A stretch of 39,827 nucleotides of DNA from Oscillospiraceae bacterium (lineage in GTDB: Bacteria; Bacillota; Clostridia; Oscillospirales; Acutalibacteraceae). Made by a program: the position numbers and the translations under genes. The DNA lies in the NCBI GenBank assembly GCA_902762875.1, contig CACWPS010000011.1, positions 1-39,827 of the forward strand. Reading direction: 5' to 3'. Positions 1 through 39,827 of the stretch are shown piece after piece. Every line of letters begins with the position of its first letter. The stretch's first letter is position 1. The notes beneath the pieces are model-generated. The model did not search any database, was not told the DNA's origin, and was given only the letters and a program-made list of their open reading frames with translations.

Positions 1-46
1 TGATATGCACCCCAAAAGTTAGACACTTTTGGAGGTGCATATTTTT

Positions 47-430
47 ATGGGTAAAAGAAAAAACAAAGTTTATAGTGCAGAATTTAAAATCGGTGTTATA
101 ATGGATATGCGAGAACACCGATTGGGGTATCGAGAAACAGCACGAAAGTACGATTTAGTAAGGCAATCTGAAACAGCAGCAGCCTCAATGTTACATCGGT
201 GGGAACGCATATACCTAGAAGAAGGAGCCGAAGGTCTAATGAAAGAAAGACGAGGCAGAGCTTGTTCCGCTAGCGGAACAAGAAAAGGCAGACCACCTAA
301 GTTAGATAAAAAGGTTGAGGAAGATTTAATTGCCGAAAACCAACGACTTCGTATGGAGATAGAATACTTAAAAAAACTGAGTGCCTTAGTTCTTGCGGAA
401 GAGCGAGAGAACGGCAAAAAGCAAAAATAA
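47..430 (+). CDS. IS3-family transposase OrfA (HTH DNA-binding subunit)
   Basis: This 127-residue protein binds the element ends and, fused to OrfB by frameshifting, forms the transposase. Residues 1-60 form a helix-turn-helix domain (KVYSAEFKIGVIMDM, then YRETARKYDL and SMLHRWERIY). A linker rich in Arg and Gly follows (KGRPPK), and the end is a leucine-zipper-like helix, ENQRLRMEIEYLKKLSALV. The start is the ATG at 47, with GGAGG at 31-35 at good spacing; an upstream TTG in the same frame lies inside the terminal repeat region and is unlikely. The gene ends in AAAAAG at 416-421 followed shortly by a stop, a plausible -1 slip site into orfB. Family-level assignment is confident. Confidence 0.9.
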   Translation: MGKRKNKVYSAEFKIGVIMDMREHRLGYRETARKYDLVRQSETAAASMLHRWERIYLEEGAEGLMKERRGRACSASGTRKGRPPKLDKKVEEDLIAENQRLRMEIEYLKKLSALVLAEERENGKKQK

Positions 431-1266
431 TCTCTGAACTAAGGCAAAAGTATCCGCTGAAAGATTTGCTTAAGCTATCTGGTCTTGCTCGCAGCACATA
501 CTATTACTATTTAAAACAACCAAATAAAGATAAATACGAATGCGAAAAACAAGAAATACAAAAAATTTACAATGACAATAAGGGTAGATACGGATACCGT
601 AGAATTACAATAGTTATGCGTGACAAAGGTTATGTAATTAACCACAAAACCGTACAAAAACTAATGAAACAACTTGGTTTGAAAGGTAAACAACGTAAGA
701 ACGATAAATACCATTCATACAAAGGCACAGTTGGTAAAGTTGCAGACAATTTGCTGAAAAGAGATTTTTATGCGGAAAAACCCTTTGAAAAGATAACTAC
801 TGATGTTACACAATTTAATGTTTGTGATGAAAAAGTATATCTTTCACCTGTATTAGATTTATTCAATAATGAGATAGTATCTTATTCCATTTCAACAAGT
901 CCTAATTTAGAACAAGTTAGAGAAATGCTTAATGGTTTATTTGCAAAACTGCCTGCTGATGCAACACCAATATTTCATTCTGACCAAGGTTGGCAGTACC
1001 AACATACCGAATACCAAAGGCTATTAGCCGAGCATAACATTACTCAGAGTATGTCTCGAAAAGGTAACTGTATGGATAATGGTGCTATGGAAAATTTCTT
1101 TGGCAGACTAAAAGTTGAAATGTTCTACGGCGAAAAATTCGAAAGCGTTAACGCTTTCATTGATGAATTAAAGAAATACATTCATTACTACAACAACGAA
1201 AGAATTTCCTTAAAACTAAAAGGAATGAGCCCAGTACAATACCGAACTCATTCACAAACAATTTAA
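421..1266 (+). CDS. IS3-family transposase OrfB (DDE integrase), read by -1 frameshift
   Basis: OrfB is the catalytic half of the transposase and acts on the inverted repeats of this element. It has an N-terminal HTH_21 segment (ELRQKYPLKDLLKLSGLARS, then GRYGYRRIT) and an rve-type integrase core. The DDE residues are visible in TTDVTQF, HSDQGWQY and DNGAMENFFG, so the active site looks intact. No good ribosome site precedes the first in-frame start near 466, and the frame is open well upstream. Joining the frames at AAAAAG (416-421) gives ...ENGKK-AKIISELRQ..., the junction typical of this group. An A7 run at 370-376 is a second possible slip site. The coordinates given assume the AAAAAG site. 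Confidence 0.9.
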   Translation, partial: AKIISELRQKYPLKDLLKLSGLARSTYYYYLKQPNKDKYECEKQEIQKIYNDNKGRYGYRRITIVMRDKGYVINHKTVQKLMKQLGLKGKQRKNDKYHSYKGTVGKVADNLLKRDFYAEKPFEKITTDVTQFNVCDEKVYLSPVLDLFNNEIVSYSISTSPNLEQVREMLNGLFAKLPADATPIFHSDQGWQYQHTEYQRLLAEHNITQSMSRKGNCMDNGAMENFFGRLKVEMFYGEKFESVNAFIDELKKYIHYYNNERISLKLKGMSPVQYRTHSQTI

Positions 1267-1298
1267 TATTTAATTTTGTCTAAACTTTGGGGTTCACT

Positions 1299-1499
1299 TC
1301 AAACTTTAAAACGAATATTAGGATATTTTTTTGACAACTCTTTTAAGCATTTGTATACCATCAGGTCAAAATTCCCCTGATTACCAACATAGAAAGAGTC
1401 AGCGATACCGCTTATAATTAGATTTTCTATCTCTTTTTCTAACAGCGTTTTTATGCTGTCAGGAGCGTTACGGTGACCGAAAAAACAGCAAACACTCAT
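1299..1499 (-). pseudogene. SLOG/DUF1273-like protein, 3' truncated by the IS element
   Basis: The 66 codons begin MSVCCFFGHRNAPDSI and continue with a FYVGNQGNFDLMVY segment. This matches my memory of the N-terminal half of SLOG-superfamily DUF1273/YpsA-like proteins, nucleotide-binding Rossmann-type folds of mostly unknown role. Full members are about twice this length. The stop codon (1299-1301) lies three bases from the right end of the IS3 element, so the remaining half of the gene has been cut off; no remainder is visible in the five bases left of the IS. A ribosome site, AGAGG, precedes the ATG. The gene is divergent from the XRE regulator, across paired operators. Function is unknown and the product is probably non-functional. 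Confidence 0.7.
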
Positions 1500-1521
1500 A
1501 ATTACAACCTCTTTTTTAAAA

Positions 1522-1582
1522 TAAAATAACCTATATATCCTTTTAGGATATATAGGTTATTTTAACATATCCTAAAAGGATA
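1522..1582. promoter_or_regulatory. Twin palindromic operators between the SLOG-like gene and the XRE regulator
   Basis: Two 15-bp sites share the form TATCCTnnnAGGATA: TATCCTTTTAGGATA at 1536-1550 and TATCCTAAAAGGATA at 1568-1582. Their centres are 32 bp apart, about three helical turns. The first sits inside a larger palindrome with 19-bp arms (1522-1540 and 1546-1564). They lie in the 123-bp divergent intergenic region, so the XRE protein is the obvious candidate to bind them and repress itself and the SLOG-like gene. Binding by that protein is inference. Confidence 0.7.
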
Positions 1583-1622
1583 TACAATATATTTTAAATA
1601 ATATTTTAAACGAGGGTGTAAA

Positions 1623-1967
1623 ATGCAACCGAATTATATAGCTTTAGGAAAACGGATAAAGGAAAAGCGGAAAGCTCTTGGTTTAACACAGGCACAGCTT
1701 TCGGAAAAAGCCGAAATCGAACCCACCACACTCTCACATATAGAAAGAGCGGCAACCAAGGTGAGTCTTCCAACCCTGATAATGATTGCTAACGCCTTAA
1801 ATGCTACGCTTGACGAATTGGTTTTTGACAGCCTTATAAAAAGCAAGCATATACAGGTAGAGCTAATAAATGAATTGCTCTCCGATTGCACGGGGAGCGA
1901 GCTCAAAGCCTTGAGTGAGATTTTAAGTACTGCTAAAACCGTGCTTAGAAATTATAATCAGGAATAA
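1623..1967 (+). CDS. XRE-family helix-turn-helix transcriptional regulator
   Basis: This 114-residue cytoplasmic DNA-binding protein has a Cro/C1-type HTH at about residues 8-65 (LGKRIKEKRKALGLTQAQL, then EPTTLSHIERA and PTLIMIANALNATLDEL). The C-terminal 45 residues are helical and probably serve dimerisation; there is no sensor or peptidase domain. The ATG has GAGGGTG just upstream. The gene is divergent from the truncated SLOG-like gene, with two identical-core palindromes between them, which suggests autoregulation and control of that neighbour. Regulators of this size are common in phage, integrative elements and small defence or stress cassettes; nothing here decides between these. Confidence 0.9.
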   Translation: MQPNYIALGKRIKEKRKALGLTQAQLSEKAEIEPTTLSHIERAATKVSLPTLIMIANALNATLDELVFDSLIKSKHIQVELINELLSDCTGSELKALSEILSTAKTVLRNYNQE

Positions 1968-1981
1968 TTTATAAAAATATT

Positions 1982-2056
1982 ACGGGACGATGTGGGCATC
2001 GTCCCCTACATTGGCTAATTGAGTATGAGTAGGGGATGATGCCCACATCGTCCCGT
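1982..2056. repeat. Palindromic intergenic repeat, GGGACGATGTGGGC family, copy 1
   Basis: Two 28-base arms (1982-2009 and 2029-2056) are inverted copies differing at one position, separated by 19 bases. Each arm is itself a small palindrome with core GGGACGAT-gtgggc-ATCGTCCC. The left arm recurs without change at 8849-8876, and the core recurs at 35155-35180. The placement, downstream of genes and between transcription units, fits a MITE- or REP-like interspersed element. It could also act as a terminator for the XRE gene, although no T-run follows. Confidence 0.8.
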
Positions 2057-2141
2057 TTGCAAGACAAACGGACAACAGAGGCGACCGCCGTTTTAGATGT
2101 TAGACATTAGACGGCGGGGTTTATAATGAATGTAGTATATC

Positions 2142-2217
2142 AAAACGCATAAAAGCGTTTTGAAAAACCGATTTTATCGGTTTTTGCGAATTCAAATAAA
2201 AATTCATTTGAATTCGC
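2142..2217. repeat. Three consecutive perfect hairpins
   Basis: Three perfect inverted repeats follow one another almost without gaps: AAAACGC/GCGTTTT (2142-2148 and 2155-2161), AAAAACCGAT/ATCGGTTTTT (2163-2172 and 2176-2185) and GCGAATTCAAAT/ATTTGAATTCGC (2186-2197 and 2206-2217). They lie in the 326-bp gene-free stretch between the XRE gene and serS. The stretch from 2057 to 2141 shows nothing else I can name. They may be part of a repeat element or a structured RNA end. Confidence 0.6.
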
Positions 2218-2247
2218 TCGATAACCATTATAACCACTCATATGTTA

Positions 2248-2280
2248 AAAGGCAGGACGGCTTTAAGCTGTCCTGCCTTT
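2248..2280 (-). terminator. Intrinsic terminator of serS
   Basis: An 11-bp perfect stem (AAAGGCAGGAC with GTCCTGCCTTT) lies 13 bases beyond the serS stop. On the minus strand it is followed by a short T-run, TTTT. Confidence 0.75.
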
Positions 2281-2293
2281 ATAATGCTAAAAA

Positions 2294-3598
2294 TTAAAGT
2301 GTTTTATCCGAGGTGATGACCGTCTTGCCGCCCATATAAGGCTGAAGGGCTTTAGGAATTACAACGCTGTAATGCTCGCCGTCAAAGCGGAGATTGTTTT
2401 CAAGGAATGCAATAAGCATTCTGGGCGGTGCCACAACAGTGTTGTTAAGGGTGTGGGCAAGGTACTTTTTGCCGTCTGCTCCCTTAACCTTAATACCCAG
2501 TCTTCTCGCCTGAGCATCGCCTAAGTTAGAGCAGGAGCAAACCTCGAAATACTTCTGCTGTTTGGGACTCCACGCCTCGACATCGTAGGACTTAACCTTT
2601 AGGTCGGCAAGGTCGCCTGTGCAGCACTCAAGGGTGCGTACGGGAATATCCATACTGCGGAAAAGCTCTACCGAATAGCTCCACATCTTGTTAAACCATT
2701 CCATACTTTCTTCGGGCTTACAAATGACTATCATTTCCTGCTTTTCAAACTGGTGGATTCTGTAAATTCCGCGCTCTTCAATGCCGTGGGCACCCTTTTC
2801 CTTGCGGAAGCAGGGGGAATAGCTTGTAAGGGTGAGGGGCAGCTTTTCCTCGGGGGTGATGGTGTCTATAAACTTGCCTATCATAGAGTGCTCGGAAGTA
2901 CCGATAAGATAGAGGTCCTCCCCCTCAATCTTATACATCATAGCGTCCATTTCCTCAAAGCTCATAACGCCTGTAACAACCTTGCTCCTGATCATATAGG
3001 GCGGTATGCAGTAGGTAAAGCCCTTGTCAATCATAAAGTCCCGTGCGTAGGCAAGCACCGCCGAGTGAAGACGGGCAATGTCTCCCATAAGATAGTAGAA
3101 GCCTTCGCCCGCAACTCTGCCTGCGGCGTCCTTATCGATACCGTCAAACAACTGCATAATGTCGGTATGGTAGGGAATTTCAAAATCGGGATGGGAATGC
3201 TCGCCGTACTGTTTTACCTCCACATTTTCGCTGTCGTCCTTGCCGACAGGGACGCTTTCATCAACGATGTTCGGAATCTTCATCTGAATTTCAAGCACCT
3301 TTTTTGAAAGCTCGTCCTCTTTTTCTTCAAGCGCCTTTAATTCTTCAGCCTGCTCGTTTACAATTCTTTTCATTTCCTCGGCTTCCTCACGCTTGCCTTG
3401 CCCCATAAGCATACCTATTTGCTTACTAACCTTATTGCGGTTTGCACGAAGCTCGTTTGCTCGGTTGTTGGCATCGCATTTCTCGCCGTAAAGGGAAATA
3501 ACCTCGTCCACAAGGGGAAGCTTATTATCTTTAAATTTTTTCTTAATATTTTCTTTAACAAGCTCGGGATTTTCACAAATAAATTTAATATCCAGCAT
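2294..3598 (-). CDS. serS: Serine--tRNA ligase (divergent form)
   Basis: Seryl-tRNA synthetase charges tRNA-Ser, and also the selenocysteine tRNA where present, in the cytoplasm. The N-terminal ~110 residues are the coiled-coil tRNA-binding arm (ANELRANRNKVSKQIG through EEKEDELSKKV). The class II core follows, with motif 2 as CFRKEKGAHG...YRIHQFEKQE and motif 3 as NNTVVAPPRMLIAFLENN. The usual TAE loop reads TSEH (LYLIGTSEHSM) and motif 3 lacks the common NGT-A-A-GR pattern, so this is a divergent clostridial-type SerRS. The length of 434 residues is normal. GGAGG precedes the ATG. A consensus promoter lies close upstream, and the leader is too short for a T-box, so T-box control is not supported. 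Confidence 0.95.
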   Translation of the reverse strand: MLDIKFICENPELVKENIKKKFKDNKLPLVDEVISLYGEKCDANNRANELRANRNKVSKQIGMLMGQGKREEAEEMKRIVNEQAEELKALEEKEDELSKKVLEIQMKIPNIVDESVPVGKDDSENVEVKQYGEHSHPDFEIPYHTDIMQLFDGIDKDAAGRVAGEGFYYLMGDIARLHSAVLAYARDFMIDKGFTYCIPPYMIRSKVVTGVMSFEEMDAMMYKIEGEDLYLIGTSEHSMIGKFIDTITPEEKLPLTLTSYSPCFRKEKGAHGIEERGIYRIHQFEKQEMIVICKPEESMEWFNKMWSYSVELFRSMDIPVRTLECCTGDLADLKVKSYDVEAWSPKQQKYFEVCSCSNLGDAQARRLGIKVKGADGKKYLAHTLNNTVVAPPRMLIAFLENNLRFDGEHYSVVIPKALQPYMGGKTVITSDKTL

Positions 3599-3636
3599 TT
3601 TTATTCCTCCGATATGTCCTTAAAATAGCTCATATA

Positions 3637-3665
3637 ATTATAACACATATAATTGTTTATGTCAA
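3637..3665 (-). promoter_or_regulatory. SigA promoter of serS
   Basis: On the minus strand TTGACA (3660-3665) and TATAAT (3637-3642) are separated by exactly 17 bases. This perfect consensus pair lies about 40 bases upstream of the serS start. Confidence 0.88.
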
Positions 3666-3714
3666 ACGCTTAGGGGCATTTTTTCGGGTATACTGTAAAA
3701 AAGGGGGTGTGAAA

Positions 3715-3963
3715 ATGTCTGAAAAGAACAGAGAAAAGAGGCTGCCTGTTAATGATATTTCTTCAGAGCCCTTCGGCGGAATGCCCGAAACCGCCTTTGA
3801 AATGGTCAACCGCTACGGCACATATGAAATACAGGCGACCTCGGATACCGAAAATATGTATCCCGCTATTGCACAGGGGTTTAATGAGGAAATAATTAAA
3901 ACCGACTGTGATAATCCGAGGGAAAAACAGCGGCAGGAATCCGAAAACAGCCCGAAAAAGTAA
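3715..3963 (+). CDS. Small conserved-looking protein of unknown function
   Basis: The 82-residue product is hydrophilic, with no membrane segment and no signal peptide. The middle is the most structured part: NDISSEPFGGMPETAFEMVN, RYGTYEIQ, then DTENMYPAIAQG. The C-terminal 25 residues are charged and low in complexity (DNPREKQRQESENSPKK). The ATG is chosen because GGGGGTG ends five bases before it; a GTG six bases earlier lies within that ribosome site. It is divergent from serS, and efp with its own promoter lies downstream. I recall similar short proteins in Clostridia but no function for them. Confidence 0.75.
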   Translation: MSEKNREKRLPVNDISSEPFGGMPETAFEMVNRYGTYEIQATSDTENMYPAIAQGFNEEIIKTDCDNPREKQRQESENSPKK

Positions 3964-3991
3964 AAACCTTGACCCTTCGGCATACAAAAAC

Positions 3992-4020
3992 TTGACAAAT
4001 CTTCGTTTACGCCGTATAAT
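3992..4020 (+). promoter_or_regulatory. SigA promoter of efp
   Basis: TTGACA at 3992-3997 and TATAAT at 4015-4020 are 17 bases apart. The start of efp is 37 bases downstream of the -10 box. Confidence 0.9.
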
Positions 4021-4056
4021 TTCATTAGATTAAAACCATTTGGAGGATTAAAACTT

Positions 4057-4614
4057 ATGATTAGTGCCGGCGATTTCAGAAACGGAGTAACCTTTGAGGA
4101 GGACGGAAATGTTCTTCAGGTTGTTGAATTTCAGCATGTAAAGCCCGGAAAGGGAGCGGCTTTTGTTAGAACAAAGGTTAAAAATGTTATAACAGGCTCG
4201 GTTGTTGAAAAGAGCTACAACCCCACCGCTAAGTTCCCCACCGCCTTTGTTGAGAGAAAGGATATGGAGTATTCCTATTCCGACGGCGACCTTTACTATT
4301 TTATGGATCAGGAAACCTATGAGCTTGTTCCGATTAACAGCGACGAATTAAGCGACAACTTCAAGTTTGTTAAGGAAAATATGGTATGCAAGATTTTGTC
4401 CTACAAGGGCAAGGTTTTCGGTGTTGAGCCGCCTACATTCGTAGAGCTTCAGGTTACCCAGACCGACCCCGGCTTCAAGGGCGATACCGCTACCAATGCT
4501 ACAAAGCCTGCTACACTTGAAACAGGTGCGGAAATCCGTGTTCCTCTCTTTATTGACGAGGGCGAAATGATTAGAATTGACACCCGCACAGGCGAATATA
4601 TGGAACGAGCCTAA
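4057..4614 (+). CDS. efp: Elongation factor P
   Basis: EF-P binds between the P and E sites of the ribosome and relieves stalling at proline runs. The 185-residue protein has the three-domain layout of the family: a KOW-like N domain ([16 protein letters not shown]), a central OB domain and a C-terminal OB domain ending [13 protein letters not shown]. The tip loop reads [10 protein letters not shown], placing the functional residue at Lys32. No dedicated EF-P modification gene (epmA/earP type) is seen in the window. GGAGG precedes the ATG, and the gene is led by a perfect SigA promoter. The CD1247-type gene follows after 14 bases and is probably co-transcribed. Confidence 0.97.
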
Positions 4615-4628
4615 AGGAGAAATTTAAA

Positions 4629-5072
4629 ATGGATATTTGTGAAAAGATTGCTTATATTAAAGGCCTTGCAGAGGGCTTAAGCCTTGACGAAACCACAAAA
4701 GAGGGCAAGATTCTCGCTGCGGTTATCGACCTTTTGGGTGACATTACCGATGAAATCTGCGAAATTGAAGACGGCTGTGACGAGCTTATGGAGCAGATTG
4801 ACGCTGTTGACGAGGACCTCTCTGCTGTTGAGGATATAATCTACGGCGAAGATGAGGACGATTGCTGCGATTGCGATGATTGCTGTGACTGTGATGACGA
4901 GGTTTACGAAATCGAGTGCCCTGCCTGCCACGATACTATCTATCTTGATGCTGATATGCTTGAAGAAGAGGGTATGGTTTGCCCCAACTGCGGCACAGAT
5001 TTGGAGTTCGATTTTGACTGCGATTGCGATTGCGACGATTGCTGTGACTCGGACGACGCTGACGGGGAATAA
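4629..5072 (+). CDS. CD1247 N-terminal domain protein, acidic with zinc ribbon
   Basis: The first ~75 residues form an acidic helical domain (CEKIAYIKGLAEGLSLDE, then LAAVIDLLGDITDEI) that I recognise as the CD1247 N-terminal domain, found next to efp in Clostridia. A run of Asp and Cys follows (EDDCCDCDDCCDCDDE). Next is a zinc-ribbon-like segment with CPAC and CPNC knuckles, and the protein ends in a second Asp/Cys tail. It is extremely acidic and has about 20 cysteines in 147 residues. It is probably cytoplasmic and metal binding; the role is unknown. AAAGGAG precedes the ATG, and a strong terminator follows the gene, closing the efp operon. Confidence 0.85.
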   Translation: MDICEKIAYIKGLAEGLSLDETTKEGKILAAVIDLLGDITDEICEIEDGCDELMEQIDAVDEDLSAVEDIIYGEDEDDCCDCDDCCDCDDEVYEIECPACHDTIYLDADMLEEEGMVCPNCGTDLEFDFDCDCDCDDCCDSDDADGE

Positions 5073-5085
5073 TTTTTATTGGCCT

Positions 5086-5126
5086 GCCGTGTTTCGTCCC
5101 CACTCGGGGCGGGCACGGCTTTTTTT
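5086..5126 (+). terminator. Intrinsic terminator of the efp operon
   Basis: GCCGTG (5086-5091) pairs with CACGGC (5114-5119), with an inner CGTCCCC/CGGGGCG stem and a seven-T run. It lies 14 bases after the CD1247-type gene. Confidence 0.88.
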
Positions 5127-5151
5127 AATCAAATTTTGCGGTGTGAAGAAT

Positions 5152-5889
5152 ATGGCAATAACTGAACTAAAGCTTGAATATGAGGTATGTGATTCCGAAA
5201 ATAAAGGCATACCCGTAATAATTGCGGCGGCGGGCGCTTCCAGCCGTATGGAGGGAATAAATAAGCAGACCGCTCTCCTTGGCGGTGTGCCCGTCCTTGC
5301 GAGAACGCTTTTGAATTTTGAGCGTTCGGATGTTATTTCCTCAATTATTCTTATTGTACGGCCGGAGGATGTTTTCGCTATGCAGATGATGGCGGAAAAG
5401 TACGGTATAGATAAGCTTACCGATATTGTCTGCGGCGGGGCTACCAGACAGGAATCGATTTTAAACGGCTTTGGCCGACTCAGCAAAAATGCCGAAGCTG
5501 TGCTTATTCACGACGGAGCCCGTCCCTTTGCGGATAATTCGGTTATCCGTGCGGTTGCAGAGGGGCTTAAGGAATATTCGGCGGTGACCTGTGCGGTGCC
5601 TGTAAAGGATACTGTTAAGGTGGTTGATAGGGGCGGAATGGTTATAAATACTCCCGACCGCTCTACCCTTGCGGCGGTGCAAACTCCACAGGGTGTGCGT
5701 GTTGCCGACTATCGCACGGCGATAGAGAAAATAGGCGATGTCTCAAAATTCACCGATGATATGTCGGTTATGGAGGCGGCGGGCTTCCCAGTGCACACGG
5801 TAAAGGGGAGCTACCGCAATATAAAAATCACAACTCCCGAGGATTTGCGGCTTGCGGAATATTTGCTAAATATGGAGGAGGAAAAATGA
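5152..5889 (+). CDS. ispD: 2-C-methyl-D-erythritol 4-phosphate cytidylyltransferase
   Basis: IspD transfers CMP from CTP to MEP, the third step of the non-mevalonate isoprenoid pathway. The CTP-binding loop is [18 protein letters not shown] at about residues 22-39, and the IHDGARPF and PVKDTVK motifs of the family follow. The 245-residue length is normal. The frame is open 300 bases further upstream over the CD1247-type gene, but that part is an overlapping shadow. The ATG at 5152 is the first start after the terminator; its ribosome site is weak (GGTGTG). The stop overlaps the ispF start by four bases (ATGA), so the two are translationally coupled. No promoter was recognised between the terminator and this start. 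Confidence 0.95.
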
Positions 5890-6353
5890 GGATAGGCCAC
5901 GGCTATGATGTTCATAAACTTGTGAGGGACAGAGCGTTAATATTGGGCGGTGTTAAAATCCCCTTTGAATTGGGGCTTTTAGGTCATTCGGATGCGGATG
6001 TTTTATTGCACGCCGTATGTGACGCACTTCTGGGAGCGGCGGCTTTAGGGGATATAGGTAAGCACTTTCCCGACAATGCCGAGGAATTTCATAATATCGA
6101 CAGCAGAATACTTCTTAGAAAAACCGTGGAGCTGCTTCACGAAAAAGGCTATAGTGTTGTTAATATAGACGCAACCGTAATTGCCCAAAAGCCTAAGCTT
6201 GCCCCGTTTATTGAGTGTATGCGGGAGAATGTTGCACTTGACTGCAATATTCCCACCGATTGTGTTAATGTAAAGGCAACCACCGAGGAGGGGCTTGGCT
6301 TTACGGGGGATTTAAGCGGAATTTCCGCCCATGCGGTCTGTGTTATAGAATAA
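5886..6353 (+). CDS. ispF: 2-C-methyl-D-erythritol 2,4-cyclodiphosphate synthase
   Basis: IspF cyclises CDP-ME 2-phosphate to MEcPP, releasing CMP, in the MEP pathway. The family motifs are all present: the zinc-binding GHGYDVH at residues 4-10, [18 protein letters not shown] with the second metal-binding part, GDIGKHFPD, and [10 protein letters not shown] near the C terminus. The length of 155 residues is typical of the trimeric enzyme. It overlaps ispD by four bases. The intermediate step, IspE, is encoded about 9 kb downstream, so the pathway genes are split in this genome. Confidence 0.97.
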
Positions 6354-6395
6354 ATATGTGTTCCCACTCATATTCTTTATATGAGGTAGAGGAAA

Positions 6396-6824
6396 ATGAA
6401 ACTTTTTATTACACTGTCCAAAAAATCACTTTGCATTATTTTGGCTTCCCTTATAATTTCGCTTATACTTATAGGTCAGCTTTTTACGATTAAGGCAGGG
6501 GGAATAGACGGCTCAACAAATGCGTTAAGGGTGGAGTATCTGTCGGGGCTTGGCTATAGGGTTGAGGAAACGGCGGTTTTTGCAAAGGAAATAGTTATTC
6601 CCGAAAATTTTTCGGATGTGTACAGCGAATACAACCGTCTTCAACAAGGTGCGGGCTTCGATTTATCCCGTTATAAGGGTGAGAAGGCCTGCGTTTATAC
6701 CTACCGCCTGTCGGACAGCGAGGATACGGTTATAAATCTGATTGTGTCCGACAATAATATTATAGGCGGAGATGTCTCGTCTGTCAGAATAGACGGCGAA
6801 ATGAGGGCAATAGAGAGGAAGTAA
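6396..6824 (+). CDS. DUF4830-type membrane-anchored protein
   Basis: The 142-residue protein has one N-terminal membrane segment (about residues 10-30, SLCIILASLIISLILIGQ), so it is probably an anchored extracytoplasmic or lipid-facing protein. The soluble part carries LGYRVEE, then EIVIPENFSDVYSEYNRLQ and GFDLSRYKGEKACVYTYRL, a pattern I associate with the DUF4830 family. That family has no known function. The ATG is preceded by AGAGG. It is followed, after a single base, by the pseudouridine synthase gene, so the two are almost certainly co-transcribed, perhaps with ispDF. Confidence 0.78.
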   Translation: MKLFITLSKKSLCIILASLIISLILIGQLFTIKAGGIDGSTNALRVEYLSGLGYRVEETAVFAKEIVIPENFSDVYSEYNRLQQGAGFDLSRYKGEKACVYTYRLSDSEDTVINLIVSDNNIIGGDVSSVRIDGEMRAIERK

Positions 6825-6825
6825 A

Positions 6826-7545
6826 ATGCCTAATATAAGACTGGATAAGCTAATTGCATCACAGCTTAATATTTCAAGAAAGGAAGCACGCTTGGCTATA
6901 CGCAAAGGGCGGGTGAGCGTAAACGGCGAAGTGGTAAAGAATCCCGAGTTTTCAGCAGAGCCCGAAAAGGACACCCTGCTTTTTGACGGACAGGCTGTTT
7001 GTTATAAAAAGTATATATACATTGTTATGAATAAGCCTGCGGGGGTGCTTTCCGCCTCGTCGGACAAGTCGAGGGAAACCGTTGTTGACCTTGTTCCCGA
7101 AAATTTAAGGAGAAAGGGACTTTTTCCTGTGGGCAGGCTTGATAAGGACACCACGGGACTTCTTGTAATCACAGACGATGGCGATTTTGCCCATAGGGTG
7201 CTGTCTCCGCAAAAAAGCATTTTTAAAACCTACAAAGCCCTGCTTGACGGGGATATTACCGAGGAAACCCTTGATATTTTTTCAAGGGAAATTACCCTTG
7301 CGGACGGTACGGTTTGCCGCAGAGCATATTTAAAAAAGCTTGATACCAGAACGGCGGAAATTAAAATCTGCGAGGGGAGATACCACCAGATAAAGCGAAT
7401 GTTAGGCGTTGCGGGACTTGGCGTAAACTCACTTGAGCGAAGGGCAATCGGAGGGTATTTTTTGCCTGACTATTTAAAGGAAGGTGAGTGTATAGAGGTG
7501 TCGCTTAGCGAACTCGGTCCCATTTTTAACCTGAAAACAGTATAA
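6826..7545 (+). CDS. RsuA-family rRNA pseudouridine synthase
   Basis: The enzyme converts a specific uridine of rRNA to pseudouridine; family members act on 16S U516 or on 23S sites. An S4 RNA-binding domain occupies residues 3-50 (RLDKLIASQLNISRKEARLA, then GRVSVNGEVV). The catalytic domain follows, with the active aspartate in GRLDKDTTGLLVITDDGDFAH and the family segment GRYHQIKRML. The 239-residue length and the GRLDKDT form favour an RsuA-type small-subunit enzyme over RluB, but this cannot be settled by reading. It starts one base after the DUF4830 gene. Confidence 0.92.
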   Translation: MPNIRLDKLIASQLNISRKEARLAIRKGRVSVNGEVVKNPEFSAEPEKDTLLFDGQAVCYKKYIYIVMNKPAGVLSASSDKSRETVVDLVPENLRRKGLFPVGRLDKDTTGLLVITDDGDFAHRVLSPQKSIFKTYKALLDGDITEETLDIFSREITLADGTVCRRAYLKKLDTRTAEIKICEGRYHQIKRMLGVAGLGVNSLERRAIGGYFLPDYLKEGECIEVSLSELGPIFNLKTV

Positions 7546-7614
7546 TAACGCATATTAAACAAAATATCACTTTCATTATTGGATATATTTTGCATAGCAA
7601 TTTTAAATGTTATT

Positions 7615-7623
7615 TGTTATAAT
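7615..7623 (+). promoter_or_regulatory. Extended -10 promoter before the sugar ABC ATPase gene
   Basis: TGTTATAAT carries a perfect -10 box (TATAAT, 7618-7623) with the TG extension. No good -35 box lies 16-18 bases upstream. The gene starts 38 bases downstream. Confidence 0.6.
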
Positions 7624-7661
7624 AACATAAACAATGCTAATATTATCAGGAGGCTTAATCA

Positions 7662-8804
7662 ATGGCAAGTTTGTCTTTGCGTAATGTTTACAAAAGGTAT
7701 CCGGGCGGCGTTACTGCTGTTTCGGATTTCAATCTCGAAATCAAGGATAAGGAATTTATTATTCTTGTAGGTCCTTCAGGCTGCGGTAAATCCACAACCT
7801 TGAGAATGGTAGCAGGTCTTGAAGAAATTTCCGACGGCGAAATCTACATCGGTGACAAGCTTGTAAATGATGTTGCTCCGAAGGATCGTGATATTGCGAT
7901 GGTTTTCCAGAACTATGCGCTTTATCCGCATATGACGGTTTTTGACAATATGGCTTTCGGTCTTAAGCTTCGCAAAACCTCGAAGGATGAGATTAAACGC
8001 CGTGTTGAAGAGGCTGCCCGTATTCTTGATATTGAACATTTATTAGAGCGTAAGCCTAAGGCTTTGTCAGGCGGTCAGCGTCAGCGTGTTGCATTAGGCC
8101 GTGCTATCGTTCGTGAGCCTAAGGTATTCTTGCTCGACGAGCCTCTCTCTAACTTGGATGCTAAGCTCCGTGCACAGATGCGTACCGAGATTTCTAAGCT
8201 TCATCAGCGTCTCGGCACAACCTTTATCTATGTTACTCACGACCAGACCGAGGCTATGACAATGGGTACCCGTATCGTTGTTATGAAGAGCGGTATTGTT
8301 CAGCAGGTTGATACTCCGAATAACCTTTACCTCTATCCTTGCAACCTCTTCGTTGCAGGCTTCATCGGCTCTCCGCAGATGAACTTCATTGAGTCTAAGC
8401 TCCTTAAAGAGGGTGATGACTTCTTGGTAGAGTTCGGCTCTGAGGATACCAAGACCCGTGCAGGCGTTAAGTACAAGGTTAAGCTTCCTGCTTCTAAGAA
8501 TAAGGATAACTGCCTTGAGGCTTATGTCGGCAAGGAAGTTATAATGGGTATCCGTCCTGAAAATGTACACAACGAGGAAGACCTTATCGCACAGAATAAG
8601 GACGGTCTTATTGAGGCTAATGTTGAGGTTACAGAGCTTATGGGTGCTGAGACCTATCTCTATATGAACTGTGAGGGTCAGGCAATCAATGCACGCGTTA
8701 GCCCGACTAACACTGCCCGTCCCGGTGACAAAATCCAAATCGCTTTGGAGACTGCGAAGATTCACCTCTTCGATAAGGACACCGAGGTTACAATCTGCAA
8801 CTGA
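7662..8804 (+). CDS. ugpC: Multi-sugar ABC transporter ATP-binding protein (UgpC/MsmX family)
   Basis: The ATPase drives carbohydrate importers of the CUT1 group. It has Walker [10 protein letters not shown] (residues 37-45), Q-loop [13 protein letters not shown], signature [14 protein letters not shown], Walker [13 protein letters not shown] and H-loop [11 protein letters not shown]. The C-terminal ~140 residues are the regulatory OB (TOBE) domain, including MGIRPENV. At 380 residues it is full length. No permease or binding-protein gene is adjacent, so it is an orphan, as expected for MsmX-like ATPases that serve several transporters. Its codon use (CGT, CTC, GCT) differs from the neighbours and looks like that of a highly expressed gene. 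It has its own promoter and terminator. Confidence 0.95.
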
Positions 8805-8809
8805 TAATC

Positions 8810-8840
8810 AAATGACCGCACTCAATGTGCGGTCATTTTT
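8810..8840 (+). terminator. Intrinsic terminator of the sugar ABC ATPase gene
   Basis: A 12-bp perfect stem (AAATGACCGCAC with GTGCGGTCATTT) has a 5-base loop and is followed by a short T-run. Confidence 0.8.
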
Positions 8841-8848
8841 AGATGTTG

Positions 8849-8902
8849 ACGGGACGATGTGGGCATCGTCCCCTACAAGGGTAAATTGAATATGCGTAGG
8901 GG
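8849..8902. repeat. Palindromic intergenic repeat, GGGACGATGTGGGC family, copy 2
   Basis: The first 28 bases are identical to the left arm of the copy at 1982. A similar AT-rich linker follows (TAAATTGAATATG against TAATTGAGTATGA), and then the start of the right arm, GTAGGGG, after which the match breaks off. This is a 3'-truncated copy lying just after a terminator. Confidence 0.75.
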
Positions 8903-8959
8903 AGAAGCCTTTACAGCCCCTTTAAATCACAGATAAAATATAATTTTTTAAAAAAAGTG

Positions 8960-8988
8960 TTGCATTTTCGGACGGTTTGTGGTATCAT
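8960..8988 (+). promoter_or_regulatory. SigA promoter of rpsT
   Basis: TTGCAT (8960-8965) and TATCAT (8983-8988) are 17 bases apart, with the extension GTGG directly before the -10 box. The leader is about 65 bases. Confidence 0.8.
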
Positions 8989-9059
8989 ATTTTGTACTGT
9001 GAGTTAAGTCTCGGTATAATGCGTTATACTTGGGACGCCAAATGTTAGGAGGTGTCACA

Positions 9060-9323
9060 ATGCCGAACATTAAATCCGCAAAGAAGCGCGTTTTAGTAAG
9101 CAAAGCTAACTATGAGCATAATAAGGCTTACCGTTCCGCTTTAAGAACAGCTGTTAAGAAGGCTGACGCTGCGATTGACGCTAAGTCTGCTGATATGGCT
9201 GAAGCAGTAAACGCCGCTGTTAAGAAGATAGACCAGGCCGCTGTTAAGGGAATTATCCACAAGAACAACGCCGCAAGAAAGAAATCTGCCTTAGTTACAC
9301 GCTACAATAAGGTAAAGGCTTAA
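9060..9323 (+). CDS. rpsT: 30S ribosomal protein S20
   Basis: S20 is a primary 16S rRNA-binding protein of the small subunit. The 87-residue protein starts MPNIKSAKKRVLVS, continues with ANYEHNKAYRSALRTAVKK and ends HKNNAARKKSALVTRYNKVKA; it is all-helical and basic, as in the family. The ATG is fixed by AGGAGGTG just upstream; a TTG in frame ten codons earlier is not needed. The gene stands alone, with its own promoter and a terminator shared with the convergent ABC exporter gene. The roughly 65-base leader contains an AT-rich dyad (TATAATGCGTTATA) of unknown meaning. Confidence 0.97.
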   Translation: MPNIKSAKKRVLVSKANYEHNKAYRSALRTAVKKADAAIDAKSADMAEAVNAAVKKIDQAAVKGIIHKNNAARKKSALVTRYNKVKA

Positions 9324-9340
9324 TTAAGATTGTAAGATTA

Positions 9341-9368
9341 AAAAAGCACCGATTTTTCGGTGCTTTTT
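9341..9368. terminator. Bidirectional terminator between rpsT and the ABC exporter gene
   Basis: A 12-bp perfect stem, AAAAAGCACCGA with TCGGTGCTTTTT, has a T4 loop and T-runs on both strands. It serves the convergent genes on either side. Confidence 0.88.
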
Positions 9369-9374
9369 GTTATT

Positions 9375-11177
9375 CTATGACTGCATCTGTTTTAACTTGT
9401 AGAAAGCTCCTTTTTTTGCCATAAGCTCATCGTATGTACCGTATTCAATGCACCGTCCGTTCTCCACAACCGCGATTTTATCTGCGTTTTTGATTGTGGA
9501 AAGTCGGTGCGCGACAATAAAGGTGGTGCGGTTTTCGGTAAGATTTTCTATGGCTTTTTGAATTTCACTTTCGGTGACAGAGTCAAGGGCGCTTGTCGCC
9601 TCGTCAAAAATTATAACCCGCGGATTTCTGATAATTGCTCTGGCTATGGAAATTCTTTGCCGCTGTCCGCCGGAAAGCTTTGCCCCGTGCTCGCCTACCG
9701 TTGTATCAAGACCGTCCGGCAGCTTTTCGATAACGCTTTCAAGCCTTGCGGCTTTAACAGCGTAGTTTAACAGCTCATCTGTGACATGGCGTCTGCCGTA
9801 GGTTATATTTTCCCTTATAGTTCCCGAAAACAGAATTGAATTTTGCGGAACTACCGATATAAAGCGGCGGTATGAACGCATATCTATATCTGCGGCATCT
9901 ATTCCGTCAATTTTAAAGCTTCCGCTGTCAGGCTTATTAAAACCGATAACAAGATTAAGCACCGTAGATTTTCCCGAGCCCGATTCTCCGACAAGAGCCA
10001 CGGTCTCTCCCGCCTTTACCGTAAGTGAAAAGTCGTTCAGAACGGGAGTTTTATCGTCATATTTAAAGCAGACATTTTTAAATTCATATCCGCCCTTTAA
10101 GCTTTTGATTTTTATCTTGTTTTCATTATCTTCCACATCGTGTGAAGATAAAATCTCACCTATCGAGCTTATGGATTCCGTACCCCTTGCTATTATCGGC
10201 AAAAGCGCCATAATGCTTGAAACCTGAGCGATAAGGGAATTGAAATAGCTTTGGTATAATGAAACATCGCCGATTGTTATTTTGCCGCGGTAGGCTAAAA
10301 ATCCCGTAAAAAACAGGCAAATCATTTGAAAAAGAGAAAACATAACCCAGTTTGCCGAGCCGAAAATTGCATATATTTTGTCCATTTTATAACCGCTTTC
10401 GGCAATGCGGGTGACCGAGTCGGTAAGCTTTTTAACCTCGCAGTGTTCGAGCGCGTGCGCCCTTGTTACGGGGATAAGCTCTTCCATATCAAGAACATCT
10501 GAGGCGGTATTTTCAATTTCCTTTCGGAAATTATGGCTAAGCTTCCTCATTCTTTTCTTAAAAATATTGTTCAGCAGTACCGCAAACGGAATACATACAA
10601 GAAACATAAAGAATACGGTTATGTTTTTGTTGATTACAATAACAAGAGAAATCGTCATATTTGTAATTACGGTAATAGCCGTGGTGAAAATCTGGCTTGT
10701 AAAGTTTTCTATCGCTTCGACATCGCGCATTACTTTAGACTGAATTTTGCCTGATTCGATTTCCTTGTGAAAGGTTATGGAAAGCTGCTGAAGCTTTCTT
10801 ATCATAGCACCGCGCAGTCCCGCTTCAACGCTTCTTTGCGCACGGCTTAAAAACATCATATAAATAGTATGAGTGGGTATATTCTGCAATAAAATCAAAA
10901 GGGTAACAACGCCGTAAATTACAAATTGGTGCAGAGCATCAGCAGGGCGCTGGGTTGCAATATCAATTACTGCCGCAGTTATTAAGGGTATTATCCATGT
11001 CGGAGAAGATTTTATTAAAAACATAATCGCCGCAAGGATCAGGTTTTTATAATTACCTTTATAAAACCTGAAAAGAGTGGAAATAGTTCCGCGTTTTTTA
11101 CCGGAATAGCAGTTGAGGACTGTTTGTTCTTCTTTAAATATTTTGTCTTCGTCAAACCTTGGTTTTTCCTGTGTCAT
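9375..11177 (-). CDS. ABC exporter, fused membrane and ATPase domains (MsbA/LmrA type)
   Basis: This 600-residue half-transporter probably works as a homodimer exporting lipids, drugs or peptides; the substrate is not evident. The N-terminal ~330 residues hold six membrane helices (for example LILAAIMFLI, FVIYGVVTLLILLQ, VFFMFLVCIPFAVLL). The ATPase domain has Walker A GESGSGKST, Q-loop SVVPQNSILFSG, signature [14 protein letters not shown], Walker B VIIFDEATSALD and the H-loop VAHRLST. The ATG at 11177 is chosen because GAGGTG lies just upstream; an in-frame start 22 codons earlier would fall within the promoter region. A lone half-transporter gene suggests a homodimer. Confidence 0.93.
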   Translation of the reverse strand: MTQEKPRFDEDKIFKEEQTVLNCYSGKKRGTISTLFRFYKGNYKNLILAAIMFLIKSSPTWIIPLITAAVIDIATQRPADALHQFVIYGVVTLLILLQNIPTHTIYMMFLSRAQRSVEAGLRGAMIRKLQQLSITFHKEIESGKIQSKVMRDVEAIENFTSQIFTTAITVITNMTISLVIVINKNITVFFMFLVCIPFAVLLNNIFKKRMRKLSHNFRKEIENTASDVLDMEELIPVTRAHALEHCEVKKLTDSVTRIAESGYKMDKIYAIFGSANWVMFSLFQMICLFFTGFLAYRGKITIGDVSLYQSYFNSLIAQVSSIMALLPIIARGTESISSIGEILSSHDVEDNENKIKIKSLKGGYEFKNVCFKYDDKTPVLNDFSLTVKAGETVALVGESGSGKSTVLNLVIGFNKPDSGSFKIDGIDAADIDMRSYRRFISVVPQNSILFSGTIRENITYGRRHVTDELLNYAVKAARLESVIEKLPDGLDTTVGEHGAKLSGGQRQRISIARAIIRNPRVIIFDEATSALDSVTESEIQKAIENLTENRTTFIVAHRLSTIKNADKIAVVENGRCIEYGTYDELMAKKGAFYKLKQMQS

Positions 11178-11216
11178 GGCGAACACCTCGGCAATATTGA
11201 ATTTTTGTTTACAAAT

Positions 11217-11243
11217 AGTATAATATTTAAGTCCAAATGTCAA
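11217..11243 (-). promoter_or_regulatory. Possible promoter of the ABC exporter gene
   Basis: On the minus strand TTGACA (11238-11243) precedes TATACT (11217-11222), but the spacer is only 15 bases, which is short. Confidence 0.4.
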
Positions 11244-11332
11244 CAGTTAGTTTAAAATGTTTTTAAAATTTACTTTATGTACGAAAACAATTAATTATTT
11301 TAGTTTAGATTGACGGGATTATTTATATAATT

Positions 11333-11362
11333 AAAGCCTTGCCCGATGATGAGCAAGGCTTT
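11333..11362 (-). terminator. Intrinsic terminator of the nifS-iscU operon
   Basis: A 10-bp perfect stem (AAAGCCTTGC with GCAAGGCTTT) has a 10-base loop. It lies just beyond the iscU stop, with a weak T-rich tail on the minus strand. Confidence 0.7.
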
Positions 11363-11374
11363 TGAACTAAATTT

Positions 11375-11812
11375 TTAATGACAGGAACAGCAGTCGCCGC
11401 CGCAGATTGCGCAGTCGGGCAGACCTTCGGGCTTTTTAAGCTCGGGGTGCTTACTGTAATAGTCATAAAGCGCCGACTTTACGGCTTCTTCGGCTAAAAC
11501 CGAGCAATGTATTTTGTGGGCAGGCAGACCGTCTAACGCCTCGACCACCGCCTTGTTTGAAAGCTTCAGCGCCTCTTCTACGGGCTTTCCCTTTATCATT
11601 TCGGTCGCCATTGAGCTTGTTGCGATTGCAGAGCCGCAGCCGAAGGTGTTAAATTTTACATCGGTTATTACTCCGTCCTTAATTTTAAGGTACATTTTCA
11701 TAATATCGCCGCACTTTGCGTTGCCTACTTCGCCTATACCGTCCGCATCCTCAATCGTGCCTAAATTTCTCGGGTTTCTGAAGTGGTCCATAACTTTTTC
11801 ACTGTACAACAT
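11375..11812 (-). CDS. iscU: Fe-S cluster assembly scaffold IscU/NifU
   Basis: The scaffold receives sulfur from the cysteine desulfurase and builds Fe-S clusters for transfer. The three ligand cysteines are present: Cys34 in NAKCGD, Cys59 in FGCGSAIA and Cys103 in HCSVLAEEA. The length of 145 residues includes an extra cysteine-rich tail, CAICGGDCCSCH, which is absent from enterobacterial IscU; its role is unknown. The start overlaps the end of the cysteine desulfurase gene by 14 bases. The IscR-type gene lies upstream of the desulfurase gene. This is the iscR-iscS-iscU layout seen in many Clostridia, without hscAB or ferredoxin. Confidence 0.94.
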   Translation of the reverse strand: MLYSEKVMDHFRNPRNLGTIEDADGIGEVGNAKCGDIMKMYLKIKDGVITDVKFNTFGCGSAIATSSMATEMIKGKPVEEALKLSNKAVVEALDGLPAHKIHCSVLAEEAVKSALYDYYSKHPELKKPEGLPDCAICGGDCCSCH

Positions 11813-12992
11813 AATTTCTCTTTCCTTCCTGTAAATCTTTCCAAATCGGTGACATTGAGCGTAGGTATTCTACAACCTCGGGTACATTTTTTATAATATG
11901 CTCGGCTTCTTCTTTGGTATTGTATTCATCAAGGGATATTCTAAGGGAGCCGTGGGCAACCTCGTGGGGAAGACCCAAGGCTAACAGAACATGGCTTGGG
12001 TCAAGGGAGCCGGAGGTGCAGGCAGAGCCCGAAGAGGCGCTGATGCCCCTGTCGTCAAGAAGAAGTAAAAGGGATTCCCCCTCAATACCCTCAAAGCACA
12101 TATTAAGGGTTCCCGCAAGACCTCGCTCCAAATCGCCGTTGATTTTTGAATGGGGGATTTTTGAAAGCTCACCGGCTATCATATTCCGCAAAGACTTTAC
12201 ATAATTAAAATTTTTATCAAGGCTTTCACAGCTTTCCTTGAGCGCCGCCGCCATACCCACTATTGCGGGGACATTTTCGGTTCCTGCACGCTTTCCCCGT
12301 TCCTGTGCGCCCCCCTCAATAAGGTTTAAAATCGGAATACCCTTTCTTACATAGAGTGCTCCCGCACCCTTAGGACCGTGGAATTTATGTGACGAGATAG
12401 ACAGCATATCAATATTCTGCGCCTTTACATCAATTTTAATGTGCCCCGCCGCCTGTACCGCATCGGTATGGAAAATAACGCCCTTTTCACGGCATATTTT
12501 GCCGATTTCGGCAATAGGCTGAACAGTGCCTATCTCATTGTTGGCAAACATTATTGTGACAAGGGCTGTATCCTCTCTGATGGCATCTTTCAGCTCCTCT
12601 ACACTCACAAAGCCGTCGGAGTGAACGGGGAGAAGTGTTACTTCAAAGCCTTCTTTTTTAAGCTTTTCAAGGGTGTGAAGTACTGCGTGATGCTCAAAGG
12701 CAGAGGAAATTATATGCTTTTTGCCCGATTTTGCGCCTAAATACGCCGCACTTATAATAGCCTGATTGTCCGCCTCGCTGCCGCCAGAAGTAAAGGTAAT
12801 TTCCTTTATATCGCAGTTAAGGTATTCGGCTACGGTTTCTCTTGCCGAAAAAATCGCCTCCTGGGATTTTTGCCCCAATGTGTAAAGGCTTGAGGGGTTG
12901 CCGTAAAGCTCCTTAAAATAGGGGAGCATTGCATTAAATGCCGTATTGCTTACTTTCGTTGTTGCGGCATTGTCCGCATATACATTTATCAT
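11799..12992 (-). CDS. nifS: Cysteine desulfurase (NifS/IscS type)
   Basis: This PLP enzyme removes sulfur from cysteine and passes it to the IscU scaffold. It begins VYADNAATTKVS, with the class V aminotransferase fold. The PLP lysine lies in SSHKFHGPKG (residue 203 from the chosen start). The catalytic cysteine lies in SGSACTSGSLDPSH (residue 325), in the long flexible loop typical of group I enzymes. Length is 397 residues. The ATG at 12992 is favoured over a GTG three codons earlier because that GTG forms part of the likely ribosome site. Its 3' end overlaps iscU by 14 bases. NifS and IscS cannot be told apart here. Confidence 0.95.
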   Translation of the reverse strand: MINVYADNAATTKVSNTAFNAMLPYFKELYGNPSSLYTLGQKSQEAIFSARETVAEYLNCDIKEITFTSGGSEADNQAIISAAYLGAKSGKKHIISSAFEHHAVLHTLEKLKKEGFEVTLLPVHSDGFVSVEELKDAIREDTALVTIMFANNEIGTVQPIAEIGKICREKGVIFHTDAVQAAGHIKIDVKAQNIDMLSISSHKFHGPKGAGALYVRKGIPILNLIEGGAQERGKRAGTENVPAIVGMAAALKESCESLDKNFNYVKSLRNMIAGELSKIPHSKINGDLERGLAGTLNMCFEGIEGESLLLLLDDRGISASSGSACTSGSLDPSHVLLALGLPHEVAHGSLRISLDEYNTKEEAEHIIKNVPEVVEYLRSMSPIWKDLQEGKRNYVVQ

Positions 12993-13075
12993 ATGTCTCA
13001 CGACCTTACTTTTTATTTCGTTAATACTTTAACATATAATTCCTATAAAGTCAATAGGAATTTAAAAAAATAATA

Positions 13076-13486
13076 TCAGCTCTCTGTAATTAGGTCCTTT
13101 AAGGTTACGCTTTCAAGATAATCACTTATCAAATTATCAAGCTTTTGCCATACGGGCATAGTAGGGCAAAGGGCTGAACGGCGGCATTTCTCGTCCCCTG
13201 TAAGACAGGCGCAGTTTACAGGAATCAGTCCCCCCTCGGTGACCTCTAAAATCTCTCGCAGGGTGTATTCCTCGGGCTTTTTGTTAAGCTTGTAGCCTCC
13301 GCTTTTGCCACGCAGGCTGTTAAGGAACCCCGCTTTATTAAGCATTGCCGTTATGGACTCTAAATATTTAAGGGATATTTCCTGCCTTGCCGAAATATCT
13401 GCAAGGGAAATAAAGCCTTCGTCTATATGCTCTGCTAAATCGGTCATTACCCTAAGGGCGTAACGCCCCTTACTCGAAATCATCAT
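13076..13486 (-). CDS. iscR: Rrf2-family regulator, IscR-like
   Basis: Rrf2 proteins sense Fe-S status and control Fe-S assembly genes. Residues 1-80 are the winged helix (SSKGRYALRVMTDLA, then LADISARQEISLKYLESI and GKSGGYKLNK). A cluster-binding region follows, with Cys92, Cys94, Cys101 and Cys107 in NCACLTGDEKCRRSALCPT. Spacing close to the C-x5-C-x5-C of IscR suggests that it can hold a cluster. The ATG at 13486 follows GAGAGGTG at good spacing. It lies 83 bases upstream of nifS on the same strand, so it probably regulates the nifS-iscU operon and itself; no operator was recognised with confidence. Confidence 0.9.
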   Translation of the reverse strand: MMISSKGRYALRVMTDLAEHIDEGFISLADISARQEISLKYLESITAMLNKAGFLNSLRGKSGGYKLNKKPEEYTLREILEVTEGGLIPVNCACLTGDEKCRRSALCPTMPVWQKLDNLISDYLESVTLKDLITES

Positions 13487-13565
13487 GGTTATCACCTCTC
13501 ATTTATGGTATCACAGCGGGAGTAAAAAGGCAATATTTTCTTTTACCGAAGGGTGAATTAAATGC

Positions 13566-13594
13566 TTGACACTAAGCATATTAACAGTTACAAT
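13566..13594 (+). promoter_or_regulatory. SigA promoter of the VanZ-like gene
   Basis: TTGACA (13566-13571) and TACAAT (13589-13594) are 17 bases apart. The first gene downstream is the VanZ-family gene, divergent from iscR. Confidence 0.8.
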
Positions 13595-13647
13595 ATTAAA
13601 GATGTGTAGTTTTTTTAAATTTTTTCATATTTTTTGAGGTGAGTTTT

Positions 13648-14373
13648 TTGAACCGACGGTATCTTTCAGGGCTTTCGTCGGTGCTTTATTTTGTGTGTTT
13701 CTGCGCCCTTGCAACCCTTGTTGCGGGTGCGTTTGACCTGATAACCTTTGCCCACGGCGAAAAAGTATTTACAGGTATTCTTGCGGTGGCAAGCGGGTAT
13801 TTTGCCGCTTTGCTGACAGCGCTTAAAAATGATACTCAAAGCAGTCGCATAAAAATTATTAAACGCTGTTTGATATTTACCTTTGTGTTTTATTTGATTA
13901 TGCTTATTGATTTTACCCTTATAGATGAGGGTATGGGCAGGAATATTTTTAATGTGTTTTCGTGGAACAGGGCCGCTTTCAGGGATTATTTAGATACAAG
14001 CACCAACATAGTGCCCTTTTATACGGTTAAGCTTTTTATCAACGGGTATAAAAACGGGATTGTTGCATTTTTGGTGATGCACGAAAATATTTTCGGCAAC
14101 TTTGTGGCCTTTATGCCCCTTAGTTTTTTCTTAGCCTGTCTTTTTAAACCCTTTAATAAATGGTATAGAGTCCTTATTGCAGTTACCATTTCGGTGATAG
14201 CGGTGGAGCTTTTACAGCTTTTATTGCAGACGGGGGCAAGTGATATTGACGATGTTATTTTAAATGTCACGGGGGCTATGTGCTTTTACGCAGTTTTACG
14301 GATAAAAAAAGTAAGCCGTATAATTTCAAAATTCACCTTTGGGGTGTGGAAGATAGTTGAAAACAAGGATTAA
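13648..14373 (+). CDS. VanZ-family membrane protein
   Basis: The protein has about six membrane helices and the VanZ core: NIVPFYTVKLFI, then NIFGNFVAFMPLSFFLACLF and ELLQLLLQTGASDIDDVILN. VanZ-type proteins are linked with teicoplanin resistance and other cell-envelope traits, but most members have no proven role. The start is uncertain: the TTG at 13648 is five bases after GAGGTGA, whereas a GTG nine bases earlier lies inside that ribosome site. The TTG gives 241 residues. The next gene, an EamA transporter, overlaps its 3' end by 17 bases, so both are read from the promoter at 13566. Confidence 0.85.
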   Translation: MNRRYLSGLSSVLYFVCFCALATLVAGAFDLITFAHGEKVFTGILAVASGYFAALLTALKNDTQSSRIKIIKRCLIFTFVFYLIMLIDFTLIDEGMGRNIFNVFSWNRAAFRDYLDTSTNIVPFYTVKLFINGYKNGIVAFLVMHENIFGNFVAFMPLSFFLACLFKPFNKWYRVLIAVTISVIAVELLQLLLQTGASDIDDVILNVTGAMCFYAVLRIKKVSRIISKFTFGVWKIVENKD

Positions 14374-15259
14374 TTATCATTTTGTATTGATTTTTTTGGC
14401 CGCCGCTCTTTGGGGAACTGCGGGACTTTTCGTAAGGACGGCGGGCAGGTACGGGCTTAGCGAAATGCAGTTGGTTTTATTCCGTACCCTCTTTTCTACC
14501 TTGGTGTTGGGAATAATACTTATTATCAAGGATAGGTCGCTTTTTAAAATCAAAATTAAGGATTTGTGGCTTTTTATTGCGGCGGGCATTTTAAGCATTG
14601 TGCTTTTTAATTTCTGCTACTATAAAACAATGTCCCTTACCTCTTTATCGGTGGCGGCGGTACTGCTTTATACCGCACCGTTTTTTGTGGTAATAATGTC
14701 GGTCTTTATATTTAAGCAACGCCTTACCCTTAAAAAATGCGCCGCCTGCGTTACGGCCTTTGTGGGGTGCTGTCTTGTTACGGGCGCTTTGGGAACGGGG
14801 GAAAAATTAAGCGCCGCCGCCCTTATTTTCGGTTTACTTACCGGCTTTGGCTATTCGCTTTACACGGTTTTCAGCCGATTACTGCTTGACAGGGGCTACA
14901 ATTCCTATACAATCACATTTTATACCTTCACCTTCGCATTTTTTGGCTGTATCCCCTTTACGGATTTTAAAAGTGCGGCGGCGGTTTGTGTGAATGCTCC
15001 CGCAGTTATTCCCGTGGCGTTTTTAATGGCGGTTCTTAATACGGTTTTGCCTTATCTGCTTTATACCACGGGGCTTTGCGGGGTGGATGCGTCTATAGCC
15101 CCCATAATCGCCATGGTGGAGCCTGTGGTGGCAACACTTATAGGTGCGGCGGTCTACGGCGAGGCCCTTACCCTGTCGGGTATAGTCGGGATATTTATTG
15201 TTCTTTTATCGGTGGTTGTATTAAATTACAAAGGGCGTGTAAAAAATGCAGAGTCTTAA
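14357..15259 (+). CDS. EamA/DMT-family transporter
   Basis: The 300-residue protein has ten predicted membrane helices arranged as two EamA repeats: residues 8-142 (LIFLAAALWGTAGLFVRTAG to FVGCCLVTGAL) and 152-290 (LIFGLLTGFGYSLYTVFSR to GIFIVLLSVVVLNY). DMT transporters export or import amino acids, nucleotides or drugs; the substrate here is unknown. The conserved VEPVVATLIGAAVYGE segment near the end is typical. The start is a TTG with GGAAG upstream, overlapping the VanZ-like gene by 17 bases, and its own end overlaps ispE by 14 bases. Such tight overlaps indicate one transcript. Confidence 0.92.
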   Translation: MKTRINYHFVLIFLAAALWGTAGLFVRTAGRYGLSEMQLVLFRTLFSTLVLGIILIIKDRSLFKIKIKDLWLFIAAGILSIVLFNFCYYKTMSLTSLSVAAVLLYTAPFFVVIMSVFIFKQRLTLKKCAACVTAFVGCCLVTGALGTGEKLSAAALIFGLLTGFGYSLYTVFSRLLLDRGYNSYTITFYTFTFAFFGCIPFTDFKSAAAVCVNAPAVIPVAFLMAVLNTVLPYLLYTTGLCGVDASIAPIIAMVEPVVATLIGAAVYGEALTLSGIVGIFIVLLSVVVLNYKGRVKNAES

Positions 15260-16088
15260 AATCAAAGCCAATGCAAAAATCAATCTTTCCCTTTCGGTTT
15301 TGGGCAAGCGCAAAGACGGCTACCATGAGCTTGACACAGTTATGCAGAGTATTAGCCTTTATGATACCGTATATATCGAAAAGAGAGATAAAATCACGGT
15401 GGAGTGCGGCGAGTTCGGGGGCGAGGATAATATCGCCTTTAAAACTGCGGCGGAATTTTTTAAGGCGTGCTCAATAAACGGCGGCGCCAACATTAAAATA
15501 GAAAAGCGCATACCTTCTGCGGCGGGTATGGGAGGCGGCAGTGCAGATGCGGCGGCGGTGCTCGTAGGTCTCAATAAGCTTTATAAAACAAAGCTATCCT
15601 ATGAAAAGCTTTTAAGTATTGCGGTGAAGCTGGGGGCAGATGTACCCTTTTTAATCTGCGGCGGCACAGCGAGAGCTAAGGGAATAGGCGAAATATTAGA
15701 GCCGGTAAACCCCCTTCAAAACTGCTATTTTTTAATTGCAAAGGGTGAATGCAAGCCTTCAACAGGTGAGATGTTTAGCCGCCTTGATTCGGAAAATTAC
15801 TGTAAGCCTGATATAGATAAAACCGTCTCGGCATTAAATAAGGGAGATTTGTCTGCTGTTTTAACTTCAATGGATAATTCCTTTGCTGCTTTGTGGCAGG
15901 AAAGTAAAGTTAAAGCCGAGCTTATTAAAACTAATGCTGATGCGGTTTCCCTTTCGGGGAGCGGCCCCGCTTGGTTTGCGGTGTACCGTGATGAAGAAAG
16001 GGCGAAAAACGCCGAAAAGGCGCTTAAAGAGCTTAATATTCCTGTTTTTCTGTGTGAACCTCAGGATAAATCTTTGATTTTTGAATAA
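15246..16088 (+). CDS. ispE: 4-diphosphocytidyl-2-C-methyl-D-erythritol kinase
   Basis: IspE phosphorylates CDP-ME in the MEP isoprenoid pathway, between IspD and IspF. It is a GHMP kinase: the ATP loop is PSAAGMGGGSADAAAVL (about residues 90-106), the N-terminal motif is KANAKINLSLSVLGKRKDGYHEL, and the C-terminal glycine motif is SLSGSGPAWFAV. The length of 280 residues is normal. The ATG follows GGGCGTG and overlaps the EamA gene by 14 bases. ispD and ispF lie about 9 kb upstream in the same direction, so with this gene three consecutive pathway steps are covered in the window. spoIIR follows after 55 bases. Confidence 0.96.
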   Translation: MQSLKIKANAKINLSLSVLGKRKDGYHELDTVMQSISLYDTVYIEKRDKITVECGEFGGEDNIAFKTAAEFFKACSINGGANIKIEKRIPSAAGMGGGSADAAAVLVGLNKLYKTKLSYEKLLSIAVKLGADVPFLICGGTARAKGIGEILEPVNPLQNCYFLIAKGECKPSTGEMFSRLDSENYCKPDIDKTVSALNKGDLSAVLTSMDNSFAALWQESKVKAELIKTNADAVSLSGSGPAWFAVYRDEERAKNAEKALKELNIPVFLCEPQDKSLIFE

Positions 16089-16143
16089 AAAGAGTAATTC
16101 CCGTCCATATTTCTTTTAGAAAAATAAGACGGGAGTTATAATT

Positions 16144-16764
16144 ATGATAAAAAAGATTTTTTCTCGCCGTGGGGCGGAGCTGGCGGTTGTTGTAGGACTT
16201 TTGTGTGCAATTTTCGCATCAATGGCGCATTTTGAGGCGGCGTGCGACGATTTAAGGCAAAATGTATTGCGGTTACATATAATCGCAAATTCCGACAGCG
16301 AGGAAGACCAAGCCGTAAAGCTCCTTGTAAGGGATAAAATTTTAGAAGAGTCTACGGATATTTTTGCGGGTGAAACCGACCTTAAAAGGGCAGAAGAAAA
16401 GGCGGCAGAGAGATTAAACGAATTTTGCGAAACAGCGGAAAAGGTTTTGAGAGAGAACGGTTTTTCCTACGGAGCTTCTGCAGAAATAGGGGACAGTTAT
16501 TTTGAAACAAGGGAATATGAGGATTTCACCCTACCTGCGGGAAACTACCGCTCGCTTATAATACGCTTAGGGGAAGCAAAGGGCAAAAACTGGTGGTGCG
16601 TTATTTTTCCCGCAGTCTGCGTTCCTGCGGCAACCGATGCGAGCCTTTCGGACAGCACGAGGGAAACGAGCGCTCAAATAGCGGAGCACCCGCAAAAATA
16701 TGTTATGCGGTTTAAAACTGTGGAAATTTATGAGGATATAAAAAAGTTTTTAAAGAATAAATAA
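16144..16764 (+). CDS. spoIIR: Stage II sporulation protein R
   Basis: SpoIIR is the forespore-made signal that triggers SpoIIGA to process pro-sigma-E in the mother cell. The 206-residue protein has an N-terminal membrane or signal segment (about residues 10-30, [19 protein letters not shown]). It is followed by the diagnostic [19 protein letters not shown] and later [13 protein letters not shown], both typical of the family. It is expected to act in the intermembrane space of the sporangium. The ATG follows GGGAG. In the short gap after ispE, an inverted CCCGTC/GACGGG pair flanks an AT-rich stretch; I could not recognise a sigma-F promoter there with confidence. It indicates a spore former. 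Confidence 0.95.
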
Positions 16765-16769
16765 AATGC

Positions 16770-16798
16770 TTGCATTTTGAATTAAGATGTGGTATTAT
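16770..16798 (+). promoter_or_regulatory. SigA promoter of rpmE
   Basis: TTGCAT (16770-16775) and TATTAT (16793-16798) are 17 bases apart, with GTGG just before the -10 box. It strongly resembles the rpsT promoter: both begin TTGCATTTT and share GTGGTAT. Confidence 0.8.
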
Positions 16799-16832
16799 CA
16801 GTATGTTATCGATTTTGAAAGGGGTGACAAAG

Positions 16833-17033
16833 ATGAAGGAAGGTATTCATCCGCAGTATGAAAAGGTTACTATAAAGTGCGCTTGCGGCGCGGAGTTCGA
16901 GACACGCTCTACTAAAAAGGATATCCGTTTGGATATTTGTTCTAAATGTCATCCGTTTTTTACCGGTAAGCAGAAGCTGGTAGACACCGGCGGTCGTGTT
17001 GACAGATTTAAAAAGCGTTTCAATATGGATTAA
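16833..17033 (+). CDS. rpmE: 50S ribosomal protein L31
   Basis: L31 sits at the subunit interface of the ribosome. The 66-residue protein reads [20 protein letters not shown] at the start and ends [14 protein letters not shown]. It keeps four cysteines (CAC, then CSKC in [15 protein letters not shown]), so it is the zinc-binding C+ form. This would make it a possible zinc store replaced by a C- paralogue in zinc shortage; none is seen here. The ATG is set by AAAGGGGTG upstream; longer readings into the spoIIR 3' region are unlikely because they pass through the promoter. A strong terminator follows at once. Confidence 0.97.
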
Positions 17034-17045
17034 TAAACCTTTTAC

Positions 17046-17078
17046 TCCGCAGTCGCCCTGGCGACTGCGGATTTTTTT
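17046..17078 (+). terminator. Intrinsic terminator of rpmE
   Basis: A 12-bp stem, TCCGCAGTCGCC with GGCGACTGCGGA, has a very tight loop and is followed by seven T residues. Confidence 0.92.
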
Positions 17079-17121
17079 AATCAATTCGTAAAGTTGTCTA
17101 ATGTCTAAACGGGGGTGCAGA

Positions 17122-17748
17122 ATGGAAAGCTATATTACGGTATCGGGGGAATCGGTGGGTGAATATTCCGAAAAACGCTCCCGATTTATCGCAACCTTGC
17201 GGCATACCGAAACAGAGGAGCAGGCGGCGGCGTTTTTAGCCGAGATGCGCTCGAAATACTGGGACGCAAGGCATAATTGCTATGCCTATTCTATGTCGGG
17301 CGGTGCGCTTAAACGCTTTTCGGACGACGGGGAGCCCCACGGCACAGCGGGCAAGCCGATACTTGATATTATAGACGGCTCGGGACTTACCGATATTACG
17401 GTGGTCGTCACCCGATATTTCGGGGGCGTACTGCTTGGTACGGGAGGACTTGTGCGGGCGTATTCCGCCGCGGCAAGAGAGGCTGTAGCCAATGCTAATA
17501 GGGTTAAAATGACCCCCTGCACCGTATATAAGGCAGGCTGCGGCTATTCCGAGCTTGAGCGGCTTACAAAGCTTATAGGTGACTGCGGCGGCAGCTTAGA
17601 AAACACAGTTTATACCGAAAATGTTGAGATTGAATTTTACCTCGAAAATTCCGCCTGCGAAGATTTTTTGCTAAAGCTTAAGGAAACCTTTGCCGCACGG
17701 ATAACTGCCGAGGAAATTACTCAAAAAATGCTTGGGGTGGCGGTATGA
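17122..17748 (+). CDS. YigZ/IMPACT-family protein
   Basis: The 208-residue protein belongs to the UPF0029/Impact family, whose eukaryotic member binds the GCN1 translation-stress factor; bacterial members have no settled function. The N-terminal Impact domain carries EKRSRFIATLRHTETEEQA, KYWDARHNCYAY, RFSDDGEPHGTAGKPIL and VVVTRYFGGVLLGTGGLVRAY. The last ~75 residues match the small DUF1949 fold. The ATG at 17122 follows GGGGGTG; an in-frame ATG seven codons earlier has no ribosome site. Its stop overlaps the next gene by four bases (ATGA), so the SanA-like gene is translationally coupled to it. Confidence 0.93.
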   Translation: MESYITVSGESVGEYSEKRSRFIATLRHTETEEQAAAFLAEMRSKYWDARHNCYAYSMSGGALKRFSDDGEPHGTAGKPILDIIDGSGLTDITVVVTRYFGGVLLGTGGLVRAYSAAAREAVANANRVKMTPCTVYKAGCGYSELERLTKLIGDCGGSLENTVYTENVEIEFYLENSACEDFLLKLKETFAARITAEEITQKMLGVAV

Positions 17749-18413
17749 AAAGGAAAGGTAAAAGGATTATTACTGTTTTAATTTCGGCGGCGGTTTTACT
17801 TCTTGCGGTGATTTTTGTTCCGAATTTTATTGTTGTAGGTAAAGTTAAAAACGATATTATTTCTTTAGAAGAGGCCGAAAGCCTTGCCGACACCGACTGT
17901 GCGGTTATTTTGGGTGCGGGCGTCAGGAACGGTGAGCCAACACCTATGCTTAAGGACCGACTGCTTACGGGAATAGAATTATATAAAAGCGGAGCAGTAA
18001 AAAAGCTTATTATGAGCGGGGACCACGGCAGTAAAGATTATGACGAGGTTAATATAATGAAGTCCTTTGCGGTGGATAACGGCGTGCCTGATGAGGATAT
18101 TTTTATGGACCATGCAGGCTTTTCCACCTATGAAACGGTTTACCGTGCAAAGGAGATTTTTGAGGCGGATAATATAATTATCGTCTCACAGAAATACCAC
18201 CTTTACCGTGCCATTTATATAGCGGAAAATTTAGATGTAAAGGCGGTTGGTGTTTCGGCAGACCGCAGAACCTACAGCGGGCAGAAAATGCGGGATTTGC
18301 GTGAGATTTTAGCACGGGATAAAGACTTTTTCAACTGTATAATAAAGCCCGAACCCACCTATTTGGGTGAAAAAATACCCGTAAGCGGCAACGGAAATTT
18401 GACAAACGACTAA
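17745..18413 (+). CDS. SanA/YdcF (DUF218) family membrane protein
   Basis: A membrane anchor occupies residues 8-29 (ITVLISAAVLLLAVIFVPNF) and a DUF218 domain follows. The signatures are DCAVILGAGVRNGEPTPMLKDRL, LYKSGAVKKLIMSGDHG, then TYETVYRAKEIF and VSQKYHLYRAIYIAENL. SanA-type proteins affect envelope barrier function (vancomycin exclusion at high temperature in E. coli), and the domain may bind a nucleotide or glycan precursor; the activity is not known. The 222-residue length is normal. It overlaps the YigZ gene by four bases. A 277-bp structured repeat lies directly downstream. Confidence 0.9.
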   Translation: MKRKGKRIITVLISAAVLLLAVIFVPNFIVVGKVKNDIISLEEAESLADTDCAVILGAGVRNGEPTPMLKDRLLTGIELYKSGAVKKLIMSGDHGSKDYDEVNIMKSFAVDNGVPDEDIFMDHAGFSTYETVYRAKEIFEADNIIIVSQKYHLYRAIYIAENLDVKAVGVSADRRTYSGQKMRDLREILARDKDFFNCIIKPEPTYLGEKIPVSGNGNLTND

Positions 18414-18461
18414 AATTTTTAAAAATTAAAAGGTTTTTCGACATTTTTGTCTAATATACAA

Positions 18462-18738
18462 TTAGGCTGGCGAGAGTCGAACCCGTTACGGTTTGGGTGT
18501 ACGCCTTTTCTCGCCTGCTTTGCACTCATTTTTGAAATACCGCGTATTCCTGCAAATTCGTGACTTCGCAGGGCGAAAAAAGGCGGAGACACAAACTCTT
18601 CGACCTGCCATTTAGAAGAATTTTGATTCGGGTGAAGTCGAAGAATGCGGCAATACCGGCGTATTGCAAGTGATGAGACAAGTGCGAACAAAATTATTCA
18701 AATGTCAGGCGTGACGGGTTCGACTCTCGTCAGCCTAA
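18462..18738. repeat. 277-bp palindromic element with tRNA T-arm-like terminal repeats, before dgt
   Basis: The 29-base ends (18462-18490 and 18710-18738) are inverted copies with two mismatches. Each contains GGGTTCGACTC, which looks like a tRNA T-arm, next to an acceptor-like TAGGCTG/CAGCCTA. Inside are further complementary pairs: 18491-18515 with 18571-18596, TTTGCA/TGCAAA (18519-18524 and 18551-18556), AATAC/GTATT around 18541, CTTCGAC/GTCGAAG (18598-18604 and 18637-18643) and GCAATAC/GTATTGC (18650-18656 and 18661-18667). Together they predict one long stem closing a multi-arm junction. It ends two bases before the dgt ribosome site. It may be a MITE, a structured RNA or a leader; a minus-strand reading frame over it is not a convincing gene. 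Confidence 0.75.
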
Positions 18739-18754
18739 GTAAGGGGTGATGCTG

Positions 18755-19753
18755 ATGGAAAATGCGAGAACAGTAACCGAACAAAATGAAAAGCTTATAT
18801 TAAGCGATAAAGCGGCACTCTGCGTAAATTCCAAGGGCAGAAAAGTCCCTGAAGAGGAATGCGAGCTTCGCACCTGCTATCAGCGTGATCGGGACCGCAT
18901 TATCCATTGTAAGGCGTTTAGAAGACTAAAGCACAAAACGCAGGTATTTCTCTCTCCCGAATCGGACCATTACAGAACACGGCTTACCCACACCCTTGAG
19001 GTTTCGCAGATAGCACGGACTGTGGCTCGGGCTTTGCGCCTTAACGAGGACCTGACCGAGGCGGTAGCATTAGGCCACGATTTAGGCCACACTCCCTTCG
19101 GCCACGCAGGTGAGCGGGCATTAAAGGAGCTTACCGATATAGGCTTTACCCACTATGAGCAGAGCGTCAGGGTTTGCGAAAGGCTTGAAAAAGAGGGTAA
19201 GGGGCTTAACCTTACATACGAGGTGCTTGACGGAATACTGCACCACACAACAGGCGAGCAGGCACACACCCTTGAGGGCAGAATAGTCCGTATTGCGGAC
19301 AGGGTGGCGTATATCAACCACGATATTGACGATGCCGTGCGTGCCGGAGTTATATCCGAAAGTGATATCCCTAAAGAAATTGCGGACAGGCTCGGTTACA
19401 CCAAGAGCGAGCGTATTAACACACTTGTGGCTTCTATTGTTGAAAACAGCGGCGATGACATTAAAATGGACGACGATACCGCCCGTTATTACGATATGCT
19501 TCACAATTTCCTGTTCGACAGCGTTTACAAAAATCCCGTTGCAAAGTCGGAGGAAACAAAGGTTTTAGGAATAGTTGAGGGGCTTTTCAAATACTATTTG
19601 AAACAGCCTGAAAAAATGCCTAAGGAGTATCTTAATATCGCCGAGACCGACGGTATAATCCGTGCGGTTACCGATTATATCGCAGGTATGACCGACCATT
19701 ATGCGATTACGGTTTATTCGGATATTTATATTCCAAAGGCTTGGTCGATTTAG
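18755..19753 (+). CDS. dgt: Deoxyguanosinetriphosphate triphosphohydrolase-like protein
   Basis: The HD-domain enzyme hydrolyses dNTPs to deoxynucleosides and triphosphate, which affects dNTP pools and, in some bacteria, phage resistance. Key residues are seen in RLTHTLEVSQIARTVARAL (His79) and GHDLGHTPFGHAGE (His108-Asp109), with a later IADRVAYINHDIDDA carrying the final HD-type aspartates. The 332-residue size matches the shorter Gram-positive group. The ATG at 18755 lies six bases after AAGGGGTG; a GTG and an ATG slightly upstream overlap that site. It leads a dgt-dnaG-rpoD cluster, common in Clostridia, and its leader is abutted by the 277-bp structured element. Confidence 0.95.
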   Translation: MENARTVTEQNEKLILSDKAALCVNSKGRKVPEEECELRTCYQRDRDRIIHCKAFRRLKHKTQVFLSPESDHYRTRLTHTLEVSQIARTVARALRLNEDLTEAVALGHDLGHTPFGHAGERALKELTDIGFTHYEQSVRVCERLEKEGKGLNLTYEVLDGILHHTTGEQAHTLEGRIVRIADRVAYINHDIDDAVRAGVISESDIPKEIADRLGYTKSERINTLVASIVENSGDDIKMDDDTARYYDMLHNFLFDSVYKNPVAKSEETKVLGIVEGLFKYYLKQPEKMPKEYLNIAETDGIIRAVTDYIAGMTDHYAITVYSDIYIPKAWSI

Positions 19754-19783
19754 AATATTAAAGCATTTGAAGGAGGCGGTTTT

Positions 19784-21556
19784 GTGATACCCGAGGATAT
19801 TATAAATGAAATTAAATACCGAAACGATATAGAAACCGCCATTTCCTCTTATGTTAATTTAAAGCGCAGGGGAAAAAATTTGGTGGGGCTTTGCCCCTTC
19901 CACAGCGAGAAAACCCCGTCATTTACGGTCTATCCCGAAAACGGCTCCTTTTATTGCTTCGGCTGTGGGGTAGGGGGCGATGTCTTTACCTTTACGGGAC
20001 TTATCGAAAACCTTGATTATATAGAATCTGTAAAGCTTTTGGCAGAGCGTTCTGGGGTAACGCTTCCCCAGGACGGGTATGACGACTCTATGCAAAAGCT
20101 TAAAAACAAAATATACGATATTAACCGTGATACTGCAAGATTCTTTCATAGCTTTTTAATGTCAGAAGAGGGTAAATGGGCGCTGGATTATCTTTTAGGC
20201 AGAGGACTTACCCTTAAGACTATAAAGCATTTCGGCCTTGGCGCCGCTCCCGATTCCTGGGATATGCTAATTAAGCACCTTAAGGAAAAGGGCTATAAGG
20301 AAGCGGATATGCTGGCGGCGGGAGTAGTGGGCAAAAGCCAAAAAGGCACGCTTTATGACCGTTTCAGAAAGCGGGTAATGTTCCCGATAATTAATATAAG
20401 GGGCAATATAATTGCCTTCAGCGGCAGAGCAATGCCGGGGGAGGACAAGCAGGGCGGAAAGTATGTAAACACTTCCGATACTCCTGTTTACAAAAAAAGC
20501 TCCAACCTTTTCGGAATGAATTTTGCTAAAAATGTCTGCTCCGAGCGGGTGATACTGGTTGAGGGAAATATGGATGTTATTTCCCTTCATCAGGCGGGCT
20601 TTACGAATGCGGTAGCCCCTCTCGGCACGGCATTTACTATGGAGCAGGCAAATTTGCTTGCCAGATACACCAAGGAAATTGTTTTAACCCTTGATGCGGA
20701 TGCGGCGGGGCAAAAGGCAATTAAAAGAGCCTCGGAGTTGCTCGAAAACACGGGGCTTAAAACCCGAGTTGTTGTAATACCCGACGGGAAGGACCCCGAC
20801 GAATTTATTAAGAAAAACGGCCCTGACCGCTTTCGTGCGCTTTTGGAGGGGGCTGTCAGCGATATTGAGTATAAGCTGCTTACCGCCGCAAAGGATATAA
20901 ACCTCGAAAGCGAGGACGGGAGACTTCGCTACCTCTCAGCGGCGGCAGAAATTGTGGCAGGCTCTGACGATGTTATGACCAGGGATATTTATATAGGTCG
21001 GCTTTCCGAAAAGTACGGTGTTTCAAGAACAGCCCTTAATGCTAAGGTAGAAGAAATAAGGAAAAAGAATATCAGGATAAGCAAAAAGAAGGAAATAGCC
21101 GACATAATAAGACCTAAATTTACAAGGGACGACATTAATCCCGAACGGCGGCGGTCCCCAAAAGCCACAGCGGCCGAGGAAACGCTTATAGCAGTACTGC
21201 TTAAAAACCCCGATTTTTATAAATCCGCAAAGGAGCAGTTACCCCCCGAAAAGCTTATCACCTCCCTTAACAGGCGGATTTATGAGATAATTCTTTCTTC
21301 CCTTGAAAGTGGCGGCTCCCTTGATATTTCGGTGTTTGCCGAAAAGCTGTTGCCGGCGGAAATAGGGTATCTTGTATCCCTGCAAAACAGCGAAAAAGCG
21401 GGTAAAAACCCCGAAATTGTATTAAAAGATTGCATAAGGGTAATATTAGAAGAGGATATGCTTTTATCGGCGCAAAGCCGTGAAAATACATCTGTTGAAG
21501 ACTGGGCAGTAGCCTTACAGACTATTATCGATAAAAAATCGAAAGGAAAAAAATAA
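19784..21556 (+). CDS. dnaG: DNA primase
   Basis: DnaG lays RNA primers at the replication fork together with the DnaB helicase. The N-terminal zinc finger has Cys37, His40, Cys58 and Cys61 (CPFH and CFGC). The TOPRIM catalytic core shows Glu260 in [15 protein letters not shown] and Asp304/Asp306 in LDADAAGQ. The C-terminal ~130 residues form the helicase-binding domain. The length of 590 residues is normal. The start is GTG after GGAGGCGG. Its stop shares a base with the rpoD start (TAATG), so translation of sigma factor is coupled to it. The gene rpsU of the classic macromolecular synthesis operon is absent; dgt takes the leading place. Confidence 0.97.
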
Positions 21557-22629
21557 TGGAAAAGAACAAAAAAATTGAGGAAAAAGAAAAGAATATTTCC
21601 GAAGCGGTAGTTGATGTCTTTGATTCCGAAGAGGAAAAGGACCTAACTATTGACGATATTGAGAATGCCCCCGATGATCCGGAAGAGCTTTTCTCCGAAC
21701 CCCCCACCTTAGAGCTGGATTTTGACGAAGAACCCACCGAGGACGAATTAAAGCTTGAGGAGATGGATGTTGATGCCATCAATGAGGATTTAAGCTTTGA
21801 TAATATGAACCTTGATGACCCTGTAAAGCTTTATCTTCGTGAGATAGGCAGGGTTCCGCTACTGTCTTCCGAGGAGGAAATTGAGCTCGCCGTTAAAATT
21901 TCCGAGGGTGACGAAAAGGCAAAGCAGAGACTTACAGAGGCAAACCTGCGCCTTGTTGTAAGTATTGCCAAAAAGTATGTGGGCAGGGGTATGTACTTCC
22001 TTGACCTTATTCAAGAGGGAAATGTGGGACTTATTAAGGCGGTTGACAAGTTCGACTATCAAAAGGGCTTTAAATTTTCAACCTATGCTACCTGGTGGAT
22101 AAGACAGGCCATAACAAGGGCTATTGCCGATCAGGCCCGTACCATACGCATACCCGTGCATATGGTGGAAACCATAAACAGGCTTAAAAAGGTGCAAAGC
22201 CAGCTTCTGCACGAAAACGGCTTTGAGCCAAGCGAGGAGCTTATAGCCGAGAAAATGGAGCTTCCCGTAGAGCGTGTCCGTGAGATTATGCGTGTAGCTC
22301 AAGAGCCGGTTTCAATGGAGACCCCCATAGGCCCCGAGGAGGACTCAAGGCTTGTGGACTTTATCAGGGACGAGGACGCTTTGGCTCCAGACGAGGCGGC
22401 GCTTAAAACAATAACCAACGAGGATATTGACGGGGTGCTTAAAACCCTTACCCCGAGGGAAGAATCGGTAATAAGGCTCCGTTTCGGCCTTAAGGACGGC
22501 AGGTGCCATACCTTAGAAGAGGTGGGCTCGGAATTTAATGTAACCAGGGAGCGTATCCGTCAGATTGAGGCAAAGGCTTTAAGGAAGCTTCGCCACCCGG
22601 TTCGCAGTAATAAATTCAAGGATAGATAA
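21556..22629 (+). CDS. rpoD: RNA polymerase primary sigma factor (SigA/RpoD)
   Basis: This is the housekeeping sigma factor that directs RNA polymerase to TTGACA/TATAAT promoters like those in this window. Residues 1-85 are very acidic, with a reduced region 1.1. Region 1.2 starts at [18 protein letters not shown]. Region 2 carries [37 protein letters not shown] and the -10-reading segment [17 protein letters not shown]. Region 3 follows, and region 4 ends with the [30 protein letters not shown] that reads the -35. At 357 residues it is typical of Firmicutes SigA. It is coupled to dnaG by a one-base overlap. Confidence 0.97.
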
Positions 22630-22645
22630 AAGGAGCATAAATGTA

Positions 22646-22897
22646 ATGGAAATTTCATATAAAACTAAGGGAGTATGCTCAAGGGGTATACTTATTGAGG
22701 TTGAAGACGGTATTGTAAAAAAGGTCAGGTTTGACGGCGGCTGCAGCGGCAACACCCAAGGGGTTGCTACCCTTGTAGAGGGAATGAAGGTTGAGGATGT
22801 TATAAAAAAGCTTGAAGGCATTAAATGCGGCTTTAAAAACACCTCCTGCCCCGCACAGTTAGCAGAGGCGTTAAAGGAATATAACGCAGAGGGATAA
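22646..22897 (+). CDS. TSCPD domain protein (TIGR03905 type)
   Basis: The 83-residue protein matches the TSCPD domain: VRFDGGCSGNTQGVATLVEGM and IKCGFKNTSCPAQLAEALKEY. The domain also occurs at the C terminus of some cobalamin-dependent ribonucleotide reductases, but the stand-alone family has no established function. The three conserved cysteines (in GGCSG, KCGF and TSCP) suggest metal or redox chemistry. AAAGGAG precedes the start, and rpoD ends 16 bases upstream, so it may be read with the primase-sigma operon. The family name is recalled from its motifs and was not checked by search. Confidence 0.88.
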   Translation: MEISYKTKGVCSRGILIEVEDGIVKKVRFDGGCSGNTQGVATLVEGMKVEDVIKKLEGIKCGFKNTSCPAQLAEALKEYNAEG

Positions 22898-22920
22898 AGC
22901 TCTCTGCCTAAAAAGGGTGA

Positions 22921-23481
22921 ATGGCTTTGTATTCGGATAATGATATTAAAATCGCAGGTGACAAACCCTCGGTTGATGTAAAAAAGAACAGGGAAAGTAC
23001 GGTTCCCGCTCCTAAAGTGACTAACGCACAGGCCACCAAAAACGCAAAGGAGCTTGGAAGAATTATTGCGGAAAAATTCATTAAGGACGCAAGGGACGCT
23101 AAAACCTCGGAGGACATAAGCGACCTTTCGGATTTTGAAATGATAATCCAGCGCCGACTGCTGCTTTCCTTTACCGCCACTGTAGGCTTTGAGGAGTACT
23201 GCACTGACGATACGCTTGCGGGAATAGCGCAAAAAAGCTTTATAGATACGGTTAAAAAGACCGATAATGAGCTTTACAAATCATCAAGCGATACAGGTGC
23301 GTTTTCCTTTTACTATGTTGCCTACAGGCGGGGAAGTGAGATAGACCGCAGAATGGGGCAGACCTTTGCGATGCTCTGCGCCCATGACGGCGACCCCGTT
23401 TATCAGGAGCTTGGCGAGGCGCTTTACTGTTGGTTTATGTCGGCAGTAAAAAAGAGCGCTATTGAGCTTAATTTAATTTAA
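22921..23481 (+). CDS. Unknown protein downstream of the TSCPD gene
   Basis: The 186-residue protein has no membrane segment or signal peptide. Residues 1-40 are polar and probably disordered (VKKNRESTVPAPKVTNAQATK). The rest is predicted helical, with SDFEMIIQRRLLLSFTATVGF, then SFYYVAYRRG and GQTFAMLCAHDGDPVYQELGEALYCWF. I do not recognise a family. The ATG is only three bases after AAAAGGG, unusually tight spacing. It lies 23 bases after the TSCPD gene and before a terminator, so it is probably the last gene of the dgt-dnaG-rpoD transcript. The location suggests a housekeeping role, which is not established. Confidence 0.8.
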   Translation: MALYSDNDIKIAGDKPSVDVKKNRESTVPAPKVTNAQATKNAKELGRIIAEKFIKDARDAKTSEDISDLSDFEMIIQRRLLLSFTATVGFEEYCTDDTLAGIAQKSFIDTVKKTDNELYKSSSDTGAFSFYYVAYRRGSEIDRRMGQTFAMLCAHDGDPVYQELGEALYCWFMSAVKKSAIELNLI

Positions 23482-23488
23482 CATATTT

Positions 23489-23530
23489 TCTCCTCCCTTT
23501 TCATAGCCTTTGTAAGGGAGGAGATTTTTT
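23489..23530 (+). terminator. Terminator hairpin whose 3' arm is the ribosome site of the next gene
   Basis: TCTCCTCCCTT (23489-23499) pairs perfectly with AAGGGAGGAGA (23514-23524), followed by six T residues. The amidase ATG follows directly at 23531, and the 3' arm contains its only good ribosome site, GGGAGGAG. The same hairpin could therefore end the upstream transcript and hide the ribosome site in read-through RNA. Confidence 0.85.
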
Positions 23531-24262
23531 ATGCCTATAATTTATCTAAGTCCGTCAACACAGGAGTTTAACCCCTATGTGGGCGGGGGAAATGAAGAAT
23601 ATTATATGAATCTTATAGCCGACGCTATGGAGCCCTATTTGGCGGCGAGCGGTATTCAGTTTGTGAGAAACACCCCTGATATGACCGCCGCATCATCAAT
23701 CGCCGCCTCAAATGCGGGGAATTACGATTTGCACTTAGCCTTACACTCTAATGCTGTAGGCAGCGGTCAACCGACCACAAGGGGCACCGATGTGTATTAC
23801 TATCCCACAAGTGCCGAGGGTAAGCGGTTTGCAGAGATTGCGGCAAATAATTTACAGATGATTTATCCCTTACCCGGCAGGGTGAAAACCGTTCCCACAA
23901 CCACTTTGGGGGAAGTAGCAAGGGTGAAGGCGCCGGGGGTGCTTATCGAGCTTGCCTATCACGATAACCCCGAGGACGCAAACTGGATAAGAAATAATAT
24001 AAATGCAATAGCCCAAAATCTTGTGCTTTCCCTTACCGAGTTTTTCGGCATACCCTTTAATATGCCCCAGCCGATTATGACAGGTTATGTATCTACCAAA
24101 GGCTCTAATCTTAATATCCGCTCAAGACCCGATATTTCAGCACCTATAATAGGCAGAGTGCCCAACGGCTCGGAGGTGGTTATATATAACCGACTGCCCG
24201 ACTGGGATTTAATAGGCTACGGCGGAACGGTAGGTTATGTAAGAAACAGTTACATAGCATAA
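23531..24262 (+). CDS. N-acetylmuramoyl-L-alanine amidase (Amidase_3-like) with SH3 domain
   Basis: Amidase_3 enzymes cut the bond between MurNAc and the peptide stem of peptidoglycan. Residues 1-175 resemble this fold: YDLHLALHSNA has a zinc-type His72 and the end has VLIELAYHDNPEDA with the catalytic Glu140. Residues 184-243 form a bacterial SH3 domain (GSNLNIRSRPDISAPIIGRV to GTVGYVRNSYIA). The usual N-terminal GHGG zinc ligand is missing; the equivalent stretch reads YLSPSTQEFNPY. There is no signal peptide, so export would need another route such as mother-cell lysis or phage-type release. The ribosome site lies within the terminator hairpin upstream. Confidence 0.82.
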   Translation: MPIIYLSPSTQEFNPYVGGGNEEYYMNLIADAMEPYLAASGIQFVRNTPDMTAASSIAASNAGNYDLHLALHSNAVGSGQPTTRGTDVYYYPTSAEGKRFAEIAANNLQMIYPLPGRVKTVPTTTLGEVARVKAPGVLIELAYHDNPEDANWIRNNINAIAQNLVLSLTEFFGIPFNMPQPIMTGYVSTKGSNLNIRSRPDISAPIIGRVPNGSEVVIYNRLPDWDLIGYGGTVGYVRNSYIA

Positions 24263-24329
24263 TAATAAAAACCGATTTGTCATAAATTCGTCCCACAGGG
24301 CATATGCTTTACCAAAAGACAGTTGAATG

Positions 24330-24606
24330 TAGCCAAAGCATTTAAACTTGAACCAGCCTTAAAGGGCGGTTTTTAGGTGTATTTCGGCTCATTGTCGCCC
24401 ATAGGCGTTAGCCTTATGGGCTTCGCTTCACCAAAATCCCCACAAAAAACCGCACCTTTAAGGTCGCAGAATTTTGTAAATAAAGGATTTTTTGGTGGGC
24501 GAGGCACAAAACACAGTAAATCCTAACGGATTTACGAGTATTTTAACAAAGCACAGCGAAAAAATACTTGTTTCAAAATCTGATTCAAGTTTGAATGCTT
24601 TGGCTA
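24330..24606. repeat. 277-bp palindromic structured element before spoIVA
   Basis: The 23-base ends (24330-24352 and 24584-24606; TAGCCAAAGCATT... and its complement) match at 22 positions. Internal pairs include 24357-24374 with 24444-24463, a stem over 24397-24421 (GCCCAT...ATGGGC), GTAAATCC/GGATTTAC (24516-24523 and 24528-24535) and GTATTTT/AAAATAC (24538-24544 and 24561-24567). A further stretch, 24421-24439 with 24485-24503, could form an alternative pairing. It fills most of the 357-bp gap between the amidase gene and spoIVA and ends one base before GGAGGA, the spoIVA ribosome site. Nothing else was recognised in the gap. Confidence 0.72.
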
Positions 24607-24619
24607 TGGAGGAAGCAGT

Positions 24620-26098
24620 ATGACAAATGTGAATATTTACAAGGATATTGCCGCAAGAACCGGCGGGGATATTTATATCGGGGTGGTAGGCCCCGTAAGA
24701 ACGGGTAAATCCACCTTTATTAAGCAGTTTATGGATAAGCTTGTACTGCCTAATATAGAGGGCGACTACCAAAAAGAGCGGGCAAACGACGAGCTGCCGC
24801 AATCCTCCTCGGGAAGAACAATAATGACTACAGAGCCTAAGTTTATACCCGAAAAGGGAATTGAAATTAAGGTTGATAACTCTGCGGCGATGAATGTGCG
24901 GCTTATCGACTGCGTGGGATATATCGTTCCCAGCGCTTTAGGCTACATAGAGGGGGATCAGCCGAGAATGGTTATGACCCCGTGGTTTGACGAGCCGATA
25001 CCCTTTAATATGGCGGCGGAAATAGGTACCAGAAAGGTTATAAACGAGCATTCCACTATAGGGCTTGTGATAACTACAGACGGCAGTATAAGCGATATTC
25101 CAAGGGAAGAGTACGAGGAAGCCGAGGAACGGGTAATTGACGAATTAAAAGCCATAAATAAGCCGTTTATAGTGCTATTAAACTGTATGTACCCCGATTC
25201 CGCCGAGGCGGCGGATACAGCCCTTCGGCTTACCCAAAAATACGGCGTTCCCGTAGAGCCTGTAAACTGCTTAGAGCTTAGTGAAGAAAATATAAAGCAG
25301 ATTTTGTCCCGTGTGCTGTTCGAGTTCCCGATAAAGGAAATCTGCATTAATTTCCCCCGTTGGATAAACTCCCTGCCCCTTGACCATTGGCTGAGAGCCG
25401 ACCTTACCGATACAATTAAGGAATCGGCGGGGGGTATACGCCATATAAGGGACATAAGCCGCTTTGAGACCGCCTTTAAAGACAGTCAGAATGTGGAGGG
25501 TGCTAAGGTTGAGGAAATTAACCTTGGCAGCGGCAGTGCCGCAGTTATGATAAACATTAAAAACTCCCTTTTTTATAAGGTGCTTGCCGAGACAACAGGG
25601 CTTGTTATAAATGATGAGCAGGAGCTTATGGACAGCATAAGAGAGTTAGCGGCAATGCAAAAGGAGTATAACAAGGTTAAAGGTGCCCTCGACGAGGTCG
25701 AGGCGACAGGCTACGGCATAATAATGCCCGAAATCGAGGACTTAAAGCTTGAGGAGCCCGAGATTATGAAGCAGGGCGGCCGCTACGGCGTAAGGCTTCG
25801 TGCGTCAGCGCCGTCAATCCACCTTATGAAGGCGAATATCACCACCGAGGTAAGCCCTATTGTGGGAAGCGAAAAGCAGTCGGAAGACCTTGTTATGTAC
25901 CTACTTAGCGAGTTCGAGGAAAACCCCGTTAAAATTTGGGATTCAAATATCTTCGGCAAATCTCTCCATGAGCTTGTGAACGAGGGTCTGCACACCAAGC
26001 TTTCCCGTATGCCGAATGATGCCCGTATGCGTGTTCAGGAAACAATCGAACGGGTTATAAATGAGGGTTGTAACGGTTTGGTTTGTATTATTTTGTAA
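24620..26098 (+). CDS. spoIVA: Stage IV sporulation protein A
   Basis: SpoIVA is the ATPase that polymerises on the forespore membrane and forms the base of the spore coat. The 492-residue protein has the P-loop GPVRTGKST at residues 24-32 and the family segments SSSGRTIMTTEPKFIPEKG and IDCVGYIVPSALGY. The C-terminal anchoring region ends INEGCNGLVCIIL. The length is the normal one. GGAGGA precedes the ATG. The gene stands alone after a 277-bp structured element, so mother-cell-specific expression is expected from a promoter I could not identify within or before that element. Together with spoIIR it shows that the organism has a sporulation programme. Confidence 0.97.
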   Translation: MTNVNIYKDIAARTGGDIYIGVVGPVRTGKSTFIKQFMDKLVLPNIEGDYQKERANDELPQSSSGRTIMTTEPKFIPEKGIEIKVDNSAAMNVRLIDCVGYIVPSALGYIEGDQPRMVMTPWFDEPIPFNMAAEIGTRKVINEHSTIGLVITTDGSISDIPREEYEEAEERVIDELKAINKPFIVLLNCMYPDSAEAADTALRLTQKYGVPVEPVNCLELSEENIKQILSRVLFEFPIKEICINFPRWINSLPLDHWLRADLTDTIKESAGGIRHIRDISRFETAFKDSQNVEGAKVEEINLGSGSAAVMINIKNSLFYKVLAETTGLVINDEQELMDSIRELAAMQKEYNKVKGALDEVEATGYGIIMPEIEDLKLEEPEIMKQGGRYGVRLRASAPSIHLMKANITTEVSPIVGSEKQSEDLVMYLLSEFEENPVKIWDSNIFGKSLHELVNEGLHTKLSRMPNDARMRVQETIERVINEGCNGLVCIIL

Positions 26099-26116
26099 AG
26101 GCATACACATAAATAA

Positions 26117-26257
26117 GCCTCCCTTGTGTAAAGGGAGGTGGCACGGCGAAGCCGTGACGAAGGGAATATGCGACGGAGCGTTACGATTGATTTTATACAA
26201 ACCAAATTATCCCCCGGTCTCGCTCCGCTCGACAGCCCCCGTGAGGCTTGCGGGGCC
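26117..26257 (+). repeat. Degenerate gene-less copy of the DUF559-associated palindromic unit
   Basis: The head, GCCTCCCTT...AAGGGAGGTGGCACGGC with its GCCGTGACG partner (26117-26166), matches the head of the DUF559 unit at 27776-27726 (minus strand). After about 43 bases the tail follows (CCCCCGGTCTCGC...GACAGCCCCC...GGGGCC, to 26257), a diverged form of the DUF559-unit tail. There is no gene inside. It lies in the 198-bp gap between spoIVA and the convergent recombinase gene and may act as a terminator. Confidence 0.7.
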
Positions 26258-26296
26258 TTAATTATATGCAATTTCACCTTAAACAAAGCCGACAAA

Positions 26297-27280
26297 TCAT
26301 TTTTTATTCTTAACATTTGAAAGCGGGTTGGCGTCTACAGCCCGCTTTATTTGTGCATCCGAAACATGGGTGTAAATCTGGGTTGTGCCAAGGTTTGCGT
26401 GGCCTAAAATATCCTTGAGTACTCTTATGTCCACATCTCCGTGTTGGTACATTAGTGTTGCGGCGGTGTGACGGAGCTTGTGGGTTGAATACCCCATACC
26501 GCCAAGCCCTGCCTTTGCAAGGTAGGTTTTAACTATATACTGTACGGTTTTGGGGCTTATTCTTCTGCGGTTTCGGCTGATAAAAAGGGCGTTTCGGTCG
26601 GTTGCGACAATGCCCTCGTTGGGCCTTACCGCAAGATACGCCTTAACAGCCGCCAGACAGGAATCGTTAAGATAAACCGCCCTTTCCTTGTTGCCCTTAC
26701 CGGTTACGGTCATAATTCCGTCGCTGGAAATATCCGAAAGGTTAAGCCCGCAAAGCTCCGAAAGACGAAGCCCGCAGTTTAAAAAGAGGGTAAGTATGCA
26801 GTAGTCCCGACGTTCGTTCGCCCCGTCCACCGAGTTTAGAAGCTCTAAGGAGTTTTCAAGGGTTAAGTGTTTAGGCAAAGACTGTTTTACCTTTGGGGAT
26901 TCCAACAGTTCCGCAGGGTTGGTGGGTATTTGGTGGGTCTGCACCGACATATATTTAAAGAAAATTCTAAGGGTTGAGGTTTTGCGGGCCCTTGTGGCGG
27001 TGTTGTTGTTTAGCTCGTCCTTACAGTAAACCATAAAGGCGTACAGGTCGGAAATGGTTACCGAGCGGACAAGCTCTATATCTGCGGCGGAAATATCAAT
27101 TTGGTTGAATTCCGTATCTTTAGTCACTTTGCCCCTTACAAGGAGAATATAACGGAAAAATGTGCGCAAATCGATATAGTACCCCTCCACAGAGCGGGAG
27201 GACTTACCCTTAATCGTTTCGTTGTAGGTTAAAAAGTCACGCAAAAATGCGGGACAGCTGTTAAGAATTTCAAGCTTCAT
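26297..27280 (-). CDS. Tyrosine recombinase (XerC/XerD family)
   Basis: The 327-residue protein has the usual two parts: a SAM-like core-binding domain (residues 8-110, FLRDFLTYNETIKGKSSRSV) and the phage-integrase catalytic domain. The catalytic set is complete: Arg in CGLRLSELC, Lys in TGKGNKER, HKLRHTAA, then LGHANLGTTQIYTH with the nucleophile Tyr. The size and lack of an extra N-terminal arm-binding domain resemble XerC/XerD rather than a phage integrase, so chromosome-dimer resolution is possible. Its position next to a mobile-looking DUF559 unit leaves an element-borne role open. The ATG at 27280 is preferred over a GTG three codons earlier. Confidence 0.9.
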   Translation of the reverse strand: MKLEILNSCPAFLRDFLTYNETIKGKSSRSVEGYYIDLRTFFRYILLVRGKVTKDTEFNQIDISAADIELVRSVTISDLYAFMVYCKDELNNNTATRARKTSTLRIFFKYMSVQTHQIPTNPAELLESPKVKQSLPKHLTLENSLELLNSVDGANERRDYCILTLFLNCGLRLSELCGLNLSDISSDGIMTVTGKGNKERAVYLNDSCLAAVKAYLAVRPNEGIVATDRNALFISRNRRRISPKTVQYIVKTYLAKAGLGGMGYSTHKLRHTAATLMYQHGDVDIRVLKDILGHANLGTTQIYTHVSDAQIKRAVDANPLSNVKNKK

Positions 27281-27319
27281 AATTGTCACCGGTTAGTATG
27301 TATTTAATGTAAAGAAAAA

Positions 27320-27721
27320 TTAGTTTTTGGCTCCCTCTGACGAGGGAGCTGTCAGCGCAGCTGACTGAGGGAGAGATTTTTTAACAGCTAAATCTATATA
27401 TTCGCAAACACCCCTGAAATTACGGTCAATATCTAAATTACAAATTCGTAAAACCTTTATGTTCTGCTTTTTAAATGCTTCTGTTCGCATTCTGTCTTTT
27501 TCAATTTGCTCTTCGGTATAATGCCCGCCGCCGTCAAGCTCGATAATAAGTCTTGCTTTTGCACAATAGAAATCAGCAATATAATTATCTATTGCTTTTT
27601 GCCTTTGAAAACGGACAGGATAATCACGCAAGAATTCATACCATAGCTTTCGCTCCCAAGGTGTCATATTTTTACGCAAAGCCTTTGCAAGTGGGATATT
27701 GCTTTTATTATAAGCTTTCAT
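27320..27721 (-). CDS. DUF559 (Vsr-like) nuclease-fold protein
   Basis: The 133-residue protein shows the DUF559 pattern: ALRKNMTPWERKLWYEFLRD, then VRFQRQKAIDNYIADFYC, LIIELDGGGHYTEEQIEKD and FKKQNIKVLRICNLDI. DUF559 belongs to the restriction-endonuclease-like fold related to Vsr; the likely acidic metal ligands are Asp in YIADFY and Glu/Asp in IIELDG. The ribosome site GGAGGGAG is part of the palindromic head upstream, and the last ~18 codons (SLPQSAALTAPSSEGAKN) are encoded by the palindromic tail. Gene and repeats therefore form one unit. A nuclease role is inference from the fold; no partner gene is evident. Confidence 0.88.
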   Translation of the reverse strand: MKAYNKSNIPLAKALRKNMTPWERKLWYEFLRDYPVRFQRQKAIDNYIADFYCAKARLIIELDGGGHYTEEQIEKDRMRTEAFKKQNIKVLRICNLDIDRNFRGVCEYIDLAVKKSLPQSAALTAPSSEGAKN

Positions 27722-27776
27722 TTTTCTCTCCCTCCGTCACGGCAAAGCCGTGCCACCTCCCTCGTCAGAGGGAGGC
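27329..27776 (-). mobile_element. DUF559 gene bounded by palindromic head and tail modules (putative mobile unit)
   Basis: On the minus strand the unit starts with a two-hairpin head (27776-27726): CCTCCCTC...GAGGGAGG, then GGCACGGC-ttt-GCCGTGAC, ending CGGAGGGAGAG. The DUF559 gene follows, and then a tail (27376-27329): CTCTCCCTCAGTCAGC...GCTGAC, then GCTCCCTC...GAGGGAGCC. Head and tail recur in the same order without the gene at 39482-39673 and, diverged, at 26117-26257. This is what an autonomous element with non-autonomous relatives would look like. Target duplications are not obvious, and mobility is inferred. Confidence 0.65.
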
Positions 27777-27777
27777 T

Positions 27778-28149
27778 TTAATGCCGTTGCTTATTTCTTT
27801 CCCATTCGTCTCTTATAATACCGTAGTATGCTATGTCAACAAATTTGCCTGTAGATGTTTTAAGGTATTCGCATTTATCACTAAGGCGGATAACACTTAT
27901 CCCTCCGACGGCCTGTCCGTCATATTCAATCACACAGTTATATGTACGGGGGTCGTCATAGGCGGAAACCCAGCCTTATAACAGTTGTTTTGTAAATTCA
28001 ACCGATTGGTGTGGAGACCAGGTCAAATACTTTGTAACCTTTTCATCGCCTGCCCAATTATTGAACATATCTTCGGCGTCACAAACAGTAAATCTGCGCA
28101 AGGTAAGTCTTTCGGTATGCAGGACCTGAGTTCCTTTATGGGTAAGCAT
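27778..28149 (-). pseudogene. Broken GNAT-family N-acetyltransferase gene
   Basis: From an ATG with GAGGTG upstream, the frame reads MLTHKGTQVLHTERLTLRRF, the usual start of a RimJ/RimL-like GNAT enzyme. After TKQLL at codon 56 a TAA stop interrupts it. The same frame continues GWVSAYDDPRTYNCVIEYDG and AVGGISVIRLSDKCEYL, then joins the usual C-terminal end, FVDIAYYGIIRDEWERNKQRH. The acetyl-CoA-binding middle (about 60 residues in related proteins) is missing. Thus one nonsense change and one internal in-frame deletion are both visible. The stop codon directly abuts the head of the DUF559 unit. The remnant is still led by a good promoter. Confidence 0.8.
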
Positions 28150-28179
28150 AAATAATCACCTCGGTTTATATTTAACTAT

Positions 28180-28208
28180 ACTATACCACCAAACCGAAAA
28201 TTTTTCAA
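28180..28208 (-). promoter_or_regulatory. Promoter of the broken GNAT gene
   Basis: On the minus strand TTGAAA (28203-28208) and TATAGT (28180-28185) are 17 bases apart, with GGTGG before the -10 box. It is divergent from the two-component operon. Confidence 0.65.
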
Positions 28209-28266
28209 TCTTAAAGAAATCTTAATAATTAAAATACTTTTATCTTAATAGATTACCTGATATAAT
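28209..28266 (+). promoter_or_regulatory. Promoter and OmpR-type direct repeats before the response regulator
   Basis: TCTTAA occurs at 28209, 28220 and 28243, the first two with the 11-base period typical of OmpR/PhoB-family binding sites. An extended -10 box, TGATATAAT, ends at 28266. Autoregulation by the response regulator encoded just downstream is plausible. Confidence 0.6.
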
Positions 28267-28284
28267 ATGGGTGAGGTGGGAGAG

Positions 28285-28989
28285 ATGTATAACATTTTAG
28301 TTTGCGATGATGAAAGGGATATTGTTTCGGCGCTTAAGATTTATCTTGAAGCCGAGGGGTATAACATTTTTACCGCCTACAACGGAAACGAGGCGGTAAG
28401 GTCGGTTGAGGACAACGAAATTCACCTTGTGCTTATGGATATAATGATGCCCGAGTGCGACGGCATTACGGCTATGGTTAAATTGCGGGAAATAACAAAC
28501 ATTCCCGTTATACTGCTTACGGCGAAAAGCGAGGACACCGACAAGATTTTAGGCCTTAATGTTGGGGCGGACGATTATGTGACAAAGCCCTTTAACCCGG
28601 TTGAGGTGATAGCAAGGGTAAAGTCCCAGCTAAGGCGGTATATGACCCTTGGCGGCGGGAAAATCACCGAGCCTGAAAACGGGTACACCATAGGTAATAT
28701 AGAGCTTAATAACAAATCAAAGCAGATCTTTGTTGACGGTGAAGAAGTGTCCTTAACCCCCACCGAGTTTGAAATACTAAAGCTTTTAATGAAAAATGCG
28801 GGGGAGGTGCTCTCCCCTAAAGAAATTTACAAAAAGGTCTGGGGCGGCGAGGCTCTGGGAGCAGAAAGCACCGTGGCGGTACATATAAGGCATTTAAGGG
28901 AGAAAATAGAGATAAACCCTGCCGAGCCCCGCTATTTAAAGGTTGTGTGGGCCCACGGCTACAAAATGGAAAAGGGGGATAAAAAATGA
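28285..28989 (+). CDS. OmpR/PhoB-family response regulator
   Basis: The 234-residue regulator has a receiver domain (residues 1-115) with the acidic pocket CDDE, phospho-acceptor Asp52 in LVLMDIMMPECDG, LLTAKS and the TKPF lysine. A winged-helix DNA-binding domain follows (VDGEEVSLTPTEFEILKLL, VWGGEALGAESTVAVHIRHL, VVWAHGYKM). The VWGGEALGAESTV form is typical of VanR-like regulators of Clostridia. The ATG at 28285 lies after GAGGTGGGAGAG; an ATG six codons earlier overlaps the -10 box and is unlikely. It overlaps the kinase gene by four bases (ATGA). Confidence 0.95.
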   Translation: MYNILVCDDERDIVSALKIYLEAEGYNIFTAYNGNEAVRSVEDNEIHLVLMDIMMPECDGITAMVKLREITNIPVILLTAKSEDTDKILGLNVGADDYVTKPFNPVEVIARVKSQLRRYMTLGGGKITEPENGYTIGNIELNNKSKQIFVDGEEVSLTPTEFEILKLLMKNAGEVLSPKEIYKKVWGGEALGAESTVAVHIRHLREKIEINPAEPRYLKVVWAHGYKMEKGDKK

Positions 28990-30929
28990 AAAAATTAACC
29001 GAAAATTTAGGTGCAAAGATTACTGCAATAATACTTTCCTTTATTGCCTTTGCGGCGGTGTGTGTGTCGGCGGCGGCAGTCATATTTTTGCTCGACAGTG
29101 ACGGCTATACCAAAACCCGAGACGAAATAAAAACCGATATAATGGAAAACCGTATAGGAAACGGTCATATTTATAATATTTTAGAGGTCTACGAAAGCGG
29201 GCAAAGCGTTGAAAATTACTGCGATATGCAGGGAATTTATTATACGATAGAGGACTATAAAAACGGCGGAGTGATAGAAAACAATTACACAGGACAGAGC
29301 TTTCTTGTGCAAAAACGGCTGCTTAATATGGCGGTGTATGAAGAAAGGGCTTATGAGGACGAAAACGGCGATATGCACTATACTACGGTTGAAAGGTCGC
29401 CTGTAAGCGTAACAGTTTATATCCCGAGAGAGGCGCTTTCGGGGAGGGGTCAGCTGTTGCTTAATGTTGTGGATACGGCTTACACCGTCCGCTACGCAGT
29501 GCTTGTGATACTCGGCGTGTCGGTTGTTATGCTGATAGTACTGCTCTGCTACCTTTATGCCGCCGCAGGGCACAGAAAGGGCGGAGTTGTAGCCCTTAAC
29601 CACCTTGATAAAGTCCCCTTTGATTTGCTTACGGCGGCGGTTGGGGGAATAGCAATAATCAGCGTTTTATTAATAAACGAAGCGGCGTTCGCAAGCGACC
29701 TTTTCTTAATAGTTGTATTAGCGGTTGTATTAAGCCTTGATTATTTTGTGGCTCTCGGTTACACCTTAACACTTGCAACACGGCTTAAAACCCGAACACT
29801 TCTTAAAAACAATATTATATACAAGCTTTGGTCTGTTGCGGCAAAGGGCTTTAAAAGGCTTTTCTCTTGGCTTAAATACCTCTTTAGAAGTATACCCACG
29901 GTGGCTAAAACTGCGGTTATCACATCGGCAGTGGGGCTGTTCCAGTTTATTATAATTGCAATTTTCACTTATTACCCTGTGGAAAGAACGCTTTTATTCC
30001 TATTATTCACCGTGGCAGATGTGGCGGTTATAATATCGCTGGCGATTCTTCTTAAACGGATTAAGGAGGGCGGCGAGAAAATAGCCGCAGGCGACCTTGA
30101 ACATAAGATAGACACAAAATATATGTACGGGGATTTTAAGGATTTTGCAGACAGCCTTAATAATATTAACGAGGGTTTGTCGGTTGCAATAAATGAGAGA
30201 ATGAAAAGCGAGCGGTTTAAAACCGAGCTTATCACCAATGTTTCCCACGATATTAAAACCCCCCTTACCTCTATAATAAACTATGTTGACCTTATTAAAA
30301 AGGAAGAGCCTGAAAACGAGAATATAAAGGAATATATCGATGTTTTAGACCGCCAGTCCTCACGGCTTAAAAAGCTTATAGAAGACCTGATGGAAGCTTC
30401 GAAGGCATCAACCGGTAACCTTGCGGTGAATCTTTCGGTCTGCGAGGCGGGGGTGCTTTTGTCCCAAACAGTAGGCGAGTTTGACGGGCGGCTTAATTCG
30501 GCGGGGCTTATACCCGTGGTAAATATACCCGAAAAGCCTGTCAAAATTATGGCGGACGGCAGACACCTCTGGCGGGTTTTTGATAACCTGATGAACAACA
30601 TCTGCAAGTATTCGCAGGTCGGCACAAGGGTTTACCTTGACCTTTTAGAAAGTGACGGCAAGGCGCAAATAACCTTTAAGAACATCTCAAAATACGAGCT
30701 TAATATTACGGGCGAGGAGCTTACGGAACGGTTTGTACGGGGGGACAAATCCCGCAATACCGAGGGCAGCGGTTTGGGACTTTCCATAGCAAGAAGTCTT
30801 ACCGAGCTTCAAAACGGCAGTCTTGAAATCGATATTGACGGCGATTTATTTAAGGTTACCCTTAATTTTGATACTGTTAAAGAGGAAGTAAAAAATGGTC
30901 AAGGAAAATTACGGGAGCAGTCTTGCTAA
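28986..30929 (+). CDS. Sensor histidine kinase with large membrane domain
   Basis: The 647-residue kinase is the partner of the response regulator upstream. It has a first membrane helix (12-35), an extracytoplasmic segment (about 36-168) and then five more helices between 170 and 355 (for example AVLVILGVSVVMLIVLLCYL and FIIIAIFTYY). A HAMP-like linker follows (AAGDLEHKIDTKYMYGDF), then the HisKA box with His421 in TNVSHDIKTPLTSI, and the ATPase domain with NLMNNICKYS and EGSGLGLSIARSL. The signal is unknown; the amidase and TVP38 genes overlapping downstream suggest a cell-envelope stimulus. The 3' end overlaps the amidase gene by 35 bases. Confidence 0.93.
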   Translation: MKKLTENLGAKITAIILSFIAFAAVCVSAAAVIFLLDSDGYTKTRDEIKTDIMENRIGNGHIYNILEVYESGQSVENYCDMQGIYYTIEDYKNGGVIENNYTGQSFLVQKRLLNMAVYEERAYEDENGDMHYTTVERSPVSVTVYIPREALSGRGQLLLNVVDTAYTVRYAVLVILGVSVVMLIVLLCYLYAAAGHRKGGVVALNHLDKVPFDLLTAAVGGIAIISVLLINEAAFASDLFLIVVLAVVLSLDYFVALGYTLTLATRLKTRTLLKNNIIYKLWSVAAKGFKRLFSWLKYLFRSIPTVAKTAVITSAVGLFQFIIIAIFTYYPVERTLLFLLFTVADVAVIISLAILLKRIKEGGEKIAAGDLEHKIDTKYMYGDFKDFADSLNNINEGLSVAINERMKSERFKTELITNVSHDIKTPLTSIINYVDLIKKEEPENENIKEYIDVLDRQSSRLKKLIEDLMEASKASTGNLAVNLSVCEAGVLLSQTVGEFDGRLNSAGLIPVVNIPEKPVKIMADGRHLWRVFDNLMNNICKYSQVGTRVYLDLLESDGKAQITFKNISKYELNITGEELTERFVRGDKSRNTEGSGLGLSIARSLTELQNGSLEIDIDGDLFKVTLNFDTVKEEVKNGQGKLREQSC

Positions 30930-31587
30930 ATTGGAGCGCAGACGGCGCAGAAGAAGAAAGCTTATTTTAAAACGGGTAATATGCTTTTTACTGCTTTTGT
31001 GTCTGGCGGCGGGAGCGGTTTTCGGTATAAAGATTTATAAGTCGGCAAAAGAACCGCCTTCCGCCAAGCTTGAAAAGGTAAGGGCTATTGAAATACCCGA
31101 TTGGATAGATGAGCAGATTATTCACCTGCATACCACAGCACGAACGGGCACAGAGCTTGACGGGGTTAAAAATATTGTAATTCATTATGTGGGCAACCCC
31201 AATACCTCGGCACAGAACAACCGAGATTATTTTGATAAGGATTCCACCGAGGTAAGCTCCCACTTTTTGGTGGGGCTTGAGGGGGAAATAATACAGTGCC
31301 TGCCTTTGTGGGAAAAGTCGGCGGCAAGCAACTGGCGAAACAATGACACGATTTCCATTGAGGTCTGCCATCCCGATGAGACAGGAAAGTTTAATGATAA
31401 GACCTATGATGCGGTAATTAAGCTTGCTTCTTGGCTTTTAAAGGAATTGGGTCTTGACGAATCGGCTGTTATAAGGCATTATGATATTACAGAGAAATTG
31501 TGCCCCCTTTACTATGTGGAGCATGAGGATGCCTGGGAACAGCTTAAAAAGGACATTGGTACAAAATTGAATGAATATCAAAAGTGA
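30895..31587 (+). CDS. Membrane-anchored N-acetylmuramoyl-L-alanine amidase (Amidase_2)
   Basis: The enzyme cleaves the MurNAc-L-Ala bond in peptidoglycan. The protein has a basic cytoplasmic stretch (ERRRRRRRK), a membrane anchor at about residues 26-46 and an extracytoplasmic Amidase_2/PGRP domain. The zinc ligands appear as His97 in IVIHYVGNP, His195 in RHYDIT and Cys203 in KLCPLYYV; EVCHPDETGKF is typical of the family. The 230-residue length is normal for an anchored form. GAGGAAG precedes the ATG, and the start overlaps the kinase gene by 35 bases, so it belongs to the two-component operon and may be part of its output. Confidence 0.92.
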   Translation: MVKENYGSSLAKLERRRRRRRKLILKRVICFLLLLCLAAGAVFGIKIYKSAKEPPSAKLEKVRAIEIPDWIDEQIIHLHTTARTGTELDGVKNIVIHYVGNPNTSAQNNRDYFDKDSTEVSSHFLVGLEGEIIQCLPLWEKSAASNWRNNDTISIEVCHPDETGKFNDKTYDAVIKLASWLLKELGLDESAVIRHYDITEKLCPLYYVEHEDAWEQLKKDIGTKLNEYQK

Positions 31588-32287
31588 AGAAAGACATCTT
31601 ACCCTAAAACAGAAAAGAATAATAAGCGTAATAGTATTGGTTTTATTTCTCGGCTTTTCCGCTGTAGTAGCGTATTTTATCGGCAGACCGATGATAAGCC
31701 TTGTTTCCGAGCCTGAAAAGTTCAGAGCCTGGGTGGAGTCAAGAGGGAACTGGGGCAGACTGATTTTCATTGGAATGATGATGTTTCAGGTATTAATAGC
31801 CTTGGTTCCCGGTGAGCCCCTTGAAATCGGTGCGGGCTATGCCTTCGGTGCGGTGGAGGGGACAATACTCTGCGTTATCGGCGTGACTCTCGGGAGTCTT
31901 CTGGTCTTCGGGCTTGTAAGGCGGTTCGGTATGCGCTTAGTCGAGGTGTTTTTTGACAGGAATAAAATCAAACAGCTTAAATTCCTGCAAAACGAAAAAC
32001 GGCTTAACCTTATTACCTTTCTTGTATTCTTTCTTCCGGGTACGCCTAAGGATTTATTGACCTATTTTGTCGGAGTGACCGATATAAAGCTTTCAAAATT
32101 TATTTTTATAGTATCAGTCGCTCGCCTGCCGTCCATTATCACCTCAACCGTGGGGGGCAGTGCGCTGGGAATTAGGAAATACGAGCTTGCGGCGATAGTT
32201 TTCGGTGTGACTGTAATAATAAGTCTGTTAGGGCTTTTTATATACAACCGCATTTGCAGGCACAGGGAAAAGAAAAATAATAGTTAA
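31571..32287 (+). CDS. TVP38/TMEM64-family membrane protein
   Basis: The 238-residue protein has about six hydrophobic segments and the VTT/DedA-like core: LVPGEPLEIGAGYAFGAVEGTILC, then GVTLGSLLVFGLVRRFG and FFLPGTPKDLLTYFVGVTDI. Related DedA/VTT proteins are proposed lipid scramblases or transporters, some for undecaprenyl phosphate; no function can be fixed here. It overlaps the amidase gene by 17 bases and is the last gene of the two-component operon. Linking a peptidoglycan amidase, a possible lipid-carrier protein and a sensor kinase suggests a cell-wall task; this is inference. Confidence 0.88.
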   Translation: MNIKSEERHLTLKQKRIISVIVLVLFLGFSAVVAYFIGRPMISLVSEPEKFRAWVESRGNWGRLIFIGMMMFQVLIALVPGEPLEIGAGYAFGAVEGTILCVIGVTLGSLLVFGLVRRFGMRLVEVFFDRNKIKQLKFLQNEKRLNLITFLVFFLPGTPKDLLTYFVGVTDIKLSKFIFIVSVARLPSIITSTVGGSALGIRKYELAAIVFGVTVIISLLGLFIYNRICRHREKKNNS

Positions 32288-32303
32288 AATTTTGTAACCT
32301 ATA

Positions 32304-32332
32304 TTGACAAACGCAAAATGGCGTGGTATCAT
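32304..32332 (+). promoter_or_regulatory. SigA promoter of the large ABC gene
   Basis: TTGACA (32304-32309) and TATCAT (32327-32332) are 17 bases apart, again with GTGG before the -10 box. Confidence 0.85.
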
Positions 32333-32336
32333 ACAT

Positions 32337-32377
32337 CTGTACTATTTGATTTAGTACAGTTAGCATAATTAGTACAG
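32337..32377 (+). promoter_or_regulatory. Operator-like TAGTACAG boxes before the large ABC gene
   Basis: CTGTACTA (32337-32344) and TAGTACAG (32352-32359) form an 8-bp inverted pair, and TAGTACAG recurs at 32370-32377, 18 bases further on. The cluster covers the expected transcription start, just downstream of the -10 box, as for a repressor site. GntR (YtrA-type) repressors are known to use GTACTA-like dyads, but no such gene is present in the window. Confidence 0.6.
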
Positions 32378-32393
32378 TATTCGGGAGGCAGTT

Positions 32394-35138
32394 ATGTTAG
32401 AAACAAAAGAGCTTGTTAAAATTTATAAACCTAAAAAGGGAGTGCCCGTTACGGCGCTTGATAAGGTTTCCTTAAAATTCCCCGATAAGGGAATGGTTTT
32501 TCTGCTGGGCAAATCGGGAAGCGGTAAATCCACCCTTTTAAATGTTCTTGGCGGACTTGACAGCTATGACGGCGGCGAAATAATAATAAAGGGAGTTTCC
32601 TCAAAAAACTTTAAACAACAGCATTTCGATTCCTACAGAAACACCTATGTAGGCTTTATTTTTCAGGAATACAATGTGCTTGACGAGTTTTCGGTAGGAG
32701 CGAATATTGCCCTTGCAATAGAGCTTCAAAACCGCAAGGCAAGCGACGGGGAAATAAACGATATTTTAAAGCAGGTGGACTTAGAGGGCTTCGGTAACCG
32801 CAAGCCGAATGAGCTTTCAGGCGGACAAAAGCAGAGGGTGGCGATAGCCCGAGCTCTTGTTAAAAAACCCCAAATAATTATGGCGGACGAGCCGACGGGT
32901 GCCCTTGATTCAAACACAGGGCGGCAGGTTTTTGATACCCTTAAAAAGCTTTCCGAAACAAAGCTTGTAATAGTAGTTTCACACGACCGTGAGTTTGCCG
33001 AGCAGTATGCCGACCGCATTATTGAGCTTTCGGACGGTGTGGTTGTAAGCGATGTTGAGCTTGATACCGCACCCGCTGCCGAGGAAGAAAAAACCGTCCC
33101 CCAATTCCACGATAATATTGTTGAAGTCCCCTGCGGTTATCACCTAACCGAGCAGGACAGGGAGGAAATCAACGCCTATATAGAAAAGCTCAAAGAGGGA
33201 TCCCTTGAAATTACGGTTTCAAGGAAAAATCAGTCTGCAAAAAGATTTGTAAAGACCGATACCTCGAAATTCAAGAGTGAGGACGGCTCCCAGTTTAAGC
33301 TTATAAAATCTAAATTGCCCCTTAAAAACGCCTTTAAGATTGGGGCAAGCGGACTTAAACACAAAAAAATCAGACTTGTGTTTACGATTCTCCTTTCCTG
33401 TATCGCCTTTGGTCTGTTCGGCTTGTCCGACACCTTCGGCGCTTATAATCATATTAAAACCTGCACAAACTCCCTTGTGGACAGCGGGGTTAAATACCTA
33501 TCTGTAGCAAAGTCAAAAAAGATTGATAATAACGGGAATTATTACTGGCGGGGCTACGGCTACAAGATTTCGGAAAACAACCTTACCGAAATATCAAAGG
33601 GGGTAGGAGTTCCTATGCAGGGGGTTTATAATCCTGCAAATTCCGACCTTAGCTTTGATGCACAGACTAACCCCGAGGTTGAACTCACCGAGACCGAATA
33701 CAACATTTATTCCCGTGCCTTTAGCGGGTTTGCCGAGATTGACTATTCGGTTATTGATAATATGGGCTTTGAGCTTTTGGCGGGTACTCTGCCCGACGGC
33801 ACAAGGGATGAGATTGCCGTAAGTGAATACATATTTGAAATATTCAAAAAAGCCGAGTATTTTGACGGCGAGACCTATAACACGGCGAAGGACGGAACGA
33901 AAACCCCCATTTACCAAAAGATTAACGAGGTTAATGACCTTATCGGCAAAACCATAACCCTAAACAATGTAAAATACACTATAACCGCAGTTATTGACAC
34001 AGGCTTTGATATAAGCCGTTATACTTCCCTTACCGAGAAAAAGGACCATAAGACCAAGGCGGAACAGATGGTGGATTATGTCCTTTACAACGAGTTCTGC
34101 TCCTCATCTGCCTACAGCTATGCGGGTTTAATTATGGTGGGTAGTGAGAAAATGGAAAAGCTTATTTCCGAGCGCCCGCCGATGAGCGAAATCACCGAGG
34201 GCTATATCAATTTTTACAGCCCAACCGATAATTACAGCGTTGATTCAAATTATATGGCAACCTTTGATGATATAAAGGGCGAAAATATAATCTGGATTGA
34301 CGGGGAGAAAAAGACCCTCGGCGAAAAGGAAATAATAGCCACCCTTGATGTAATTAATCCCTATAACGAGGAGCTCGGAAGCGAAGCCTTTGCAAAGAGC
34401 TTGAAAAGTAAAAACACCCTTTCCGCTTGGGAGTATAATTTTTACAATGATGAAAACACCGAGGGCTGGAAACTGGTTGGTATAATCGACAATGTCACCG
34501 AGGGTAATAAATCAAAGCTTAACTCAACCCTTGTTACAAGTGCTTCTGTATTTAAGAAGTATACCGAGGGCTCCGATAAAATTTACAGCTTTGCGGTGGG
34601 GGCTATGCCCGAAGACAAAGAGGAGGTGCGCTCGGCAGTAGCCTACTGCTACAGGGAAGATGCAAATATTCGTTATCAGGTGCAAAACTCGGTTACCTTT
34701 GAGCTTGATTCGGTAAATGACGCCCTTAAAATCCTTTCCAAATACTTCTTCTGGATAGGAATAGGCTTTGCGGCATTTGCGGCGCTTATGCTTGCAAACT
34801 TTATAGGCACCAGCATTTCCTACAAAAAACAGGAAATCGGAATTCTCAGAGCAATAGGCTCCCGCAGTAACGATGTTTTCAGGATTTTCTTTGCGGAAAG
34901 CTTTATTATTGCGATGATAAACTTTGTTTTGTCCAGCATAGGCGTTTTTGTCGCAACGGTGATAATTAATCAGCTTATGCGTACAGAGGTGGGAATCCTT
35001 ATTACGATTTTAAGCTTTGGAATAAGACAGCTTGTGCTTCTTTTGGCAGTAAGCATATTTGTAGCATTTATTGCAAGCTTCCTGCCCGTAAAGCGTATCG
35101 CCTCTAAGCGACCCATTGATGCGATTAGGAACAGGTAA
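32394..35138 (+). CDS. ABC transporter, fused ATPase and FtsX-type permease (MacB-like)
   Basis: The 914-residue protein combines an N-terminal ATPase (residues 1-225) with an FtsX-like permease. Walker A is GKSGSGKST (39-47), Q-loop FIFQEYNVL, signature LSGGQKQRVAIARALV, Walker B IIMADEPTGALD and the H-loop VSHDRE. A linker of about 100 residues follows. The first membrane helix lies near 325-345, a ~430-residue extracytoplasmic domain comes next, and three helices lie near 785-905, ending in FLPVKRIASKRPIDAIRNR. Such mechanotransmission-type proteins act in antimicrobial-peptide resistance or lipoprotein and peptide export. It has its own promoter and operator-like boxes, so it is not simply part of the upstream two-component operon. 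Confidence 0.92.
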   Translation: MLETKELVKIYKPKKGVPVTALDKVSLKFPDKGMVFLLGKSGSGKSTLLNVLGGLDSYDGGEIIIKGVSSKNFKQQHFDSYRNTYVGFIFQEYNVLDEFSVGANIALAIELQNRKASDGEINDILKQVDLEGFGNRKPNELSGGQKQRVAIARALVKKPQIIMADEPTGALDSNTGRQVFDTLKKLSETKLVIVVSHDREFAEQYADRIIELSDGVVVSDVELDTAPAAEEEKTVPQFHDNIVEVPCGYHLTEQDREEINAYIEKLKEGSLEITVSRKNQSAKRFVKTDTSKFKSEDGSQFKLIKSKLPLKNAFKIGASGLKHKKIRLVFTILLSCIAFGLFGLSDTFGAYNHIKTCTNSLVDSGVKYLSVAKSKKIDNNGNYYWRGYGYKISENNLTEISKGVGVPMQGVYNPANSDLSFDAQTNPEVELTETEYNIYSRAFSGFAEIDYSVIDNMGFELLAGTLPDGTRDEIAVSEYIFEIFKKAEYFDGETYNTAKDGTKTPIYQKINEVNDLIGKTITLNNVKYTITAVIDTGFDISRYTSLTEKKDHKTKAEQMVDYVLYNEFCSSSAYSYAGLIMVGSEKMEKLISERPPMSEITEGYINFYSPTDNYSVDSNYMATFDDIKGENIIWIDGEKKTLGEKEIIATLDVINPYNEELGSEAFAKSLKSKNTLSAWEYNFYNDENTEGWKLVGIIDNVTEGNKSKLNSTLVTSASVFKKYTEGSDKIYSFAVGAMPEDKEEVRSAVAYCYREDANIRYQVQNSVTFELDSVNDALKILSKYFFWIGIGFAAFAALMLANFIGTSISYKKQEIGILRAIGSRSNDVFRIFFAESFIIAMINFVLSSIGVFVATVIINQLMRTEVGILITILSFGIRQLVLLLAVSIFVAFIASFLPVKRIASKRPIDAIRNR

Positions 35139-35154
35139 AGAGTTATTGTATGTT

Positions 35155-35180
35155 TCGGGACGATGCCCACATCGTCCCGA
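35155..35180. repeat. GGGACGAT palindrome, family copy 3
   Basis: TCGGGACGAT and ATCGTCCCGA form perfect 10-bp arms around GCCCAC. It is the inverted form of the core found at 1982-2056 and 8849-8876, and lies just after the large ABC gene. Confidence 0.75.
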
Positions 35181-35211
35181 AAAAGAGCGTTTAAAAGAAT
35201 AATGAATGTAG

Positions 35212-35236
35212 GGCGGGGGCTTTGCTCCCGCCTTTT
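35212..35236 (+). terminator. Terminator-like hairpin after the large ABC gene
   Basis: GGCGGGGGC (35212-35220) pairs with GCTCCCGCC (35224-35232), with one G-T pair, a TTT loop and a following TTTT run. Confidence 0.7.
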
Positions 35237-35279
35237 AATATCTAAGGCCTAAAATCTAATATCTAAATCGATATATTTA

Positions 35280-35308
35280 TTGACAATTATACTGCTTAGA
35301 TATAAAAT
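35280..35308 (+). promoter_or_regulatory. SigA promoter of the rpe-mreCD-pbp operon
   Basis: TTGACA (35280-35285) and TAAAAT (35303-35308) are 17 bases apart, 35 bases before rpe. Confidence 0.82.
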
Positions 35309-35343
35309 AGTATATGTGAAAAAATGATTTTCGGAGGGCGAAA

Positions 35344-35991
35344 ATGTCGGTTAAAATTTCTCCGTCTGTATTAACGGCGGATTTTCTTACCTTAAAGGAC
35401 GATATTAAGAGATTAGAGGACGCAGGGACAGATATGCTCCACCTCGATGTTATGGACGGTATTTTTGTGCCGAATATTTCATTCGGTGTTCCGGTGATTA
35501 AGTCGATTAAAAAGCATACAAGCCTACCCCTTGATGTGCACCTTATGATTGACCGCCCCCACAGGTATATTAAAGAGTTCGCCGAGGTTGCGGATTATTT
35601 AGGCTTTCACTTTGAGGCGGGGAGCGATGTTGCCGAAACCTTAAAGGAAATAAGGAATTTGGGTTGTAAATCCTGCCTTACAATTAAGCCCTGCACTACT
35701 CCGCAGGAGATTTTTGAGTTTTTGCCCCTTTGCGATATGGTGCTTGTAATGTCGGTGGAGCCGGGCTTCGGTGGGCAGAAGTTTATGCCGCAGGCGCTAA
35801 GTAAGCTTACTGCTCTGCGTGAAGAAATTGCGAAGCAGGGACTTAATATTCTATTAGAGGTTGACGGCGGAATTAACGCCGAAACCGCCCCCCAGGCGGT
35901 AAAGGCGGGAGCCGATGTGCTGGTTGCGGGCAATTATGTTTTTTCCGCAACGGATATGAAAGCCACGGTGGAAGGCATAAAAAAACTTTAG
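35344..35991 (+). CDS. rpe: Ribulose-phosphate 3-epimerase
   Basis: Rpe interconverts ribulose 5-phosphate and xylulose 5-phosphate in the pentose phosphate pathway. The TIM-barrel motifs are complete: ISPSVLTADF, DMLHLDVMDGIFVPNISFG with a metal-binding His-x-Asp, LDVHLMIDRP, VMSVEPGFGGQKF and LEVDGGINAETAP. The length of 215 residues is normal. The ATG follows CGGAGGGCG. It leads mreC, mreD and a penicillin-binding protein with an 11-base gap, under one clear promoter; whether the metabolic and cell-shape genes are functionally linked is unknown. Confidence 0.97.
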   Translation: MSVKISPSVLTADFLTLKDDIKRLEDAGTDMLHLDVMDGIFVPNISFGVPVIKSIKKHTSLPLDVHLMIDRPHRYIKEFAEVADYLGFHFEAGSDVAETLKEIRNLGCKSCLTIKPCTTPQEIFEFLPLCDMVLVMSVEPGFGGQKFMPQALSKLTALREEIAKQGLNILLEVDGGINAETAPQAVKAGADVLVAGNYVFSATDMKATVEGIKKL

Positions 35992-36001
35992 GAGGATAAA
36001 A

Positions 36002-36862
36002 ATGCGATTTTTCTTTCGGAGCCGCAAATTTAAAATAATATTAGCCGTGTTGGCGGCGCTTATAGCGGTTTCGGTCGCATGTGCGGTTGTGGGCGGCAGG
36101 ATGTCGCCTCAGGCCAATATAGCCGGAACTATTACAGCCCCTTTCAGGGCGCTTGCCACAAAGATTTCAAACGGAATTTCCGACTTTGTGGGAGCCTATA
36201 CCGACGGGGAGAAGCTCTCCCTTGAAAACGCCGAGCTTGAAAGTGAAATTGCAGAGCTTCGTGAAAAATTGGCGGATTACGAGACGGTTACCAATGAAAA
36301 TAAATTTTATAAGGATTACCTTGAAATTAAAGATAAAAATCCCAGCTTTAAGTTTGCCCCTGCAACCCTTATTTCTCGTGATAAGGAAGACCCCTATATG
36401 GGATTTACCATAAATAAGGGCACGGTAAACGGAATTTCCGCAAACGACCCTGTTATTACAGAGTCAGGGCTTGTGGGCTTTATTTCACAGGCGGGGCTTA
36501 CCACCTCTAAGGTTGTAACGGTATTAAGCCCAGAGCTTTCGGCGGGTGCCCTTGATAACAGAACAAGCGATTCGGGTGTGCTTTCGGGCTCTGTGGCCTT
36601 AGCGTCTGAGGGTAAAACAAGGTTTTACAATCTCTCCCGCTCCTGCAATATTGCGGTGGGTGACTATGTTGTGACCTCGGGCGAAGGGATTTTCCCGTCG
36701 GGACTGCTTATAGGCACTATTCAGTCCATAGGCAGTGATAAATATAACACCTCAATTTACGCCGAGGTTAAGCCCTTTGTTGATTTTGAGTCGGTTAAGG
36801 GCGTTATGGTTATTACCGAATTTGAGGGTCAGGGCGGGCTTGACCCAAACGGAGAAAAATAA
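36002..36862 (+). CDS. mreC: Rod shape-determining protein MreC
   Basis: MreC is the bitopic scaffold of the elongasome that couples MreB to the cell-wall synthases. It has a basic N terminus, one membrane helix at about residues 10-31 (FKIILAVLAALIAVSVACAVV), a coiled coil at about 70-100 (LENAELESEIAELREKLADYE), and the two beta-barrel periplasmic-type domain with VNGISANDPVITESGLVGFIS and GDYVVTSGEGIFPSGLLIGTI. The 286-residue length is typical. GGAGGA precedes the ATG. mreD follows after 15 bases; mreB is not in the window, so it is encoded elsewhere. Confidence 0.96.
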   Translation: MRFFFRSRKFKIILAVLAALIAVSVACAVVGGRMSPQANIAGTITAPFRALATKISNGISDFVGAYTDGEKLSLENAELESEIAELREKLADYETVTNENKFYKDYLEIKDKNPSFKFAPATLISRDKEDPYMGFTINKGTVNGISANDPVITESGLVGFISQAGLTTSKVVTVLSPELSAGALDNRTSDSGVLSGSVALASEGKTRFYNLSRSCNIAVGDYVVTSGEGIFPSGLLIGTIQSIGSDKYNTSIYAEVKPFVDFESVKGVMVITEFEGQGGLDPNGEK

Positions 36863-36877
36863 AAAACGGAGGGTTTT

Positions 36878-37390
36878 ATGCAGACTAAAAAACGCCATCC
36901 GTGGATAAATATTATAAGCTTTTTGCTGTTTTTCTTCGCATTTATCATTCATTACACGGATATTGTTGATATAAGTATAAAGAATGCCAGGCCGATTATT
37001 ATTATTCCGCTTTTGACCGCTTTTTCTATGTTTAGCGGTGTAGGTGTTTCGGCGGCGGTGGGGCTTGTTATCGGCATTTTTATGGATTCCGTCTCTTCGG
37101 GCACGGTTTGCTTTAATGCGGCGGTGCTTATGGTTTCGGCGGCGGTGGTATCGGTGTGCACCGAAAGGCTTTTTAACCGAAATATACGCGCGGCTGTGCT
37201 GTTATGCCTGCTTACATGTCTTTTTTATTTTCTGCTTCGCTGGGTCTGCTTTTACGCATTCGGAATAGGCGTGCAGGAAAATCTCACCTATCTTTTAAGC
37301 TACGCTTTCCCGGGTATGCTTTACACTACTGTATTTATTTTTCCGTTTTATTTTCTTTATAAATATTTTTATAAAATCATAAACGCATAA
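36878..37390 (+). CDS. mreD: Rod shape-determining protein MreD
   Basis: MreD is a small polytopic membrane protein of the elongasome that works with MreC and the RodA/PBP2 synthase. The 170-residue product has about five membrane helices (WINIISFLLFFFAFIIH, PIIIIPLLTAFSMFSG, AAVGLVIGIFMDSV, AAVLLCLLTCLFYFLL, YTTVFIFPFYFLYKY). GIFMDSVSSGTVCFNAAVLM is the segment most typical of the family. GGAGG precedes the ATG. The assignment rests on the topology, that segment and its place between mreC and a class B penicillin-binding protein. Confidence 0.9.
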   Translation: MQTKKRHPWINIISFLLFFFAFIIHYTDIVDISIKNARPIIIIPLLTAFSMFSGVGVSAAVGLVIGIFMDSVSSGTVCFNAAVLMVSAAVVSVCTERLFNRNIRAAVLLCLLTCLFYFLLRWVCFYAFGIGVQENLTYLLSYAFPGMLYTTVFIFPFYFLYKYFYKIINA

Positions 37391-37415
37391 TTTTGTTGTA
37401 AAAGGAGTAATCGGC

Positions 37416-39389
37416 TTGCCGTTTAAAAAGAAAAAGCAGTATCAGCTCTCGGTATTTGCCGTACTGCTTGTTATCGCAATTTTACTGTATTCTGTACGCA
37501 TATATTCCCTTCAGGTTGTAAATGCAGAAAAATACACCGATAAAAATAACGGGGCGGCTTCTGTCCGTACGGCGGTATTAAAGGCTCCCAGAGGGGAGAT
37601 TCTTGACTGCTACGGAAGACAGATTGCGATAAACCGTGACGGATATAATGTTGTATTTAACAAGGCTTATGTTAAGGATAATCTTAATGATGTTATATTA
37701 ACCCTTGTAAAGCTTTTTGAAAGCGCAGGTGCTGAGTGGAAGGACGAGCTTCCGATGGAGAGCACCGCCCCCTACGGCTTTAAGGAGGGGGAGTCTACCG
37801 ATAAGCTGATAAGCAAATTTGAGCTTGCACACTATGCCACAGCCGAAAACTGCTTTAACGCAATGGTGGAAAAGTATAAGTTAGAGGACTATTCCTCCGA
37901 CGAACAGCGTAGGATTATGGGTGTTCGTTACAGTATGGATATAGCGGATTTTTCGATTTCCTACCCCTACACCTTTGCAGAGGATATTTCCACCGAGCTT
38001 ATGCGTAAAATCTCCGAATCGGGCTTTTTGCTGTCGGGGGTTTCGGTGGAGGTAGTGCCCTTTAGAGAGTATACCGATACATCCCTTGCCGTAAACCTTA
38101 TAGGCTCTGTGGGACCTATTTTTGCCGAGGACTGGGAGGAATACAAGGCAAAGGGCTATTCCTACAACGATAAGGTGGGAAAAAGCGGAATTGAAAAATG
38201 GGGCGAGGAGTATCTCCGAGGGACAGACGGGGAAATAACCTACTTTATTGATACCGAGGGTAAAATTATTTCAAGCGAGGTTACAAAGGAGCCTATTGCG
38301 GGTAAGACGATAATGCTCACCCTTGATAAAAAAATCCAGCGCAGTGCGCAGGATTCCATTGAAAAAACCGTTAAAGGGCTTCAGTCTAAAGGCGGAACCG
38401 CCACGGCGGGAGCGGCTGTTGCCGTTCATATAGATTCGGGAAAGGTAATATGCGCCGCCAATTATCCTACCTACGATTCTGCGACTATCGGCGAAAAATA
38501 CGATAGCCTTGTAAATGACCCCTATAAACCCCTTACAGACCGTGCCTTTCAGGGTGTTTACCCCATAGGCTCCACCATAAAGCCCATAGTGGCCGTAGCC
38601 GCACTTGAAAACGGGGTATACAATCAGGGCGAAACAATAAGATGCGTGCATAAATATACGCTGTTTAAGGATTACCAGCCGAGCTGTATGGGTACCCACG
38701 GCAGTATCAGCCTTAATTATGCCCTTGCGAAAAGCTGTAACTACTTCTTTTTTGAGCTTGGAAGACGGCTTGGAGCTACGAAGCTTACAGATTACTATAA
38801 ACAATTCGGCTTAGGGGTTGCAACAGGTGTTGAGGTAAATGACGCAAAGGGTATTTTGTTAGAGCCTAAAAGCGACGGCGGAGGTGACACCCTGCAAATA
38901 GCAATAGGCCAGCTTAATGCATTTACCCCGCTTCAGCTTGCTAACTACGCCGCAACCCTTGCAAACGGCGGCACGCATTACAAAGCGAGCCTTATTGATA
39001 AGATAGTTTCCTACGATATTTCTACCGTCTATGACGAAATTAAGCCCGAGGTTAAAAATACCGTCTCTATTTCCGACGCTACCATTGCCGCTGTTAAGGA
39101 AGGTATGCTTTCGGTTACCGAGGACGGTACGGGTAGAGCGGCACTCGGGGATTATCCCATAAAGGTGGGCGGCAAAACCGGTACGGCTCAGGTAACAGGC
39201 AAGGCGGATCACAGCGTGTTTATTGCCTTTGCACCCTTTGATAACCCCGAAATTGCGATTTCGGTGGTTTTAGAGCACGGAAGCTCAGGCTATTCTGCGG
39301 GTTCTATAGTCCGTGATATTTTAGATGCCTACTTTTTTGCGGATTATAATGCCACTGCGGATACTGTTCCCTTTACTGTTCTTGAATAA
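37416..39389 (+). CDS. mrdA: Penicillin-binding protein 2 (class B transpeptidase)
   Basis: The protein cross-links peptidoglycan during elongation. It has a short cytoplasmic tail, one membrane helix at residues 11-30, the dimerisation domain (LKAPRGEILDCYGRQIAINRD) and the transpeptidase domain. The active-site motifs are Ser386-TIK (YPIGSTIKP), Ser440-Cys-Asn and Lys587-Thr-Gly (GGKTGTAQ), so it should be active and beta-lactam sensitive. The 657-residue length is normal. The start is TTG after AAAGGAG. Position after mreCD indicates the elongation PBP2 rather than the sporulation SpoVD or division PBP. No rodA gene follows within the window. Confidence 0.93.
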   Translation: MPFKKKKQYQLSVFAVLLVIAILLYSVRIYSLQVVNAEKYTDKNNGAASVRTAVLKAPRGEILDCYGRQIAINRDGYNVVFNKAYVKDNLNDVILTLVKLFESAGAEWKDELPMESTAPYGFKEGESTDKLISKFELAHYATAENCFNAMVEKYKLEDYSSDEQRRIMGVRYSMDIADFSISYPYTFAEDISTELMRKISESGFLLSGVSVEVVPFREYTDTSLAVNLIGSVGPIFAEDWEEYKAKGYSYNDKVGKSGIEKWGEEYLRGTDGEITYFIDTEGKIISSEVTKEPIAGKTIMLTLDKKIQRSAQDSIEKTVKGLQSKGGTATAGAAVAVHIDSGKVICAANYPTYDSATIGEKYDSLVNDPYKPLTDRAFQGVYPIGSTIKPIVAVAALENGVYNQGETIRCVHKYTLFKDYQPSCMGTHGSISLNYALAKSCNYFFFELGRRLGATKLTDYYKQFGLGVATGVEVNDAKGILLEPKSDGGGDTLQIAIGQLNAFTPLQLANYAATLANGGTHYKASLIDKIVSYDISTVYDEIKPEVKNTVSISDATIAAVKEGMLSVTEDGTGRAALGDYPIKVGGKTGTAQVTGKADHSVFIAFAPFDNPEIAISVVLEHGSSGYSAGSIVRDILDAYFFADYNATADTVPFTVLE

Positions 39390-39409
39390 ATATTTGATAT
39401 GCTTTTTAC

Positions 39410-39440
39410 AAGCGTACTCGTCCCACAGGTGAGTACGCTT
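39410..39440 (+). terminator. Intrinsic terminator of the mre-pbp operon
   Basis: AAGCGTACTC (39410-39419) pairs perfectly with GAGTACGCTT (39431-39440), followed by ATTTT. The T-run is short. Confidence 0.72.
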
Positions 39441-39481
39441 ATTTTGGTTCTATTCTAAATGTTGGGGTTTCAACAATTCTT

Positions 39482-39673
39482 GCCTCCCTCTTACGAGGGT
39501 GCGGGTGTCCTGTGGACACCGCTGCGAAGCAGCAGCACCGACCGAAACGGCAGTTGAGAGGTGGCACGGCTTTGCCGTGACGGAGGGAGAGAAGGTGTAA
39601 AGCTACAAGAAAATGCAACTTTTTCTCTCCCTCAGTCTCGCTGCGCTCGCCAGCTCCCTCGTCAGAGGGAGCC
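39482..39673 (+). repeat. Gene-less copy of the DUF559-associated palindromic unit
   Basis: The head starts GCCTCCCTCTTACGAGGG, is split by about 57 bases carrying two small hairpins (GGTGTCC-tgt-GGACACC and GCTGCgaaGCAGC), and resumes at 39558 with 34 bases identical to the head of the DUF559 unit, ending GGAGGGAGAG. A 30-base interior follows in place of the gene. The tail (39624-39673, CTCTCCCTCAGTC...GAGGGAGCC) shares its first 14 and last 23 bases with the DUF559-unit tail. It is therefore a deleted, non-autonomous-looking version of that unit. Confidence 0.78.
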
Positions 39674-39827
39674 AAATGAACCCCAACTTTTACAAAAGAA
39701 CCCTTATTTTTAGCATTTTTTATTATAATTTGTTATGGTACAATAGATAGGTAACAAAATAAAAAGAAAATTCATCTCAAATATGGTATGATGTTAATAA
39801 CGACAAAAACAAAGTACCATAAGAGGT
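39674..39827 (+). other. AT-rich end of window, possible start of a promoter region
   Basis: No gene is visible. The stretch contains -10-like TACAAT and TATGAT boxes with TGG extensions, and ends in AAGAGGT, which could be the ribosome site of a gene beginning beyond the window. TGAACCCCAAC near 39677 weakly resembles the IS3-element terminus at 1277-1296. Confidence 0.35.

Follow-up and report, generated by a model that had tools for sequence, protein, structure and literature searches.

The window, i.e., the whole stretch of 39,827 nucleotides that was analyzed, contains a gene for a predicted DUF559 nuclease that is bounded by two palindromic modules, here called head and tail (Table 1). 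Read on the minus strand, the head begins with an outer core (27757-27774), continues with a second hairpin, GTGGCACGGC-GCCGTGAC, and ends in an inner GGAGGGAG, which forms a Shine-Dalgarno-like site directly 5' of the ATG, i.e., the inner repeat of the head doubles as the ribosome site of the gene. The tail, on the same strand, reads CTCCCTC, hairpin, and core (inner TCTCTCCCTC, hairpin, outer core at 27331-27348); it supplies the final codons of the DUF559 gene, SLPQSAALTAPSSEGA, and the stop codon follows immediately past the core. The proposal of the initial annotation that a two-hairpin head provides the ribosome site and a palindromic tail the last codons was thus confirmed by the sequence. 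Both modules share one plan (outer hairpin CTCCCTC-N4-GAGGGAG, second hairpin, inner GAGGGAGAGA) and are imperfect inverted repeats of each other (pair I25, 24 nt, 92%). Since head and tail are inverted copies, we regard the arrangement as a unit with terminal inverted repeats of ∼50 bases rather than as two unrelated modules. As single-stranded DNA, head and tail folded with z-scores of -5.06 and -5.55, respectively. Allowing up to 2 mismatches, the core CTCCCTC-N4-GAGGGAG was found at four sites of the window (27331, 27757, 39484, and 39654), compared to 0.05 expected from shuffles. Between the unit and a response regulator gene at 28267 lies a broken reading frame (27777-28150), the first part of which matched the Acetyltransf_3 (GNAT) profile with an E value of 2.8e-5, just below the cut-off.

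Table 1. Features of the DUF559 unit, its gene-less relatives, and a neighboring gene in the window
Feature	Position	Strand	Evidence or remarks
DUF559 nuclease gene, 133 aa	27320..27721	-	Pfam PF04480, E 6.2e-26
Head module	27726..27776	-	Sequence, core search, folding
Tail module	27329..27376	-	Sequence, core search, folding
XerC/D-like (Phage_integrase) gene, neighbor outside the unit	26297..27289	-	Orthologue across the genus; comparison of occupied and unoccupied sites
Gene-less unit, same type as the gene unit	39482..39673	+	Extra module nested in head; inside outer inverted arms GGTTCTATTCTAAATGTTGGGG
Gene-less unit, sister type, outer hairpin CTCCCTTGTGTAAAGGGAG, decayed tail	26117..26258	+	Pair I3

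Head and tail had also been reported without the gene at two further places in the window, and both of these gene-less units exist (Table 1). Throughout the window's genome, the core pattern occurred at 39 sites (≤2 mismatches), while the reversed-pattern control gave 0. In stretches around the cores of this genome and of a second one (G007), 26 core pairs with a spacing below 460 bp were counted, of which 25 were arranged head to tail in inverted order and one head to head. Five of these 25 head-tail units carry DUF559 and span 441 to 444 bp, whereas the other 20 measure 120 to 310 bp and have a longest closed frame of 53 residues. DUF559 is the sole gene recognized in the 25 units, the gene-less ones being judged by frame length. 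The spacer of the gene-less units contains a common hairpin of its own and no scar of the gene; these units are not simple deletions of the gene. Folded as single strands, two of them each formed one long DNA hairpin (z-scores of -9.2 and -7.8). A further 20 cores in the same stretches lay outside any counted pair, some with a variant partner such as CTCCCCTGACAAGGGGAG and others solo. One wider pair (L024, 1,118 bp) encloses a host gene, and each of its cores seems, by eye, to have a closer variant partner.

Additional hairpin modules (TGCGGGTGTCC..., AATGCGCCCCTTG...) were seen nested within heads at L030 963-1272 and at 39501-39560 of the window; one nested module sits within another, as if hairpins had repeatedly entered hairpins. 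Rfam gave no match on unit ends or outer flanks of the loci submitted. A match to Gut-1 RNA (RF01706) was present near a DUF559 unit of G007 (L136 2708-2884), and a second one was subthreshold.

In an alignment of 29 DUF559 sequences including that of the window, residues E23, D50, E61, and D63 were invariant. The AF2 model of the window's protein had a pLDDT of 85.6, with the tail-encoded residues 121 to 133 below 50, and the closest solved structures were 3hrl (putative endonuclease-like; E value of 3.5e-5) and the catalytic domain of I-Bth0305I (E value of 7.7e-4). The PF04480 profile, the modeled nuclease fold (PDB 3hrl and 3r3p), and the conserved acidic residues place the predicted nuclease in the DUF559/Vsr-EDxHD superfamily. 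A DUF559-containing gene has been placed in the EDxHD homing endonuclease family (PMC9403480), the Caulobacter protein VsrA has a DUF559 domain (PMC12907096), and a DUF559 gene of Faecalibacterium prausnitzii A2-165 is located immediately upstream of a mam gene (PMC8836110). A scan of IMG/VR with the protein and the exact head pattern yielded no relatives; two unannotated fecal "Bacteriophage sp." records encode DUF559 at ∼47% identity, one with matched ends near the gene (L322) and one with a distant repeat only (L321).

To what extent the ends belong to the gene was assessed across the class. With weak matches included, Pfam searches gave DUF559 hits for 25 of 60 relatives and 64 of 245 class genomes. 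The class sample for the analysis of ends was restricted to strong matches (53 places, E values up to 6e-23) and left out weaker class matches, many of which lay within very long frames, as well as partial matches among the relatives. Of 89 loci put into the end test, 10 were dropped (7 with a short flank, 2 duplicates, and 1 partial) and 79 analyzed. For each, the stretch 5' of the gene was aligned to the reverse complement of the 3' stretch, and 335 controls were taken from the same loci. Matched inverted ends scoring above 99% of the controls were present at 59 of the 79 DUF559 genes, including the window's, and the other 20 had none above this threshold. The initial annotation had considered that DUF559 homologues might occur equally often without head and tail; this was not the case, as genes lacking matched ends were the minority. 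An earlier sample of loci was biased because the peptide patterns used contain tail-encoded residues; among 107 loci taken mostly from it (8 dropped), T1 cores as defined below were found on both sides in 58 cases, on one side in 18, and on neither in 31. The class counts are based on Pfam searches instead.

The outer hairpins, close variants included, fell into three types: T1 (CTCCCTC-N4-GAGGGAG), T2 (CTCCCTT-N5-AAGGGAG), and T3 (CTTCCCCTTGAGGGGAAG). With up to 2 mismatches allowed, head and tail were of the same type in 39 genes and of differing types in 2; only one side was recognized in 20 and none in 18. When the 39 same-type genes were mapped onto the DUF559 protein tree, they formed three groups with only 2 type changes, the minimum, compared to a mean of 17.1 changes for shuffled types (0 of 200 shuffles were as low as 2). 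The tree is built from few columns and leaves 49 of 76 inner branches open; the branches separating the hairpin types had SH-aLRT values of 93, 93, and 99%. Since the window's genus contains all three types, and each of them goes with a separate nuclease group there, host ancestry does not explain this pattern. Median dN/dS values were 0.118 for T1 (38 pairs), 0.157 for T2 (70 pairs), and 0.148 for T3 (3 pairs), and values of ∼0.12 to 0.16 indicated that the protein is under purifying selection.

The palindromes were also concentrated in genomes that encode the nuclease. Counting a genome as DUF559 positive at an E value of ≤1e-12, a cut-off chosen after the matches had been listed, T2/T3 palindromes were present in 33 of 35 positive class genomes versus 20 of 210 without DUF559 (Fisher test, P = 1e-24). 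Part of this co-occurrence arises by construction, because each gene unit contributes two palindromes; after subtraction of two per gene, a surplus was still found in 30 of 35 versus 20 of 210 genomes (Fisher test, P = 3e-20). In the 11 families containing both kinds of genomes, the palindromes occurred in 21 of 22 positive genomes versus 18 of 42 without DUF559 (P = 3e-4), and in 20 of 22 versus 18 of 42 if only surplus copies were considered (P = 1e-3). T3 palindromes were present in each of the 11 genomes with T3-clade genes, as were T2 palindromes in each of the 18 genomes with T2-clade genes (the units' own ends counted in both cases). Incomplete genomes from which genes are missing would weaken such a co-occurrence, not create it. 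For T1, the type of the window's own unit, the link was weaker: among the 60 relatives, T1 palindromes were present in 13 of 25 DUF559-positive genomes and 8 of 35 without DUF559 (P = 0.03), in a comparison that also counts genomes whose DUF559 genes are of other types. Hence, the opposite situation raised in the initial annotation, head-tail pairs abounding in genomes devoid of DUF559, did not apply to T2/T3, as DUF559-less genomes with these palindromes were scarce and retained at most 12 copies; for T1, the answer is less clear. One genome without a DUF559 match, G035, contains 6 exact cores, and G039 has 32 T1-like cores, yet its DUF559 genes have T2 or T3 ends only. Taken together, matched ends and co-occurrence supported the view that gene and ends are one unit with gene-less relatives, and ends and nuclease almost certainly represent a single, co-inherited element.

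This head-gene-tail element is also very likely mobile. Ten T1 gene units (45 pairs) had a median identity of 0.82 inside, but only 0.48 and 0.52 outside the unit; T1 pairs with common flanks A and B, described below, reached up to 0.90 outside. For eight T2 units, the identity was 0.91 within the unit; of the two flanks, the left one reached 0.83 and the right one 0.50. Moreover, in one T2 subclade (L271 and L293), a repeat of ∼800 bp, wider than the distance from head to tail, surrounds the units in several genomes and includes, by eye, a promoter-like stretch upstream of the head. Because of this wider repeat and the similar left flanks, the real ends may lie elsewhere than at head and tail in this subclade.

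Inverted arms resembling IS ends were detected, above the control, around 8 of the 20 gene-less units and around 0 of the 5 gene-bearing ones. Presumably, these are similar to ISL3 or IS1182 ends, and such arms could move gene-less units. One kind of arms in the window's genome encloses T1 units, a decayed solo core (L261), or a T2 unit (L262). Both observations would be in line with DUF559 being a passenger, with the hairpin units as cargo or decoration in MITEs moved by DDE transposases and the gene kept, e.g., for defense or repair. Weak matches of the protein to defense nucleases point in the same direction, and an old capture of a passenger would equally yield the congruence of ends and genes. 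However, none of the gene-bearing units lies in such arms, DUF559 is the sole gene recognized in the examined units and recurs with all three end types, and the palindromes are concentrated in DUF559-positive genomes. We therefore consider it unlikely that the nuclease is a mere passenger.

Within the genus, the content of a slot between the flanks A and B (L202 to L215) varies from copy to copy: some copies have a unit with DUF559, some a gene-less unit or a solo core, and others a different gene. In several genus genomes, flank A is promoter-like with a AACTTGTGGAAATGACTTCCACAAGTT palindrome, and flank B (TTTGTCCCTAATTTGACACAAGCATATAAT) precedes different genes. These alternative states of the slot are consistent with homing, i.e., with DUF559 as a homing-type gene that invaded existing gene-less pairs (vacant alleles) moved by something else. 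The closest characterized fold, that of the EDxHD homing endonuclease I-Bth0305I, and the gene-less units, with their own spacer hairpin instead of a gene scar, would also fit this explanation. In contrast, each of the three end types corresponds to one nuclease clade and the ribosome site of the gene comes from the head, so that gene and ends look as if they were built together; in addition, a search that covered Y1 transposases identified no other mobilizer of the pairs. Invasion by a homing gene is, in our view, quite improbable.

Given the variable arms, slot contents, and repeat widths, units seem to have entered, replaced one another, and collapsed at recurring locations, and where exactly the mobile stretch ends may vary from lineage to lineage. 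Since one genome per species was compared, the differences seen are those between species. At the XerC/D-like gene next to the window's unit, no T1 core was present within 1 kb upstream in any of 29 further orthologues from the genus, for one of which the view was limited to 376 bp; two more strong matches lay outside this set. The broken frame beside the unit in the window's genome means that this locus is not a clean empty site. In general, unoccupied orthologous sites of other species revealed neither a target duplication nor a clean empty site, and there were other changes beside the units. The core itself was considered as a target-site duplication and rejected, because the loop is inverted (TGAC in the head versus GTCA in the tail).

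The reading that we favor, with reasonable though far from complete confidence, is that of a small mobile element in which two-hairpin modules, as terminal inverted repeats, enclose the gene for a DUF559 (Vsr/EDxHD-like) nuclease; that DUF559 moves the element is, on balance, probable as well. DUF559 would recognize and bind hairpins of its own clade's type and cut a target palindrome or a site at a gene end. The unit would then be copied into the break by repair, with other palindromes or gene ends as preferred targets. The 7-base stems could provide the homology by which units are also reduced to solo cores, the latter being putative collapsed remains of units, and gene-less head-tail pairs would represent nonautonomous relatives of the DUF559 element. 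As a whole, the units, found in many gut bacteria, resemble a hitherto undescribed family of very small mobile DNA with a predicted DNA-cutting enzyme at its center.

The nearest system in organization is REPIN/RAYT, of which the DUF559 units are not a member. According to PMC3116915, REPINs likewise consist of inverted hairpin doublets in many copies with solo palindromes besides, can adopt a long-hairpin fold in addition to separate end hairpins, and are associated with an enzyme whose clades match the palindrome types. In REPIN/RAYT systems, however, the enzyme is a Y1 (HUH) transposase (PF01797) instead of a PF04480 Vsr/EDxHD-like nuclease, and the palindromes carry a GTAG or similar tetranucleotide tag, whereas the DUF559 unit ends read GCCTCCC/GGCTCCC and have no tag. 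Moreover, the DUF559 gene lies inside the unit and is multicopy, unlike RAYTs, which are described in PMC3116915 as single copy and apparently not self-mobile. The term "REP/RAYT-like" used in the initial annotation is hence apt as an analogy of organization, but not as a statement of membership. The view that the units are an ordinary REPIN family mobilized by a Y1 (RAYT) transposase encoded in the genome, with DUF559 being incidental, is very hard to uphold: the hairpin doublets resemble REPINs and the window's genome has three Y1-like matches, two of them above the family cut-off, but these three loci adjoin GTAG-tagged inverted pairs and, over the stretch retrieved, are free of the CTCCCTC core, the units lack the GTAG tag, and G039 (98% completeness) has no Y1_Tnp match despite its 32 T1-like cores. 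The Y1-like genes with their own GTAG pairs are an internal control for the REPIN/RAYT comparison. GTAG-tagged REP-like palindromes (GTAGGGGACGATGCCCACATCGTCCCG and variants) also occur in the window, at 1977-2056, 8844-8876, and 35150-35182.

Other known systems resemble the units in part. EDxHD homing endonucleases of the I-Bth0305I type share the fold of the catalytic domain, and they too are small nuclease genes that may spread by their own break; in contrast, the DUF559 units are bounded by palindromic ends with no intron or intein seen, are found at many insertion sites, and have abundant gene-less relatives. With MITEs and their autonomous transposons, the units have in common intergenic insertion, short gene-less relatives, and terminal inverted repeats, which as matched ends around the gene are a feature of classical transposons (found at 59 of 79 genes, as above), but the partner is not a DDE transposase, the ends themselves are hairpins, and no target duplication was seen. 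Vsr/VsrA-type repair nucleases belong to the same domain family, whereas here DUF559 is associated with hairpin ends; a literature search, largely of freely accessible papers, found no paper on such an association.

Short palindromic repeats fill the intergenic space in many bacteria, and we know of no mover for many of their families. End-matched DUF559 proteins might be the mobilizers of widespread, undescribed hairpin-ended elements, cut by a Vsr/EDxHD nuclease rather than a transposase, from which many orphan palindromic repeats of Clostridia would derive, an extension that we put forward tentatively. If this is true, the short list of mechanisms known to move bacterial DNA would be extended by a nuclease-based one, and DUF559, a large domain family of unknown function, would gain a role. 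As nuclease clades match palindrome types one to one, the spread of palindromic repeats becomes directly testable.

Alphaproteobacteria and other phyla might likewise owe palindromic repeats to such elements. Outside Clostridia, 11 DUF559 loci from Proteobacteria, Cyanobacteria, and Deinococcus, the better-ranked of 37 plasmid records with a match, were subjected to the end test with 130 controls. Seven of the 11 scored above the 99% level; two of these, from the same species (L328 and L332), have the repeat far from the gene, and the five loci with clearly matched ends are L325, L327, L329, and L330 (Alphaproteobacteria) and L331 (Deinococcus). The same plan of ends was seen in L329 and L330. 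Four loci failed the test, two of them from Synechocystis and one from Sinorhizobium, the fourth being E. coli ycjD (score of 18). In the alphaproteobacterium Sphingomonas YK209, a DUF559 unit lies within the transhydrogenase operon; in the two relatives inspected, both genes are present and the unit is absent. In Sphingobium RAC03, also of the Alphaproteobacteria, a unit between two carboxylase genes is absent from the four relatives opened, but the occupied strain has a local duplication as well. With the S. meliloti locus L327 as query, none of the other plasmid records reached 80% coverage.

The E. coli DUF559 gene ycjD (L334 3007-3728) was matched in 3,365 of 5,426 E. coli genomes; in those listed strains that carry the gene, it is flanked by sapF and fabI. 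It was dropped as an empty-site system: the two ycjD-less strains opened have an efflux operon ahead of fabI, and there is therefore no clean junction. A paper on efflux pumps (PMC12817139) reportedly names ycjD. The stop codon of ycjD lies within a CCCTCTCCC stretch, and a GGGGAGAGGGTTAGGGTGAGGGG sequence follows next, which has matches elsewhere too (row H147); repeats of this type have been called Box C.
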